DNA from: Streptomyces nymphaeiformis
GTDB taxonomy: Bacteria > Actinomycetota > Actinomycetes > Streptomycetales > Streptomycetaceae
Assembly (NCBI RefSeq): GCF_014203895.1
Contig: NZ_JACHJY010000004.1
Span: 434,001-498,000 of the forward strand
DNA length: 64,000 bases
Direction: 5' to 3'
Position 1 is the first letter of the stretch, and the number at the start of each line of letters is the position of its first letter. Made by a program: the position numbers and the translations under genes. This document shows, piece by piece, positions 1 through 64,000 of the stretch. The notes under the pieces were generated by a model that saw nothing but the letters and a program-made list of their open reading frames with translations, was not told where the DNA came from and searched no databases.

Positions 1-1100
1 GGCTCGCCGTGCGTGTTGCGGTGGCCGGCCACCGCGAAGTTGCCCTGCTTGTCCGCCGGCATGGCGGTCTTGAGCCTGCCCTCGCCGTAGTGGCCGACCA
101 TGCCCTTGTCGAGGACGTCGGTCTTGCTGGTGCCCTCGGCGATGGGGACGACGACGTCCAGCTTGGGGATGTACATGATGGCGAAGCCCTTGCCGGGCTC
201 GAAGGCGCCGGGCGCGTTCTTGTCGCCGCCCTTGGCCCAGGTGTCCTCGATCTGCGCCTTGGCCTTGTCGGTCTCCTGGCCGGCCCGGACGTTCGTCCAC
301 CACAGCTGGTAGGTGACGAAGAGGAGCATGACGACGCCGAAGGTGATGAAGAGTTCTCCGACGACCCGGCTGGCGACGACGCCGACGCTCTCCTTGGCGG
401 CGCGGGCGGCCCGGCGGGCCTCGACGCGGGAGAGGGGACGTCCGTCGGAAGCGGGAGCGGGGGCGGGGGCCGCACTCCGGCTCCTGCCGCGGCCGCCCTT
501 GGCGGCGCGGCGGCGCTCGGCCCGCCCGGGCCCCGGGGACGGCGGCTCGGAGGGGTCCTCCACGGCCCGCAGGGGCATCGTCCCGTCCACCGGGTCCGGA
601 TGGGGGTCATCCGGCTCTGTCGGCCCGTACGAGGGCTCGTAGGGGTTGTCCTGGGCGACACCGCCGTGGGCCGCCGCCGGCTCCTCGTACGCGTAATCCG
701 CGGCGGGCGCGTAGGAGTCGGCGGGCACGTACGACTCGGCGGCCGGTCGCGGCTCGGCATGGGCATACCGCTCGGCGGCCGGTCTCGGCTCGGCGGGGAC
801 GTACCGCTCGGCAGGCGGCTGCGGCTCTGCGGGGACGTAATGCTCGGCGCGCGCGTACGGCTCGGCAGGCGGCGCGTACGCCTCGGCGCCCGGGTGCGGC
901 TCGGCGTGAACGTAAGGCTCTGCGGGGACGTACCGCTCGGCGGGCGCGTGCGGCTCGGCGACGCCCTGCGGCTCGGCGGGGACGTAGTGCTCGCCGGCGA
1001 CGTACCGCTCATCCCCCACGTAAGGCTCGTATCCGTCCCCCGGTATCGGCTCCGGGTCCGGTCCGTTCGCCGGGCGGAACCACGGCGAGCCCGTCGTCAC
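1..1100 (-). CDS. Class E sortase with long Pro/Glu/Ala/Tyr repeat N-terminus (3' end off window)
   Basis: Membrane transpeptidase that would anchor surface proteins to peptidoglycan. Reading from a GTG at 1100, the first ~180 residues are a repetitive acidic tract built from units like AERYVPAEP, then a basic Arg/Ala-rich stretch, one membrane segment (FGVVMLLFVTYQLWW, ~nt 310-350) and the start of the sortase barrel. The histidine motif AVAGHRNTHG is read just before the left edge; the catalytic Cys and Arg lie outside the window. The GTG overlaps the amidotransferase stop (GTGA), so the two are translationally coupled. It resembles the second sortase at 1958-2623 but has a much longer cytoplasmic N-terminus. 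Streptomyces SrtE1/SrtE2 are known to anchor chaplins; which paralogue this is cannot be told here. Confidence 0.88.
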   Translation of the reverse strand, partial: MTTGSPWFRPANGPDPEPIPGDGYEPYVGDERYVAGEHYVPAEPQGVAEPHAPAERYVPAEPYVHAEPHPGAEAYAPPAEPYARAEHYVPAEPQPPAERYVPAEPRPAAERYAHAEPRPAAESYVPADSYAPAADYAYEEPAAAHGGVAQDNPYEPSYGPTEPDDPHPDPVDGTMPLRAVEDPSEPPSPGPGRAERRRAAKGGRGRSRSAAPAPAPASDGRPLSRVEARRAARAAKESVGVVASRVVGELFITFGVVMLLFVTYQLWWTNVRAGQETDKAKAQIEDTWAKGGDKNAPGAFEPGKGFAIMYIPKLDVVVPIAEGTSKTDVLDKGMVGHYGEGRLKTAMPADKQGNFAVAGHRNTHGE

Positions 1101-1735
1101 GCGACGGCCTTGCCCACCACCGGAGCGAGCCCCGCCGACCGACCGACCGCCCCCTTGTCGCCGCACTGCTCCAGCCAGTTGGCCAGCATCAGGTGCCCGT
1201 GCTCGGTGAGGACCGACTCGGGGTGGAACTGCACGCCCTCGACCGGGAGTTCACGGTGGCGCAGCCCCATGATGATGCCGTCCTCGGTCCGCGCGGTGAC
1301 CTCGAGCTCGGCCGGCAGCGCGGCGGGCTCGGCGGCCAGCGAGTGGTAGCGGGTGGCGGTGAACGGCGAGGGCAGTCCGGCGAAGACGCCCTGGCCCCCG
1401 TGCGTGACGAGGGAGGTCTTGCCGTGCAGCAGCTCGGGCGCGCGGTCGACGACGCCGCCGTACGCGACGGCCATCGACTGCATGCCGAGGCAGACGCCGA
1501 AGACGGGCACGCCGGTGTCGGCGCAGTGGCGGACCATGTCGATGCAGACCCCGGCCTGCTCGGGCGCGCCGGGCCCGGGCGACAGGAGCACGCCGTCGAA
1601 GCCGTCCTGCGCGTGCGAGAGCTCCACCTCGTCGTTGCGGAGGACTTCGCACTCGGCACCGAGCTGGTAGAGGTACTGAACGAGGTTGAAGACGAAGCTG
1701 TCGTAGTTGTCGACGACGAGAATTCGCGCGCTCAC
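1097..1735 (-). CDS. Glutamine amidotransferase, anthranilate/PABA synthase component II type
   Basis: Class I glutamine amidotransferase of the TrpG/PabA type, which supplies ammonia from glutamine to a chorismate-utilising partner. The 212-aa product opens with ILVVDNYDSF, has nucleophile Cys82 in FGVCLGMQS and the His171/Glu173 dyad in QFHPES. The oxyanion region LLSPGPGAPEQ is intact. Start chosen at GTG 1735 because the family begins right at the first beta strand and this GTG overlaps the stop of the upstream 53-aa ORF. No component I (TrpE/PabB) lies nearby. An equivalent orphan gene sits beside crgA and DUF881 genes in M. tuberculosis, so linkage to the division/envelope block is conserved while its partner is elsewhere. 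Confidence 0.93.
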   Translation of the reverse strand: MSARILVVDNYDSFVFNLVQYLYQLGAECEVLRNDEVELSHAQDGFDGVLLSPGPGAPEQAGVCIDMVRHCADTGVPVFGVCLGMQSMAVAYGGVVDRAPELLHGKTSLVTHGGQGVFAGLPSPFTATRYHSLAAEPAALPAELEVTARTEDGIIMGLRHRELPVEGVQFHPESVLTEHGHLMLANWLEQCGDKGAVGRSAGLAPVVGKAVA

Positions 1736-1893
1736 TGGCCGTCCACCGTCACATCGTTGAACGGAAGCAGAGGCTCCGCCCAGGGGAACACGTACTGGAA
1801 GAGGACGTAGACGATCGCGAGGACCAGCACGATCGAGATCAGCGCCCGTACCCACGCGTTGCCCGGCAGATGCCGCCAGATCCAGCCGTACAT
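1732..1893 (-). CDS. Small single-pass membrane protein (53 aa)
   Basis: ATG at 1893 opens a 53-codon frame: MYGWIWRHLPGNAWVRA, then a strongly hydrophobic helix (LISIVLVLAIVYVLFQYV), then a short tail ending DVTVDGQ. Its TGA overlaps the GTG of the amidotransferase. It lies downstream of the sortase at 1958-2623 on the same strand, with a purine-rich GGAAGGGGCGG about 7 nt before the ATG. The hydrophobic helix, tight coupling and position argue that it is real. No known function; it may be a small partner of the sortases or of the envelope operon. Confidence 0.8.
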   Translation of the reverse strand: MYGWIWRHLPGNAWVRALISIVLVLAIVYVLFQYVFPWAEPLLPFNDVTVDGQ

Positions 1894-1957
1894 GACGTCG
1901 ACCGCCCCTTCCGTTCGTTACGGGGACCAGAGTACGGGGCGAGGGGGCCGTGGGGGG

Positions 1958-2623
1958 TCAGCTGTCCAAAGCCTGTGGACGGCCGTCGGTCACCGGCCGG
2001 GTGGCGTCGAGGTGCGCCCAGACGATCAGCCGGTGGCTGCTGCCCCACTCGGGGTCGCAGGTGGTGAGGGTGAGGTAGCGGCCGGGCCCGTCGAAGCCGG
2101 ACTTCCTGGGGACGGGGTCGACGACGGCGGTGTCGGCGGGGACGGTCCGGTACGGGCCGCGGTCGATCCGGTACGTGAACCAGGTCGTGCCGTCGGTGAG
2201 GACGACCGCGTCGCCGGGGCGCAGGCGCGGGAAGTCCTTGAAGGGGTCGCCGTGGGTCCTGCGGTGGCCGGCGACGGCGAAGTTCCCGGTGCCGCCGAGC
2301 GGGGCGGTGCGGGCGTAGTGCCCGAGGCCCTGTTTCAGGACGTCGGGTCCGGTGCCTTCGAGGACGGGCCATTTCCAGTCGCGGCCGAGCCGGGGGACGT
2401 ACATGACGGCGATGCCCTTGCCGGTGACGTACGGCGCCGGTACGCGCGCGGGTGCGGCGGCGACGGGGGTGTCGGCCCACTCGCGCTGGAGGGTGTCGAT
2501 CTGGGCGGCGCTCGCGCTGTCGGCCTGGACGCCGGTCCAGTAGAGGAGGTACGCGACGAAGAGGACGACGAGGGCGCCGGCGGTGATGCACAGTTCGCTG
2601 AGGGTCCTGACGACGAGACGCAA
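1958..2623 (-). CDS. Class E sortase
   Basis: Sortase transpeptidase, 221 aa, with an N-terminal signal anchor (ITAGALVVLFVAYLLYW, residues ~13-29) and a complete catalytic barrel: His120 in AVAGHRRTHGD, Cys189 in LTTCDP and Arg198 in SSHRLIVWAH. The start must be the TTG at 2623. Reading upstream in the same frame, the stop of the DUF881 gene is met after only five codons, and GGAGGG precedes the TTG at good spacing. It is the second sortase in this block. Unlike the one at 1-1100 it has no repetitive extension. Sorting in Streptomyces class E systems uses LAXTG-type substrates, none of which is encoded in this window that I can see. Confidence 0.93.
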   Translation of the reverse strand: MRLVVRTLSELCITAGALVVLFVAYLLYWTGVQADSASAAQIDTLQREWADTPVAAAPARVPAPYVTGKGIAVMYVPRLGRDWKWPVLEGTGPDVLKQGLGHYARTAPLGGTGNFAVAGHRRTHGDPFKDFPRLRPGDAVVLTDGTTWFTYRIDRGPYRTVPADTAVVDPVPRKSGFDGPGRYLTLTTCDPEWGSSHRLIVWAHLDATRPVTDGRPQALDS

Positions 2624-2638
2624 GCGGCCCTCCCGCCG

Positions 2639-3406
2639 TCAGCTCACCGGCTTCGCGTAGTGGAGGTCCACTGTGCCCGAGTACCCGGGAAGAGTCACCG
2701 CCTTGTGCTCGTCGACTTTCCAGCCGAGTCCGTACGCCTTGACGTACAGCTGGTAGTTCTGGAGCGCGGGGGAGTCGGCGAGCGCCTTGTTCAGCTTTCC
2801 CCGGTCACCGACGGCGGTGATCTTGTAGGGCGGCGAGTAGACACGGCCCTGGAGGATCAGGGTGTTGCCGACGCAGCGGACGGCGCTGGTGGAGATGAGC
2901 CGCTGGTCCATGACGCGGATGCCTTCGGCGCCGCCGTTCCACAGGGCGTTGACGACGGCCTGGAGGTCCTGCTGGTGGATGACCAGGTCGTTGGCCTGCG
3001 GTTCGGGGTAGCCGGGGGCGGCCTGGGCGTTCGGCGGGGCGTCGTCGAGGGTGACGGTGAGGCCGGCTCCGGAGACCTCGGTGGTGCCGGCCTTGGCTTC
3101 GAGGGCGTCGAGTTTCTCGTCCTGCGCGCGCGTGGAGCCGTCGTCGCGGGCGGCGAGGGAGTCGACGCGGGTGCGGAGGGCGGCGGTGGACTCGTCGAGG
3201 CCGGCGTTCTTGTGGCTGCGTTCCTCGATGAGGTCGGAGAGCCGCAGGAGCGAGGCGTCCGTGCGCAGGTTGGTGCCCTTGGCGGTGTTGAAGCTCGTGA
3301 CGAAGATCAGTCCGGCGAGGGCGAAAACGGCAAGGGTGAGCACCCGGACGGGGCGCCACCTCGTGGTGCGGCCCGGCCCTTCGGGAGTGTCGGCGGAATT
3401 GCTCAA
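2639..3406 (-). CDS. DUF881 family membrane-anchored protein
   Basis: Product of 255 aa with one N-terminal membrane helix ([18 protein letters not shown], residues ~22-39), a coiled-coil-like stretch (residues ~50-110, heptad-rich with [13 protein letters not shown]) and a DUF881 C-terminal domain. The domain features are LTVTLDDAP, the [22 protein letters not shown] block and the [18 protein letters not shown] block. The start is TTG at 3406: an in-frame TAG lies just upstream and there is no ATG or GTG in between. Divergent from crgA, and next to a crgA gene in other actinobacteria, so a division or septal-wall role is plausible but unproven. Confidence 0.9.
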
Positions 3407-3546
3407 CGTACCCTGATCCCCTTCGGTGCCGTGGAACCACTACGCTAACGGACGCCTGGGGGACGCAGTCGTCCTCCTTCGTCACATCCCGGCGCCAGCC
3501 ACAGTTCCCTGCGCGGTCACGCAGCGCATCGACAGGAGAGTCCCTC

Positions 3547-3801
3547 GTGCCGAAGTCACGGATCCGCAAGAAGGCCGACTTCACGCCTCCGCCCGCCAAG
3601 CAGGCCACCAACATCAAGCTGACCAACCGCAGCTGGGTGGCGCCCGTGATGCTGGCCCTGTTCGCCATCGGTCTGGTGTGGATCGTGGTCTTCTACGTCA
3701 CCGACGGCTCCATGCCGGTCGAGTCGATCCGGAACTGGAACATCGTGGTGGGCTTCGGCTTCATCGCGGCCGGCTTCGGCGTCTCCACGCAGTGGAAGTA
3801 G
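3547..3801 (+). CDS. crgA: Cell division inhibitor CrgA
   Basis: CrgA, an 84-aa actinobacterial divisome protein that coordinates septation in aerial hyphae and interacts with FtsZ/FtsI-associated proteins. The sequence has a basic N-terminus ([15 protein letters not shown]), the conserved NRSWVAPVM lead-in to a first membrane helix ([16 protein letters not shown]) and a second helix ([21 protein letters not shown]). Start GTG 3547 is preceded by GGAGAG. It is divergent from the DUF881 gene with 140 bp between them, where both promoters must lie. Confidence 0.97.
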
Positions 3802-3811
3802 TCGCTTCCAC

Positions 3812-3889
3812 CGAGCGGCTGAAGCGGCCCGAGCACGGCTGATGCCGGCCGAGCGCGGCTGAAGCAGCCCGAGCGCGGGTGATGTAGCG
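3812..3889. repeat. Four imperfect ~20-bp tandem repeats after crgA
   Basis: Units beginning CGAGC at 3812, 3830, 3850 and 3870 share the core CGAGCGCGGCTGAAGC with a few substitutions; the first unit is 18 bp, the others 20 bp. It is not a multiple of three and directly follows the crgA stop. No coding potential seen. Confidence 0.75.
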
Positions 3890-3924
3890 GTCGCGACGGC
3901 CGCTCGTCAAGTTCTCCCCCGAGC

Positions 3925-4160
3925 TTATCCACAGCGTTGTGCACAGCACTGGATAACTTACGAAGATCTGTGGATAACTCGGCGCGAGGTTGACGCCGGT
4001 ATGACTGGAATCACCTTCGCCGAAACGCGCGACGCCCCTCGCCTCCCTGGAGAAACTCCAGGTCAGAGGCGGGGGGCGTCGTCTTTCCCCACAGAGCGGA
4101 GAGGGTTCGCCACGCACTGTGGATAACTCTGGGGAAAGCTCACAGAGAAGCTCTTCCACA
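3925..4160. promoter_or_regulatory. DnaA-box cluster outside oriC
   Basis: Three perfect TTATCCACA boxes lie at 3925-3933 (plus), 3969-3977 (minus) and 4118-4126 (minus). A TTGTGCACA box is at 3937-3945, and weaker matches lie at 4085-4093 (TTCCCCACA) and 4152-4160 (TCTTCCACA). The perfect boxes are closer to the high-affinity DnaA consensus than most boxes in oriC. The site lies between the convergent ends of crgA and the rhomboid gene, so it is not a promoter. Titration clusters of this kind near oriC have been described in S. coelicolor (H69, H24, D78). Confidence 0.82.
4031..4080. terminator. Hairpin terminator between crgA and rhomboid gene
   Basis: GACGCCCC-GCCTC...GGAG-aaa-CTCC...GAGGC-GGGGCGTC folds into a long GC-rich hairpin followed by a short T-rich tract (gtctttcccc). 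It lies between convergent genes and could serve both. Confidence 0.75.
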
Positions 4161-4171
4161 GGCCTGTGTGC

Positions 4172-5035
4172 TCAGGTGAGCGCAGCCGAACGGGCGAGAA
4201 CGATCCCCAGGTCGATCAGCAGCACCACCGCGCACGCCCCGTACTGCACGAGGTCCCGCCGGGCGCGGGGCGCGTGCACCATCACGTACGTCAGCAGGAC
4301 TCCGGCCACCAGACCGCCGACGTGCGCCTGCCAGGAGATCCCCGGACGGGTGAACGTGATGAGCAGGTTCAGCGCCACGAACAGCAGCGCCGGCCGCATG
4401 TCCTGCCGCCTGCGCCGGGCCAGCACGATCCAGGCGCCGAGCAGGCCGTAGACGATGCCGGAGGCGCCGAGCGAGAACTGGTTCTGCGGGGAGAGCAGAT
4501 AGGCGAGCGCGGAGCCGGAGAGCCCGGAGAGCAGGCACAGGGCCGTGTACCGGATCCGCCCCAGCTCGGGTTCGACGATCCCGCCGATCATCCACAGGCC
4601 CAGCATGTTGAAGAGGAGGTGCGGGATCTCCTGGTGGAGGAAGGCGGAGGTCAGCAGGCGGTACCACTCGCCGTCCGCGACCCCGACCAGCTCACCGCTG
4701 GGGAGGTAGGCGCCGCCGATCAGCGCGAGGTCGTCGATGAGCCGGTCGCCCACCACCTGGACGGCGATGAACAGTGCCAGGTTGATCGCCATGAAGATCT
4801 TGGTGACGAGCCGTCCGTCCGCCGCCACCCGGCCGCCGGCGAGCGTCCGGGGCTGGTTGGCGTCGGCGGCGTGACCCGTCCCCGAGCCGCCCCGCACGCA
4901 CTCGGGGCACTGGAAGCCGACGGACGCGGAGATCATGCACTGCGTGCAGATGGGCCGCTCGCAGCGGACGCAGCGGATGCCGGTCTCGGCCTCCGGGTGG
5001 CGGTAGCAGCGCAGCAGTCCGGGCTGCGTGTCCAT
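4172..5035 (-). CDS. Rhomboid family intramembrane serine protease with N-terminal zinc finger
   Basis: Intramembrane protease of 287 aa. The N-terminus (residues 10-46) is a B-box-like zinc finger with CYRHPE, CVRCERPICTQC and CPEC ligand pairs. The rhomboid core follows, with the WYRLLTSAFLH motif, HLLFNMLGLW, catalytic Ser192 in GASGIVYG and catalytic His238 in QAHVGGLVAG, and about six membrane segments. ATG 5035 is used. It lies directly downstream of the cyclophilin gene (22 bp apart, same strand), so the two are probably co-transcribed. Substrates are unknown. Confidence 0.95.
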   Translation of the reverse strand: MDTQPGLLRCYRHPEAETGIRCVRCERPICTQCMISASVGFQCPECVRGGSGTGHAADANQPRTLAGGRVAADGRLVTKIFMAINLALFIAVQVVGDRLIDDLALIGGAYLPSGELVGVADGEWYRLLTSAFLHQEIPHLLFNMLGLWMIGGIVEPELGRIRYTALCLLSGLSGSALAYLLSPQNQFSLGASGIVYGLLGAWIVLARRRRQDMRPALLFVALNLLITFTRPGISWQAHVGGLVAGVLLTYVMVHAPRARRDLVQYGACAVVLLIDLGIVLARSAALT

Positions 5036-5057
5036 GGGAGGTCCCGTCCCTTCCGCC

Positions 5058-5585
5058 TCAGCGCTTCTCGATCACCACGGACTCGACGATCACGTCCTGG
5101 AGCGGACGCTCGGTGTGCGGGTCGGTCGGGGTGGCCGCGATCGCGTCCACGACCTTCCGGCTCTCCTTGTCCACGACCTCGCCGAAGATGGTGTGCTTGC
5201 GGTTCAGCCAGGTCGCGGGGCCGACGGTGACGAAGAACTGCGAGCCGTTGGTGCCCGGGCCGGCGTTGGCCATGGCCAGCAGGTAGGGGCGGTCGAAGAA
5301 GAGCTCCGGGTGGAACTCGTCGGCGAACTCGTAGCCCGGGCCGCCCGTGCCGTTCCCCAGCGGGTCGCCGCCCTGGATCATGAAGCCCTTGATGACCCGG
5401 TGGAAGGACGTGCCGTCGTAGAGCGGGTCCGAGGAGACCGTGCCGGTGGCGGGGTGCGTCCACTCGCGCTCGCCGGAGGCGAGTTCGACGAAGTTCCGGA
5501 CCGTCTTCGGGGCGTGGAACGGCATCAGCCGCACCTCGATGTCGCCCAGGCTCGTCTTGAGGATCGCGTACAGCTGCTCGGCCAC
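5058..5585 (-). CDS. Cyclophilin-type peptidyl-prolyl cis-trans isomerase
   Basis: Cytosolic proline isomerase, 175 aa, with no signal peptide. Cyclophilin motifs are complete: FHRVIKGFMIQGGDP, the FADEFHPEL loop, LAMANAGPGTNGSQFF and the active-site WLNRKHTIFGEV (His instead of the usual Trp-binding region, as common in bacterial forms). Start GTG 5585. The same gene stands near crgA in mycobacteria (ppiA), supporting conserved synteny. Confidence 0.95.
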   Translation of the reverse strand: MAEQLYAILKTSLGDIEVRLMPFHAPKTVRNFVELASGEREWTHPATGTVSSDPLYDGTSFHRVIKGFMIQGGDPLGNGTGGPGYEFADEFHPELFFDRPYLLAMANAGPGTNGSQFFVTVGPATWLNRKHTIFGEVVDKESRKVVDAIAATPTDPHTERPLQDVIVESVVIEKR

Positions 5586-5757
5586 GGTCGCCTTCCGTCC
5601 ACGTCGTGTCGCGTCATGTCACGTCTGTCTCTGGCGTGTCCGATCCTCGCATGCCCCGGATGCCAGCCCCGCATGCCGGAGGCCGCTCCGGCGGGCATGA
5701 TGCCGAAAAGGATGGAAAGGTGAAAAACCGACATCGCCACCGAGGAGGAGGATTCCC

Positions 5758-6447
5758 GTGACCCGCATGGACAGCGTGCGCGCCGCGACAGATTCGGCGA
5801 AGGAGAGCGTCCTGCACGCCGCGGAAGTGGTGGCGCCGTACGCCGGCACGGCCAAGGACCAGGCCGCGCACTACGCACACGAGGCGCGAGCGGTGCTCGC
5901 GCCGAAGGTCTCGAAGGCCGCGTCCGCGGCCCGTACGCAGGCTCGCGCGCAGTACGACTGCTATGTCGCACCGCACGTACCGCCGCGGGTCGACGCGGCC
6001 GCACACCGTGCGGCGGTCAAGACCCGCCAGGCCGCCCGTCAGGCGGCCGACTACACCGTTCCGCGCGTCGAGAGCGCGGTCGCCGCGACCGGTCCGGTCC
6101 TCGACGAGGCCGGGGCGCGTTCCACCGCCGCCTGGGCCGCGCTGCGCGGTCAGGTGACACCGGAGGACATCAAGAAGATCGTGAAGAAGCACGAGCGTCG
6201 GGCCAGGGCCGGACGCCTGGCCAAGGGACTGGTCGTCCTCGGCCTTCTGGTCGGCGGCGCCTTCGCCGCCTGGAAGTGGTGGGACAGGCAGGCCAATCCC
6301 GACTGGCTGGTCGAACCTCCCGCGCCCACCGAGACGGGGGACGAGGGCTCCTCGCTGTCGTCCGTGGACGGCAGTGGGGCCTCCCCCGATGCGGAGGAAG
6401 AGACCGAGTCGGATGCCGCGGCCACCGAACGCGACGAACGCCGCTGA
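5758..6447 (+). CDS. DUF5324-like Ala-rich helical membrane protein
   Basis: 229-aa protein beginning TRMDSVRAATDSAKESV. The first ~140 residues are a long amphipathic, Ala-rich helix pattern reminiscent of apolipoprotein or LEA-like repeats. They are followed by a basic segment (KKIVKKHERRARAGR), one membrane helix (LAKGLVVLGLLVGGAFAAWKWW, ~165-186) and an acidic Ser/Glu tail. GTG 5758 has a strong GAGGAGGAGG site upstream. I recall this layout as a Streptomyces DUF5324 family, with no assigned function; family assignment is from memory. Confidence 0.85.
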   Translation: MTRMDSVRAATDSAKESVLHAAEVVAPYAGTAKDQAAHYAHEARAVLAPKVSKAASAARTQARAQYDCYVAPHVPPRVDAAAHRAAVKTRQAARQAADYTVPRVESAVAATGPVLDEAGARSTAAWAALRGQVTPEDIKKIVKKHERRARAGRLAKGLVVLGLLVGGAFAAWKWWDRQANPDWLVEPPAPTETGDEGSSLSSVDGSGASPDAEEETESDAAATERDERR

Positions 6448-6522
6448 CCGATCACCACGGGGCCCTGCCGGGGTCCTGCAAGGGTTCTGCCCGGGGCCCT
6501 ACCGGAGCCGTACGGGGTTCCG

Positions 6523-6687
6523 CCGGGTCCTACCGGGGTTCTGCTGGGTCCTACGAGATTCCGCCGGGTCCTACCGGGGTCCTGCTGGGTCCTACGAGAT
6601 TCTGCCGGGCCCTACCTGGGTCCTGCTGGGTCCTACGAGATTCCGCCGGGCCCTACCTGGGTTCTTCCGGTTCCTACCGGGGTTCTG
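6523..6687. repeat. 41-bp tandem repeat array (four units)
   Basis: Units start at 6523, 6564, 6605 and 6646 and begin CCGGGTCCTACC or CCGGGCCCTACC; the first three are 41 bp. Each unit is itself two ~20-bp half-units sharing GGGTCCTAC, and degenerate copies extend back to about 6461. The 41-bp period is not divisible by three, so it is not a coding repeat. It fills the gap between the convergent genes at 5758-6447 and 6732-7109. Confidence 0.9.
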
Positions 6688-6731
6688 CAGGGGCCTGCGC
6701 GTGAGGGCGTGGGGAGTGCGCTCCCCGCGCC

Positions 6732-7109
6732 CTACGCCGCCGCGGCGAGCGCCAGCTCGGTCAGCGCGGCCGGGTCGGTCCCGGCCGCGGCGGTCGACGA
6801 GGACCGCTGCCGCGCGGAGGGCGAGGAGCCGTGGGCCTCGGCGGCGATGCGCTGCTTGATGGTGGGCGGCAGGGAGCGGTCCCCGGCCAGCGGCCACCGG
6901 TGCGCCCGCTGTGCCGGTACGGAGGGCAGGGCGCGCTGCCCGGTCGGGGCGGCGGCGGGGACGGCGGCGGGCGCGGCCGGCTCCTCGGGCTGCGTGACGG
7001 CGGGCTGCCCGGCCGCGGCGGCCGTGCTCGCCAGGCCGACGGAGGCGAGGAGGGCGAAGAGGACGGAGATGAAGGCGGTCCAGAACTGCTTGACCTTGGC
7101 GGTGGCCAT
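6732..7109 (-). CDS. Small secreted protein, DUF6344-like
   Basis: 125-aa protein starting MATAKVKQFWTAFISVL with a classic signal peptide: hydrophobic core to residue ~28, then ASTAAAAGQ as a likely cleavage region. The mature part is Ala/Pro-rich, then a more ordinary segment (HRWPLAGDRSLPPTIKQRIAAEAHG) and a Ser/Ala tail. ATG 7109 follows GTGAGGGGCC. Function unknown; I associate the family with DUF6344 of Streptomyces but cannot confirm this. Convergent with the DUF5324-like gene. Confidence 0.75.
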   Translation of the reverse strand: MATAKVKQFWTAFISVLFALLASVGLASTAAAAGQPAVTQPEEPAAPAAVPAAAPTGQRALPSVPAQRAHRWPLAGDRSLPPTIKQRIAAEAHGSSPSARQRSSSTAAAGTDPAALTELALAAAA

Positions 7110-7265
7110 GGCCCCTCACTTTCGTGACGTTCCCGGATGGTTCATTTCGGTTTGCGCGCTTTACGTACTTTCCTCATGATGTGGCTGCGCGCCCGTTTCT
7201 CACGGAGCACCGCCGCCTCCGCGCAGTTCTTCCGATCAACACCACCCGTCCGGATCAACCCGGGG

Positions 7266-8381
7266 TCAGAGCTGGGCGAGCCCCCGCTTGAGGTAGTCGC
7301 CCAGCGGCTTCTCGACGAGCTTGTTCACCAGGTACGACAGCACCAGCATCCCGAGGACCAGCACACCGACGAGCCCCCACGGGGAGACGAGCTCGCGCGG
7401 CGCGAAGTAGCCGATGAGCTCCCAGCCGATCACCTGGTGGAGCAGGTACAGCGGGTAGGTCAGCGCGCCCAGGACCGGCAGCCACCGCCACTGGACGCGG
7501 GAGAGCCTGCCCGTGGCGATGAGCGCCATCATCCCGAAGAAAGCCGCGAGCACCACGATCACGGGCCACGCGGCACGCCGGCCGAGGAAGGGCGTGAGGT
7601 GCTTGAACTCGTCGATGGTGGGTGCGAGGGAGGCGCAGAAGCAGATGCCGACGATGCCGAAGAGCATCAGGTTCGGCCGGAACCGGTACATCAGGTAGAA
7701 CGCCATTCCGGCGATGAAGAACCAGCTGTACTCGGGGATCAGCAGCATCCGCAGCGGTCCGGGCGGCGCCTTGGCGACGACGAGCGTGGCGGCGCCCCAG
7801 ACGCAGCAGAAGAGCAGGACCCTCTTGTACGTCAGGCCCCACCAGGCGACCAGGACGAACAGCAGGTAGAAGCGGAGCTCCGTGAAGAGCGTCCAGTAGA
7901 CGGCGTCGACGTGCGGGACCCAGAAGGCCTGCTGAAGCATCGTCATGTTGGTCAGGACGTCGTTCCACGGAAGGTGGCGGCGGCCGCCGGGGACGACCGC
8001 GACGGTGATGGTGGTCGCGATGACCGCGAACCAGTACGCCGGGTAGAGCCGGACCACCCGCGAGACGAAGAAGGCCTTCACGGGCCGGTTCCACGCGCTC
8101 ATGCAGATGACGAAGCCGCTGATGAGGAAGAAGAGCTGGACGCCGAGATAGCCGTACGCCGACAGGCGGAAGGTTCCGGGGAACATCTCCCTCACCGGCG
8201 TCGGCCAGCCGCCGCCGCGCGCCGTGTAGTGGTACGCGACCACCATGAGCGCCGCCACCAGTCTGGTCCCGTCGAGCGCGTGGAGCCGCGCCGGGCGCTT
8301 CGTCCCCGGGCCCGGCACGTCACGCGCCTCGAGCCGCTTTAAACGGGTCCTGAGCCGCACGGGCTGCAGCTGGTTCAGCAC
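7266..8381 (-). CDS. Acyltransferase family 3 (OafA/YrhL-like) membrane protein
   Basis: Integral-membrane O-acyltransferase of ~371 aa, which would transfer acyl groups to a cell-surface sugar or polymer. Family marks are the N-terminal LHALDGTRLVAALMVVAYHYT with the conserved His, GYLGVQLFFLISGFVI, SRVVRLYPAYW and about ten hydrophobic helices. I chose GTG 8381 because a GGGGGGATC purine run lies 5-8 nt upstream; an in-frame GTG at 8399 and a longer frame from 8507 are alternatives with weak ribosome sites. No sugar-pathway partner is adjacent, so the acceptor is unknown. Confidence 0.9.
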   Translation of the reverse strand: MLNQLQPVRLRTRLKRLEARDVPGPGTKRPARLHALDGTRLVAALMVVAYHYTARGGGWPTPVREMFPGTFRLSAYGYLGVQLFFLISGFVICMSAWNRPVKAFFVSRVVRLYPAYWFAVIATTITVAVVPGGRRHLPWNDVLTNMTMLQQAFWVPHVDAVYWTLFTELRFYLLFVLVAWWGLTYKRVLLFCCVWGAATLVVAKAPPGPLRMLLIPEYSWFFIAGMAFYLMYRFRPNLMLFGIVGICFCASLAPTIDEFKHLTPFLGRRAAWPVIVVLAAFFGMMALIATGRLSRVQWRWLPVLGALTYPLYLLHQVIGWELIGYFAPRELVSPWGLVGVLVLGMLVLSYLVNKLVEKPLGDYLKRGLAQL

Positions 8382-8753
8382 TCGGAGATCCCCCCACACA
8401 AGACTGCGTCCGGAGAGCCCATCCGGCTCCCCCAGCGTGAGACCAGCGAGGTGGGCACAGGTTGCCCACAGCACCCCCCACGACTTCCGGTTTATGTCAC
8501 ATGTCACTCGGACTCATGTGTTGCGAACGGAAATCGCAGGGGCTTCCATGGGTTGCGGCCCAAGGCTCCCTGTCACCTCACAGGACCTTTGCGCAAATCC
8601 CGCATCTCGTCGGACCCGGGGGAGGGAAGGCAGCACACCCCTCCCGCGACCCGCCTGTTCGAGGAGTCGAACCATCTCGTCACGAGGCTCGACGGCCGGA
8701 GCGGCGATGACGGCGGCCTCCTCCCCATCACTCCGAGGAGATCCTCGGGGGGG

Positions 8754-8792
8754 GATCCGCAAGGGCGATCCGCAAGAGTGACCCACAAGGGC
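8754..8792. repeat. 13-bp tandem repeat, three copies
   Basis: GATCCGCAAGGGC, GATCCGCAAGAGT and GACCCACAAGGGC follow one another without gaps. Short and imperfect; role unknown. Confidence 0.75.
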
Positions 8793-8851
8793 GACGGCAC
8801 CCCCGCCGAACCCCGCGCACGCCGGCCGGCCGCGGGTCGCGCCAACGGCGC

Positions 8852-8894
8852 AAAAAACACCCCCCTGACCGCGTTTCCACAGGTCAAGGGGGTG
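8852..8894 (-). terminator. Rho-independent terminator of tRNA-Ala
   Basis: On the minus strand a CACCCCCTTGACC stem, 11-nt loop and GGTCAGGGGGGTG are followed by TTTTTTG. It begins only 9 nt after the tRNA 3' end, a textbook arrangement. Confidence 0.93.
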
Positions 8895-8902
8895 CTGAAG
8901 AG

Positions 8903-8975
8903 TGGAGCCTAGGGGAGTCGAACCCCTGACATCTGCCATGCAAAGACAGCGCTCTACCAACTGAGCTAAGGCCCC
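8903..8975 (-). tRNA. tRNA-Ala (anticodon TGC)
   Basis: The minus strand folds as a full cloverleaf. The acceptor stem is GGGGCCT/AGGCTCC, including the G3:U70 pair that is the alanine identity element. The D arm is AGCTCAGTTGGTAGAGC, the anticodon loop TTTGCAT gives TGC, the T arm contains GGTTCGACTCC, and the discriminator is A. The CCA end is not encoded and would be added by the nucleotidyltransferase at 42369-43811. Confidence 0.97.
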
Positions 8976-9105
8976 GGAACGAGGACAGCGTACCGGGTCA
9001 CCCCCCATGTCCGGCAAAAGGATTGGGACTCCCGGTCGGCGACCACTCTCCGTAAGATGCTGACCGAGGTTCGCAGTGGCGAACCTAAGGGATGGGGAGT
9101 AAGCA

Positions 9106-9654
9106 ATGGACGCAGCGCAGCAGGAAGCCACGGCAAGAGCCAGAGAGCTTCAGCGCAGTTGGTACGGAGAGCCGCTGGGGGCGCTCTTCCGTCGCCTGAT
9201 CGACGATCTCGGGCTCAATCAGGCCAGGCTCGCGGCCGTGCTCGGGCTCTCCGCGCCCATGCTGTCCCAGCTGATGAGCGGCCAGCGGGCCAAGATCGGC
9301 AACCCGGCCGTCGTCCAGCGCGTCCAGGCCCTCCAGGAGCTCGCGGGACAGGTCGCCGACGGCAGCGTCAGCGCCGCCGAGGCCACCGACCGCATGGACG
9401 AGATCAAGAAGTCGCAGGGCGGCTCCGTCCTCACCGGCACGAGCCCCACCACCACCGGTTCCGGCGCGCCGACCGTGCGCCGCGTCGTCCGCGAGATCCA
9501 GTCGCTGCTGCGCTCCGTGGCCGCCGCCGGCGACATCATCGACGCCGCCGACTCGCTCGCCCCCGCCCACCCGGAACTGGCAGAGTTCCTCCGGGTGTAC
9601 GGCGCCGGGCGCACCGCCGACGCGGTCGCGCACTACGAGTCGCACCAGAACTGA
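9106..9654 (+). CDS. Helix-turn-helix DNA-binding protein
   Basis: 182-aa protein with a lambda-repressor/XRE-like HTH near residues 36-60 (LNQARLAAVLGLSAPMLSQLMSGQR), then a helical region with a Ser/Thr-rich linker (GTSPTTTGSGAP) and a C-terminal helical domain (VREIQSLLRSVAAAGDIIDAADSL). ATG 9106 is preceded by a GGGGAG site. The stop is 64 bp before the Ser/Thr kinase gene on the same strand, so they may form one unit and the HTH protein may be a kinase substrate; that is inference. Confidence 0.88.
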   Translation: MDAAQQEATARARELQRSWYGEPLGALFRRLIDDLGLNQARLAAVLGLSAPMLSQLMSGQRAKIGNPAVVQRVQALQELAGQVADGSVSAAEATDRMDEIKKSQGGSVLTGTSPTTTGSGAPTVRRVVREIQSLLRSVAAAGDIIDAADSLAPAHPELAEFLRVYGAGRTADAVAHYESHQN

Positions 9655-9718
9655 CACGGGGCCGGCGGCCGGCCGGCACCGTGGCGAGACGACGCGGACG
9701 GGGAGCGGGCGCAGCGCG

Positions 9719-10993
9719 ATGGGTGAGGTCTTCGCTGGTCGGTACGAGTTGGTCGACCCGATCGGACGCGGCGGGGCGGGCGCCGTGTGGCGTGCCTGGG
9801 ACCACCGGCGCCGCCGCTACGTGGCGGCCAAGGTGCTCCTGCAGAGCGACGCGCACACGCTGCTCCGCTTCGTCCGCGAGCAGGCGCTGCGGATCGACCA
9901 TCCGCACGTCCTCGCCCCGGCCAGCTGGGCCGCCGACGACGACAAGGTCCTCTTCACGATGGACCTGGTGGCCGGCGGCTCGCTGGCCCATGTCATCGGG
10001 AACCACGGCCCGCTGCCGCCCCGCTTCGTCTGCACCCTGCTCGACCAGCTGCTCTCGGGCCTGGCCACGGTGCACGCCGAGGGGGTCGTGCACCGGGACA
10101 TCAAGCCCGCGAACATCCTCATGGAGGTCACCGGCGCCGGGCGGCCGCATCTGCGGCTCTCCGACTTCGGCATCTCCATGCGCAAGGGCGAACCCCGCCT
10201 CACGGAGACCAACTACGTGGTGGGGACACCCGGTTACTTCGCGCCCGAGCAGCTGCTCGGCGCCGAGCCGGACTTCACCGCCGACCTCTTCGCCGTCGGC
10301 CTGGTCGCGCTGTACCTGCTCAAGGGCAGCAGGCCGGACTCCCAGGCCCTGGTCGAGCATTTCCGCGTGTACGGCACTCCGGGCGCCCCGGAGGGCATTC
10401 CTGAGCCCTTGTGGCAGGTTCTCGCGGGTCTGCTCCAGCCCGATCCGCAGGCGCGGTTCCGGACGGCCTCGGGGGTACGGAAGGCGCTGAGCGCCGCCGT
10501 CGAGCTGCTTCCCGAGCCGGGCCCGGGCGAGGTGCCGGTCGAGATCGTCGACCAACTGGGTCCCCTCCCGGCAGGCTTCGGCCCGGAAGGCCCCACGGCA
10601 CCCGCACCCGCGCCCGCTCCCGTACCCGTACCCGTACCGGCCCAGGAGCAGCCCGTACAGCAGGCACCGCCCGTACAGCAGGTCGCCCAGCAGGCACCGC
10701 CCGTACAGCAGGCAGAGCCGTATCAGCAGCCTCCGCAGCCCCCACAGCCGCAGCACCAGCCCTACCAGGGCTACCAGGGCTACCAGCCCACCGCCCAGGT
10801 CTCCTCGCCGCCGCCGCTGCCCCGGCCCTCCGGGACGGGCAGCTTCCACCTGCCTCCCCCGGTCACGCAGACCGCACCCGCGGCGCCCGCCCCCGTACGA
10901 CGGCCGGGACCGCCCCCGAAGGTGGCGGTCCCGGTGCTGCTGCTCGCGCTGGTGTCGTTCGCGGTCGGTTTCTGGGCGCTGACGCAGATCTGA
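9719..10993 (+). CDS. Ser/Thr protein kinase with C-terminal membrane tail
   Basis: Eukaryotic-type (Hanks) kinase, 424 aa. The kinase domain (residues ~8-265) is intact: glycine loop GRGGAGAV (16-23), Lys38 in AAKV, HRDIKPAN (125-132), DFG (149-151) and GTPGYFAPE. A long Pro/Gln linker with PAPVPVPVPAQ and PPVQQ repeats (~295-395) leads to one hydrophobic helix that ends at the C-terminus (VLLLALVSFAVGFWALTQI). Unlike PknB-type kinases there is no extracellular sensor, so it probably senses a cytosolic or membrane cue. Start ATG 9719. Confidence 0.95.
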   Translation: MGEVFAGRYELVDPIGRGGAGAVWRAWDHRRRRYVAAKVLLQSDAHTLLRFVREQALRIDHPHVLAPASWAADDDKVLFTMDLVAGGSLAHVIGNHGPLPPRFVCTLLDQLLSGLATVHAEGVVHRDIKPANILMEVTGAGRPHLRLSDFGISMRKGEPRLTETNYVVGTPGYFAPEQLLGAEPDFTADLFAVGLVALYLLKGSRPDSQALVEHFRVYGTPGAPEGIPEPLWQVLAGLLQPDPQARFRTASGVRKALSAAVELLPEPGPGEVPVEIVDQLGPLPAGFGPEGPTAPAPAPAPVPVPVPAQEQPVQQAPPVQQVAQQAPPVQQAEPYQQPPQPPQPQHQPYQGYQGYQPTAQVSSPPPLPRPSGTGSFHLPPPVTQTAPAAPAPVRRPGPPPKVAVPVLLLALVSFAVGFWALTQI

Positions 10994-10997
10994 GGGC

Positions 10998-12356
10998 TCA
11001 GGCAGCCCGCCGCCGGGCAAGGAGGGTCCAGGCCCCGAGCCCGAGGAGCAGGACGGTCCCGGTGCCGATCCCGGCCGCCGCGACGACCTGCATGGTGCCG
11101 TTCGTCGTGGCGTCCGCCCCGGTGGCGCCGTTCGCCGCGGCCTCCCGGTCGTCCGCCGTCACGGAGAAGACGCCGGGGTCCGCGTCGTACGCGGGAGCCG
11201 TCTTCGGGCTGCCCTCGACGTTCACCCGGAGCGTCAGCGGCACCGGCTTGTCGCCGTACTCGGCGGCGATGTCCGGGCTCAGCGTCGCCGTGAGGTAGTA
11301 CCAGCCGGCGAAGCGCATGCCGCTGGTGGCCTCCTGGTACGAGGTGCGGTTCTCGTGGGCCACCGGTCGCAGCGGGTCGAGCGCCAGCGTCGCGGGCTTC
11401 CCGTCGTAACTGACCGTGTTCATGTCGACGAAGCCGAGGGCCGGGTTGTCGAGCGAGAGGGTGAGCGCGTTGCTCACGAGGTCGCCCTCGGTGCCGCTGC
11501 CGAGTTCGGCGCTGGCGAAGAGCTGCTGCCCCCAGTCCACGGGCACCCGGTAGAAGAGCGTCTGGCCGGGCCGGATGTCGGCCCGCCACTCGCCCTCCCG
11601 CAGCGAGACGGCCCCGTGGAAGCCGTCGCCGCCCTGCCGCTTCTGCTGGCCTCCGGCCGGCGGAGCGGGCGTGGCGGACGCCCAGGCCTCGGGGAGCGCG
11701 GTGGGGCCGGCCTGCTTGAGGAGGGGCTCGGTCACGTACCGGAGCTCGAGCTCCCAGTCGTCCGGGGTGGAGGCCGCCGCCGACTCGCGCTCGACGAGGA
11801 CGTAGTACGCGCCCTGCTTCTGGCAGCTGGAGGTGTCCGGGTCGACGGTCCGGCGGGCGTAGGCGACGAGCGGCCTGGCGTACTGCCCGGAGCCGAAGTT
11901 CGCCTCCTGGTAGCCGCAGTCGGTTCCGGAGTTGTCCTGGATGCTGACCTTGAAGCCGTCGCCGTACTCGACCTTGCCGCCGGGCTTGGGGACGGCGACG
12001 ACGGAGACGTAGGTGTTCCGCTTCGTGTCGAGGTCGACGCGGTAGTAGACCTTGCCGTTCCTCTTGAGGGTGTCCCGGTAGGTCTGGCCGGTCTTCAGGG
12101 GCTTCGCGTCGAGGCTGGAGGCGGCGCCCTGGATCCGCTGGGCCGAGCCGTCGAAGGCGTACGGCGGTACGGAGGTCCCCCCGGCCCTCAGGGCCCCACC
12201 GGCCCGGGTAGCGGTCCCCATGGCCTCGCCGGCCCTGTCCCGGGCCGCCACGGCCTGGGCGGGCAGGGCCGTCACCGCGCCCACCGCCGCGGCCGCCGCG
12301 ACCAGGGCTCCCGTCCTCCGGCCGATCCCGGTCCGCCTCCCGGCCTGCGTGCCCAC
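10998..12356 (-). CDS. Secreted, C-terminally membrane-anchored protein of unknown function
   Basis: 452-aa protein with a twin-Arg-containing basic N-terminus and hydrophobic signal (TGALVAAAAAVGAVTALPAQA). A large beta-rich extracellular portion follows, and the C-terminal end is one helix plus Arg stop-transfer (VLLLGLGAWTLLARRRAA). Conserved-looking blocks are TYRDTLKRNGKVYYRVDL and ADIRPGQTLFYRVPVDWGQQLF. I chose GTG 12356 because GGGAGAG is upstream; a TTG at 12398 would add 14 residues. It resembles the non-VWA portion of some actinobacterial VWA-domain membrane proteins, without the VWA itself; I cannot assign a function. Its 3' end is 4 bp from the convergent kinase gene. Confidence 0.82.
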   Translation of the reverse strand: MGTQAGRRTGIGRRTGALVAAAAAVGAVTALPAQAVAARDRAGEAMGTATRAGGALRAGGTSVPPYAFDGSAQRIQGAASSLDAKPLKTGQTYRDTLKRNGKVYYRVDLDTKRNTYVSVVAVPKPGGKVEYGDGFKVSIQDNSGTDCGYQEANFGSGQYARPLVAYARRTVDPDTSSCQKQGAYYVLVERESAAASTPDDWELELRYVTEPLLKQAGPTALPEAWASATPAPPAGGQQKRQGGDGFHGAVSLREGEWRADIRPGQTLFYRVPVDWGQQLFASAELGSGTEGDLVSNALTLSLDNPALGFVDMNTVSYDGKPATLALDPLRPVAHENRTSYQEATSGMRFAGWYYLTATLSPDIAAEYGDKPVPLTLRVNVEGSPKTAPAYDADPGVFSVTADDREAAANGATGADATTNGTMQVVAAAGIGTGTVLLLGLGAWTLLARRRAA

Positions 12357-12443
12357 GCGTCTCTCCCGTTCGTCCGCACGATAACTTTGCTTGAGCAATC
12401 AGAAATTTTGCGCTAGTGAACTCGCGTGGGGTGGGGTACAGCA

Positions 12444-12474
12444 AAGCCCCGGTCCGCTCACGCGGCCGGGGCTT
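12444..12474 (-). terminator. Hairpin terminator after DLW-39 gene
   Basis: AAGCCCCGG...CCGGGGCTT hairpin on the minus strand with a short TTTGCTG tail, about 20 bp after the small ORF stop. Confidence 0.75.
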
Positions 12475-12495
12475 CACCCACAGAGTGTGTGTCTC

Positions 12496-12630
12496 TCAGA
12501 CACCGGAACCTGCGGGCACGGAGTCGGTCGCCTCCGTCCACAGATCCTGCTCGGCGCGATCCGCCTGGATCTGGCGGTACACGAGGAGCCCGCCGATGGC
12601 GGCCAGTGCGACCAGGAGAAGCTTCTTCAC
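12496..12630 (-). CDS. DLW-39 family small protein (44 aa)
   Basis: GTG 12630 opens KKLLLVALAAIGGLLVYRQ, a signal-anchor-like helix, followed by IQADRAEQDLWTEATDSV. The DLW triplet in this position characterises the actinobacterial DLW-39 family of ~39-45-aa membrane peptides. It lies between the tRNA-Ile gene and its own terminator on the same strand. Function unknown. Confidence 0.85.
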   Translation of the reverse strand: MKKLLLVALAAIGGLLVYRQIQADRAEQDLWTEATDSVPAGSGV

Positions 12631-12789
12631 CGCGCGACCTCGTCTTTCGTTGACGTAGGAGACTTCTGACGCCCACTCTACACATCGACCGATACCGATC
12701 GGTGACCTGTACGGGCTTCGCACCCCTGCTTCAAACCTCACACAAACAGATCGACCCGGATGGAGTACCATCCGGGTCGATCCGATCTG

Positions 12790-12863
12790 TGGGGCTAACA
12801 GGATTTGAACCTGTGGCCTCATCCTTATCAGGGATGCGCTCTAACCAACTGAGCTATAGCCCC
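12790..12863 (-). tRNA. tRNA-Ile (anticodon GAT)
   Basis: Minus-strand cloverleaf: acceptor GGGGCTA/TAGCCCC with discriminator A, D arm AGCTCAGTTGGTTAGAGC, anticodon stem CATCC/GGATG with loop CTGATAA giving GAT, and T arm with GGTTCAAATCC. CCA is not encoded. Near tRNA-Ala and gyrA, as is usual in actinobacteria. Confidence 0.97.
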
Positions 12864-12965
12864 GCCGCGCTTTGCGGTTTTTCGTGTCCGCCGCGCTGAC
12901 TCCTGAACATTAGCGCACGTGGGGGCCAGTCCCAAAATCGATAGCCGGGGCCGGCCCCACGCGGA

Positions 12966-13643
12966 CTACTCGTCCTCCGCCAGCGTGAGCTCGACACCGC
13001 CCACGAAACCGGCCGACAGGTTGTAGATGAAGGCGCCCAGCGTCGCGAGGGCGGTCATCAGGACCACGTCGATCACGGCGATCACCGAGGTGAACAGCAG
13101 GACCCGCGGCAGCGACAGGAACGACTGCAGGTCGAAGCCGTTGGACTCGTTCGAGCCCGTGGCCTCGCTGATCGTGCCGCCGACCGTCGAGAAGACGCCC
13201 ATGGCGTCCATGACCATCCACAGCACCGCCGCGGCCACGACCGTGCAGACGCCCAGCGCGATGGAGAGCAGGAAGCTCACCTTCATGACCGACCACGGGT
13301 CGGCCTTGGCCACCCGCAGCCGCGCCTTGCGCGTCCTGGGCGTCGTACTCGCCCCGGTACGCGGCCGGCGCACGGCGCCGGTCTGCCCGCCCCGCGTACC
13401 GCCCACAGGCGTACCGCCCGCAGGCGTGCCGTACGCCTGTGGCGGGTGGTAGGGCCCTCCCGGCTGCCCCTGGGGGCGCTCGCCGGGCAGTGGCCCGTTG
13501 TACGTCTCGTACGAGGGCTGCTGCCCCCGAGTGTCCGTCACCGCAACCCCCTGGGAGTCCGTGGCGGGGCCACGGGCGCCGTTCGCTCCAGCACCGGCAG
13601 GAACTCCGGCAGCCGCCGATCCGGCGCCCGTGGCTCCACTCAC
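12966..13643 (-). CDS. DUF3566 transmembrane protein
   Basis: 225-aa protein. A long Gly/Pro/Gln-rich cytoplasmic part (residues 1-~105, with GQPGGPYHPPQAYGTPAGG) precedes the DUF3566 domain, which has two membrane helices (VSFLLSIALGVCTVVAAAVLWMV and VLLFTSVIAVIDVVLMTALAT) and ends YNLSAGFVGGVELTLAEDE. GTG 13643 starts 4 bp after the gyrA stop, and its GAGGAG ribosome site lies within the last gyrA codons, so it is translated with gyrase. A DUF3566 gene after gyrA is widely conserved in actinobacteria; function unknown. Confidence 0.92.
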   Translation of the reverse strand: MSGATGAGSAAAGVPAGAGANGARGPATDSQGVAVTDTRGQQPSYETYNGPLPGERPQGQPGGPYHPPQAYGTPAGGTPVGGTRGGQTGAVRRPRTGASTTPRTRKARLRVAKADPWSVMKVSFLLSIALGVCTVVAAAVLWMVMDAMGVFSTVGGTISEATGSNESNGFDLQSFLSLPRVLLFTSVIAVIDVVLMTALATLGAFIYNLSAGFVGGVELTLAEDE

Positions 13644-13647
13644 GCTC

Positions 13648-16248
<2,601 letters not shown>

Positions 16249-16289
16249 TGCTGGTCGTCAGTCCTTTCGTACGGTCAGCTGAGACCGAC

Positions 16290-18733
<2,444 letters not shown>

Positions 18734-19288
18734 CTAGCCGTACGTGTCCCCGGGCCCGACGGACCCCGGCGCCCTCAGGGGCCCGTACCCGCGCCGAGGC
18801 GCACCAGGCCCAAGGACCTTGATGACCCGCACCGTCCCGTGCCCCAGGTCCTCGTTCAGCCGCGCCACCAGCCTCGGCGCCAGCAACCGCAGCTGCGTGG
18901 CCCACGCGGTGGAGTCGCACTGCACCGTCAGCACCCGCGCGTCCGGCTCGTCGTCGAACTTCACCGGTACGCAGTGCTTCGCGAGGTCCTCGCCGACGAT
19001 CTGCGGCCAGCGGCCCATGACCCCGCCGACCGCCGCCGGGGTCTCCCAGCCCCGCTCGGTGATCAGCCGGTTGATCGCGGCGCCGAGCGCCATCGGGTCG
19101 CGTCCGTCGGCGCGCGCGCCGGAGCGCAGCCCGCCGCCGCGCCGGGCCTGCTTCTTCTGCGCGGCCGCCGCACCCCGCGCCTTCGCCTGCTCCTTCGCCG
19201 CGCGCAGCGCGACCCGGGCGAGATCCACACCCGAGGGCTCGGGCGGCGCGGGCCTGTCCACAGGCTGTGGGGAACTCTGCTCGCTCAT
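18734..19288 (-). CDS. DUF721 / DciA-like protein
   Basis: 184-aa protein of the DUF721 family, to which the bacterial replicative-helicase operator DciA belongs. Residues ~66-165 form the domain ([37 protein letters not shown], then [26 protein letters not shown]). The N-terminal third is basic and Ala/Arg/Lys-rich, as in actinobacterial DciA. ATG 19288 overlaps the recF stop (ATGA), implying coupling. A role in loading DnaB is inferred from family membership; no DnaC is present in the window. Confidence 0.9.
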
Positions 19289-20406
19289 ACCCGTTCCACC
19301 GTCCCGCCGGACACCGCGTACCGCGTGCCCGCCAGCACGCCCGGCACGTCGTCGTCCACAGCGGCCGTGACGAGCACCTGCTCGCCCGGGGCCACCAGCT
19401 CCGCGAGCCGCTCGCGCCGCCGCGCGTCCAGCTCGGCGAAGACGTCGTCGAGGACGAGGACCGGCTCGTTGCCCTCGGACCGCAGCAGGTCGTACGAGGC
19501 GAGCCGCAGCGCCAGCGCGTACGACCAGGACTCGCCGTGGCTCGCGTACCCCTTCGCGGGGAGGTCGCCGAGCTTGAGGAGCAGCTCGTCCCGGTGGGGT
19601 CCGACGAGCGTGACGCCCCGCTCGATCTCCTGCTTGCGGACCTCGGCGAGGGCGGCGAGCAGCTGCTCGTACAGCTCCTCGCGGGTGTGCCCGGAGCCCG
19701 GCGCGGAGGGGCGGTACTCCAGGAGGATCGGTCCGCCGCCGGGCGCGAGCTGCTCGTACGCCTTGTCGGCGAGCGGCTGCAGTACGGCGATGAGGTCGAT
19801 CCGCTGGGCGAGCAGCTCGGCGCCGGCCCGGGCCAGGTGCTGGTCCCACACGTCCAGGGTGGAGAGGTCCATGCCGCGGCCGCCGTGCCGCCGGGCCATC
19901 GCCGCCGACTTCAGGAGGGTGTTGCGCTGCTTCAGCACGCGCTCGTAGTCGGAGCGCACGCCCGCCATGCGCGGCGTGCGCGCCGTGATCAGCTCGTCGA
20001 GGAAGCGCCGGCGCTCACCGGGGTCGCCCTTGATCAGGGCGAGGTCCTCGGGGGCGAACAGCACGGTCCGTACGATGCCGAGCACATCACGTGGCCTGAC
20101 CTGCGAGGACCTGTTGATACGGGCGCGGTTGGCGCGGCCCGGGTTGAGTTCCAGCTCGATCAGCTGGGAGCGCTCGCCCTGGGTGACGGCGGCGCGGATG
20201 ACCGCGCGTTCCGCCCCCATCCGGACGAGCGGGGCGTCGGAGGCGACGCGGTGGCTGCCGAGGGTCGCGAGATAGCCGATGGCCTCGACCAGATTGGTCT
20301 TGCCCTGGCCGTTCGCTCCCACGAAAGCGGTGACGCCCGGGTCGAGCGGGACCTCGACCCGGGCGTACGAGCGGAAGTCGGCCAGCGAGAGATGCGTGAC
20401 GTGCAT
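19285..20406 (-). CDS. recF: DNA replication/repair protein RecF
   Basis: SMC-like ATPase that loads recombinase at gaps, 373 aa. The Walker A motif GANGQGKT (30-37), the RRRFLDELI block ([13 protein letters not shown]), the ABC-type signature and the Walker B motif [12 protein letters not shown] are all present. ATG 20406. Located between gnd and the dciA-like gene, with an ATGA overlap to the latter. Confidence 0.97.
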
Positions 20407-20465
20407 GGTGGGCGCCGACCTTCTTCCCCCGGCGGCTGTGCACCGCGGGGTGCACAGCCTGTGGA

Positions 20466-21344
20466 TTACTTCTTCGTCTCGACCGCGTGGCCACCGAACT
20501 GGTTGCGCAGCGCGGCGATCATCTTCATCTGCGGGGAGTCGTCCTGACGGGAGGCGAACCGCGCGAACAGCGAGGCGGTGATCGCCGGCAGCGGGACGGC
20601 GTTGTCGATGGCGGCCTCGACCGTCCACCGGCCCTCGCCGGAGTCCGACGCGTAGCCCCGCAGCTTGTCCAGGTGCTCGTCCTCGTCCAGCGCGTTCACC
20701 GCGAGGTCCAGCAGCCAGGAACGGATGACCGTGCCCTCCTGCCAGGAGCGGAAGACCTCGCGCACGTCGGTGACGGAGTCGACCTTCTCCAGGAGCTCCC
20801 AGCCCTCGGCGTAGGCCTGCATCATCGCGTACTCGATGCCGTTGTGGACCATCTTCGCGAAGTGGCCGGCGCCGACCTTGCCCGCGTGGACCGAGCCGAA
20901 CTCGCCCTCGGGCTTGAGGGCGTCGAAGATCGGCTGGACCTTCGCCACGTCCTCGGCGGAGCCGCCGTACATCAGCGCGTAGCCGTTCTCCAGGCCCCAC
21001 ACGCCGCCGGAGACGCCGCAGTCGACGAAGCCGATGCCCTTGGCGGCGAGCTCCTCGGCGTGCTTCTCGTCGTCCGTCCAGCGCGAGTTCCCGCCGTCCA
21101 CGACGATGTCGCCGGGGGAGAGCAGCTGCGCCAGCTCGTCGATGGTGGACTGGGTCGCGGCACCGGCCGGGACCATGACCCACACGACGCGCGGACCCTT
21201 GAGCTTGCCCACAAGCTCTTCGAGGCTGTGGACATCGGCGAGGTCCGGGTTGCGGTCGTATCCGATGACGGTGTGGCCTGCGCGGCGGATGCGCTCACGC
21301 ATGTTGCCGCCCATCTTGCCGAGACCGACGAGACCGAGCTCCAT
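20466..21344 (-). CDS. gnd: 6-phosphogluconate dehydrogenase, decarboxylating, short form
   Basis: Oxidative pentose-phosphate enzyme converting 6-phosphogluconate to ribulose 5-phosphate and CO2. 292 aa, matching the short bacterial family rather than the ~470-aa enzyme. The Rossmann motif [12 protein letters not shown] is at the N-terminus; substrate motifs are [20 protein letters not shown], and Lys/Asn in [20 protein letters not shown] 21344 has AAGGAA upstream. The short form often prefers NAD+; that is family knowledge. It is placed between dnaN and recF. Confidence 0.96.
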
Positions 21345-21374
21345 CAGAGATTCCTTAAGCGTCGTGTGCGGTTT

Positions 21375-21406
21375 ACCCGGGTCCGAGCCTACGCCCGGAC
21401 CCGGGT
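21375..21406 (-). terminator. Hairpin between dnaN and gnd
   Basis: ACCCGGGTCCG and CGGACCCGGGT form a perfect 11-bp stem with a 10-nt loop, 49 bp after the dnaN stop, followed by AAACCG. There is no clear U tract, so it may attenuate rather than fully terminate. Confidence 0.7.
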
Positions 21407-21454
21407 GCACACCTGTGGGGTCAGCCGCTCAGGCGACGCCCCCGTAAAACGGGA

Positions 21455-22585
21455 TCAACCGCTCAGTCGCACCGGCATGATCAGGTACTTGTAGGCCTCG
21501 TCCGCCTCGGCGTCGAGCGCGGGCTTGCCGCTCAGCAGCGCCGGCTTCGTGGAGGTCGTGAAGGAGAGCTGGGCGACCGGGGAGTCGATGGCGCTCAGGC
21601 CGTCGAGCAGGAAGGTCGGGTTGAAGGCGATCGAGATGTCGTCGCCGTCCAGCTGCGCGTCCACACGCTCCACAGCCTGTGCATCGTCGCTGGAGCCGGC
21701 CTCCAGGATCAGCACGCCCTGCTCGAAGCTGAGCCGGACCGGGGTGTTGCGCTCGGCCACCAGGGCCACACGCTTCACGGCCTCCACGAAGGGGGCGGTC
21801 TCGATCACCGCGACCGAGTTGAACTCGGTGGGGAAGAGCGTCCGGTACTTCGGGAGGTCGCCCTCCAGGAGGCGGGTGGTGGTGCGGCGGCCCGCGCCCT
21901 CGAAGCCGATGAGGCCCTCGCCCTTGCCGGAGCCCGAGAGCGCCAGGGTCACCGTGTCGCCGCTGGTGAGCGCCTTGGCGGTGTCCAGGAGGGTCTTCGC
22001 GGGCACCAGGGCGACCGCGGAGGCGTCCGGGGACTCCGGCTTCCACAGGAACTCGCGGACCGCGAAGCGGTAGCGGTCGGTGGAGGCCAGGGTGACCGTG
22101 TCGCCCTCGATCTCGATGCGCACACCGGTGAGGACGGGCAGCGTGTCGTCACGGCCGGCGGCGATGGCCACCTGCGCGGCGGCGGAGGCGAAGACCTCAC
22201 CGGGGACGGTGCCGGTCGCGGTGGGCATCTCCGGCAGCGCCGGGTACTCCTCCACAGGCAGGGTGTGGAGGGTGAAGCGGGAGGAGCCGCAGACCACGGT
22301 CGCCCGTACACCGTCTGTGGAGATCTCCACCGGACGGTTGGGGAGGGCGCGGCAGATGTCGGCGAGCAGGCGGCCGGAGACGAGGACGGTGCCGTCCTCC
22401 TCCACCTCGGCCTCGACCGAGACCCGCGCCGAGACCTCGTAGTCGAAGCTCGAGAAGCTCAGGGCGCCGTCCTCGGCCTTCAGGAGAAGGCCCGCGAGTA
22501 CGGGCGCCGGCGGACGGGCCGGGAGGCTGCGGGCCACCCAGGCCACCGCCTCCGCGAGTACATCGCGCTCCACCCGGATCTTCAC
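21455..22585 (-). CDS. dnaN: DNA polymerase III beta sliding clamp
   Basis: Ring-shaped processivity clamp of 376 aa. The three clamp repeats are evident, from KIRVERDVLAEAVAWVARSLPARPPAPVLAG to the C-terminal YKYLIMPVRLSG, which matches the clamp C-terminal MPVRL motif. GTG 22585 is preceded by AGGAGG with ideal spacing. It reads away from oriC on the minus strand, the same direction as dnaA. Confidence 0.98.
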   Translation of the reverse strand: MKIRVERDVLAEAVAWVARSLPARPPAPVLAGLLLKAEDGALSFSSFDYEVSARVSVEAEVEEDGTVLVSGRLLADICRALPNRPVEISTDGVRATVVCGSSRFTLHTLPVEEYPALPEMPTATGTVPGEVFASAAAQVAIAAGRDDTLPVLTGVRIEIEGDTVTLASTDRYRFAVREFLWKPESPDASAVALVPAKTLLDTAKALTSGDTVTLALSGSGKGEGLIGFEGAGRRTTTRLLEGDLPKYRTLFPTEFNSVAVIETAPFVEAVKRVALVAERNTPVRLSFEQGVLILEAGSSDDAQAVERVDAQLDGDDISIAFNPTFLLDGLSAIDSPVAQLSFTTSTKPALLSGKPALDAEADEAYKYLIMPVRLSG

Positions 22586-22711
22586 CGGAACCGCCTCCTG
22601 CTGTTGCTGGCTCTTCGTCGACTGCGGGAACCAGTCTGACGTACGCCACCGACACTCGGTGCTGCTCGGGGTCAAGTCGAGACGAGAGCGCGTCGAGGCT
22701 CCGGCGCCGAG

Positions 22712-23274
22712 TTGTGCACAGGTCCCACTTCGAAGCGAATTCCGGGCTAACTCTATGTGGGAGTAGTAGTAGGGCCTGTGGAAACCGTGGATAACGTCGT
22801 TTTCGCAGGTCAGGTCCAGTTTTTTGTCCACTGGTCCTGTGGGTGGAACCCGTGGACAACCGAGGGGTTCTGTGGACACCCGAAAGTTCTGCACAGCCGG
22901 TACACAGGCCATGGGGAGTTCTCCCCAGCGCTGTCCCCAGCTTTCCCCAGGTTCCCCACAGCCCAAACGTCTCCCTTGGTGTGACGGCTTTCACTCGGGC
23001 TGGTGAGAGGGGGTGTTTCGTTGCCGAACAGTGGACAGCGGTGTGGAGAAGCTGTGGGCAACCGATCTCTCCCTGTGGGCAGCCAGTGGACAACCTTCCG
23101 GGCCCCCTGTGGACGAAAGATTCATCCACAGGCTGTGGATGACGTTTGCCAACAATTCCACAAGGGTCTGACCTGGGGTGATGATCTGTCATCAGGCCTG
23201 CCTGTGGACACAATCCGGATAACTCGGCAGTCCCCACCCTGTGGACGGGAGATCATCCCCCAATCTGTGGAGAA
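22712..23274. other. oriC: Chromosomal replication origin oriC
   Basis: The dnaN-dnaA gap (22586-23413) is packed with DnaA boxes on both strands. Examples: TTGTGCACA 22712, CGTGGATAA 22786, TTGTCCACT 22824, CGTGGACAA 22851, TGTGGACAC 22871, TTCCCCACA 22952, TGTGGAGAA 23042, TGTGGGCAA 23053, AGTGGACAA 23086, TGTGGACGA 23108, TCATCCACA 23122, TGTGGATGA 23134, TGTGGACAC 23203, TGTGGACGG 23240 and TGTGGAGAA 23266. I count about 18, close to the 19 known for Streptomyces oriC. A perfect TTATCCACA is absent here. Confidence 0.97.
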
Positions 23275-23344
23275 CCTGCCACCGGAACGAGGTAATCGAA
23301 CAGGGCAGGGGCGGCCGGGGACGGCCGAGGACGGCGGGGAACGC

Positions 23345-23382
23345 CGAAGGGCGCCCCGGGAGGTGTCCCGGGGCGCCCTTCG
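23345..23382 (-). terminator. dnaA terminator hairpin
   Basis: CGAAGGGCGCCCCGGGA and TCCCGGGGCGCCCTTCG form a perfect 17-bp stem with a 4-nt loop, 31 bp after the dnaA stop on the minus strand. It separates dnaA transcription from oriC. Confidence 0.88.
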
Positions 23383-23413
23383 AGAGGCCGTGGAGGGGGC
23401 CTGGAGGCCTGTG

Positions 23414-25210
23414 TCAGCCGTTCTTGATGCGGTTGGTGAGCTCGGTGACCTGGTTGTAGATGGAGCGCCGCTCCGCCATCAGGGCACGGATCTTCCGGTC
23501 CGCGTGCATCACCGTCGTGTGGTCGCGGCCGCCGAACTGCGCGCCGATCTTCGGCAGCGACAGGTCCGTGAGCTCACGGCACAGGTACATGGCGATCTGC
23601 CGGGCCGTCACCAGGACGCGGCTGCGCGAGGATCCGCAGAGGTCCTCCACCGTCAGACCGAAGTAGTCGGCCGTGGCCGCCATGATGGCGGGAGCGGTGA
23701 TCTCCGGCGAGCTGTCCTCGCCCCCGGGGATCAGGTCCTTGAGGACGATCTCGGTCAGTCCGAGGTCCACCGGCTGCCGGTTGAGGCTCGCGAAGGCCGT
23801 CACCCGGATCAGCGCGCCCTCCAGCTCGCGGATGTTCCGCGAGATCCGGGAGGCGATGAACTCCAGTACCTCCGGCGGGGCGTTGAGCTGCTCCTGCACC
23901 GCCTTCTTGCGGAGGATCGCGATGCGCGTCTCCAGCTCCGGCGGCTGCACATCGGTGGTGAGGCCCCACTCGAAGCGGTTGCGGAGCCGGTCCTCCAGGG
24001 TCACCAGCTGCTTGGGCGGCCGGTCCGAGGACAGCACGATCTGCTTGTTGGCGTTGTGGAGCGTGTTGAAGGTGTGGAAGAACTCCTCCTGCGTCGACTC
24101 CTTGCTCGCCAGGAACTGGATGTCGTCGACCAGCAGGATGTCCACGTCGCGGTAGCGCTTGCGGAACGCGTCGCCCTTGCCGTCGCGGATCGAGTTGATG
24201 AACTCGTTGGTGAACTCCTCGGAGCTCACGTACCGCACGCGCGTGCCCGGGTAGAGGCTCCGCGCGTAGTGCCCGATCGCGTGCAGCAGGTGGGTCTTGC
24301 CGAGGCCCGACTCCCCGTAGATGAAGAGCGGGTTGTACGCCTTCGCCGGCGCCTCGGCGACCGCGACGGCGGCCGCGTGCGCGAACCGGTTCGAGGAACC
24401 GATGACGAAGGTGTCGAAGAGGTACTTGGGATTCAGCCGCGCGTGCTGCTCGCCCGGGGCGCCCGCGCCCTGCCCGGAGGAAGAGGAACCGGGACCGCCG
24501 CCCGGTACGCCGACCGGACCGGGGACCGGACCGCCGGGGCGGGGACCGGGACGGGGGCCGTGGTTCTGCGGGTCGGGCAGCTCGGCGCGCTCGGGCCGCT
24601 GCTGCTCGTAGCCGCGGGCGGGCTCGTCGTAACGCGTCGGCCGGGACTGCTCGGGACCCGCCGGGCCGCTCGGACCGGTGTACGGGGCGCGCTCCTGGTA
24701 GCCGCCGAGCCGCGGCTGCTGCCAGGAGAGGTCCTCCTGGGTGCGCGGCCAGGCACCGGGCTCGGGCCGCTGCTGCTGGTAGTCCGGATAGGCGGGGCGC
24801 GCGGTGGGCAGCCCGTCGTCGGGCATCGGCCGGTGGCCGTAGCCGTCGTACTTCTCGTACGGCTCGGGCTGCGCGCGCTCGTCGTAGCGGGGCTGCTGCG
24901 GCTGCTGCGCCGGGGGTGCCGGCGGAGTCGGCTCGCCGACGGAGTCGTCGACGGTGATCGCGATCCGGATCGGCCGGCCGCACTCACGGCTCAGGGTCTC
25001 GCTGATCAGCGGAGCGAGCCGGCCCTCCAGGACCCGCTTCCCCCACTCGTTGGGCACGGCGAGGAGAGCGGTGTCGGCGACCAGGGCGAGCGGCTGGCAG
25101 CGCTCGATCCACTGCTTGTCCTTGGGCTCGATGCCCTGCTGGCCCTCGGCGAGTAGCTGCTCGAGGACGCGTGGCCACACTGCGGCAAGATCGGCAGGTA
25201 CGTCAGCCAC
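23414..25210 (-). CDS. dnaA: Chromosomal replication initiator DnaA
   Basis: AAA+ initiator that melts oriC, 598 aa. Domain I is residues 1-~90. Domain II is very long (about 91-258), low-complexity and rich in Pro/Gln/Gly/Tyr, as expected for Streptomyces. The AAA+ core has Walker A GESGLGKT (299-306) and Walker [13 protein letters not shown]. The domain IV DnaA signature [16 protein letters not shown] contacts the box. GTG 25210 was chosen because [18 protein letters not shown] is the usual N-terminus; its ribosome site is weak. Two DnaA boxes upstream suggest autoregulation. Confidence 0.98.
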
Positions 25211-25608
25211 AGGGCACGCTTTCTCGCAGGTCCCACGAATGGTGTGGTTCTCGGGGACAGTGGGTCGAAGTCCGTGAGGACGGGTCCGCCCGGGACAGGT
25301 GAGGACAGAACGGAAAAAGATTGCGGAGGCCGCCCACGGTAGTCGGGGCGGATGACGTGGTTCAAGTTGTTGTCCACAGCCTGTGCACAATGGGGGGTGG
25401 CGACAGGTCGGTTTGACCGGATGGCGTAGCCGCGCGTACCGTAACCAGGTCGAGTTGTCGATGGCTGCTGCCGCCTGCCTCCGATGGGCAAAGATCACGC
25501 TAAGTGGTCGTTTAGCGGTGCACTCGGGCGTATTGCGAGCTACTCGTGGGCGCACGGTGACAGCCAGGCGATGTCCCGCCATCTACGAATCATTTCTGGA
25601 GCCCCCGA
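25211..25608. promoter_or_regulatory. Divergent dnaA / rpmH promoter region
   Basis: 398 bp between divergent dnaA and rpmH. A perfect DnaA box TTGTCCACA is at 25370-25378 and a near-palindromic TGTGCACAA at 25382-25390, about 160-180 bp before the dnaA start. DnaA binding to boxes in this gap and autoregulation are established in Streptomyces. No gene seen. Confidence 0.85.
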
Positions 25609-25746
25609 GTGAGCAAGCGCACCTTCCAGCCGAACAACCGTCGTCGCGCGAAGACCCACGGCTTCCGCCTGCGCATGCGCACCCGTGCCGGCCGCGCCAT
25701 CCTGGCGAACCGCCGTGCCAAGGGTCGCGCGAGCCTGTCCGCCTGA
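25609..25746 (+). CDS. rpmH: 50S ribosomal protein L34
   Basis: 45-aa, highly basic protein [19 protein letters not shown]... with the conserved FRxRMxTxAGRAILxxRRxKGR pattern. GTG 25609 follows a TGGAG site. First gene of the rpmH-rnpA-yidD-yidC-jag-rsmG run, and divergent from dnaA as in most bacteria. Confidence 0.98.
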
Positions 25747-25767
25747 TCCACTTAAACAGGTCATGAC

Positions 25768-26139
25768 GTGCTGCCTACCGAGAATCGGCTGAGGCGGCGC
25801 GAGGACTTCGCAACCGCGGTACGCCGAGGTCGCCGGGCCGGTCGCCCGCTCCTCGTCGTCCACCTACGCAGCGGTGCAACGGACCCGCACGCGCCTGGGG
25901 AGAGCGCTCCCCCGACGCGTGCGGGTTTCGTCGTGAGCAAGGCCGTGGGCGGTGCGGTGGTACGCAACCAGGTGAAGCGACGCCTGCGCCATCTCGTCCG
26001 CGACCGCATTGCCGCGCTGCCCCCCGGTAGCCTGGTGGTCGTACGGGCGTTGCCCGGAGCCGGCGACGCCGATCACGCACAGCTGGCCCGAGACCTGGAC
26101 GCCGCTCTCCAGCGGCTGCTGGGAGGGGGCGCGCGATGA
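25768..26139 (+). CDS. rnpA: Ribonuclease P protein component
   Basis: Protein subunit of RNase P that helps mature tRNA 5' ends, 123 aa. The start is [13 protein letters not shown], and the RNR signature region reads [18 protein letters not shown] 25768, 21 bp after rpmH. Overlaps yidD by ATGA. Confidence 0.97.
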
Positions 26140-26462
26140 AGTACCCGCTGCTGGCTCTCATCAAGCTGTACCAGTGGACGATCAGCCCTCTTCTGGGCCC
26201 CGTCTGCCGGTACTACCCGTCGTGTTCCCACTACGGATTCACGGCCATCGACCGGCATGGCGCGATCAAGGGCACGGCCCTGACCGCCTGGCGGATCCTG
26301 CGGTGCAACCCGTGGTCGCCCGGCGGCGTGGATCACGTCCCCCCGCGCAAGCGCCCCCGCTGGCACGAGATGCTGCGGACCGCGCTGCGCGGCGACAAGG
26401 GCGGGGCCCCCGCCGAGACGAGCCCGGCCGCCGAGACCTCGCCCAATGCTCAAGGAGCCTGA
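26136..26462 (+). CDS. yidD: Membrane protein insertion efficiency factor YidD
   Basis: 108-aa member of the YidD (DUF37/HaNK) family, assisting YidC-dependent insertion. Conserved motifs: [27 protein letters not shown] and [15 protein letters not shown]. The Cys residues typical of the family are present. The C-terminal ~35 residues are a variable, Ala/Pro-rich tail. Translationally coupled to rnpA by ATGA. Confidence 0.96.
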
Positions 26463-26465
26463 TTA

Positions 26466-27788
26466 GTGGACACGATTGCCAGTCTGTTCAGCTTCATCAC
26501 CACACCCGTCTCCTGGGTGATCGTCCAGTTCCATTCGATGTACGGGGCGATCTTCGGCCCCGACACGGGCTGGGCCTGGGGACTGTCCATCGTGTCCCTG
26601 GTGGTGCTGATCCGTATCTGTCTGATCCCGCTTTTCGTGAAGCAGATCAAGTCGACGCGGAACATGCAGGCGCTCCAGCCGAAGATGAAGGCGATCCAGG
26701 AGCGCTACAAGAGCGACAAGCAGCGTCAGTCCGAAGAGATGATGAAGCTGTACAAGGAGACGGGCACCAACCCGCTCTCCTCGTGCCTTCCCATCCTGGC
26801 GCAGTCGCCGTTCTTCTTCGCCCTGTACCGCGTGCTCTCCAGCATCGCCAACGGCCAGACGATCGGCGTCATCAACGAGGACCTGCTCGCCAGCGCCCGT
26901 CAGGCCCACATCTTCGGTGCGCCGCTGGCCGCGAAGTTCACGGACAGCGCCGAGAAGGTCGCCTCCCTCGGTGCCTCGCTGACCGACGTCCGCATCGTCA
27001 CCGCGATCATGATCGTGATGATGTCGGCCTCGCAGTTCTTCACCCAGCGCCAGCTGATGATGAAGAACGTCGACCTCTCGGTGAAGACCCCGTACATGCA
27101 GCAGCAGAAGATGCTGATGTACATCTTCCCGCTGATCTTCGCGGGCATGGGCATCAACTTCCCCGTCGGTGTCCTCGTCTACTGGCTGACCACCAACGTG
27201 TGGACCATGGGCCAGCAGATGTACGTGATCAACCAGAACCCGACCCCGGGATCCAAGGCCCAGGACGCCTACCTCCAGCGCCTGCTGAAGAGCGTCACGC
27301 ACAGCGGTGAGGTCAAGGGCCGCCGCCGGAAGAACATCGTCAAGGTCATCGTCGCCAAGGGCAGCGACCGCAACGAGAACGAGCGCCGCTTCTTCGTGGG
27401 CCTGTCCAAGGCCGGCTTCGCCGCCCAGGCGGACGGCACCGTGATCAAGAGCGACACGATCGTGGCCGAGGCCGAGGGCGGTGCCGCCGCCAGGCGCCAG
27501 CAGCCCAAGCGCCAGACCAAGGCCCAGCGCCAGTCCTCCGGAGCCCAGCAGCCCGTGGCGAAGGACTCCGAGGAAGGCTCCGAGCCGGCCGCCGACGAGG
27601 CGACCCCCGCGCCTTCGCTCGAGAAGAAGCCCCAGGGTTCGGCCACGACCGAGGCCAAGGGCGAGGCGCAGGGCGACAAGCCCCAGCGCGGCAGCCGTGC
27701 CAACTCCGGTGGCTCCCGCCAGGGCAAGTCCGGCCAGGGTCAGCGCAAGGGCCAGCAGCGGCCCAAGCACCCGTCCTCCAAGAAGTAA
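26466..27788 (+). CDS. yidC: Membrane protein insertase YidC
   Basis: Oxa1/Alb3-family insertase of 440 aa. The core (residues ~20-270) contains [35 protein letters not shown], with the conserved hydrophilic-groove arginine region, and membrane helices around [17 protein letters not shown] and [25 protein letters not shown]. The C-terminal third is a long Lys/Gln/Ala-rich cytosolic tail ([12 protein letters not shown]...RPKHPSSKK), which may bind ribosomes. GTG 26466 follows AAGGAGC, 3 bp after yidD. Confidence 0.97.
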
Positions 27789-27817
27789 GCCTCCACGAAG
27801 CAAGAAGGAGTCCATCC

Positions 27818-28330
27818 GTGACGGAAGGCACCACCTCCGCCGCCGCCGAGGGTGGCGACACCCTGACCCGCCTGGAGCAGGAGGGTGAGATCGCGGCCGA
27901 CTACCTCGAGGGCCTGCTCGACATCGCCGACCTCGACGGCGACATCGACATGGACGTCGAGGCGGACCGGGCCGCGGTCTCGATCATCAGCGACTCCAGC
28001 AGCCGCGACCTGCAGAAGCTCGTGGGCCGCGACGGCGAGGTCCTGGAGGCCCTCCAGGAGCTGACCCGTCTCGCCGTGCACCGCGAGACCGGTGACCGCA
28101 GCCGCCTGATGCTCGACATCGCCGGCTTCCGGGCCAAGAAGCGCGCCGAGCTCGCCGAGCTGGGCGCCAAGGCCGCGGCCGAGGTGAAGTCCACCGGCCA
28201 GCCGGTCAAGCTGGACCCGATGACGCCGTTCGAGCGCAAGGTCGTGCACGACGCGATCGCCGCCGCCGGTCTGCGCAGCGAGTCCGAGGGCGAGGAGCCG
28301 CAGCGCTTCGTCGTCGTGCTCCCGGCCTGA
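27818..28330 (+). CDS. Jag/KhpB-type RNA-binding protein (KH + R3H)
   Basis: 170-aa cytosolic protein with a KH-like domain (residues ~45-100: DVEADRAAVSIISDSSSRDLQKLVGRDGEVLEALQELTRLAV) and an R3H domain (~130-170: DPMTPFERKVVHDAIAAAGLRSESEGEEPQRFVVVLPA). KhpB (Jag/EloR) binds RNA in Gram-positives. The N-terminal acidic segment replaces the long Jag domain of Bacillus. GTG 27818. Position after yidC is conserved. Confidence 0.94.
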   Translation: MTEGTTSAAAEGGDTLTRLEQEGEIAADYLEGLLDIADLDGDIDMDVEADRAAVSIISDSSSRDLQKLVGRDGEVLEALQELTRLAVHRETGDRSRLMLDIAGFRAKKRAELAELGAKAAAEVKSTGQPVKLDPMTPFERKVVHDAIAAAGLRSESEGEEPQRFVVVLPA

Positions 28331-28344
28331 CCCCTCACGTAGTG

Positions 28345-28374
28345 TCGGCCCCGTCTGTTCGCAGGCGGGGCCGA
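28345..28374 (+). terminator. Hairpin terminator after jag
   Basis: TCGGCCCCGTCTG-ttcg-CAGGCGGGGCCGA followed by TCTTTGT. Stem 13 bp with one G:T pair; 15 bp after the stop. Confidence 0.9.
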
Positions 28375-28448
28375 TCTTTGTCAGCCTTGATAGTCAGCCA
28401 CCACAGTGCGCTCGCACGCGAGGCGTGCGGTACGGAAGGACGGTTCCC

Positions 28449-29174
28449 GTGACGGAGGCAACGGAGGCAGCTGAGCTCCCCGAGGCGCCGGAGCAGGCGC
28501 GGACGGTCTTCGGCGAGTACTTCCCGGAGGCCGTGCGGTACGCGGAGCTGCTCGCGGACGCGGGCGTGAAGCGCGGCCTGATCGGCCCGCGCGAGGTCCC
28601 GCGCCTCTGGGAACGTCACCTGCTGAACTGCGCCGTCCTTTCGGAGGTCGTCCCCGAGGGTGTGACCGTCTGCGACGTGGGCTCGGGCGCCGGTCTGCCC
28701 GGCATCCCCCTGGCCCTGGTCCGGCCCGACCTGAAGATCACGCTCCTGGAGCCGCTCCTGCGCCGGACGAACTTCCTCCAGGAGGTCGTCGAGCTGCTCG
28801 GCCTCGACCACGTCACCGTGGTCCGCGGGCGCGCGGAGGAGATGCTCGGCAAGATCACGCCGGTGCACGTGGTGACCGCCCGCGCGGTGGCCCCGCTCGA
28901 CCGGCTGGCCGGCTGGGGCGTTCCCCTGCTGCGTCCGTACGGAGAGATGCTGGCGCTCAAGGGCGACACCGCGCAGGAGGAGATCGACGGCGCTCGCGCC
29001 GCGCTCTCCCGGCTCGGTGTGGTGGAGGCCTCGGTGCTGCACGTGGGCGAGGGGATCGTCGATCCGCTGACCACGGTCGTGCGGGTGGAGTGCGGCGAGA
29101 GCCCCGGTGGTGTGCGGTTCGCGGCCAAGCGGGCCAAGGCCGCCCGGACGAGCAAGACCCGTCGGCGCCGCTGA
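28449..29174 (+). CDS. rsmG: 16S rRNA (guanine527-N7) methyltransferase
   Basis: RsmG/GidB SAM-dependent methyltransferase of 241 aa. Class I fold with the SAM-binding motif CDVGSGAGLPGIPLAL and the substrate motif LEPLLRRTNFLQEVV. The C-terminal tail is basic (KRAKAARTSKTRRRR). GTG 28449 was chosen over an in-frame GTG at 28425 because GGAAGGACGG precedes it. Loss of this gene gives low-level streptomycin resistance in Streptomyces; the copy here appears intact. Confidence 0.95.
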   Translation: MTEATEAAELPEAPEQARTVFGEYFPEAVRYAELLADAGVKRGLIGPREVPRLWERHLLNCAVLSEVVPEGVTVCDVGSGAGLPGIPLALVRPDLKITLLEPLLRRTNFLQEVVELLGLDHVTVVRGRAEEMLGKITPVHVVTARAVAPLDRLAGWGVPLLRPYGEMLALKGDTAQEEIDGARAALSRLGVVEASVLHVGEGIVDPLTTVVRVECGESPGGVRFAAKRAKAARTSKTRRRR

Positions 29175-29235
29175 GCGTCGCATACGTACCATTTCGGAGT
29201 GTCGAACGGTCCCGGCCGGGCGGCAGGGGCATCGT

Positions 29236-29249
29236 GTTTCACGTGAAAC
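29236..29249. promoter_or_regulatory. parS: parS centromere site
   Basis: Perfect 14-bp palindrome GTTTCACGTGAAAC, extended to TGTTTCACGTGAAACA. In the rsmG-parA gap, 162 bp before the parA start. Confidence 0.97.
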
Positions 29250-29347
29250 ATCGCTCTCTGCTGCAGGGGATCATCAGCCGTGGTCGCGCGGCTGCCGCAC
29301 CCCGGGACCGTAGCCCCCGTGTGAAGCCACCCGTGAGGGTTACGGAG

Positions 29348-29356
29348 TTGTCCACA
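29348..29356 (+). promoter_or_regulatory. DnaA box upstream of parA
   Basis: A perfect consensus TTGTCCACA, 54 bp before the parA ATG. Such a perfect box is rare outside the DnaA-box clusters in this window. It may tie parAB expression to DnaA; inference only. Confidence 0.6.
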
Positions 29357-29410
29357 GAGGTGGATTCACCCACAGAACCACCTACCTCGCTGGTTCACGA
29401 CCCCGAAAGC

Positions 29411-30487
29411 ATGGCAGGCTCTCCTCATCGCGAGCCTGAAGCCGAGGAGAGTGAATCCTTGCGGTCCGACGCCAACATCGCGGGACCGATGACCGATCCG
29501 GTCCCCGGTCCCCGAACCGAATCGGTGGGGGAGGATGTTTCACGTGAAACACCGCCCCCCATGGACGACACCCCCATCGGTCGTGCTGCCCAGCTGGCAG
29601 TAGAGGCGCTGGGTCGTGCCGGTGAGGGACTTCCCCGCCCGGCCCAGACGCGCGTCATGGTGGTCGCCAACCAGAAGGGCGGCGTGGGCAAGACGACCAC
29701 GACGGTCAACCTTGCCGCCTCCCTGGCGCTGCACGGCGCTCGTGTCCTGGTCATCGACCTGGACCCGCAGGGCAACGCCTCCACGGCACTCGGCATCGAC
29801 CACCACGCCGAGGTCCCCTCGATCTACGACGTCCTGGTGGACAGCAAGCCGCTCTCCGATGTGGTGCAGCCGGTCATGGACGTCGAGGGCCTCTTCTGCG
29901 CCCCCGCCACCATCGATCTCGCCGGTGCGGAGATCGAGCTGGTGTCCCTGGTGGCGCGTGAGAGCCGCCTGCAGCGGGCGATCCAGGCCTATGAGCAGCC
30001 GCTGGACTACATCCTGATCGACTGCCCGCCCTCGCTCGGCCTCCTCACGGTCAACGCCATGGTGGCAGGCGCGGAGGTCCTGATCCCGATCCAGTGCGAG
30101 TACTACGCACTGGAGGGGCTCGGCCAGCTTCTGCGGAACGTCGAGCTGGTGCGAGGGCACCTCAACCCGGGGCTCCACGTCTCGACGATTCTGCTCACCA
30201 TGTACGACGGCAGGACGAGGCTCGCCTCCCAGGTCGCCGACGAGGTGCGCAGCCACTTCGCCGAGGAGGTGCTCCGGACCAGCATTCCGCGGTCCGTCCG
30301 CATCTCGGAGGCACCGAGCTACGGGCAGACGGTCCTCACCTACGACCCGGGCTCCAGCGGCGCCCTGTCGTATCTCGAAGCGGCCCGTGAGATCGCCCTG
30401 CGGGGGGCCGCCGTGCACTACGACCCGCAGCACGCCCATGTCGGGCACCAGAACAACCAGCGCAGCATGTCGGAGGGGATCCAGTGA
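29411..30487 (+). CDS. parA: Chromosome-partitioning ATPase ParA
   Basis: Deviant-Walker ParA of 358 aa, which binds DNA non-specifically and moves ParB-oriC complexes. Walker A QKGGVGKTTT (88-97) and the signature DLDPQGNASTALG are present. The first ~80 residues are an extended, variable N-terminus; ATG 29411 gives a product of about the length known for Streptomyces ParA. A perfect parS (29537-29550) lies inside codons 42-47, encoding DVSRET. The stop overlaps the parB GTG. Confidence 0.96.
   Translation: MAGSPHREPEAEESESLRSDANIAGPMTDPVPGPRTESVGEDVSRETPPPMDDTPIGRAAQLAVEALGRAGEGLPRPAQTRVMVVANQKGGVGKTTTTVNLAASLALHGARVLVIDLDPQGNASTALGIDHHAEVPSIYDVLVDSKPLSDVVQPVMDVEGLFCAPATIDLAGAEIELVSLVARESRLQRAIQAYEQPLDYILIDCPPSLGLLTVNAMVAGAEVLIPIQCEYYALEGLGQLLRNVELVRGHLNPGLHVSTILLTMYDGRTRLASQVADEVRSHFAEEVLRTSIPRSVRISEAPSYGQTVLTYDPGSSGALSYLEAAREIALRGAAVHYDPQHAHVGHQNNQRSMSEGIQ
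29537..29550. promoter_or_regulatory. parS: parS site inside parA
   Basis: Perfect GTTTCACGTGAAAC within the N-terminal parA codons, 126 bp downstream of the parA start. ParB spreading from it would cover the parA promoter and coding start. Confidence 0.96.
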
Positions 30488-31512
30488 GTGAGCGACGTAG
30501 GGGGTTGGGGCGCGGACTGGGTGCGCTGATCCCCGCTGCTCCCCAGGAACGGCCGGTGGAGCGCGGGGTGGCCGCCGCGAAGCTGGCGACGCTGCCGCAG
30601 AGCCCGCAGGCCCCGGAGTCGAGCCCGACGTGGAACGAGCCCGCGCCGGTGGCGCTGCCGGAGCCTCCGGCCGGGGCCTACTTCACCGAGCTGTCGATCG
30701 ACGCGATCGTTCCCAACCGGCACCAGCCCCGTGAGGTCTTCGACGAGGACGCGCTGGCGGAGCTCGTCACCTCCATCAAGGAGGTCGGTCTGCTGCAGCC
30801 CGTGGTCGTCCGCAAGATCGAGGCCGACCGCTACGAGCTCGTCATGGGTGAGCGTCGTCTGAGGGCTTCGACGACGGCCGGCCTGGAGCGGATTCCGGCG
30901 ATCGTCCGGGACACCGACGACGAGAAGATGCTCCTGGACGCGCTCCTGGAGAACCTCCACCGGGCCCAGCTGAACGCGATCGAGGAGGCCCACGCCTACG
31001 AGCAGCTGCTGAAGGACTTCGGCTGCACGCACGACCAGCTCGCGGAGCGGATCGGGCGGTCCCGTCCGCAGATCTCCAACACGCTGCGTCTGCTGAAGCT
31101 CTCCCTTCCGGTGCAGCGCCGCGTCGCCGCCGGGGTGCTCTCCGCCGGCCATGCGCGGGCCCTGCTCGGTGTGGAGGACTCGGACGCCCAGGACAAGCTC
31201 GCGTACCGGATCGTCTCCGAAGGCCTCTCGGTGCGCAGCGTCGAGGAGATCGTGAGCCTCATGGGCTCCGAGGAGCCCGCGTCGGCGGCCAAGCCGAAGG
31301 GCCCGCGTGCCGGTGCCCGGGTCTCGCCCGCGCTCACGGACCTCGCTTCCCGGCTCTCGGACCGCTTCGAGACGCGGGTGAAGGTCGACCTGGGGCAGAA
31401 GAAGGGCAAGATCGTCGTCGAGTTCGCCTCGATGGACGATCTGGAGCGGATCCTCACGACCCTGGCCCCCGGCGAGGGGCGGGTCATGGACCGCAGGAAC
31501 GCCGAGGGCTGA
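30484..31512 (+). CDS. parB: Chromosome-partitioning protein ParB
   Basis: CTP-dependent clamp loaded at parS, 342 aa. N-terminal RRGLGRGLGALIP is the ParA-stimulating/basic peptide. The CTPase pocket motif GERRLRA is at 122-128. A central HTH (TRDQLAERIG-type, here CTHDQLAERIGRSRPQISNTLRLL) reads parS. The C-terminal dimerisation domain is present. GTG 30484 overlaps the parA stop. A terminator follows at 31533. Confidence 0.98.
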   Translation: MSERRRGLGRGLGALIPAAPQERPVERGVAAAKLATLPQSPQAPESSPTWNEPAPVALPEPPAGAYFTELSIDAIVPNRHQPREVFDEDALAELVTSIKEVGLLQPVVVRKIEADRYELVMGERRLRASTTAGLERIPAIVRDTDDEKMLLDALLENLHRAQLNAIEEAHAYEQLLKDFGCTHDQLAERIGRSRPQISNTLRLLKLSLPVQRRVAAGVLSAGHARALLGVEDSDAQDKLAYRIVSEGLSVRSVEEIVSLMGSEEPASAAKPKGPRAGARVSPALTDLASRLSDRFETRVKVDLGQKKGKIVVEFASMDDLERILTTLAPGEGRVMDRRNAEG

Positions 31513-31532
31513 CCTTCTCGTCGAGGCCGCCC

Positions 31533-31576
31533 AGGGCGGGCCGTGCTCCGGTCTTCACCGGAACGCGGCCCGCCCT
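31533..31576 (+). terminator. parAB terminator hairpin
   Basis: AGGGCGGGCCGTGCTCCG-loop-CGGAACGCGGCCCGCCCT followed by TTTGC; long, nearly perfect stem 21 bp after the parB stop. Confidence 0.9.
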
Positions 31577-31667
31577 TTGCCTGTGCGCGGTATCGCCCCG
31601 ATCGCCCGATCGATACGATTCCGAGAGGCGTATCCGTGCTCGATGGCAAGGGAAACGAGGAGCTGCC

Positions 31668-32285
31668 GTGGGGCGTCGGCTCGTACCGCTCACGTTGGAC
31701 AACCTTCCGGATCTGCCCAAGCGGTGTCGCTCCTGTGTGTTCTGGGAGCTCGACCCGGTCAGCGGTGAGGCGGCGGTGAAGGCGGGTCGCCCGGAGCTGG
31801 AGAAGGAGGCCTGGATCTCGGGCGTCCTCCTGGAGTGGGGTTCCTGCGGCCGGGTGGTCTATGTCGACGAGGTGCCGGTCGGTTACGTCCTCTACGCTCC
31901 CCCGGCCTATGTGCCGCGTTCGACGGCCTTCCCGACGAGTCCCGTGGCGGCGGACGCCGTCCAGTTGATGACGGCGTGGATCATGCCGGGCTATCAGGGG
32001 CAGGGCCTGGGGCGGGTGATGGTGCAGACCGTGGCCAAGGACGTGATGCGGCGGGGCTTCAAGGCGATCGAGGCGTTCGGGGACGCCCGGTGGAAGGAGC
32101 CGGCGTGTGTGCTGCCGGCCGAGCATCTCCTCGCGGTGGGCTTCAAGACCGTGCGCCCGCACCATGCCTTCCCCCGGCTGAGGCTGGAGCTCAGGACGAC
32201 GCTCTCCTGGAAGGAGGACGTCGAGATGGCTCTGGACCGTCTGCTCGGCGCCGTGCAGAAGGAGCCGGCCCTGCGGCCCCTCTAG
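31668..32285 (+). CDS. GNAT family N-acetyltransferase
   Basis: 205-aa protein with a GNAT core. The acetyl-CoA P-loop region reads WIMPGYQGQGLGRVMVQTVAKDVMRR (residues ~105-130), preceded by the VVYVDEVPVGYVLYAPP beta strands. An N-terminal CRSCVFWEL segment carries two cysteines. GTG 31668 follows GAGGAG. The substrate is unknown; family members acetylate small molecules or proteins. It follows the parAB terminator, so it has its own promoter, and it converges on trxA. Confidence 0.88.
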   Translation: MGRRLVPLTLDNLPDLPKRCRSCVFWELDPVSGEAAVKAGRPELEKEAWISGVLLEWGSCGRVVYVDEVPVGYVLYAPPAYVPRSTAFPTSPVAADAVQLMTAWIMPGYQGQGLGRVMVQTVAKDVMRRGFKAIEAFGDARWKEPACVLPAEHLLAVGFKTVRPHHAFPRLRLELRTTLSWKEDVEMALDRLLGAVQKEPALRPL

Positions 32286-32338
32286 CCTCGGACGCCTCGG
32301 ACGCCTCGGATGTCTCGGATGTCTCGGATGCCTCGGAG
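32285..32338. repeat. 9-bp tandem repeat, six copies
   Basis: Six contiguous units of GCCTCGGAC/GTCTCGGAT type immediately after the GNAT stop codon. Noncoding position. The unit length could allow slippage. Confidence 0.9.
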
Positions 32339-32346
32339 AACGAGAA

Positions 32347-32374
32347 CGGCCCGCCCCCTCTCGGGGGCGGGCCG
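32347..32374. terminator. Terminator hairpin abutting parS
   Basis: CGGCCCGCCCC-CTCTC-GGGGGCGGGCCG, whose 3' tail TTTCACG is the first half of parS. It lies between the convergent GNAT and trxA genes. Confidence 0.8.
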
Positions 32375-32387
32375 TTTCACGTGAAAC
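32374..32387. promoter_or_regulatory. parS: parS site between GNAT and trxA
   Basis: Perfect GTTTCACGTGAAAC, directly adjoining the terminator stem, 13 bp from the trxA stop. Confidence 0.97.
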
Positions 32388-32399
32388 AAGCGGCGGGTG

Positions 32400-32741
32400 T
32401 CAGGCCTTGGACGCGTCGCCGATGAAGGGGTCCAGGTCGCGCAGGATGGCGGCCTTCGGCTTGGCGCCGACGATGGTCTTCACGACCTCGCCGCCCTGGT
32501 AGACGTTGAGCGTCGGGATCGACATGACGCCGTACTTGGCAGCCGTGGCCGGGTTCTCGTCGATGTTGAGCTTCACGATCTGGACATCGTCCTGCTCCTT
32601 GGCGATGGCCTCCAGCGACGGGGCGATCTGACGGCACGGGCCGCACCAGGCAGCCCAGAAGTCCACCAGGACGGGCTTGTCGCTCTTGAGCACGACCTCG
32701 TCGAAGTCTGCGTCGGTCACGTTCTTCAGGTCGCCGGCCAC
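32400..32741 (-). CDS. trxA: Thioredoxin
   Basis: 113-aa dithiol reductant with the WCGPC active site (Cys33, Cys36), preceding VDFWA and the cis-Pro motif MSIPTL. GTG 32741 has an ideal AAGGAGG site. Directly downstream of trxB (45 bp), so the two are co-transcribed. In Streptomyces trxBA is known to be under redox-stress sigma control; no promoter box was assigned here. Confidence 0.97.
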   Translation of the reverse strand: MAGDLKNVTDADFDEVVLKSDKPVLVDFWAAWCGPCRQIAPSLEAIAKEQDDVQIVKLNIDENPATAAKYGVMSIPTLNVYQGGEVVKTIVGAKPKAAILRDLDPFIGDASKA

Positions 32742-32786
32742 GGCGGCCTCCTTATCTCGCGGGGTGTGGGGTGGGGAGAGACGGGG

Positions 32787-33752
32787 TCAGACCGCGGGGG
32801 TCTCGGCCAGCTTCTCGCTGTCGGCGAGGGCGGCCAGGAAGCGCTCGGCGTCGAGAGCGGCGGAGCAGCCGGTGCCCGCGGCCGTGATGGCCTGGCGGTA
32901 GGTGTGGTCGACGACGTCACCGGCGCCGAAGACACCCGTGAGGTTCGTGCGCGTCGACGGGGCGGCGACCTTGAGGTAGCCCTCCTCGTCCAGGTCCAGC
33001 TGGCCCTTGAAGAGCTCGGTCCGCGGGTCGTGGCCGACGGCGATGAAGAGGCCGGTGACGGGGAGCTCGCGGGTCTCGCCGGTCTTCGTGTCGCGCAGGG
33101 TCAGACCGGTGAGCTTCTGGTCGCCGTGGATCTCGGCGACCTCGCTGTCCCAGGCGAAGGAGATCTTCGGGTCGGCGAAGGCGCGCTCCTGCATGGCCTT
33201 GGAGGCACGCAGGGTGTCCCGGCGGTGGACGATCGTGACGGACTTGGCGAAGCGCGAGAGGAAGGTGGCCTCCTCGATCGCGGTGTCGCCGCCGCCGACG
33301 ACGGCGATGTCCTGGTCCTTGAAGAAGAACCCGTCGCAGGTGGCGCACCAGGAGACACCGCGGCCGGAGAGCACGTCCTCGTTGGGGAGGCCGAGCTTGC
33401 GGTGCTGGGAGCCGGTGGTGACGATCACGGCCTTCGCGCGGTGCACGGTGCCGGCGGTGTCGGTGACGGTCTTGATGTCACCGGTCAGGTCGACGGCGAT
33501 GACGTCGTCGGGGACCAGCTCGGCGCCGAAGCGCTCGGCCTGGGCCCGCATGTTGTCCATCAGGTCCGGGCCCATGATGCCGTCACGGAAACCGGGGAAG
33601 TTCTCGACCTCGGTGGTGTTCATGAGGGCGCCACCGGCGGTGACGGCACCTTCGAAGACCAGGGGCTTCAGCGACGCTCGGGCCGTGTAGAGCGCGGCGG
33701 TGTAACCCGCGGGACCGGAGCCGATGATGATCACGTTACGGACGTCGCTCAC
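32787..33752 (-). CDS. trxB: Thioredoxin reductase
   Basis: FAD/NADPH disulfide reductase of 321 aa that recycles thioredoxin. FAD motif [12 protein letters not shown] at residues 9-20, redox-active CATC (Cys136, Cys139), NADPH motif [12 protein letters not shown] with HRRD. GTG 33752 was chosen from [15 protein letters not shown] start similarity and a GAGGAAG site. Precedes trxA. Confidence 0.97.
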
Positions 33753-33889
33753 GGGTTTCTTCCTCGTCTCTGCAGACTGCCACTGCCTACGGGGGCGGTT
33801 GTCGGTCGCTCTCACCCCACCCAACGGATCCTAAGGGGCGTGCATTCCCGAGACCGCCGCGCGGCACCGTGCTCGGACAGGAAGCGAGG

Positions 33890-34864
33890 TCAGGAGCGAG
33901 GGTACGTCCGGCTGAGCAGAAGATCGGCGGCCGGGCTTCCGCTCTCCGTGGGCTTCTCGGCGCAGGAGGCGTCGAGCACGTAGGCCTGGACCCTGGTGGT
34001 GTCCGCCGGATCCGTCAGGACGAGCAGATAGGCGGTCTTTCCCTGGTACTCGCCGCGCTCGTAGCCGAGCACCCCGTCGCTGCGGCCCGTGCCGGCCAGG
34101 ACACAGCCGGGAACGGCGCCCTCCATGCTGCGCTGGGGCGTCTCACCACCGGTCTGGGCCGACATGGACTCGGGCCCGACTCCCTGGGGCGTCTTGGGCG
34201 CGGGGGTCTCGGTGAGGAGGGCGTGGACGCGGTCCTCGACGGGCGCACCGGAGAAGGGGCTGAGGGCGGCGCCGGCGACGGCGTCGGCCTTCTTGGCTCC
34301 CTGGTCCGCGCTGCCGGCGGTCACGTTGCCCGTCTGGCTGAGATACAGGCTCGTTCCGAGGACCACGGCTCCGAAGGCGGCGCCGATCGTGGAGAGCAGC
34401 GCGATCCGGCGGCGACGGGGCTTTCCGGGGCGTCCGGGACCGGTGCCGGCCCGGGGGCGCCCGGCGGGGCGGTCCGTGACCGGGGAGGCCGAGCCGGAGG
34501 GGATGCTCTCGGCAGAGGAGCGCCGTGTTTCACGTGAAACGGGGGAGTCGCTCTCCAGGCTCTCCGGACTCTTCGGGTTCTTCGGGTTCTCCGGGGAGGT
34601 GGCGTGGAGGAGGGCTTCGGCGGCCAGGGCGGCGTCGATCCGCCCGGCGATCTCGGCGGGCATGCGGGGCGGCCCGGGCAGGGTCCCGAGGAGGCCCCGG
34701 ATCTCCTCCAGGGAGGACCGCACGTCCGCGCAGAGGGCACAGCCGTCCACATGCCGTCGTACGGCCGCCGAACGGGACGGCGGGAGCAGCCCCTCGGTCA
34801 GATCGGAGATCTCCGAGACGTCCGGGTGCTGTGTGGTGTCGGCCCTGCCGGCCGTGGAAGTCAC
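33890..34864 (-). CDS. Zinc-finger (ZAS-like) membrane anti-sigma factor
   Basis: 324-aa partner of the adjacent ECF sigma. N-terminal anti-sigma domain has the HxxxCxxC zinc motif: His38, Cys42, Cys45 in RRHVDGCALCADV. A linker, one membrane helix (RIALLSTIGAAFGAVVLGTSLYL, ~153-175) and a ~150-aa extracellular domain follow. The linker DNA contains a perfect parS (34527-34540) encoding SPVSRETRR. GTG 34864 overlaps the sigma stop (GTGA), as expected for a sigma/anti-sigma pair. Confidence 0.9.
   Translation of the reverse strand: MTSTAGRADTTQHPDVSEISDLTEGLLPPSRSAAVRRHVDGCALCADVRSSLEEIRGLLGTLPGPPRMPAEIAGRIDAALAAEALLHATSPENPKNPKSPESLESDSPVSRETRRSSAESIPSGSASPVTDRPAGRPRAGTGPGRPGKPRRRRIALLSTIGAAFGAVVLGTSLYLSQTGNVTAGSADQGAKKADAVAGAALSPFSGAPVEDRVHALLTETPAPKTPQGVGPESMSAQTGGETPQRSMEGAVPGCVLAGTGRSDGVLGYERGEYQGKTAYLLVLTDPADTTRVQAYVLDASCAEKPTESGSPAADLLLSRTYPRS
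34527..34540. promoter_or_regulatory. parS: parS site inside anti-sigma gene
   Basis: Perfect GTTTCACGTGAAAC in the variable linker; the encoded VSRET resembles the one in parA. Confidence 0.96.
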
Positions 34865-35571
34865 GTGCGCCCACCTCCGCCCTTCACAGCAGCTGGATCT
34901 GTCGGTCCGGTATCCGTCGTCCCCGGCACCGGTGGGACGGATGTCCCCGGCGTCCGGTTCCTTCCCCCTTCGGTGGCCTCGTTACCCACGGTGTCGGCGC
35001 GCAGATGAGTGACCATCGGAAGGAGGCGTGCCCGCCCGCGCGCGCAGCGGCTCTTCACGGTCCCGGTGGGGACGCCGAGGATACGGGCCGCCTCGGCGAC
35101 CGGGTATCCCTGCATGTCGACCAGGACGAGGGCGGCGCGCTGGTCCTCGGGGATCGAGGCGAGTGCGGCGAGCAGCTGGCGGTGGAGGTCCTGGCGCTCC
35201 ACGGGGGCCTCGGCCGACTCATGGGGGTCGAGGAGCTGCTCGAAGCGGTCGGTGTCGTCGACGGGGGCGGTCCTGCGGGAGGCGGTCTTGCGGGCACGGT
35301 CGAGACAGGCGTTCACGGTGATGCGGTGGAGCCAGGTCGTGACGGCCGACTGGCCGCGGAAGGTGCCTGCCGCCCGGAAGGCGGAGATCAGGGCGTCCTG
35401 GACGGCGTCAGCGGCCTCCTCGCGGTCCCCCAGCGTCCGCAGGGCCACCGCCCACAGCCGGTCGCGGTGCCGCCGCACGAGCTCACCGAAGGCGTCGGGG
35501 TCCCCTGCGACATGGCGGGCGAGGAGTTCCTCGTCCGTCGCCGTCCGGGGGTCGTCAGCCGGAGGCGCCAC
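34861..35571 (-). CDS. ECF RNA polymerase sigma factor (SigM-like)
   Basis: Extracytoplasmic-function sigma of 236 aa. Region 2 (ELVRRHRDRLWAVALRTLGDREEAADAVQDALISAFRAAGTFRGQSAVTTWLHRI) binds the -10 and core polymerase; region 4 (LASIPEDQRAALVLVDMQGYPVAEAARILGVPTGTVKSRCARGR) has the HTH for the -35. The tail is a 40-aa Gly/Thr/Pro-rich extension beyond the family length. GTG 35571 follows GAGGAGGGG. Co-translated with the anti-sigma gene. I recall the orthologue as annotated SigM, but name certainty is limited. Confidence 0.92.
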   Translation of the reverse strand: MAPPADDPRTATDEELLARHVAGDPDAFGELVRRHRDRLWAVALRTLGDREEAADAVQDALISAFRAAGTFRGQSAVTTWLHRITVNACLDRARKTASRRTAPVDDTDRFEQLLDPHESAEAPVERQDLHRQLLAALASIPEDQRAALVLVDMQGYPVAEAARILGVPTGTVKSRCARGRARLLPMVTHLRADTVGNEATEGGRNRTPGTSVPPVPGTTDTGPTDPAAVKGGGGRT

Positions 35572-35631
35572 GATTCCCCTCCTCGCTCGGCAGCCGTGCA
35601 GGCATTCAATCCGCTCCGTGCCCGGAAGTAA

Positions 35632-35660
35632 ATGAGCGCCGAGCTGGGCTCGGCGCTCAT
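35632..35660 (-). terminator. Terminator of the pseudokinase gene
   Basis: On the minus strand ATGAGCGCCGAG-CCCAG-CTCGGCGCTCAT, followed by TTTACTT. 12-bp stem, 20 bp after the pseudokinase stop, isolating it from the sigma gene. Confidence 0.88.
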
Positions 35661-35679
35661 CGGTGGGGCGAGGTGGTGT

Positions 35680-37404
35680 CTACTCCGCGGTCCCCTGGAA
35701 GGACACGTTCGTGATGGCCTGCTTGTAGCCGGGCCCGAAGTACTGGTCACCGCTCGCGTACGGCGCGGCCGTCAGCCAGAGGAGCACGTAGCGCGTCTTG
35801 ACCGGTGTCTTCGTCTCCGGCTTCGCCGTCGAGTCCGAGGTCTCGACGGCGGCGATCCGCTTCATCGAGTCGACGGAGCCCGAGGGGCTCAGCGAGTCCG
35901 TCGCGTACAGGGTGATCGCGGTCTGCGGGCCGCCGTAGCGGAGCGCTATGGAGGCCGCGGTCACGTTCTGCTCGCTGCCCAGGTCGTAGACGATGCCGAC
36001 GCCCTTCTTGTACGGAGCGAGGACGGGACCCTCCTGGAAGGTCCTGGTGCGCCAGTACGTGGAGGCGTCGCTGTCGTACGTGTTGGCGACCTCGCTCGCG
36101 TCCTGCGCCCTGCCGTCCGGCGCGTACTCCTCGGCCCCTGCGATGGTCAGCGGCTTCGGCGGTGCGGGCTTCTCGTCGACGGTCGGCGAGGTGACCGGCG
36201 TCTCGGGGTTCTTGCCGTCGGGCGCGAGCAGCCGGTCCGCGATCTGCCAGCTGCCGAGGCCCAGGGCGGCGATCAGCAGGGCCGAGACGGCCCACTTCAG
36301 CGCCTTGCCCGTGCGGCTCTCCAGCGGGGCCGGCGGGACGACGACCGGCTGGGTGACCTGGGGACGCGGCTGGGGGCGTCCGTAGGTGCCCTGCTGGTAC
36401 GTCGTGTGCTGGTACTCGGGCGGGGCGGTGAACTCCGGCTCCGGCGGCTTGACGCGGGGCATCGCCGCCACGGCCTTGGCCAGCTCGTCCGGAGTGGTGC
36501 AGGGCGGCTCCTGACGCGAGGCGGTGGCCCCGTCGTTGGCGAGCGCGCGCATGGCGATCTCGGAGAGGCCCCGGTGGACGCCGGCGCGGACCTGGTCCGG
36601 TGGCAGCAGTCCGACGCCCTTGGGAAGCCCGGACAGCCCGTAGGCGTCGCTGTCGTACGGCCAGCGCTGGGTGAGCGCGGCGTACAGCAGGGCGCCGATG
36701 GCCTCGGTGTCGGTGCGCTGCGGACGCTCGGCGGTGATGCCGCGCAGGGCGGCGTTCACGGCCAGGCCGCGGATCCGGTACTGGCCCGTGGAGCTGCGCA
36801 GCACGGCGCTCGGCGTGAGCCGGAGGTGGGCGAGGCCCTCGCGGTGCGCCGCGGCCATGGCCTGGGAGACCTGACTGACGAGCTGGTAGGCGTCGTGGGG
36901 CTCCAGGGGGCCGGCCGCGAGCAGCGCGGTCAGCTCGGTGGAGTCCGGCAGCCACTCGTGCACGACGTACACGAGGTCGTTCTCCTCGACGGCGTCGAGG
37001 ACCTGGACGAACCGGGGGTCGCCGAGGAGGGCCGAGGAGCGGGCCGCTGCAAGGACCGACCGGGCTCTGGGGTGGTCGGCCGGCAGCAGGTGGACCCCGA
37101 CCGCGCGGCGCAGCTTCTCGTCGACGGCACGCCAGCTGCTGAACCCGTCCAGACGGGTGACGCACTCCTCCAGCCGGTAGCGTCTGGCCAGCTTGTGGCC
37201 GCTGTGCAGTTCGGGTGCCGAGATGGAGGGCTGTTCGCCGCTCTGTCGTTCGACCGCCTTGTTCTCCGTGGCCTGGGCGGTCTTCTCCGCCGTCTTCTGC
37301 TCTTCCGCCACCCCGTCGGTCGCGGCCGTGTCCGCCTTGGCGGTCAGCGGGTCGTCACCGCTGTTGTCGGCCACGTCGACGGCAGCCGTGCTACGTTCCG
37401 CCAC
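35680..37404 (-). CDS. Membrane pseudokinase with discoidin-like extracellular domain (MviN-associated type)
   Basis: 574-aa membrane protein. After ~70 polar residues comes a kinase-fold domain (~70-330) lacking catalytic marks: the Lys motif reads AVGVHLL, HRDxKP is HLRLTPS (193-199), and DFG is RGL. So it is probably inactive. One membrane helix follows (ALKWAVSALLIAALGLG). The extracellular part (GRAQDASEVANTYDSDASTYWRTRTF...VGIVYDLGSEQNVTAASIALRY) looks like a discoidin/F5-8C beta-sandwich. It sits just downstream of murJ on the same strand. In M. tuberculosis the equivalent pseudokinase is fused to MurJ/MviN and recruits FhaA; here it is a separate gene. Confidence 0.9.
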   Translation of the reverse strand: MAERSTAAVDVADNSGDDPLTAKADTAATDGVAEEQKTAEKTAQATENKAVERQSGEQPSISAPELHSGHKLARRYRLEECVTRLDGFSSWRAVDEKLRRAVGVHLLPADHPRARSVLAAARSSALLGDPRFVQVLDAVEENDLVYVVHEWLPDSTELTALLAAGPLEPHDAYQLVSQVSQAMAAAHREGLAHLRLTPSAVLRSSTGQYRIRGLAVNAALRGITAERPQRTDTEAIGALLYAALTQRWPYDSDAYGLSGLPKGVGLLPPDQVRAGVHRGLSEIAMRALANDGATASRQEPPCTTPDELAKAVAAMPRVKPPEPEFTAPPEYQHTTYQQGTYGRPQPRPQVTQPVVVPPAPLESRTGKALKWAVSALLIAALGLGSWQIADRLLAPDGKNPETPVTSPTVDEKPAPPKPLTIAGAEEYAPDGRAQDASEVANTYDSDASTYWRTRTFQEGPVLAPYKKGVGIVYDLGSEQNVTAASIALRYGGPQTAITLYATDSLSPSGSVDSMKRIAAVETSDSTAKPETKTPVKTRYVLLWLTAAPYASGDQYFGPGYKQAITNVSFQGTAE

Positions 37405-37522
37405 CGTCGTTCCTGCCTCCCCATCCGTTGCGCCACATCCAACAGCCAAGCCAATTGTGCCCACAGTCCGGCGCTATGCACGACACACGGCCCCCGCCGA
37501 TGGTTGTGCGGCACCGCCCGGT

Positions 37523-39766
37523 TCAGCGTCCCAGGCGTCCGCGGACCATACCGACCAGGGTGTTCAGCTCCGCGATCCGCATGCGCTTCGCCGCGACGAA
37601 GAAGACGCCGAGGAGCGCCGCCCCGCCGACCAGGAGGGCGACGAGCGAGCCGAGGGCGCCCTCGCCGAGCAGCTTCAACAGGCCGAAACCGACGACGCCG
37701 GCGACGATCGCGGCGGGCACGGAGGCCATGCAGAGCCGCGCGTAGGTCCGCAGCACATGGGTGCCGTCCAGGTCGCCGCCCAGACGCTTGCTGAGCCGGC
37801 GCCAGGCGATGCCGACGCCGACGGCGTAGGCGAGGCCGTACGAGGCGGCCATGCCGACGACCGCCCACTGGGCGGGCAGGACGACGTAACAGATCGCCGA
37901 GGCGGCCGCGTTGACGGCGGCGACGATCACCGTGTTGTAGAACGGCGTCCGGGTGTCCTCGTAGGCGTAGAAGCCGCGGAGCACGACGTACTGGACGGAG
38001 TACGGGATCAGGCCGAGGCCGAAGGCCATCAGGATGAAGCCCATGCCCTGGGCGGCCTCGATGCCGCTGGAGGCGTAGAGCAGGGTGCACATCGGGACGC
38101 CGAGCGCCAGGAAGGCGAAGGCGACCGGGACGATCGCGACGGCCGAGTTCCGCAGGCCCTGCGAGATGTCGTCCCGGACGGCGCCGGGGTCGTCGTCGTG
38201 GGCGGCGCGGGAGATCCGCGGCAGCAGCGCGGCCATGACGGAGACCGTGATGATGGCCTGCGGCATGCCCCAGATCAGCTGGGCGTTGGAGTAGGCGAGG
38301 AAGCCGGCACCGTTCTTCCCGGACTCCTCACCGGCGGCGGTGGCGAGCTGGGTGACGACCAGGACGCCCGCCTGGTTGGCGAGGACGAAGAGCACGGTCC
38401 ACTTGGCCAGCTTGACCGTCTTGCCGAGCCCGTGGCCCTTCCAGTCGAAGCGGGGACGGAAGCGGAAGCCCGTCTCGCGCAGGTACGGGATCATCGCGAG
38501 CGCCTGGACCACGAGGCCGAGCAGGGTGCCGATGCCGAGCAGGCGGATGCCCTCGTCCGGGATGGTCTGCACGCCCATGTGGGACTCGGCGGAGGTGCCG
38601 TAGACCCAGATGAACAGGCCGAAGGTGACGATCATGACGATGTTGTTGAGGACCGGGGTCCACATCATCGCGCCGAACTTGCCGCGGGCGTTGAGGATCT
38701 GGCCCATCACCACGTGCACGCCCATGAAGAAGATCGTGGGCAGGCAGTAGCGGGCGAAGGTCACGGCCACGCTGTTGGCCGCGGCGTCGTCGGCGATGGT
38801 GTTCGACATCAGCCGGATCAGCAGCGGCGCCGCGAAGACGGCCAGGGCCACGATGAGGCCGAGCGCCACCATGACGAGGGTGAGCAGGCGGTTGGCGTAG
38901 GCCTCGCCGCCGTCCTCGTCGTTCTTCATCGAGCGGACGAGCTGGGGGACGAACACCGAGTTGAGGCCGCCGCCGACGGTGAGGATGTAGATCATCGTCG
39001 GCAGGGTGTAGGCGATCGTGAAGGTGTCACCGAGCAGGGCCGCGCCCAGCGCGCCGGTGATCACCAGGCTGCGGACGAAGCCGGTCAGCCGGGACACCAG
39101 GGTGCCGGCCGCCATCACCGCGCTCGACTTGAGCAGCCCGGAGGCACGGCCGGACTTCTTCGGGGCGGGCGCGGGCAGCGGGTCCGGCTCCGGGGCGGGC
39201 TGGGGCACCTGGCCGGGCGCCTGCTGGTCCCGGTAGAGGTGCGCGAACGCGTCCGGCTCGGGCGTCTCCTCGCCGGCCCGGGTCACCAGGTCGTCGACCC
39301 CGGTGAACTGGACCGTGCGCGCGTCGTCGCCGTACGGCAGGTGGCGCGAGGGGCCGTCCGGCTCGGGCGCCGGGGTCTGTGCCCACACCCGGGGGTCGGG
39401 GGCGTGCTGCGGCGCGGCGGGCTGCTGGTAGAGCGCGTGCGGGTCCTGGTAGGTGCCGGGCGGGGGCGGCGGGTGCGCGGCGCGGTCGTACAGCGCCTCG
39501 GTCACCGGGTCCTGCGCGGCCATGTCCTGCGCCTGGTACGGGTCGTGGGCGTAGGCGTCCTGGACGTACGGGTCCTGGGCATACGGGTTCTGCGCGTAGG
39601 GGTCCTGCCCCTGCGCGTAGGGGTCCTGTCCCTGCGGGGCAGAGGCGCCCTGGTGCGGGGGCGGCACCGGCGGGTGGCCGGCACCGGGAGGCGTCACGGG
39701 CGTCCCACCGGACGGCGCCGGGCCGCCCGCGCCCTGGCCGCGGTCACCGTCGTACGGCGCGTTCAT
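37523..39766 (-). CDS. murJ: Lipid II flippase MurJ
   Basis: MOP-superfamily flippase moving lipid II across the membrane, 747 aa. The first ~200 residues are cytoplasmic, with QDPYAQ-type repeats (QGQDPYAQGQDPYAQN and PYAQDPYVQ) and Pro-rich runs. The flippase core begins ASGLLKSSAVMAAGTLVSRLTGFVRSLVITGALG and has 14 or so helices through to VAAKRMRIAEL. ATG 39766 follows GAGGTGGGG. The kinase domain found in some actinobacterial MviN proteins is missing; it is encoded by the next gene downstream. Confidence 0.95.
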   Translation of the reverse strand: MNAPYDGDRGQGAGGPAPSGGTPVTPPGAGHPPVPPPHQGASAPQGQDPYAQGQDPYAQNPYAQDPYVQDAYAHDPYQAQDMAAQDPVTEALYDRAAHPPPPPGTYQDPHALYQQPAAPQHAPDPRVWAQTPAPEPDGPSRHLPYGDDARTVQFTGVDDLVTRAGEETPEPDAFAHLYRDQQAPGQVPQPAPEPDPLPAPAPKKSGRASGLLKSSAVMAAGTLVSRLTGFVRSLVITGALGAALLGDTFTIAYTLPTMIYILTVGGGLNSVFVPQLVRSMKNDEDGGEAYANRLLTLVMVALGLIVALAVFAAPLLIRLMSNTIADDAAANSVAVTFARYCLPTIFFMGVHVVMGQILNARGKFGAMMWTPVLNNIVMIVTFGLFIWVYGTSAESHMGVQTIPDEGIRLLGIGTLLGLVVQALAMIPYLRETGFRFRPRFDWKGHGLGKTVKLAKWTVLFVLANQAGVLVVTQLATAAGEESGKNGAGFLAYSNAQLIWGMPQAIITVSVMAALLPRISRAAHDDDPGAVRDDISQGLRNSAVAIVPVAFAFLALGVPMCTLLYASSGIEAAQGMGFILMAFGLGLIPYSVQYVVLRGFYAYEDTRTPFYNTVIVAAVNAAASAICYVVLPAQWAVVGMAASYGLAYAVGVGIAWRRLSKRLGGDLDGTHVLRTYARLCMASVPAAIVAGVVGFGLLKLLGEGALGSLVALLVGGAALLGVFFVAAKRMRIAELNTLVGMVRGRLGR

Positions 39767-39809
39767 CTGCCCCACCTCATCGTCCCCGGCCGACCGGCCA
39801 CGACATCGC

Positions 39810-42170
39810 TCAACGGTCCACTTTCTCACCCGGGCCCGACGGGTCGTTGCTTTCGGGCCCGGTGTCCGGTGTCGGGTCACTCGGCTGCCCGGGTTCGTCC
39901 CCGTGTGCCTCCTGCTCGCCGGACCCGTCCGGGCCGGGCTCGGAAGCGGCCTCGTCCTCGGCGTTCTCCGCCGCCTCGGCCGCCTCGGCCTCGGCGTTCC
40001 GGGCGGCCACCCGCTTGCGCTGGCTGTACATGCGCACACCGGCGAGGACGAGCAGGAGCACACCGCCGGCGATCACGAGCATCACCGTGGGAGTGATCTC
40101 GGAGACCTTCACGGTGAAGTTCATCGGCTGCCCGTACGGGGTGCCGTCCTGGGTGTAGAGCTGGGCCGTCATCGGCACCTGGCCGTTGACGTTCGCCGAG
40201 GCGGTGAACTTCACCGACTGGCTGTGTCCGCCGCCGACCTTCACCGGGAGCTCCTGATACCCGTCGCCGTCCAGCTCGAGCCGGTTCTTGTTGGCGGAGG
40301 TGAGGCGCAGCACCAGATGGTCCACGTCCTGGAGCAGCTTGTTCTGGACGGTCACGGGGATCGTCGCGCTGCGGCCGGAGAGCGTGAGGTCCGACTTGTC
40401 GACGAGCTGGACGCCCTTGGTGAGGGTCTGGAGGTAGTCCAGAACGCCGTTCCGGTAGATCGCGGCGGCCCGGGCCTCACCGCGCCAGGAGGTCGACATC
40501 TCGCGGTCGATCGCGTTGCCGAACGGCGTCACGACGCGTTCCGGCTGGGTCAGGATGACCTTGAAGTCGTCCAGCTCGTCCCGGGTGGTCTTCATGTCGC
40601 GGAAGGCCTGGACCGGAAGCTCGCGGTCGCGCAGCTTCTTCGGGTAGCGGGAGCTGCTCGGCACCGTGGTGGAGGCGTCCGGGTCCGGCTTGGCGGCGGC
40701 GGCCGCGAGGAGGTCGCTCGGCTGGGTCCAGCGCCGCCCGGAGAGGCCCTCCAGGGCGGTCGCCATGGCCTGGGCCTGGGCCGCGGTCGGCATCCGCTGC
40801 GGGGCGACCACGATGCTCCGCTGGTCCTCCGGCTGCTCCAGGGTGACCGCGAGGGACTGGGCCAGGAACTCCTGGACCGCGAGCGTGGAGTTCTCCGCGC
40901 GGACCATGTCCCCTTCGAAGGCGGTGGACAGGAGCGCGTCGCTCACCACGGCCGTGGTGCTGCCGTTGCCGAGGGGGCGGGCGGCCGTGGCGGTGTACGG
41001 GAGGTCGTCGCGGACGCTGTCGCTGCGGGCGATCACCTTGTCGGCGCCGGCCGAGGTGGCGACCGCCGCGATGGCGGGGTCCACGGCTCCGTCGACGGGC
41101 CAGGCGAAGTCGGTGGACGCCTGCACGTGGAGGACGGTCTCGACCGTCATGCCGGCCAGGGAGGTCGCCGACTGGAGGTGTCCGAGGGAGCCGGGGACGT
41201 CCTTGCCCCGGTGGGCGAGCGAGGCCAGGTCGGGGTCGGCGAAGGGCAGGGCGACGACCTTGTGCCCCTGGACCGCCTTCTCCAGCGAGTCCAGCCACCG
41301 CTCGGCGAGAGCCTGGTTCCTGCCGGGGACGTCCCGGTCGCCGTCCTTGACGCGGTAGCCGTTCGCCATGGCGTCGACGGAGGCCAGCAGGTCCGGGTCG
41401 ACCACCCAGGTGACCGGAAGGTCCTTGCCCAGCGAGACCAGCTGGTCCAGGCGCCCGCCCGGACGCAGCTCGTCCGCGAGGTCGTCGTCCTGGAAGACCG
41501 GGGTCTGCTGGTCGTCCGTGGCCGTCTGCGCGGAGACGTGCGCCGAGGAGATCAGCGGCCAGAGGTAGGCGAGCTGGGTCTTCTTCTCGGCGGCCTCGGG
41601 CTGGTACGGCAGGAAGGTCCGCTCGATGCCGAGCACCCGGTCGTACTGCCGGTCGGAGGTCTGCCCGGTGAGGGAGACGCCCAGCTGGTAGACGCCCTCC
41701 TCGTCGAGGCCGAGCTCGGAGACGGGGACGGACAGCGAGAAGTCGCTGCTGAGGCCGGCGCCGAGCCGGGGGATCTTGACGGTGGGGGCGCCGTCGAGGG
41801 GAGCGGGGTCGCTGTCGTTCCGGAAGCCGGTGCGCCCCGTGACCTGGTCGATCTCGCTGCGGCTCGTCATCCTCGGTCCGACGCGCAGGTTCACGGTCGC
41901 GTCGGTGACGGTCTTCTTGCCGCGGTTGGTCACCGTGCCGGTGATCGTGACGGTGTCGCCCTCGACGGGAGTGCTCGGGGCCAGCGTGTCGAGTGACACA
42001 TCGACCGTCCTGGAGCCGCCGGCGTCCTCGGCGGTCGCGGGAGCGGCGGCGACCGGGCCGTGGAGCAGGCCTGCGAGGAGCGGCGCCCCGAAGGCGACGG
42101 TGATCGTGCGCCGCAGCCATCGGCGGGCAGGTGAGGGACTGGTTCCCTGGATGTCTGCCGCCTCGGCCAC
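39810..42170 (-). CDS. DUF6049-like secreted, anchored protein
   Basis: 786-aa membrane-anchored exported protein: basic N-terminus, hydrophobic signal (TVAFGAPLLAGLLHGPVAAAPA), a large extracellular portion with a CARDB/Ig-like beta domain (VDVSLDTLAPSTPVEGDTVTITGTVTNRG), a central alpha/beta region reminiscent of polysaccharide-deacetylase barrels (TWVVDPDLL, VVALPFADPD), a second beta region, and a C-terminal membrane helix (VMLVIAGGVLLLVLAGVRMY) with an acidic cytosolic tail. GTG 42170. Just upstream of murJ with a 43-bp gap, a fixed position in Streptomyces. Function unknown. Confidence 0.86.
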   Translation of the reverse strand: MAEAADIQGTSPSPARRWLRRTITVAFGAPLLAGLLHGPVAAAPATAEDAGGSRTVDVSLDTLAPSTPVEGDTVTITGTVTNRGKKTVTDATVNLRVGPRMTSRSEIDQVTGRTGFRNDSDPAPLDGAPTVKIPRLGAGLSSDFSLSVPVSELGLDEEGVYQLGVSLTGQTSDRQYDRVLGIERTFLPYQPEAAEKKTQLAYLWPLISSAHVSAQTATDDQQTPVFQDDDLADELRPGGRLDQLVSLGKDLPVTWVVDPDLLASVDAMANGYRVKDGDRDVPGRNQALAERWLDSLEKAVQGHKVVALPFADPDLASLAHRGKDVPGSLGHLQSATSLAGMTVETVLHVQASTDFAWPVDGAVDPAIAAVATSAGADKVIARSDSVRDDLPYTATAARPLGNGSTTAVVSDALLSTAFEGDMVRAENSTLAVQEFLAQSLAVTLEQPEDQRSIVVAPQRMPTAAQAQAMATALEGLSGRRWTQPSDLLAAAAAKPDPDASTTVPSSSRYPKKLRDRELPVQAFRDMKTTRDELDDFKVILTQPERVVTPFGNAIDREMSTSWRGEARAAAIYRNGVLDYLQTLTKGVQLVDKSDLTLSGRSATIPVTVQNKLLQDVDHLVLRLTSANKNRLELDGDGYQELPVKVGGGHSQSVKFTASANVNGQVPMTAQLYTQDGTPYGQPMNFTVKVSEITPTVMLVIAGGVLLLVLAGVRMYSQRKRVAARNAEAEAAEAAENAEDEAASEPGPDGSGEQEAHGDEPGQPSDPTPDTGPESNDPSGPGEKVDR

Positions 42171-42368
42171 GCGTTCGCCCGTCCTCGTCGTTGTCTGTGG
42201 TGCCAGTGGTATCGGTGGTTCCCGGTTGCTGTGTCCAGGCATGGTAACGAGGCACGCCGGGGGCAAGTGCCGGGGACTGCTCCAGGCGATCTTCGACCGC
42301 TGCCCGCCGGGCGTCCGGGCGGAAATCGAGGACGCCGTGGTGAGCCGGGGCACGTACCCTTTTCTGTT

Positions 42369-43811
42369 GTGCCGAACGCCAACGAAGACACCCCGACTGC
42401 ACTGAGCCAGGTGCAACGCCGCGCGGTCAGCGAACTGCTGCGTGTGTCCCCTGTCGCCGACGACCTCGCCCGCCGTTTCCAGGAGGCCGGGTTCAGCCTC
42501 GCGCTGGTCGGCGGCTCGGTGCGGGACGCGTTGCTCGGCCGGCTCGGCAACGACCTGGACTTCACCACCGACGCCCGCCCCGAGGACGTACTGAAGATCG
42601 TCCGCCCGTGGGCCGACGCGGTGTGGGAGGTCGGCATCGCCTTCGGCACCGTCGGCTCTCAGAAGGACGGCTACCAGATCGAGGTCACCACGTACCGCTC
42701 CGAGGCGTACGACCGGACCTCCCGGAAGCCCGAGGTCTCCTACGGCGACTCCATCGACGAGGACCTCGTCCGGCGTGACTTCACCGTCAACGCCATGGCC
42801 GTGGCCCTCCCCGAGAAGGAGTTCATCGACCCGTACGGCGGCCTTGAGGACCTGTCCGCCCGGGTCCTGCGCACGCCGGGTACGCCGGAGGAGTCCTTCT
42901 CCGACGACCCCCTGCGCATGATGCGGGCCGCGCGGTTCGCCGCACAGCTGGACTTCGAGGTCGCCCCCGAGGTCGTGACGGCCATGAAGGAGATGTCGGG
43001 CCGGATCGAGATCGTCTCCGCCGAGCGCGTCCGCGAGGAGTTCAACAAGCTGCTGCTCTCGGCGAACCCCCGCAAGGGCCTCGGGCTCCTCGTGGACACG
43101 GGTCTCGCCGAGCACGTGCTGCCCGAGCTTCCGGCCCTGCGTCTGGAGAGCGACGAGCACCACCGGCACAAGGACGTCTACGAGCACTCCCTGACCGTCC
43201 TCGAGCAGGCGATCGACCTGGAGGAGGACGGGCCCGATCTGGTGCTGCGGCTGGCGGCCCTGCTCCACGACATCGGCAAGCCGCGCACCCGCCGCTTCGA
43301 GAAGGACGGCCGGGTCTCCTTCCACCACCACGAGGTGGTCGGCGCGAAGATGACCAAGAAGCGCATGACCGCGCTGAAGTACTCCAACGAGATGATCAAG
43401 GACGTCTCGCGTCTCGTGGAGCTGCACCTGCGCTTCCACGGCTACGGAAGCGGCGAGTGGACCGACTCGGCGGTGCGTCGTTACGTCCGCGACGGAGGGC
43501 CGCTGCTCTCGCGCCTGCACAAGCTGACCCGCTCGGACTGCACCACGCGTAACAAGCGCAAGGCGGCAGCGCTCTCCCGGACCTACGACGGTCTCGAGGC
43601 GCGGATCGCCCAGCTCCAGGAGCAGGAGGAGCTGGACTCGATCCGTCCCGACCTCGACGGCAACCAGATCCAGGAGATCCTGGGCATCGGGCCCGGGCCG
43701 GCCATCGGGCAGGCGTACAAGTTCCTGCTCGAGCTGCGGCTGGAGAACGGCCCGATGGAGCACGACCAGGCCGTCGCCGCGCTCAAGGAGTGGTGGGCAG
43801 CGCGCGACTGA
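42369..43811 (+). CDS. pcnA: CCA-adding tRNA nucleotidyltransferase
   Basis: 480-aa class II nucleotidyltransferase that completes tRNA 3' CCA ends. The catalytic head has GGSVRDALL (48-56) and the metal-binding DLD in RLGNDLDFTTDARP. The DEDLVRRDFTVNAMA and the FSDDPLRMMRAARFAAQ motif for nucleotide selection follow. A C-terminal HD domain (LLHDIGKPRTR, HHHEVVG) is present. GTG 42369 gives the family N-terminus PNANED, but no ribosome site is visible, so leaderless translation is likely. Both tRNA genes here lack encoded CCA, so the enzyme is needed. Confidence 0.96.
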   Translation: MPNANEDTPTALSQVQRRAVSELLRVSPVADDLARRFQEAGFSLALVGGSVRDALLGRLGNDLDFTTDARPEDVLKIVRPWADAVWEVGIAFGTVGSQKDGYQIEVTTYRSEAYDRTSRKPEVSYGDSIDEDLVRRDFTVNAMAVALPEKEFIDPYGGLEDLSARVLRTPGTPEESFSDDPLRMMRAARFAAQLDFEVAPEVVTAMKEMSGRIEIVSAERVREEFNKLLLSANPRKGLGLLVDTGLAEHVLPELPALRLESDEHHRHKDVYEHSLTVLEQAIDLEEDGPDLVLRLAALLHDIGKPRTRRFEKDGRVSFHHHEVVGAKMTKKRMTALKYSNEMIKDVSRLVELHLRFHGYGSGEWTDSAVRRYVRDGGPLLSRLHKLTRSDCTTRNKRKAAALSRTYDGLEARIAQLQEQEELDSIRPDLDGNQIQEILGIGPGPAIGQAYKFLLELRLENGPMEHDQAVAALKEWWAARD

Positions 43812-43838
43812 GCCGGGACGGCGCCCGGAAGGGCCGAT

Positions 43839-43852
43839 GTTTCACGTGAAAC
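43839..43852. promoter_or_regulatory. parS: parS site (first of an inverted pair)
   Basis: Perfect GTTTCACGTGAAAC, 27 bp after the pcnA stop. Together with its neighbour it sits in a longer inverted repeat of 19-bp arms (43836-43854 and 43882-43900). Confidence 0.97.
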
Positions 43853-43883
43853 ACGGTCCCGACCGACTCGCGGACGGGGTGGT

Positions 43884-43897
43884 GTTTCACGTGAAAC
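43884..43897. promoter_or_regulatory. parS: parS site (second of an inverted pair)
   Basis: Perfect GTTTCACGTGAAAC; the 19-bp arm it belongs to overlaps the stop codon of the convergent MFS gene. Centre-to-centre spacing from the first is 45 bp. Confidence 0.97.
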
Positions 43898-43898
43898 A

Positions 43899-45158
43899 TC
43901 ACCCCGTCCGGCGTTCCCGGCGCAGGGCCACGGCGAGCGCCGCGTAGATCAGGGCCACCAGCACGACCAGAAGGGGCGACCGGCCGTCGGGCGGCAGCAT
44001 CAGGGCCGCCACCCCCGCCGCACCCACGAAGGCGACGTTGAACAGCACGTCGTAGAGCGAGAAGACCCTGCCCCGGTAGGAGTCGTCCACGGTCGTCTGG
44101 ACCACCGTGTCCGTCGCGATCTTGGCCCCCTGGGTGATGAGCCCGAGGGCGAATGCCGCGACGAGGAAGGGGGGCGGGGTGAAGGGCAGGCAGAGTGCCG
44201 GCACGAGGACGGCCGCCGCGGTCGCGCACAGGGCCATCCAGCCGAAGGGTCCGAACCGCCCGATCGCCCAGGGGGAGACGACGGCGGCGGCGAAGAAACC
44301 GGCGCCCGACGCGGCGACGGCGATCCCGAGCAGACCGAGGCCCTCGGAGTCCGTGGAGCTCCACGCGTACCGGGCGAGCATGAGCACGGTGACGAGCAGG
44401 GCGCCGTAGCAGAAGCGCATGAGGGCCACCACGGTGAGCGCCCGGGCGGCGGGGCGCCGCTCGCCGAGGTGCCGCAGTCCCGCGACGAGGCCCTGGGCCG
44501 TCGACTTCAGGGCCGAGGCGAGGGGCTGCGGTGCGATGTCGGCATCGGGGCCGAGGAGTTCCCGGGACATCCGCAGCGAGGCGAGGGCGGCGCAGAGATA
44601 GAGGACGGCGCCGAAGGCCACGACGGCCGCGTCGGAGTTGTCGGCGAGGAGTCGGACACCGAACGCGAGACCGCCGCCGACGGTCGCGGCGAGGGTGCCG
44701 GCGGTGGGTGAGAGGGAGTTGGCGATGACGAGCCGCTCCTCGTCGACGACGCGCGGCAGGGAGGCCGACAGCCCTGCCAGGACGAAGCGGTTGACAGCGG
44801 TGACGGAGAGGGCGGAGGCGTAGAAGAGCCAGTCCGGTACGGAGGCGAGGACGAGCGCGGCGGTCCCGCAGGCGAGGAGGGCGCGCAGGAGGTTCCCGTA
44901 CAGGAAGACCTGGCGGCGCTGCCAGCGGTCGAGGAGTACTCCGGCGAAGGGCCCGACGAGTGAGTACGGGAGCAGGAGCACCGCCATGGCGGAGGCGATC
45001 GCGCCGGGCGAGGTCTGTTTCTCGGGGGAGAAGACGACGTACGTGGCCAGGGCCACCTGGTAGACGCCGTCGGCGCACTGGGAGAGCAGCCGGACGGCGA
45101 GCAGGCGGCGGAAGTTCCGCAGGCGCAGGAGTACGCGCAGATCACGTACGACGGACAT
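43899..45158 (-). CDS. MFS permease
   Basis: 419-aa major facilitator transporter with ~12 helices. It has the motif RLLSQCADGVYQVALATYV, the loop LLDRWQRRQVFLYGN (a GxxxDRxGRR-like element between helices 2 and 3) and the DDSYRGRVFSLYDVLFNVAFVG region typical of the MFS_3-type enterobactin-exporter family. ATG 45158 was chosen; the purine-rich site is weak. Substrate unknown. It follows the ino1 terminator, so it is probably separately transcribed. Confidence 0.9.
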   Translation of the reverse strand: MSVVRDLRVLLRLRNFRRLLAVRLLSQCADGVYQVALATYVVFSPEKQTSPGAIASAMAVLLLPYSLVGPFAGVLLDRWQRRQVFLYGNLLRALLACGTAALVLASVPDWLFYASALSVTAVNRFVLAGLSASLPRVVDEERLVIANSLSPTAGTLAATVGGGLAFGVRLLADNSDAAVVAFGAVLYLCAALASLRMSRELLGPDADIAPQPLASALKSTAQGLVAGLRHLGERRPAARALTVVALMRFCYGALLVTVLMLARYAWSSTDSEGLGLLGIAVAASGAGFFAAAVVSPWAIGRFGPFGWMALCATAAAVLVPALCLPFTPPPFLVAAFALGLITQGAKIATDTVVQTTVDDSYRGRVFSLYDVLFNVAFVGAAGVAALMLPPDGRSPLLVVLVALIYAALAVALRRERRTG

Positions 45159-45180
45159 GGCAGCAAGACTCACATACGAA

Positions 45181-45212
45181 GAGGGCCCCCGGGCAGTGCC
45201 TCGGGGACCCTC
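45181..45212 (-). terminator. ino1 terminator hairpin
   Basis: GAGGGTCCCCGAGGCACTGC and its complement fold into a GC-rich stem on the minus strand, 21 bp after the ino1 stop, followed by TTCG; T-tract poor. Confidence 0.7.
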
Positions 45213-45233
45213 GATCGACAAGCGTGACGAGCT

Positions 45234-46316
45234 TTAGCGCTCGACCTCACCCTTGATGAACTTCTCGACGTTGGCCAGGGCCTCGTCGTCGAAGTACTGC
45301 ACCGGCGGGGACTTCATGAAGTAGGAGGACGCGGAGAGGATCGGGCCGCCGATGCCGCGGTCCTTGGCGATCTTCGCGGCGCGCAGGGCGTCGATGATGA
45401 CACCCGCCGAGTTCGGGGAGTCCCAGACCTCGAGCTTGTACTCCAGGTTCAGCGGGACGTCGCCGAAGGCACGGCCCTCGAGGCGGACGTACGCCCACTT
45501 GCGGTCGTCCAGCCAGGCCACGTAGTCCGAGGGGCCGATGTGGACGTTCTTCTCGCCCAGCTCGCGGTCCGGGATCTGCGAGGTGACGGCCTGGGTCTTG
45601 GAGATCTTCTTGGACTCCAGGCGGTCGCGCTCCAGCATGTTCTTGAAGTCCATGTTGCCGCCGACGTTGAGCTGCATGGTGCGCTCAAGACGGACACCGC
45701 GGTCCTCGAACAGCTTCGCCATCACGCGGTGCGTGATGGTCGCGCCGACCTGCGACTTGATGTCGTCGCCGACGATCGGGACACCGGCCTCGGTGAACTT
45801 GTCAGCCCACTCCTTGGTGCCGGCGATGAAGACCGGGAGGGCGTTGACGAAGGCGACCTTGGCGTCGATGGCGCACTGGGCGTAGAACTTCGCCGCGTCC
45901 TCGGAACCGACGGGCAGGTAGCAGACGAGGACGTCGACCTGGCGGTCCTTGAGGATCTGGACGACGTCGACGGGCTCCTCGGCGGACTCCTCGATGGTCA
46001 GGCGGTAGTACTTGCCGAGACCGTCGAGCGTGTGACCGCGCTGGACCGTGACGCCCTTGTTCGGGACGTCGCAGATCTTGATGGTGTTGTTCTCGCTGGC
46101 GCCGATGGCGTCGGAGAGGTCGAGGCCGACCTTCTTCGCGTCGACGTCGAAGGCGGCGACGAACTCGACGTCACCGACGTGGTACTCGCCGAACTGGACG
46201 TGCATCAGGCCGGGGACCTTGGCCGCCGGGTCGGCGTCCTTGTAGTACTCGACGCCCTGCACCAGCGAGGCGGCGCAGTTGCCCACGCCGACGATGGCTA
46301 CGCGAACCGAACCCAT
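45234..46316 (-). CDS. ino1: myo-Inositol-3-phosphate synthase
   Basis: NAD-dependent isomerisation of glucose 6-phosphate to inositol 3-phosphate, the first step to phosphatidylinositol and mycothiol. 360 aa, actinobacterial class: [20 protein letters not shown] Rossmann entry, [34 protein letters not shown], the [11 protein letters not shown] block and the [12 protein letters not shown] motif. ATG 46316 follows GGGAG. The PadR gene immediately upstream on the same strand (48-bp gap) may be co-transcribed; it may regulate ino1. Confidence 0.96.
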
Positions 46317-46364
46317 TCCGGTTGCTCCCTGTGTGATCGTGGAAGCCCTGCTGTGCGCAGGGTT

Positions 46365-47045
46365 TCACTTGGCGGTGTCGTCGGACGGATCCGGCCGGGT
46401 ACTGCCCCCGTGCCGGGGCAGGCCGCCCGTCTCTCCAGAATCGTTGTCGTGCTGAGCGGGGGCGTCGGGGCCGGATCGCTGATCCCGCCCTGCCCGCTCG
46501 CTCTCGATGAGCTCGTTCAGCCAGCGCACTTCGCGCTCCACGGACTCCATACCGTGGCGCTGCAGCTCAAGCGTGTAGTCGTCCAGGCGCTCTCGGGTCC
46601 GGACCAGGGAGGCGCGCATCTTCTCCAGGCGCTCCTCCAGCCGACTGCGGCGGCCCTCGAGCACGCGCATCCGCACCTCGCGCTCGGTCTGACCGAAGAA
46701 GGCGAAGCGCGCCGCGAAGTGCTCGTCCTCCCAGGCGTCGGGGCCGGTGTGGGAGAGGAGCTCCTCGAAGTGCTCCTTACCTGCCGGGGTCAACCGGTAG
46801 ACGATCTTGGCCCGGCGTCCTGCGAGTGAAGCGGCGAGGGCCTCCTCGGGGGCGCTGCCCGGCTCCTCGATCAACCAGCCGTTGGCGACCAGCGTCTTGA
46901 GGCAGGGATACAGCGTTCCGTAGCTGAAGGCCCGGAAGACGCCCAGCGAGGTGTTGAGGCGCTTCCGCAGCTCGTACCCGTGCATGGGGGCCTCGCGCAG
47001 CAGGCCGAGAACGGCGAACTCGAGGATGCCGGAGCGTCTGCTCAT
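46365..47045 (-). CDS. PadR family transcriptional regulator
   Basis: 226-aa PadR-type repressor. The winged-helix N-terminus reads ILEFAVLGLLREAPMHGYELRKRLN and FSYGTLYPCLKTLVANGWL (typical Tyr-Pro-xLxxLExxG motif). The C-terminal coiled-coil dimerisation helix is LEGRRSRLEERLEKMRASLVRTRERLDDY. The far C-terminus is polar and disordered. ATG 47045. A near-perfect operator lies 45-67 bp upstream (47090-47112), suggesting autorepression. It resembles the mycobacterial PadR next to ino1 (Rv0047c) in placement. Confidence 0.95.
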   Translation of the reverse strand: MSRRSGILEFAVLGLLREAPMHGYELRKRLNTSLGVFRAFSYGTLYPCLKTLVANGWLIEEPGSAPEEALAASLAGRRAKIVYRLTPAGKEHFEELLSHTGPDAWEDEHFAARFAFFGQTEREVRMRVLEGRRSRLEERLEKMRASLVRTRERLDDYTLELQRHGMESVEREVRWLNELIESERAGRDQRSGPDAPAQHDNDSGETGGLPRHGGSTRPDPSDDTAK

Positions 47046-47419
47046 CCGTCGCCTCCTCCTCCGCCGCCTTCGGGGCCCTTATGCCGCACTGATGTATCGA
47101 CTCGATACATCAGCACGATAGAACGGCCTCCCTGTCTCGACAAGTGGACCCACCGTGACCGGCGTCACATCGTCAATTCACAGCGATCGACTTGCCTGAT
47201 TTGGGGTGAACTCCGGCTCTAGGGGGGATTTGGCCGTGCGTAGTCTGTGCGGCATGCAGACCACCGGGAACCGAGCGATGCCCTGGGGCGTCAGTGCTGC
47301 GGGTGACCGGCTGCGCTACGGGGGGATCTCCGATGGGGTTCCCGCGTGCGCATTTCGGGGGGACCGGAACTCAACTGCCGCTTCCAGGCGTACGCGCCTG
47401 CCCGAGGAGTAGTCGTTCG
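47046..47419. promoter_or_regulatory. Divergent padR / PBP promoter region
   Basis: 374 bp between divergent genes. Contains the PadR operator. The plus-strand part up to 47419 has GC-rich DNA with TTGCCT and AT-rich segments that could be promoter elements; I cannot fix the -10. No gene seen. Confidence 0.6.
47090..47112. promoter_or_regulatory. Palindromic PadR operator
   Basis: TGATGTATCGA-C-TCGATACATCA is a perfect inverted repeat with 11-bp arms around a single C, unusually AT-rich for this genome. It lies 45 bp before the padR start and holds ATGT...ACAT half-sites as in known PadR boxes. Confidence 0.9.
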
Positions 47420-50173
47420 ATGAGCGAGCATCGTCGCAAAATGCCGCCGCAGCAGCCGCCGACGGGCGGTCGCGCGGCGGCACGGCGCGCTGCCCAGCAG
47501 CCGATGGGCCGCAGGTCGGCCCCGGCCCATGACGTCGGTACGGAGGCCCCTTCGGCCTCGTACGGACCTCCCTCCTCCTATGGAGAGGAGCAGCGTCCCT
47601 ACGGAGGGCGCGCCGAGGCACGGCGGGCCGCCCAGCGCGGCAGCCGCCGCCGGGGTGCCGATTCCGGCCCCGGCGGCCCCGGCGGTCCCGGTGGGGGACG
47701 GCGCGGTGGCGGCGGTGGCGGCGGTGGTCGCGGCAGCGGCCCCGGGCGGGGCTCCGGCGGTCGCCAGCCGGGCAAGAAGCGGCTGATCGACTACCCGCGC
47801 CACAACAAGTACGGCTGGCGTCGCTGGATGCCGTCGTGGAAGCTCGTGACGGGCACGTTCCTGTTCTTCGTCGCGAGCCTGATGGGTGCTGCGACGATCG
47901 CGTACTCGCGGGTGGAGATCCCCAAGGAGGCCGACACCGCGAAGTCGCAGAACAACATCTACTACTGGGCCGACGGCTCCCGCATGGTCGCGACGGGCAG
48001 TGGCACCAACCGTCAGATCGTCCCGTTCGCCGAGATCCCGAAGTCGATGCAGAACGCCGTGATCTCGGCGGAGAACAAGACCTTCTGGGAAGACTCCGGC
48101 GTCGACCCCATGGGCATCGCCCGCGCCGTGTGGAACATGGCCAAGGGTGGCGAGACCCAGGGTGGTTCGACGATCACCCAGCAGTACGTGAAGAACAACC
48201 GCCTTGACGACCAGTCGCAGACCATCACCCGGAAGGTGAAGGAACTCTTCATCTCCATGAAGGTGGGCAACGACGTCGGCAAGGACCAGATCATGGCCGG
48301 CTACCTGAACACCTCGTACTACGGGCGTGGTGCGTACGGCATCCAGGCGGCGGCCCGCGCCTACTTCAACAAGGACGTCGGCAAGCTCAACGCCAGCGAG
48401 TCGGCGCTGCTCGCCGCGGTGCTGAAGGGTGCGACGTACTACGACCCCGCCGGCTACCCCGAGATCGACCCCAGGGCCACGCGCGAAGCGAACACCAAGC
48501 GTGCCACCGAGCGGTGGAAGTGGATCCTCGACGAGATGCAGAAGGACGGGCACATCTCGGCCGAGGAGCGGGCGAAGTACACCACCTTCCCCAAGGTCCA
48601 GCCGCCCCGGAAGAGCGCCAACCTGAGCGGTCAGATCGGCTACCTGGTCTCCACCGCCAACGTGAACATGCAGAACCAGTTCGGGATCACCGAACAGCAG
48701 CTGCAGCGCGGCGGCTACGAGATCTACACCACCTTCGAGAAGGAGAAGGTGGACAAGATGGCGGCCGTGATCAGCAAGAAGATCAAGGACAACATCGACC
48801 CGAAGAAGCGCCCGAAGACGGACACGCACGTTCAGTTCGGCGGCGCTTCGGTCGACACGGCGACCGGGAAGATCGTCGCTCTCTACGGTGGCGTCGACGC
48901 CACCAAGCACTTCCGGAGCAACGCGGACAGCACCGGTGCCCAGGTCGGTTCGACGTTCAAGCCCTTCGTGCTCGCGGCCGCGATGAAGGACGGCGTCCGG
49001 GACAAGAACAGTGGGCCGGTCCAGGATGCCTCCGAGCGCACGATCGTCGACCCGGACAAGAGCCTCTACAACGGCAAGGACGACCTGACGATCCGTAAGT
49101 ACAACGGGGACATCTGGCTCGACGACAAGGGCAACGAGTGGAAGCAGAGCAACGATGAGGACGCCAGCTACGGCCCCATCTCGCTGCGCTACGCCATGAT
49201 GAAGTCGGCCAACTCCCCGTACGTGCAGCTCGGCATGGACGTCGGCATCGACAAGGTCCGTGACGCGGCCGAGAGGGCCGGCCTCCGTGAGGAGTCCCTG
49301 GTCAAGGGTGAGTTCCCCTCCTTCTCCCTCGGTGTCTCCAGCCCGAGCGCCATTCGCATGGCCGGCGCGTACGCCACCTTCGCCAACGAGGGCGAGCAGA
49401 ACGACCCGTACTCCGTCGAGACGGTCAAGCGCAGCGGCGTCGTCATCAACAAGCACGAGGCCAAGCCCAAGACGGCCTTCAGCCCGGCCATCGCCAACAA
49501 CGTCACCGACGTGCTGCGGTCCGTCGTGGACGACGACCGGGGTACCGGTCGCAAGGCGCGCATCCCGGGCCGCGCGGTGGCCGGCAAGACCGGTACGACC
49601 GACGACAACATGTCGGCCTGGTTCGTCGGCTACACGAAGCAGCTGGCGACCGCGATCGACATGTACCGCTTCGACGACGACGAGACGAAGCAGGGTCGCA
49701 AGTTCGAGAAGATGTACGGCACGGGTGACCAGCCGACGATCCACGGTTCGTCGTTCCCCTCGCAGATCTGGAGGGAGTACATGACGGATGCCGTGAAGGA
49801 CATGCCGGTCGTGGACTTCCCCAAGCCGGAGAAGCTGGAAGGCGCCAAGCCCGTCTACGGCGGCGGTGCTCCGAGCCCGACGCCGACCCCGACGGCCACC
49901 GAGACGCCCACCGAGTCGGCGACCCCGACGACGACTCCCCCGGCGACCCCGACGACGACTCCCCCCGGGAAGCCGACGAGGACGCCGAAGCCCGGCAAGA
50001 CGACCTGTGACATCTGGGACTGGAACTGCAACAACACGGGCGGCACGGGTGGCAACACCGGGCAGCCCACGACCACACCGCCCACCACCGAGCCGACGCC
50101 GACCGACTCGCCGACGGACAGCTCCAGTGGCGGCGGAGGAGGGAACGGCAAACCGGGCGGGACCTTCCCCTGA
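47420..50173 (+). CDS. Bifunctional penicillin-binding protein (transglycosylase/transpeptidase)
   Basis: Class A PBP of 917 aa polymerising and crosslinking peptidoglycan. The N-terminus (1-135) is a long basic, Gly-rich cytosolic stretch, then a membrane helix (KLVTGTFLFFVASLMGAATIAY, ~141-162). The GT51 domain has Glu218 in ISAENKTFWE and QGGSTITQQYVKN. The transpeptidase has Ser511-x-x-Lys514 (STFK), Ser596-Ala-Asn598 and Lys723-Thr-Gly. The tail (~820-917) is Thr/Pro-rich with two Cys (TTCDIWDWNCN) and no PASTA domain. ATG 47420 with GAGGAG. Confidence 0.97.
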   Translation: MSEHRRKMPPQQPPTGGRAAARRAAQQPMGRRSAPAHDVGTEAPSASYGPPSSYGEEQRPYGGRAEARRAAQRGSRRRGADSGPGGPGGPGGGRRGGGGGGGGRGSGPGRGSGGRQPGKKRLIDYPRHNKYGWRRWMPSWKLVTGTFLFFVASLMGAATIAYSRVEIPKEADTAKSQNNIYYWADGSRMVATGSGTNRQIVPFAEIPKSMQNAVISAENKTFWEDSGVDPMGIARAVWNMAKGGETQGGSTITQQYVKNNRLDDQSQTITRKVKELFISMKVGNDVGKDQIMAGYLNTSYYGRGAYGIQAAARAYFNKDVGKLNASESALLAAVLKGATYYDPAGYPEIDPRATREANTKRATERWKWILDEMQKDGHISAEERAKYTTFPKVQPPRKSANLSGQIGYLVSTANVNMQNQFGITEQQLQRGGYEIYTTFEKEKVDKMAAVISKKIKDNIDPKKRPKTDTHVQFGGASVDTATGKIVALYGGVDATKHFRSNADSTGAQVGSTFKPFVLAAAMKDGVRDKNSGPVQDASERTIVDPDKSLYNGKDDLTIRKYNGDIWLDDKGNEWKQSNDEDASYGPISLRYAMMKSANSPYVQLGMDVGIDKVRDAAERAGLREESLVKGEFPSFSLGVSSPSAIRMAGAYATFANEGEQNDPYSVETVKRSGVVINKHEAKPKTAFSPAIANNVTDVLRSVVDDDRGTGRKARIPGRAVAGKTGTTDDNMSAWFVGYTKQLATAIDMYRFDDDETKQGRKFEKMYGTGDQPTIHGSSFPSQIWREYMTDAVKDMPVVDFPKPEKLEGAKPVYGGGAPSPTPTPTATETPTESATPTTTPPATPTTTPPGKPTRTPKPGKTTCDIWDWNCNNTGGTGGNTGQPTTTPPTTEPTPTDSPTDSSSGGGGGNGKPGGTFP

Positions 50174-50208
50174 TCCGCTCCCTCCTGAGGGAGAACCGGG
50201 CACGTCCT

Positions 50209-50263
50209 GAGGGCCGCCGCGTCCGCTCCGTACCTTCCGTACGGAACGGCCGCGGCGGCCCTC
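50209..50263 (+). terminator. PBP terminator hairpin
   Basis: GAGGGCCGCCGCG ... CGCGGCGGCCCTC, 13-bp stem with internal structure in the loop, followed by GCCGTTTTCC. 35 bp after the stop. Confidence 0.88.
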
Positions 50264-50299
50264 GCCGTTTTCCCGGATCCGTACGGCAGGATGTCCCCC

Positions 50300-51805
50300 A
50301 TGCCGAGCCTCCAGAAGTCGAGCGCGCCGCGGGACCGCTCGCAGACGGTCATCCCCACCCACCGGGACAAGGTGGCCGCAGCGGGCAGCGAGCTGATCGG
50401 CGGCCCCTACGGGCGCCGGGCGGCGGCCTCCACCGGGCAGCTGACGCCGGTGCGGGTGATCGCGCTCGTGGCCATCGGCATGTTCGCCCTCGGCATGGTG
50501 CAGAAGCTGCCCTGCTACAACTGGGCCTGGTTCCGGGGCACGACCTCCCAGTACACCCACGCCTGCTACTCGGACATCCCGCACCTGTTCGCCGGGCGGG
50601 GCTTCGCGGAGGGCCTGATCCCGTACTTCGACCGGCTGGGCGGCGACATACCGTTCCTCGAGTACCCCGTCCTGACCGGGCTCTTCATGGAGGTCGCGGC
50701 CTGGCTGACGCCCGGCGGGGGCGAGCTGAACCAGCAGGAGCAGGCGTACTGGCTGGTCAACGCGGGTCTGCTGATGGTGTGCGCGGCCGTCCTGGCGGTC
50801 TGTGTGGCCCGGACGCACCGCACGCGCCCCTGGGACGGTCTGCTGGTCGCCCTCGCGCCCTCGGTCGCGCTCACCGCCACGATCAACTGGGACATACTGG
50901 CCGTCGCGCTGACGGCCGCCGCCGTCCTGATGTGGTCGCGGAGCCGGCCGCTGGCCTTCGGGATCCTGCTCGGCCTGGCCACCGCGGCCAAGTTCTACCC
51001 GATACTGCTCCTCTGCCCGTTGCTGCTGCTCTGTTGGCGGGCCGGGAAGTGGCGGGCGTACGGGACCGCGGTGCTCGGCTTCGTGTGCTCCTGGCTGGTC
51101 GTGAACCTGCCCGTGATGCTGCTCGCGCCGGAGGGGTGGAAGCAGTTCTACCTCTTCAGCCGGGACCGGAACGTCGACTTCGGTTCGATCTGGCTGCTCG
51201 TGACCCAGCGGACGGGTGACGCGATCACGCCGGGCCGGGCCAACCTGTACGCGCTGCTGCTGATGGCGGTGGCGGTCGCGGGGCTCGCGTACCTGGCGTT
51301 CACCGCGCCGCGCAGGCCGCGTTTCGTCCAGCTGGCCTTCCTGGTCGTCGCCGCGTTCGTGCTGACGAACAAGGTCTACTCGCCGCAGTACGTCCTGTGG
51401 CTGGTCCCGCTGGCCGCGCTCGCCCGGCCGCGCTGGCGCGACTTCCTGGTCTGGCAGGCCTGCGAGGTCATGTACTTCGTCGGCATCTGGATGTACCTCG
51501 CCTACACGACCAGCAGCAACAAGCAGGGCCTCCCGGTCGACGGCTACCAGTTCGCGATCGTCCTGCACCTGCTCGGCACGCTGTACCTGTGCGCGATGGT
51601 CGTACGCGACATCCTGGCGCCCGAGAAGGACCCGGTCCGGCAGGACGGCGCGGACGACCCCTCGGGCGGCGTCCTGGACGGCGCGGAGGACGTCGTCGTG
51701 GCGGGCAGGGCGGCCCGTCCGGCCCGGCACGCCGCCCCGGCCGTGGAGGAGGGGCAGCGGGTGCGCTGGGGCACCGCCGACGACCCCTGGGGAGCACCCG
51801 AGTAG
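50300..51805 (+). CDS. GT87-type polyprenyl-phosphate-dependent glycosyltransferase (DUF2029-like)
   Basis: 501-aa polytopic membrane protein of the GT-C fold. About 60 polar N-terminal residues precede ~11 helices. The periplasmic loop after helix 1 carries the early acidic GRGFAEGLIPYFDRLGGDIPFLEYPVLTGLF region common to GT87 enzymes, and helix-flanking YPILLLCPLLLL, KFYPIL and NKVYSPQYVLWLVPL are typical of the family. The C-terminal ~50 residues are polar. Likely uses a polyprenyl-phosphate sugar; acceptor unknown. ATG 50300 (a start nine bases earlier is possible). Confidence 0.85.
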   Translation: MPSLQKSSAPRDRSQTVIPTHRDKVAAAGSELIGGPYGRRAAASTGQLTPVRVIALVAIGMFALGMVQKLPCYNWAWFRGTTSQYTHACYSDIPHLFAGRGFAEGLIPYFDRLGGDIPFLEYPVLTGLFMEVAAWLTPGGGELNQQEQAYWLVNAGLLMVCAAVLAVCVARTHRTRPWDGLLVALAPSVALTATINWDILAVALTAAAVLMWSRSRPLAFGILLGLATAAKFYPILLLCPLLLLCWRAGKWRAYGTAVLGFVCSWLVVNLPVMLLAPEGWKQFYLFSRDRNVDFGSIWLLVTQRTGDAITPGRANLYALLLMAVAVAGLAYLAFTAPRRPRFVQLAFLVVAAFVLTNKVYSPQYVLWLVPLAALARPRWRDFLVWQACEVMYFVGIWMYLAYTTSSNKQGLPVDGYQFAIVLHLLGTLYLCAMVVRDILAPEKDPVRQDGADDPSGGVLDGAEDVVVAGRAARPARHAAPAVEEGQRVRWGTADDPWGAPE

Positions 51806-51808
51806 GCA

Positions 51809-51853
51809 CAGCGAATCGCCCCCGTGAGCACAGCTCACGGGGGCGATTCGCTG
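51809..51853. terminator. Perfect 21-bp-arm terminator hairpin
   Basis: CAGCGAATCGCCCCCGTGAGC then a 3-nt loop ACA and the exact complement. It separates the convergent glycosyltransferase and racemase-like genes, so it can act on both strands. Confidence 0.92.
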
Positions 51854-51865
51854 AGGCCGGTCGGC

Positions 51866-52897
51866 TCAGCGCTCGACGAGGCGGTCGAACTGCGTCGTGG
51901 TGTGGCGCAGATGCGCCACGAGCTCGTCGCCGACCCGGGGCTCCTGGGCGTCGGCCGGCACGAACAGGATCGACACCTGCATGTGCGGCGGCTCGGCGAA
52001 CCAGCGCTGCTTCCCGGCCCAGACGAAGGGCGAGAGGTTCCGGTTGACGGTGGCGAGGCCCGCACGGGCGACGCCCTTGGCGCGCGGCATGACGCCGTGC
52101 ATCGCCTTCGGGGCCTCGAGGCCCACGCCGTGGGAGGTGCCGCCGGCGACGACGACCAGCCAGCCGTCCGACGCGGCCTTCTGCTGGCGGTAGCCGAACC
52201 GGTCGCCCTTGGCGACCCGGGTCACGTCGAGGACGGCGCCCCGGTACTCCGTGGCCTCGTGGTCGCCCAGCCACAGCCGGGTGCCGATCCGGGCGCGGAA
52301 GCGGGTCTGCGGGAACTGCTGCTGGAGCCGGGCCTGCTCCTCGGCCCGCAGGTGGCTCACGAACATGGTGTGCAGCGGCAGCCGGGCGGCCCGCAGCCGG
52401 TCCATCCAGGCGATGACCTCCTCGACCGCGTCCGTGCCGTCCGGACGGTCGAGCGGCAGGTGCAGGGCGAAGCCCTCCAGGCGGACGTCCTCGATGGCGG
52501 CGTGGAGCTGCTGGAGCTCCTCCTCGCGCACGCCGTGCCGCTTCATCGAGCTCATGCACTCGATCACGACCCGGGCGCCCACCAGGGCGTGGACGCCGTC
52601 CACGGACGACACGGAACGGATCACCCGGTCGGGCAGCGGAACAGGTTCCTCGCCCCGGCGGAAGGGGGTGAGGACCAGCAGGTCGCCACCGAACCAGTCC
52701 TTGATCTTCGCGGCTTCGTACGTGGTGCCCACGGCGAGCATGTCGGCGCCGAACCGGGCCGCCTCGTCGGCGAGCCGCTCGTGTCCGAAGCCGTAGCCGT
52801 TGCCCTTGCACACCGGAATGAGACCGGGGAACTGGTCGATGACGGTCTTCTGGTGCGCCCGCCAGCGAGCGGTGTCGACGTAGAGGGAGAGCGCCAT
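51866..52897 (-). CDS. Alanine racemase-like PLP protein
   Basis: 343-aa protein with a fold-type III (alanine racemase) N-terminal barrel: YVDTARWRAHQK, then the PLP lysine in LIPVCKGNGYGFG (Lys31, in place of the usual AVVKADAYGHG). Later motifs include HTMFVSHL and ARIGTRLWLGD, and the C-terminal beta domain has VTRVAKGDRFGYRQQ and GTSHGVGLEAP. ATG 52897 has AAAGG upstream. It lies 92 bp after femX on the same strand, so it may supply or edit an amino acid for the peptidoglycan bridge. Racemase activity is unproven. Confidence 0.85.
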   Translation of the reverse strand: MALSLYVDTARWRAHQKTVIDQFPGLIPVCKGNGYGFGHERLADEAARFGADMLAVGTTYEAAKIKDWFGGDLLVLTPFRRGEEPVPLPDRVIRSVSSVDGVHALVGARVVIECMSSMKRHGVREEELQQLHAAIEDVRLEGFALHLPLDRPDGTDAVEEVIAWMDRLRAARLPLHTMFVSHLRAEEQARLQQQFPQTRFRARIGTRLWLGDHEATEYRGAVLDVTRVAKGDRFGYRQQKAASDGWLVVVAGGTSHGVGLEAPKAMHGVMPRAKGVARAGLATVNRNLSPFVWAGKQRWFAEPPHMQVSILFVPADAQEPRVGDELVAHLRHTTTQFDRLVER

Positions 52898-52989
52898 GGC
52901 CGGCCCGGAACCTTTCTGGTGGCAGAGGTGGATCAAAGGTGTGTACGACTACGAAGCCTACGGATAGGACGACGAAGCCTACGGAAGGG

Positions 52990-54108
52990 TCAGCGGCGCG
53001 ACATGTAGATGTCGAGCGCCTTGTGCAGCAGCTTGTTCAGCGGGAAGTCCCACTCGCCGACGTACTCGACGGCCTCGCCGCCCGTGCCCACCTTGAACTG
53101 GATGAGGCCGAAGAGGTGGTCGGTCTCGTCGAGCGAGTCGGAGATGCCCCGGAGGTCGTAGACGGTCGCGCCCATGGCGTACGCGTCGCGCAGCATCCGC
53201 CACTGCATCGCGTTCGAGGGCCGGACCTCGCGGCCGATGTTGTCGGAGGCGCCGTAGGAGTACCAGACGTGCCCGCCGACGACGAGCATGGTCGCGGCGG
53301 AGAGGTTCACCCCGTTGTGGCGGGCGAAGTAGAGCCGCATGCGGTTGGGGTCCTCGTTGTTGAGGACGGTCCACATGCGCTGGAAGTACGAGAGCGGGCG
53401 CGGCCGGAAGTGGTCGCGGACGGCCGTGATCTCGTACAGCCGCTGCCATTCGGCCAGGTCCTCGTAGCCGCCCTGGACGACCTCGACGCCGGCCTTCTCG
53501 GCCTTCTTGATGTTGCGGCGCCACAGCTGGTTGAAGCCCTTGAGGACGTCGTCGAGCGAGCGGTTCGCGAGCGGGACCTGGAAGACGTAGCGGGGCTGCA
53601 CGTCGCCGAAGCCGGCGCCGCCGTCCTCGCCCTGCTGCCAGCCCATCTTCCGCAGCCGGTCCGCGACTTCGAAGGCGCGCGGCTCGATGTGGGTGGCCTC
53701 GACGTCCTTGAGGCGCTTGACGTCCGGGTCCTGGATGCCGGCCTTGATGGCGGTCGAGTCCCAGCGGCGGATGACCACCGGCGGGCCCATCTTCACCGAG
53801 AAGGCGCCCTGGTGCTTGAGGTGCGCCAGCATCGGCTGCAGCCAGTCGTCGAGGTTGGGCGCGTACCAGTTGATGACCGGGCCCTCGGGCAGGTAGGCCA
53901 GGTAGCGCTTGATCTTCGGGAGCTGGCGGTAGAGCACCAGACCGGCGCCGACGAGCTCGCCGGACTTGTCGAACCAGCCGAGGTTCTCCGAACGCCACTC
54001 GGTCTTCACGTCAGCCCACGCCGGGACCTGGCAGTGGCTCGCCGCGGGCTGGCTCTGGATGAATGCCAGATGCTGCTCACGGCTGATGGTCCTCAGGGTC
54101 AGGCTCAT
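52990..54108 (-). CDS. femX: FemX-type peptidoglycan branching aminoacyltransferase
   Basis: 372-aa FemABX family enzyme that uses aminoacyl-tRNA to add the first bridge residue to lipid II; in Streptomyces FemX adds glycine to LL-diaminopimelate. Two GNAT-like domains with a helical arm; recognisable are CQVPAWADVKTEWRSENLGWF, YVFQVPLANRSLDDVLKGFNQLWRRNIKKAEKAGVEV and YDLRGISDSLDETDHLFGLIQFKVGTGGEAVEYVGEWD. ATG 54108. Forms a likely operon with the racemase-like gene. Confidence 0.95.
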   Translation of the reverse strand: MSLTLRTISREQHLAFIQSQPAASHCQVPAWADVKTEWRSENLGWFDKSGELVGAGLVLYRQLPKIKRYLAYLPEGPVINWYAPNLDDWLQPMLAHLKHQGAFSVKMGPPVVIRRWDSTAIKAGIQDPDVKRLKDVEATHIEPRAFEVADRLRKMGWQQGEDGGAGFGDVQPRYVFQVPLANRSLDDVLKGFNQLWRRNIKKAEKAGVEVVQGGYEDLAEWQRLYEITAVRDHFRPRPLSYFQRMWTVLNNEDPNRMRLYFARHNGVNLSAATMLVVGGHVWYSYGASDNIGREVRPSNAMQWRMLRDAYAMGATVYDLRGISDSLDETDHLFGLIQFKVGTGGEAVEYVGEWDFPLNKLLHKALDIYMSRR

Positions 54109-54226
54109 GCGGGGCGCTCCTCGGCAGGTGTGTCCCCATCGGTCAGGGGCTCCGGCTCTCGCGCCGAAGCCTACTGTGACCTTGGAGCGCCCCGAATGGG
54201 TGTGTGTGCCCGACGTGCCGCCGGGC

Positions 54227-54541
54227 TCAGCTGATGACGCCGCCGAAGAGGCCGCCGTGGGCCATCCCGAGGTAGAAGCCGAACGCCGAGGCGCCGAGCC
54301 CGAGGATCAGCAGGAAGCGCTCGCGGGTCGTCACCGAGATGAACTGCCCGTACGCGCCGGTCAGGATGCCGATCAGGCCCGTCCAGGAACTCAGCAGGTG
54401 CAGGTTGTAGAACTGCGCGGTGGTGAACGAGATGATCCCCATCACCAGCGTGACAGCCATCAGGGTGTCCTGGAGCGGGTGGGGTTTGCCGTCGGTCGCG
54501 AACAGGGAGTGGCCGGGGTCGGGTCGCATTGCCTGTGCCAT
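54227..54541 (-). CDS. Small three-helix membrane protein
   Basis: 104-aa protein starting MAQAMRPDPGHSLFATDGKPHPLQDT, followed by three hydrophobic helices (LMAVTLVMGIISFTTAQF, WTGLIGILTGAYGQFI and FLLILGLGASAFGFYLGMA). ATG 54541 has AGGAGG at ideal spacing. Divergent from rpsF. Conserved small membrane protein of Streptomyces; function unknown. Confidence 0.9.
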   Translation of the reverse strand: MAQAMRPDPGHSLFATDGKPHPLQDTLMAVTLVMGIISFTTAQFYNLHLLSSWTGLIGILTGAYGQFISVTTRERFLLILGLGASAFGFYLGMAHGGLFGGVIS

Positions 54542-54824
54542 GAGGCACCTCCTGGCGTGGCTGCGGGAAGGCGGCGCATCGTAGCGCCGCCGACATCCGT
54601 TGTGTACAGATTGCGTCCCCTTCCCGGAGAATTTCAACCGCAAGCCGATGTGCGGGTACTCTGTACAGCTGCGCCGGTGTCTGCCCAGGTCCCTCCGGGA
54701 TCCCCGACAGCGCTCCTCGCTCGCGAGGGGACTGTCAGTGGCGGTGGATACCGTCGTTCACGCATCACGACCCTCCTGCCACGGAACGACCGTGGCCGCT
54801 GAGTCCAAAGGAGGTGGGTTCCAC

Positions 54825-55115
54825 ATGCGTCACTACGAGGTGATGGTCATCCTCGACCCCGATCTGGAGGAGCGCGCTGTCGCCCCCCTGATCGAGAACT
54901 TCCTCTCCGTCGTCCGTGAGGGCAACGGAAAGGTCGAGAAGGTCGACACCTGGGGCCGTCGTCGTCTCTCGTACGAGATCAAGAAGAAGCCCGAGGGCAT
55001 CTACTCGGTCATCGACCTGCAGGCCGAGCCTGCGGTCGTCAAGGAGCTCGACCGCCAGCTCAACCTGAACGAGTCGGTCCTCCGGACCAAGGTCCTCCGT
55101 CCCGAGACCCACTGA
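54825..55115 (+). CDS. rpsF: 30S ribosomal protein S6
   Basis: 96-aa S6: [18 protein letters not shown] and [16 protein letters not shown] are diagnostic. ATG 54825 has a near-perfect AAAGGAGGT site. First gene of rpsF-ssb-rpsR-rplI; its 283-bp upstream gap holds the promoter of this operon. Confidence 0.98.
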
Positions 55116-55190
55116 GCTTTCTAGCTCAGAGGTCATCGGGTTCGAGTAGCAGCAAAGCAGCCAGAAGCAAACCCGCCGAGAGGTTCCCCC

Positions 55191-55781
55191 ATGGCAGGCG
55201 AGACCGTCATCACGGTCGTCGGCAATCTTGTCGACGACCCCGAGCTGCGCTTCACCCCGTCCGGTGCGGCGGTCGCGAAGTTCCGTATCGCGTCCACCCC
55301 CCGCACCTTCGACCGTCAGACCAATGAGTGGAAGGACGGCGAGAGCCTGTTCCTGACCTGCTCGGTCTGGCGTCAGGCGGCGGAGAACGTCGCGGAATCG
55401 CTCCAGCGAGGCATGCGCGTCGTCGTGCAGGGCCGGCTGAAGCAGCGGTCCTACGAGGACCGTGAGGGCGTCAAGCGCACGGTCTACGAGCTGGACGTCG
55501 AGGAAGTCGGCCCCAGCCTCAAGAACGCCACGGCCAAGGTCACCAAGACCACCGGTCGCGGCGGCCAGGGTGGATACGGCGGCGGCGGCCAGCAGGGCGG
55601 CGGCGGTGGCGGCTGGGGTGGAAACTCCGGCGGCGGTGGCCAGCAGGGTGGCGGCGGTGCTCCCGCCGACGACCCGTGGGCGACCGGCGGCCCCTCCGGC
55701 GGCGGCCAGCAGGGCGGCGGCGGTGGCGGCTGGGGTGGAAACTCCAGCGGCGGCGGCTACTCGGACGAGCCCCCCTTCTAG
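55191..55781 (+). CDS. ssb: Single-stranded DNA-binding protein
   Basis: 196-aa SSB with an N-terminal OB fold ([32 protein letters not shown]) and the typical C-terminal acidic tip SDEPPF, which binds partners. The linker (residues ~123-190) is Gly/Gln-rich and carries a 48-bp DNA repeat encoding [16 protein letters not shown] twice. ATG 55191. Between rpsF and rpsR as in most bacteria. Confidence 0.97.
55581..55745 (+). repeat. 48-bp exact direct repeat within ssb
   Basis: 55581-55628 and 55698-55745 are identical (GGCGGCGGCCAGCAGGG...GGTGGAAACTCC), 117 bp apart. Recombination between them would remove 39 codons in frame. Confidence 0.93.
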
Positions 55782-55839
55782 GGCACGCGCCCTCGAAGCA
55801 GCTCGTACCCACACTTCTTGATCACACAGGAGAAACACC

Positions 55840-56076
55840 ATGGCGAAGCCGCCTGTGCGCAAGCCTAAGAAGAAGGTCTGCGCTTTCTGCAAGGACAAGA
55901 CCGCGTACGTGGACTACAAGGACACGAACATGCTGCGGAAGTTCATTTCCGACCGCGGCAAGATCCGTGCCCGCCGCGTGACCGGCAACTGCACGCAGCA
56001 CCAGCGTGACGTCGCCACGGCCGTCAAGAACAGCCGTGAGATGGCGCTGCTGCCCTACACGTCCACCGCGCGATAA
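55840..56076 (+). CDS. rpsR: 30S ribosomal protein S18 (zinc-binding form)
   Basis: 78-aa S18 with four putative zinc ligands (CAFC and GNCTQH), hence the C+ form rather than a zinc-free paralogue. [18 protein letters not shown] is the conserved core. ATG 55840 follows AGGAG. In the rpsF operon. Confidence 0.97.
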
Positions 56077-56094
56077 GGAAAGGGTGACCGACTA

Positions 56095-56541
56095 ATGAAG
56101 ATCATCCTGACCCACGAGGTGTCCGGCCTCGGTGCCGCTGGCGACGTCGTCGACGTCAAGGACGGCTACGCTCGCAACTACCTGGTCCCGCGCGGTTTCG
56201 CGATCCGCTGGACCAAGGGTGGCGAGAAGGACGTGGCGCAGATCCGCCGCGCCCGCAAGATCCACGAGATCGCGACCATCGAGCAGGCCAACGAGATCAA
56301 GGCTCAGCTCGAGGGCACGAAGGTCCGTCTGGCCGTCCGCTCCGGCGACGCCGGCCGTCTCTTCGGCTCCGTGACCCCGGCCGACATCGCCTCGGCGATC
56401 AAGACCGCGGGTGGCCCCGACGTCGACAAGCGTCGCGTCGAGCTCGGTTCGCCGATCAAGACCCTGGGCTCGCACCAGGTCTCCGTGCGTCTGCACCCCG
56501 AGGTTGCCGCGAAGCTCGGCGTCGAGGTCGTCGCCGCGTAA
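56095..56541 (+). CDS. rplI: 50S ribosomal protein L9
   Basis: 148-aa L9: [36 protein letters not shown] is the conserved N-domain, joined by a helix to the C-domain ([31 protein letters not shown]). ATG 56095, 18 bp after rpsR. Last gene of the operon. Confidence 0.98.
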
Positions 56542-56573
56542 CGCTGCCCTTGGCAGTCTGCGCTCAGCAGTGA

Positions 56574-56607
56574 GGAAGGGCCGTACCCCTCGGGGTGCGG
56601 CCCTTCC
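56574..56607. terminator. rplI terminator hairpin
   Basis: GGAAGGGCCGTACCCC-TCG-GGGTGCGGCCCTTCC, 33 bp after rplI. Convergent with the MATE gene, so possibly bidirectional. A parS site follows 17 bp on. Confidence 0.88.
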
Positions 56608-56623
56608 GCTGTTCCTTCCCGCT

Positions 56624-56637
56624 GTTTCACGTGAAAC
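56624..56637. promoter_or_regulatory. parS: parS site between rplI and MATE gene
   Basis: Perfect GTTTCACGTGAAAC, 10 bp from the MATE stop. Confidence 0.97.
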
Positions 56638-56647
56638 GGGCGGTATC

Positions 56648-57997
56648 TCAGCGCGTGGCGCCCGTGACGATCCAGCGGCCGGAGCGCATGCGGAACCAGA
56701 GGGTTCCCATCCGGACCGTCATCATCAGGGTCATCGCCCACCAGAGCGCCGTCAGCCCGCCGCCCAGCGTCGGGACCAGGAGCGCCACCGGGGCGAAGAC
56801 GACGAGCGTGAGCAGCATCGCCCAGGCCAGATAGGGGCCGTCCCCCGCGCCCATCAGGACCCCGTCGAGGACGAAGACCACGCCGGAGATCGGCTGGGAG
56901 ACCGCCACCACGAGCAGGGCCGGCAGCAGGGTGTCCTGCACGGAGGCGTCGCTGGTGAAGAGCGGGATGAACAGGGGCCGGGCGGCGATGAGCAGCGCGC
57001 CGAGCACCACCCCGGAGACGACGCCCCACTGGACCATGCGGCGGCAGACCTGTCGTGCCCCGTCGGCGTCGTCCGCCCCGAGGTAGCGGCCGATGATGGC
57101 CTGGCCGGCGATGGCGATCGCGTCGAGCGCGAAGGCCATCAGGCTCCACAGGGACAGGATGATCTGGTGGGCGGCGACCTCGGCGTCCCCGAGGTGGGCG
57201 GCGACGGCCGTGGCGATCATCAGGACGGCGCGCAGCGAGAGCGTACGGACCAGGAGGGGGACGCCGGCCTGGGCGGAGGCACGTATGCCGGCCGGGTCGG
57301 GGCGGAGGGAGGCGCCGTGCCGCCGGGCGCCGCGTACGACCACGACGAGGTAGGAGACGGCCATGCCGTACTGGGCGATGACCGTGCCCCAGGCGGAGCC
57401 GGCGATGCCCAGACCGGCGCCGTAGACCAGGCCGGCGTTGAGCGCGCCGTTGGCCGCGAAGCCGGCGATGGCCACGTAGAGCGGTGTACGGGTGTCCTGG
57501 AGGCCGCGCAGGACGCCGGTGGCGGCCAGGACCACCAGCATGGCGGGGATCCCGAGGCTGGAGATCCTGAGGTAGGTGACGGCGTACGGGGAGGCGGTGT
57601 CCGAGCCCCCGAAGAGGTCGACGACCCAGGGTGCCGTGGGCAGGGTCAGCACGACGACGACGGCGCCGAGGAGGAGCGCGAGCCAGATGCCGTCCATGCC
57701 CTGCCGGATGGCGGCCGGGAGGTCGCCCGCGCCCATGCGCCGGGCGACGGCGGCCGTGGTGGCGTAGGCGAGGAAGACGAAGACGCTGACGGCGGTGGAG
57801 AGCAGTGCCGCGGCGATCGCGAGGCCCGCGAGCTGAGGTGTGCCGAGGTGGCCGACGATGGCGCTGTCGACCATGAGGAACAGCGGCTCCGCGACGAGGG
57901 CGCCGAAGGCCGGCAGGGCGAGGGAGACGATCTCGCGGTCGTGTTGTCGACGGACGGCCTTGGAGGTCACGGGGGCCTGAGTCGTGGGCTCAGTCAT
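56648..57997 (-). CDS. MATE family efflux protein (DinF-like)
   Basis: 449-aa multidrug and toxin extrusion transporter with 12 helices arranged as two halves. Helix 1 region IVSLALPAFGALVAEPLFLMVDSAIVGHLG carries the conserved acidic residue, and the second half has AHQIILSLWSLMAFALDAIAIAGQAIIGRYLG. ATG 57997. Likely an antiporter; substrate unknown. Separated from dnaB by the 425-bp DnaA-box region. Confidence 0.94.
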   Translation of the reverse strand: MTEPTTQAPVTSKAVRRQHDREIVSLALPAFGALVAEPLFLMVDSAIVGHLGTPQLAGLAIAAALLSTAVSVFVFLAYATTAAVARRMGAGDLPAAIRQGMDGIWLALLLGAVVVVLTLPTAPWVVDLFGGSDTASPYAVTYLRISSLGIPAMLVVLAATGVLRGLQDTRTPLYVAIAGFAANGALNAGLVYGAGLGIAGSAWGTVIAQYGMAVSYLVVVVRGARRHGASLRPDPAGIRASAQAGVPLLVRTLSLRAVLMIATAVAAHLGDAEVAAHQIILSLWSLMAFALDAIAIAGQAIIGRYLGADDADGARQVCRRMVQWGVVSGVVLGALLIAARPLFIPLFTSDASVQDTLLPALLVVAVSQPISGVVFVLDGVLMGAGDGPYLAWAMLLTLVVFAPVALLVPTLGGGLTALWWAMTLMMTVRMGTLWFRMRSGRWIVTGATR

Positions 57998-58422
57998 GGG
58001 CTCAATCTAATCTTCCACAGGTAAGAGATGCAATGTGTTAGTGGTCCTTACTTTCCGCTGGTGCGGGACTTCGGGTGTGGGCCGTTTGTTCTGATCTTGG
58101 TCCGGGGGCAGAACTTTTTCTCCCCCACAGCCCGTGGATGGGAAACGTGCAGGTCAGTGGGGTGGGGAGGGGGGTGTTATGAGTTTGTCCACATGGCTGT
58201 CCCCCGCTCCGTGCACAGGATCCGGGGAGTTCTCCACAGCATCTGGGCCTTCATCCACAAGGCCTGTGGATAACCAGATTGGCTGACGCCTCCCGCGGGC
58301 CTACCGTGGTCCGGCGCCCGACGCGCCAGCAGCGGTCGCGAAGCCACTCGTTGATCAAGGCCGTGGCGTAGGAAAGTAGTGGCACGGCGAGGTCCGCGGA
58401 GCGGACGGGAGGAGGTGGCTTG
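57998..58422. promoter_or_regulatory. dnaB upstream region with DnaA-box cluster
   Basis: 425 bp between divergent MATE and dnaB genes. DnaA boxes: TTGTCCACA 58185-58193 (perfect), TGTGGATAA 58265-58273 (perfect TTATCCACA), TCATCCACA 58251-58259, TTCTCCACA 58230-58238, CCGTGCACA 58209-58217, and CGTGGATGG 58133-58141. The best boxes lie 150-240 bp before dnaB. No gene seen. Confidence 0.85.
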
Positions 58423-59904
58423 GTGAGCGTTCCCGAGCCCATGGACGACCCCTGGGCCGACAGCGGACCGAGCGACCGGCTGCCCACCCGTACCCGAGGC
58501 GAAGGCCGCGGCCGGGGCCGCGGCCGCGACGACCAGCACGAGCGGGGCTCCGAGGGTCCCTGGGACGGCGGCCTCTCCGGCTTCGAGCGCGTCCCCCCGC
58601 AGGACCTCGACGCCGAGCAGTCCGTCCTCGGCGGCATGCTGCTCTCCAAGGACGCCATCGCGGACGTCGTGGAGATCATCAAGGGCAACGACTTCTACAA
58701 GCCCGCCCACGAGACCGTGTACGCGGCGATCCTCGACCTCTACGCCAAGGGCGAGCCGGCCGACCCGATCACCGTCGGCGCCGAGCTCACCAAGCGCGGC
58801 GAGATCACCCGCGTCGGCGGCGCCTCCTACCTCCACACCCTGGTCCAGTCGGTCCCGACCGCGGCCAACGCCTCGTACTACGCGGAGATCGTCCACGAGC
58901 GCGCGGTCCTGCGCCGGCTCGTGGAGGCGGGCACCAAGATCACGCAGATGGGCTACGCGGCCGACGGGGACGTCGACGAGATCGTGAACTCGGCCCAGGC
59001 CGAGATCTACGCGGTCACCGAGCAGCGCACCACTGAGGACTACCTGCCGCTCGGCGACATCATGGAGGGGGCGCTCGACGAGATCGAGGCGATCGGCTCC
59101 CGCAGCGGCGAGATGACCGGTGTGCCCACCGGCTTCACCGACCTCGACTCGCTCACCAACGGCCTGCACCCCGGCCAGATGATCATCATCGCGGCCCGTC
59201 CCGCCATGGGTAAGTCGACGCTCGCCCTGGACTTCGCCCGGGCGGCATCCATCAAGCACAACCTGCCCAGCGTCATCTTCTCCCTCGAAATGGGCCGCAA
59301 CGAGATCGCGATGCGCCTCCTCTCGGCCGAGGCCCGGGTGGCGCTCCACCACATGCGCTCCGGCACGATGACCGACGAGGACTGGACGCGTCTCGCCCGC
59401 CGGATGCCGGACGTCTCGCAGGCCCCGCTGTACATCGACGACTCCCCGAACCTGTCGATGATGGAGATCCGCGCGAAGTGCCGCCGGCTCAAGCAGCGCA
59501 ACGGCCTCAAGCTCGTCATCATCGACTACCTGCAGCTCATGCAGTCGGGCGGTTCCAAGCGGCAGGAGAGCCGTCAGCAAGAGGTCTCCGACATGTCGCG
59601 AAACCTGAAGCTCCTCGCCAAGGAGCTGGAACTGCCGGTGATCGCGCTGTCCCAGCTGAACCGTGGTCCCGAGCAGCGCACCGACAAGAAGCCGATGGTC
59701 TCCGACCTCCGTGAGTCCGGCTCGATCGAGCAGGACGCCGACATGGTCATCCTGCTGCACCGTGAGGACGCCTACGAGAAGGAGTCCCCGCGCGCGGGCG
59801 AGGCGGACATCATCGTGGGCAAGCACCGTAACGGCCCGACGGCCACGATCACCGTGGCCTTCCAGGGCCACTACTCACGCTTCGTGGACATGGCGCAGAC
59901 CTGA
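58423..59904 (+). CDS. dnaB: Replicative DNA helicase DnaB
   Basis: 493-aa hexameric helicase. A Gly/Arg-rich N-terminal extension (residues ~18-50) precedes the DnaB N-terminal domain (PPQDLDAEQSVLGGMLLSKDAI) and the RecA-like motor with the Walker A motif RPAMGKST, Walker B KLVIIDYLQLM and the C-terminal motif GEADIIVGKHRNGPT. GTG 58423 has GGAGGAGG upstream. No intein is present, unlike some actinobacterial copies. Confidence 0.98.
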   Translation: MSVPEPMDDPWADSGPSDRLPTRTRGEGRGRGRGRDDQHERGSEGPWDGGLSGFERVPPQDLDAEQSVLGGMLLSKDAIADVVEIIKGNDFYKPAHETVYAAILDLYAKGEPADPITVGAELTKRGEITRVGGASYLHTLVQSVPTAANASYYAEIVHERAVLRRLVEAGTKITQMGYAADGDVDEIVNSAQAEIYAVTEQRTTEDYLPLGDIMEGALDEIEAIGSRSGEMTGVPTGFTDLDSLTNGLHPGQMIIIAARPAMGKSTLALDFARAASIKHNLPSVIFSLEMGRNEIAMRLLSAEARVALHHMRSGTMTDEDWTRLARRMPDVSQAPLYIDDSPNLSMMEIRAKCRRLKQRNGLKLVIIDYLQLMQSGGSKRQESRQQEVSDMSRNLKLLAKELELPVIALSQLNRGPEQRTDKKPMVSDLRESGSIEQDADMVILLHREDAYEKESPRAGEADIIVGKHRNGPTATITVAFQGHYSRFVDMAQT

Positions 59905-59919
59905 TACCTCCTTGTCTTC

Positions 59920-59952
59920 CTAGGGCCCCTAGGCTAAAACTAGGGACTCTAG
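59920..59952. promoter_or_regulatory. Tandem palindromic operators before tetR
   Basis: CTAGGG-C-CCCTAG (59920-59932, perfect) and CTAGGG-A-CTCTAG (59940-59952, one mismatch), centres exactly 20 bp apart (two turns). They lie 17-49 bp upstream of the tetR start and likely bind its product. Confidence 0.85.
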
Positions 59953-59968
59953 GATCTGGGGAGGGTGC

Positions 59969-60562
59969 ATGGCGCGGGCCGGGCTGACGGCGGAGCGGGT
60001 GACGATCGCGGGCGCCGAGCTGGCGGACGAGGTCGGGCTCGACCGGGTGACCATGTCGCAGGTGGCGCGCCGGCTGGGCGTGAAGGACGCGAGCCTCTAC
60101 TCGCACGTCCGCAACCTGGAGGATCTGCGCGGTCGGATCGCGCTGCTCGCGGCGGACGAGAAGACCGTCCTCATCGCCGAGGCGACCGCCGGGCGAGCGG
60201 GCAAGGACGCGTTGGTCGCCTTCGCCGACGCCTGGCGGGAGTACGCCCACCGGCATCCGGGCCGCTACACGGCGACGCAGACCCCGATCCAGATCGATCC
60301 CGAGCTCGCCGCCAAGGCGCCCGGACCACGGCGCGCGGTCGAGCTGACCTACGGGATGCTGCGCGGCTACGGACTGACCGAACCGGACCTGACCGACGCC
60401 GTCCGGCTGCTGCGCAGCACCTTCCACGGATTCGTCGCGCTGGAGGCGGCAGGCGGATTCGGGCACGAGCGTTCGCCGCAACAGTCCTGGACCCGCGCCC
60501 TCGACGCCCTGCACGCCCTCCTGGAGCACTGGCCCCCGTCACGAGAAGGAGCTTCCTCATGA
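59969..60562 (+). CDS. TetR family transcriptional regulator
   Basis: 197-aa TetR-type regulator. HTH region: VTIAGAELADEVGLDRVTMSQVARRLGVKDASLYSHVRNLEDLRGRIA. The C-terminal ligand domain has the WHG-type TetR_C features (FADAWREYAHRHPGRYTATQ). ATG 59969 with GGGGAGGG. Its stop overlaps the ATG of the alpha/beta hydrolase (ATGA), forming an operon probably controlled by the two upstream palindromes. Confidence 0.94.
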   Translation: MARAGLTAERVTIAGAELADEVGLDRVTMSQVARRLGVKDASLYSHVRNLEDLRGRIALLAADEKTVLIAEATAGRAGKDALVAFADAWREYAHRHPGRYTATQTPIQIDPELAAKAPGPRRAVELTYGMLRGYGLTEPDLTDAVRLLRSTFHGFVALEAAGGFGHERSPQQSWTRALDALHALLEHWPPSREGASS

Positions 60563-61395
60563 CCGCCCGGACCACCGGCAGCCTGCGCGTGAACGGTGCG
60601 ACCCTGCACTACGAAGTGCGCGGCGAAGGCCCGCTCCTGCTGCTGATCCCCGGCGGGACGGGCGGCGCGGCCTCCTTCGACGACATCGCCGACGACCTGG
60701 CCTCCGCGTACACCGTCGCGACCTACGACCCGCGCGGCATGTCCCGGAGCACGCTGGACGACCCCGAGGCCGAGCAGCGCGTGGCCGAGCACGCCGACGA
60801 CGCGTTCCGGATGCTGGAACTGCTGTCGCCGGGTGAGCCCGCCCGGGTGTTCGGCGCCAGCTCGGGCGCGATCGTCGCGGTCCACCTGCTCACCGCCCGT
60901 CCCGAACGGGTCGCCCGGGTCGTGGCGCACGAGCCGCCGCTGGTGGAGGTCCTTCCGGACGCTGCCGAACATCGCGCGCTCATCGCGCGCGTGAAGGAGA
61001 CCTTCCGCACGCAGGGGCTCATGCCGGCGATGACCGTGTTCGCCGAGGGGCTGAAGAAGGACGGCGACGCCCCGGAGCCCAAGGCCGAGATCAAGCTTCC
61101 GCCCCAGGCGGCGGCGCGGGCCGAGCAGACGATGGCGAACCTGCCGTACTTCGTCGGGCGGATCGTGCCCGGCTTCATGTCCTACGCGCCGGACCTCCGG
61201 CGGCTCGAGGCGCTGTCCGACCGGCTCGTGCTCGCCTGCGGCGAGGACTCGCGCGGCGAGCTGCCCTACCGTCCGGCCGCTTTCCTGGCCGAACGTCTCG
61301 GCACGGAACTCCGGCACTTCCCCGGCGGGCACACCGGACTGACCACGCACCCGGCCGAGTTCGGGGAGCACCTGCGGAAGGCCCTCCGCGTCTGA
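60559..61395 (+). CDS. Alpha/beta hydrolase
   Basis: 278-aa hydrolase. The oxyanion region is LLLIPGGTGGAASF, the conserved strand motif reads TYDPRGMSRST, nucleophile Ser101 lies in GASSG, and the catalytic His in FPGGHTGL. Lid region has an acidic, Lys-rich insert. ATG 60559 coupled to the TetR gene. Its substrate may be the ligand sensed by the regulator; this is inference from the shared operon. Confidence 0.92.
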   Translation: MTARTTGSLRVNGATLHYEVRGEGPLLLLIPGGTGGAASFDDIADDLASAYTVATYDPRGMSRSTLDDPEAEQRVAEHADDAFRMLELLSPGEPARVFGASSGAIVAVHLLTARPERVARVVAHEPPLVEVLPDAAEHRALIARVKETFRTQGLMPAMTVFAEGLKKDGDAPEPKAEIKLPPQAAARAEQTMANLPYFVGRIVPGFMSYAPDLRRLEALSDRLVLACGEDSRGELPYRPAAFLAERLGTELRHFPGGHTGLTTHPAEFGEHLRKALRV

Positions 61396-61454
61396 AGCCC
61401 CAGGCGCCCCGCAGCGGGGAGGTTCCGCGGCCGGCATGGCGTTGGATGGGTTCC

Positions 61455-62837
61455 ATGACGACATCTTTCGAAGCCTTGCTTCCCGGTACCGAGCGGGCTC
61501 TGCTGCACCGCGTCGCGGTCGCCCAGACCGAAGGGCGGACGCCGTCCTTCGTCGGGGCGGTGGTCCGTGACGGCGCGTTGGTCTGGAGCGGCTCGCGCAG
61601 CTGTGTGGACGGCCACGCGCCGGACGCCGACACCCAGTTCAGGATCGGCTCCCTCACCAAGGTGTTCACCGCCGTCCTGGTGATGCGGCTCCGGGACGAG
61701 GGCCTGCTCGGGCTCGACGACCCGCTGGAGAGGCACCTGAAGGGAACCGGCGCCGGTGAGGTGACGATCGCTCAACTCCTGGGCCACACCGGAGGTCTCG
61801 CGGCCGAGACGCCCGGCGCGTGGTGGGAGCGGTCCTCCGCCGAGCTGCGGCCGGAGCTCTCGGACGTCCTGGGGGAGCAGCCCTTCCTTCAGTCGCCGGG
61901 GCGTCGGCACCACTACTCCAACCCCGGCTACACGCTGCTCGGTTCACTGGTCGAGGCGGTCCGGGGGATGTCCTGGGAGGAGGCGCTGCGGCGAGAGATC
62001 CTGGAGCCGTTGGGGATGAGCCGGACGACGCTCGATCCCGTCGCCCCGCACGCGGGCGGCTGGGCGGTGCATCCCTGGGCCGACGTCATGATGCCCGAGC
62101 CGTCCCAGGACCTCGGTCTGATGGCACCGGCCGGTCAACTCTGGTCGACGGCCGCCGACCTCGCCCGGTTCGCCGCCTTCCTCTCGGCGGGGGACGAGCG
62201 GGTGCTGGCCACGGCGTCCGTGGAGGAGATGCGCGCCCCGGCCTCCCCCGCCGGGGAAGGCGACTGGGAGGGGGGCTACGGGCTCGGTCTCCAGTTGCTG
62301 CGCAAGGACGGCCGCACCCTGATCGGCCACACCGGCTCCCTTCCGGGCTTCGTCGCCTGCCTCTGGGTGAGCGTGGAGGACGGCCTCGCGGGGATCGCCC
62401 TCTCCAACGCCACCTCGGGCCCGCTGACGTCGCTCGTGGCCGCCGATCTCGTACGGATCGTGGCGGAGGCGGAGCCGAGGCTCCCGGAGCCGTGGCGGCC
62501 CCTTCCCGAGGCCGAGGTCGACGAGGAGCTGCTGTCCCTCACGGGGCCCTGGTACTGGGGGACGTATGCCTACGGGCTCCGGCTCGGTCCCGAGCGGAGC
62601 GTGGTGCTGGAACCGCTGCGGGGCGCCGGCCGACGGGCCCGCTTCCGGGCGCTGCCCGAGGGCGGCTGGGTCGGGCTGAACGGCTACTACGCGGGGGAGA
62701 CGCTCAGGGCGGTGAAGCGTGCCGACGGCAGCGTGAGCCATCTCGACCTCGGCTCGTTCGTCTTCACCCGGGAGCCGTACGCACCGGGCGACGCGGTTCC
62801 GGGCGGTGTGGACGAGGCCGGCTGGCGCGGTCTCTGA
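61455..62837 (+). CDS. Serine hydrolase, beta-lactamase/class C PBP-like
   Basis: 460-aa serine hydrolase of the AmpC/EstB superfamily. Active-site Ser66-Leu-Thr-Lys69 in IGSLTKVF, Tyr154-Ser-Asn156 in HHYSNPGYT and the HTG in IGHTGSLPGF. No signal peptide is visible, suggesting a cytosolic esterase or peptidase rather than a secreted beta-lactamase. C-terminal ~110 residues form an extra beta domain. ATG 61455 is preferred (an ATG at 61446 is also in frame). 59 bp after the hydrolase gene on the same strand. Confidence 0.92.
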   Translation: MTTSFEALLPGTERALLHRVAVAQTEGRTPSFVGAVVRDGALVWSGSRSCVDGHAPDADTQFRIGSLTKVFTAVLVMRLRDEGLLGLDDPLERHLKGTGAGEVTIAQLLGHTGGLAAETPGAWWERSSAELRPELSDVLGEQPFLQSPGRRHHYSNPGYTLLGSLVEAVRGMSWEEALRREILEPLGMSRTTLDPVAPHAGGWAVHPWADVMMPEPSQDLGLMAPAGQLWSTAADLARFAAFLSAGDERVLATASVEEMRAPASPAGEGDWEGGYGLGLQLLRKDGRTLIGHTGSLPGFVACLWVSVEDGLAGIALSNATSGPLTSLVAADLVRIVAEAEPRLPEPWRPLPEAEVDEELLSLTGPWYWGTYAYGLRLGPERSVVLEPLRGAGRRARFRALPEGGWVGLNGYYAGETLRAVKRADGSVSHLDLGSFVFTREPYAPGDAVPGGVDEAGWRGL

Positions 62838-62850
62838 GCCGTGCGGTGCT

Positions 62851-62864
62851 GTTTCACGTGAAAC
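62851..62864. promoter_or_regulatory. parS: parS site (first of an inverted pair)
   Basis: Perfect GTTTCACGTGAAAC, 13 bp after the serine hydrolase stop. Pairs with the next site in an inverted repeat with 16-bp arms (62851-62866, 62877-62892). Confidence 0.97.
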
Positions 62865-62878
62865 CGTGCAACCGTGCG

Positions 62879-62892
62879 GTTTCACGTGAAAC
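62879..62892. promoter_or_regulatory. parS: parS site (second of an inverted pair)
   Basis: Perfect GTTTCACGTGAAAC, 28 bp from the first. Six bp from the convergent GNAT stop. Confidence 0.97.
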
Positions 62893-62898
62893 GCGGCC

Positions 62899-63351
62899 TC
62901 AGAGGGTCTTCTTGAAGCCCACGTGGGAGGCCTCGAAGCCCAGGCGCTCGTAGAAGCGGTGGGCATCGGTGCGGGTGACGTCGGAGGTCAGCTGGACGAG
63001 TCGGCAGCCCTGGCGTCCGGACTCGGCGACGGCCCATTCGATGAGCTGCGTCCCGAGGCCGCTGCCGCGCTCGTCGGCGTGGACGCGGACGCCCTCGATG
63101 ATCGAGCGGGTGGTGCCCCGGCGGGAGAGTCCCGGGATGACCGTCAGCTGGAGGGTGCCGACGACCTTGTCCTCGCGGACGGCCACGACGACGTGCTGGT
63201 GCGGGTCGTTCGCGAGTCGCTCGAAGGCGGTCAGGTACGGGGCGAGGTCGTCGGGGGACTCGCGCTGTGCGCCGAGGGGGTCGTCGGCGAGCATCGCGAC
63301 GATGGCCGGGAGGTCGTCCGCGGTGGCGGGCCGTATCTCAAGATCGCTCAT
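62899..63351 (-). CDS. GNAT family N-acetyltransferase (small)
   Basis: 150-aa acetyltransferase: EIRPATADDLPAIVAML start, TLQLTVIPGLSRRGTTRSIIEGVRVHADERGSGLGTQLIEWAV (acetyl-CoA site) and the C-terminal FYERLGFEASHVGFKKTL. ATG 63351. 47 bp after the MarR gene on the same strand, probably one operon. Confidence 0.92.
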   Translation of the reverse strand: MSDLEIRPATADDLPAIVAMLADDPLGAQRESPDDLAPYLTAFERLANDPHQHVVVAVREDKVVGTLQLTVIPGLSRRGTTRSIIEGVRVHADERGSGLGTQLIEWAVAESGRQGCRLVQLTSDVTRTDAHRFYERLGFEASHVGFKKTL

Positions 63352-63398
63352 GCCCCGCAGCGTAGCGCCGGGACGGTCCCCCGCCCCGGCGTCATGGC

Positions 63399-63857
63399 TC
63401 ATACGGGCGCGCCCACGCCCTCCATGACCTGGACCAGGGGGGCCAGCTCCGGGTTCTTCGCGGCTTCGTCGAGGGCCTCGCGCAGTGCGCTGTCGTTGGT
63501 GGGGCGGGCCTCTTCGAGGAGCTTCTGGCCTGCCTCGGTGACGTCGGTGTAGATGCCGCGCCGGTCGGTGGTGCAGAGGTACCGGGTGAGCAGGCCACGG
63601 TCCTCGAGGCGGGTGACCAGCCGGGTGGTGGCGCTCTGGCTGAGCACGACGGCGTCGGCGACCTGCTTCATCTGGAGGTGGCCGCCGGGGCCGCTGTGCT
63701 GGCGGCTGAGGACGTCGAGCAGCGAGTACTCCCGCACGCTCAGACCATGACCGGACTCCAGGGCGCGCTCGATGTGGGACTCGATCCTGCCGTGCAGCAG
63801 GGAGAGGGCGCACCAGCGCTGGGCGAGCGCGGTGAGTGCGGGGTCCGTCGCGGTCAT
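63399..63857 (-). CDS. MarR family transcriptional regulator
   Basis: 152-aa MarR regulator. The winged-helix domain reads LSVREYSLLDVLSRQ, MKQVADAVVLSQSATTRLVTRLEDRGLLTRYLC with the DRRGIYTDVTEAGQKLLEE wing. ATG 63857 follows GAGGAG. Its upstream sequence (63895-63945) has AT-rich patches including GCATTATTGC, a possible promoter/operator. Regulates itself and probably the GNAT gene. Confidence 0.93.
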   Translation of the reverse strand: MTATDPALTALAQRWCALSLLHGRIESHIERALESGHGLSVREYSLLDVLSRQHSGPGGHLQMKQVADAVVLSQSATTRLVTRLEDRGLLTRYLCTTDRRGIYTDVTEAGQKLLEEARPTNDSALREALDEAAKNPELAPLVQVMEGVGAPV

Positions 63858-63945
63858 GTGCTCTCCTCGGTGTCTCCTCGGCGCCGATGTGGCTCTCGAT
63901 CCAGGGTAGACGAATCGACGCAATAATGCGCGTCTGCAAGTAAAC

Positions 63946-64000
63946 CTATCCTGCGGCGACCGTCAGGGGAGCGAAGCGGCGGCGCCAGTCGCCGGGGAGG
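63946..64000 (-). CDS. Possible C-terminus of an upstream gene (cut by the window)
   Basis: A minus-strand frame ending LPGDWRRRFAPLTVAAG then TAG at 63946 continues off the right edge. Its amino-acid composition looks coding, and MarR regulators often stand next to transport genes, but 17 residues are too few to identify it. Confidence 0.3.
   Translation of the reverse strand, partial: LPGDWRRRFAPLTVAAG

Follow-up and report, generated by a model that had tools for sequence, protein, structure and literature searches.

An ordered array of DnaA boxes conserved next to the likely dnaB promoter in Streptomyces

In Streptomyces coelicolor, the DnaA-box clusters H69, H24 and D78 were reportedly treated by Smulczyk-Krawczyszyn et al. 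(2006, J Bacteriol) as limiting initiation, mainly through D78. The sequence TTGTCCACA is given as the high-affinity DnaA box of this species (PMC4285127). For dnaB itself, the closest described system is that of mycobacteria. According to the parts of that study drawn on here, the region upstream of dnaB in Mycobacterium tuberculosis (the Rv0057 region) is among the five top DnaA sites in vitro, Rv0010c-Rv0011c is also a DnaA site, and in M. smegmatis DnaA occupies the counterparts of all five in vivo; in one DnaA mutant (I282T), less binding upstream of dnaB correlates with lower dnaB expression (PMC7738170). In Caulobacter crescentus, dnaB is reported to belong to the DnaA regulon, with boxes predicted upstream (Hottes 2005, via the review PMC8203912). 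Double DnaA boxes of Escherichia coli, which are 2–3 bp apart upstream of nrdA, mioC, polA, purH and other genes, are described as cooperatively bound (PMC11317965).

In the window (the whole 64-kb stretch of Streptomyces DNA analysed here, G000:C4:434001-498000), we identified four DnaA boxes inside 89 bp upstream of dnaB, two that match the consensus and two with one mismatch, and weaker sites besides (Table 1). Mismatches were counted against the consensus TTRTCCACA. An earlier note on this DNA had listed six box-like sequences before dnaB, two of them perfect. The two perfect boxes (boxes 1 and 4) are where it placed them, and four sites have at most one mismatch; the remaining two are weaker, with three mismatches each, and a row of six equal boxes is rejected. 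The weaker pair in that list would be 58133–58141 and, we think, 58209–58217. In 150 simulated 64-kb windows of equal dinucleotide make-up, the maximum was two boxes with ≤1 mismatch per 100 bp, compared with four at 58181–58280. Across the whole window, 37 such boxes were observed (oriC included), against a simulated mean of 6.3.

Table 1. Features of the dnaB upstream region, in window coordinates.
Feature	Position	Strand	Remarks
Divergent gene, presumably MATE-type efflux	56648–57997	-	ORF; other border of the intergenic region
Outlying box 0, TCTTCCACA	58011–58019	+	two mismatches; next to the divergent gene, 174 bp ahead of box 1
Conserved block upstream of box 1	58090–58157		T-tract, CACAGCCCGTGGATG, TGCAGGTCA
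Box-like site CCATCCACG	58133–58141	-	three mismatches; inside the conserved block
Box 1, TTGTCCACA	58185–58193	+	exact consensus match
Weak DnaA-like box CTGTCCCCC	58197–58205	+	three mismatches; 12 bp after box 1
Weak DnaA-like box CCGTGCACA	58209–58217	+	three mismatches; 24 bp after box 1
Box 2, TTCTCCACA	58230–58238	+	one mismatch
Box 3, TCATCCACA	58251–58259	+	one mismatch
Box 4, TTATCCACA	58265–58273	-	exact match; adjoins the putative promoter
Putative dnaB -35, TTGGCT	58279–58284	+	conserved TTG at box 4 + 14
Putative dnaB -10, TACCGT	58302–58307	+	17-bp spacer; conserved TANNNT at box 4 + 37
dnaB, replicative DNA helicase	58420–59904	+	start TTG 58420 or GTG 58423; stop-free reading frame

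The gene downstream, which we take to be dnaB, as in the earlier note, has a match in all 150 genomes of the genus that were searched. The MATE-type identity of the divergent gene is likewise our assumption, made from its sequence. We noted a second DnaB-like gene in the same genome (G000:C9:114512-115957; 48% identity, one in-frame TGA). In some genomes (e.g., G045, G088, G242, G336), the DnaB match is interrupted near residues 264–272 and 434–440 while a single long frame stays open, the pattern that inteins at two sites would give. Box 0 is doubtful as a part of the array. It lies within a 19-nt inverted repeat (58003–58021/58263–58281, 79% complementary) in which box 0 and its flank mirror box 4 and its flank, so that each of the two divergent genes may have a corresponding DnaA site.

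The motifs TTGGCT and TACCGT, 17 bp apart, presumably form the -35/-10 pair of dnaB, judged by the Streptomyces promoter consensus. Five bases separate the end of box 4 from the -35. The -10 motif is weak, and a generic sigma-70 promoter and terminator scan reported nothing at the locus, this pair included. The proposed dnaB promoter rests on conservation. Among 57 close Streptomyces loci (that of the window included), box 4 (≤1 mismatch) is present in 57, and a box occurs at -80 from it in 53, at -35 in 53 and at -14 in 43. The TTG at box 4 + 14 and the TANNNT at + 37 occur in all 57. A second set of 80 loci among the matches listed, made up of Streptomyces and one Kitasatospora and including at least three loci identical to those of the first set, has box 4 and the TTG in 80, the TANNNT in 76, boxes 1 and 2 in 72 each and box 3 in 65. 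In both counts the anchors were picked from the boxes alone, with the promoter motifs not used. An exact three-box pattern is found in at least 141 of 392 genomes of the genus (0 in the control columns inspected), which is a lower bound and not a frequency because the pattern is too narrow for box 1 and misses TTGTTCACA.

Twelve loci lack the box at -80 (4 of the 57 and 8 of the 80). In ten of them it is found 11 bp farther out and in two, one bp farther. As 11 bp is one helix turn, these natural exceptions retain the helical face. The ten loci with the longer box 1–box 4 spacing are L037, L053, L054, L062, L249, L254, L278, L280, L281 and L300; nine of them have one more box within the added turn, and the ten appear as natural one-turn insertions. 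An information profile was built from the 95 of 117 loci that could be anchored, almost all of which belong to the family; the other 22 were left out. Box 1 has 1.49 bits per column, box 2 1.86, box 3 1.68 and box 4 1.97, values that are inflated because the anchoring used the boxes (box 4 is the anchor itself). The weak sites at 58197 (1.47) and 58209 (1.58) are conserved about as well as box 1. At the first, CTGTCCACA stands in its place in two loci (L091, L097), and at the second, TTGTGCACA does so in three (L082, L085, L089). The -35 has 1.50 bits per column, the -10 1.21 and box 0 1.19, and the leader at 58330–58400 only 0.25.

The geometry loosens with distance inside Streptomycetales. 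For other genera of the family, 51 genomes matched and 40 loci were fetched, one of which (L083) was too short. Of the resulting 39 loci, 27 have box 1 at -80 and six have it at -79; box 2 is present in 34, box 3 in 32, the TTG in 32 and the TANNNT in 19. A box with ≤1 mismatch stands at the place of box 0 in 16 of these 39, compared with only 4 of the 57 close Streptomyces loci. Besides the 57, nine divergent Streptomyces loci were counted (L126 and L127 are listed and uncounted); they have box 1 at -80 in three, box 2 in six, box 3 in three, the TTG in eight and the TANNNT in seven. In other families of the order (11 loci out of 15 genomes), box 4 is present in six, box 3 in five, the TTG in none and the TANNNT in five. 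As would be anticipated for a DnaA-regulated promoter, the boxes lie in the promoter region beyond chance and are conserved there, and their distance to the predicted core promoter is fixed, more loosely so outside close Streptomyces. We conclude that the array is real and conserved, and that it stands at what is likely the promoter of dnaB.

Boxes before dnaB recur throughout the class. Outside the order, we used 65 loci from 74 genomes, taking better DnaB matches first and making no random draw; nine genomes were dropped for having no upstream sequence, a partial or weak match, or a congener already used. A box with ≤1 mismatch occurs within 400 bp upstream of the DnaB match in 62 of the 65, two or more boxes in 46 and three or more in 27, and boxes precede dnaB in 29 of 31 families. 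The 65 loci hold 151 boxes, where 120 shuffled motifs averaged 3.9 (sd 3.9, maximum 21); the density is 5.88 per kb near dnaB against 0.41 farther upstream (14 times). Most boxes (116 of 151) are directed towards dnaB. Some may be coding, as 49 of the 151 precede the match but still fall inside the open frame of dnaB. Elsewhere in the phylum, in other classes (27 loci used, from 55 genomes), a box was found in 13 of the 27, with 2.1 versus 0.18 per kb.

The boxes are also phased with the DNA helix. In the class loci, 343 spacings between (+,+) boxes (9–120 bp, same strand, one box with ≤1 mismatch and its partner with ≤2) follow a lattice of ~10.75 bp, with 88% within 2 bp versus 37% expected and a histogram that is nearly empty between the lattice teeth. 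At period 10.75 these spacings give R = 0.76 (n = 343) when pooled, although this and the other pooled phasing figures are descriptive because these very data served to choose the period and the loci are related. Resampling at family level is fairer: with one pair per family (29 families), the mean R was 0.76, compared with 99.9% of random draws below 0.47, and without adjacent boxes the family-level R was 0.72. The spacings peak at 11–12 bp, which we regard as the equivalent of the 2–3 bp gap that E. coli DnaA is reported to favour (PMC11317965).

The TANNNT motif downstream of (+) boxes keeps the same period (R = 0.685, n = 102), with 52 and 62 as the commonest offsets. In 300 locus swaps R reached at most 0.35, and eight control motifs gave R of 0.04 to 0.31, one of which, ATNNNT, was stacked seven times at offset 19. 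By our own count, all four loci of one family (f20; L164, L166, L168, L197) have box 4 and a TANNNT at + 37 as in Streptomyces. The rest of Streptomycetales, with Streptomyces set aside, shows the 10.75-bp period as well (R = 0.68, n = 462), and other classes show it more weakly (R = 0.52, n = 28). At the oriC of the window, same-strand spacings have hardly any phasing (R = 0.29, n = 38).

In combination, these results lead us to consider it probable that the dnaB promoter incorporates the cluster as a control region that responds to DnaA, which would make transcription from this promoter DnaA-dependent. The suggestion of the earlier note that dnaB expression depends on DnaA thus gains support from the fixed box–promoter distance, the helical phase of the TANNNT and the reported mycobacterial binding and mutant (PMC7738170). 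DnaA would occupy the strong boxes 1 and 4 and from there could extend over the weaker same-direction boxes between them, along one face of the DNA. The complex would end just before the -35, at box 4, the centre of which is ~45 bp upstream of the start site expected near 58313–58316. At box 4 it would most likely aid RNA polymerase in starting dnaB transcription, and the supply of helicase could thereby track the availability of DnaA. For Streptomyces we infer DnaA binding, oligomer formation and activation rather than repression. Given DnaA-dependent control, activation is distinctly the better expectation, as suggested by the mycobacterial mutant (PMC7738170) and the Caulobacter regulon in the reviewed account (PMC8203912).

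A bolder proposal, to which we give a little less than even credence, covers the class Actinomycetes as a whole. Here DnaA might form an orisome-like filament on the dnaB promoter, with the 10.75-bp lattice of same-direction boxes running in register into the -10, so that a complex of the type that opens oriC switches on the helicase gene. If true, initiation and helicase supply would be bound to one DnaA state.

Other DnaA-box clusters provide context. The oriC boxes are at 22.7–23.3 kb of the window, consistent with the distance of about 35 kb given in the earlier note. The same note's description of the dnaB cluster as the second one outside oriC is true for the window, and another is located ~122 kb from oriC (L156, G000:C4:577600-580800, positions 1304–1786), with two TTATCCACA and five one-mismatch boxes, in what we take to be the serS-pheA interval. 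The other cluster in the window, at 3925–4126, has three TTATCCACA plus TTGTGCACA and is flanked by convergent genes at 3547–3801 (+) and 4172–5035 (-). We presume these to be crgA and a rhomboid-type gene, with a cyclophilin gene behind the latter. The neighbourhood of the mycobacterial Rv0010c-Rv0011c site (ppiA, Rv0010c, crgA) resembles this arrangement. Being between convergent genes, the crgA cluster is at neither gene's promoter, which sets the dnaB array apart. The 9.2-Mb genome has 69 copies of TTNTCCACA, and by our reading of the rows for the whole genome, only the dnaB cluster and 3925–4126 have three of them in 300 bp. Counted in the same way, 21 of the 69 fall within 175 kb around oriC (G000:C4:403908-579278).

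The earlier note had also raised titration. On such a reading the boxes, being close to oriC, would take up DnaA and leave less of it available, much as D78 of S. coelicolor or datA of E. coli, and the position before dnaB would be secondary. The dnaB locus is indeed a cluster with consensus boxes near oriC, as a titration or reset site (D78, datA, DARS) should be, and the concentration of TTNTCCACA around oriC and the existence of a promoter-less cluster between convergent genes are in line with such a role. Moreover, untimely initiation is reportedly repressed by clusters close to the origin in both S. coelicolor and B. subtilis (PMC4585315). However, titration requires neither a fixed promoter distance nor a phased -10, both of which are conserved, and boxes recur before dnaB in nearly every family examined. 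The fixed spacing, the lattice and the in-phase TANNNT favour one-face DnaA control of dnaB transcription over titration alone, and we consider titration an unlikely main function, albeit one compatible with promoter control. Repression, with a complex at box 4 beside the -35 obstructing RNA polymerase, is about equally improbable in our estimate. The gap of only five bases would suit it, and DnaA is reported to bind and autoregulate its own promoter in several bacteria, including Streptomyces lividans (review PMC8203912). On the other hand, the boxes are upstream of the putative core promoter and do not overlap it, and the mycobacterial mutant with reduced binding at the dnaB promoter is described as under-expressing dnaB (PMC7738170).

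Conservation also extends beyond the boxes. The block at 58090–58157 has 1.01 bits per column (versus 0.25 in the leader), and DnaA boxes do not explain it; its TGCAGGTCA and T-tract are at a constant distance from box 1, with a short T-tract near 58114–58121. This could point to another role for the element (a non-coding RNA, another regulator or a minor origin), with incidental DnaA boxes. We consider this very unlikely, given that the DnaA motif itself is enriched over shuffled motifs in the class set and that a search of both strands of 57900–58450 gave no Rfam hit at E values up to 1; a known RNA was rejected as the identity of the region.

DnaA control of dnaB is already known in other bacteria, and the widespread promoter-phased architecture seems new. 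In the open-licence literature, which leaves most subscription journals outside its scope, we found no account of dnaB boxes being phased with the helix, which is no proof of novelty. DnaA boxes kept in helical step with RNA polymerase across much of the class would be a clear natural case of DnaA working as a structured transcription factor, and the phased architecture makes a face-of-the-helix test possible in laboratory strains that are harmless.

Like H69, H24 and D78 of S. coelicolor, the dnaB array is a Streptomyces DnaA-box cluster that lies near oriC. Judging by the cosmid names, we take it to be probably H24, with H69 as the crgA cluster and D78 as the serS-pheA one; the multi-box places at crgA-rhomboid, dnaB and serS-pheA would fit these three. 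The array has the same box consensus as the Streptomyces oriC, which has many weaker boxes, and differs in that the oriC of the window is hardly phased (R = 0.29), whereas the dnaB arrays of the class are phased (R = 0.76). In contrast to the double boxes of E. coli, five same-direction sites, of which two are weak, span 75 bp here and are joined by an inverted box at the promoter. Caulobacter crescentus, in which DnaA boxes are likewise predicted before dnaB according to the review (PMC8203912), belongs to a different phylum. With mycobacteria, Streptomyces has in common a region before the helicase gene that is DnaA-bound in the former and predicted from its boxes to be so in the latter. The Streptomyces 45/21/14 array is its own, and box architecture and phasing are absent from the mycobacterial account in the parts considered here (PMC7738170). 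A phased promoter would explain why the dnaB upstream region ranks among the five strongest mycobacterial DnaA sites.
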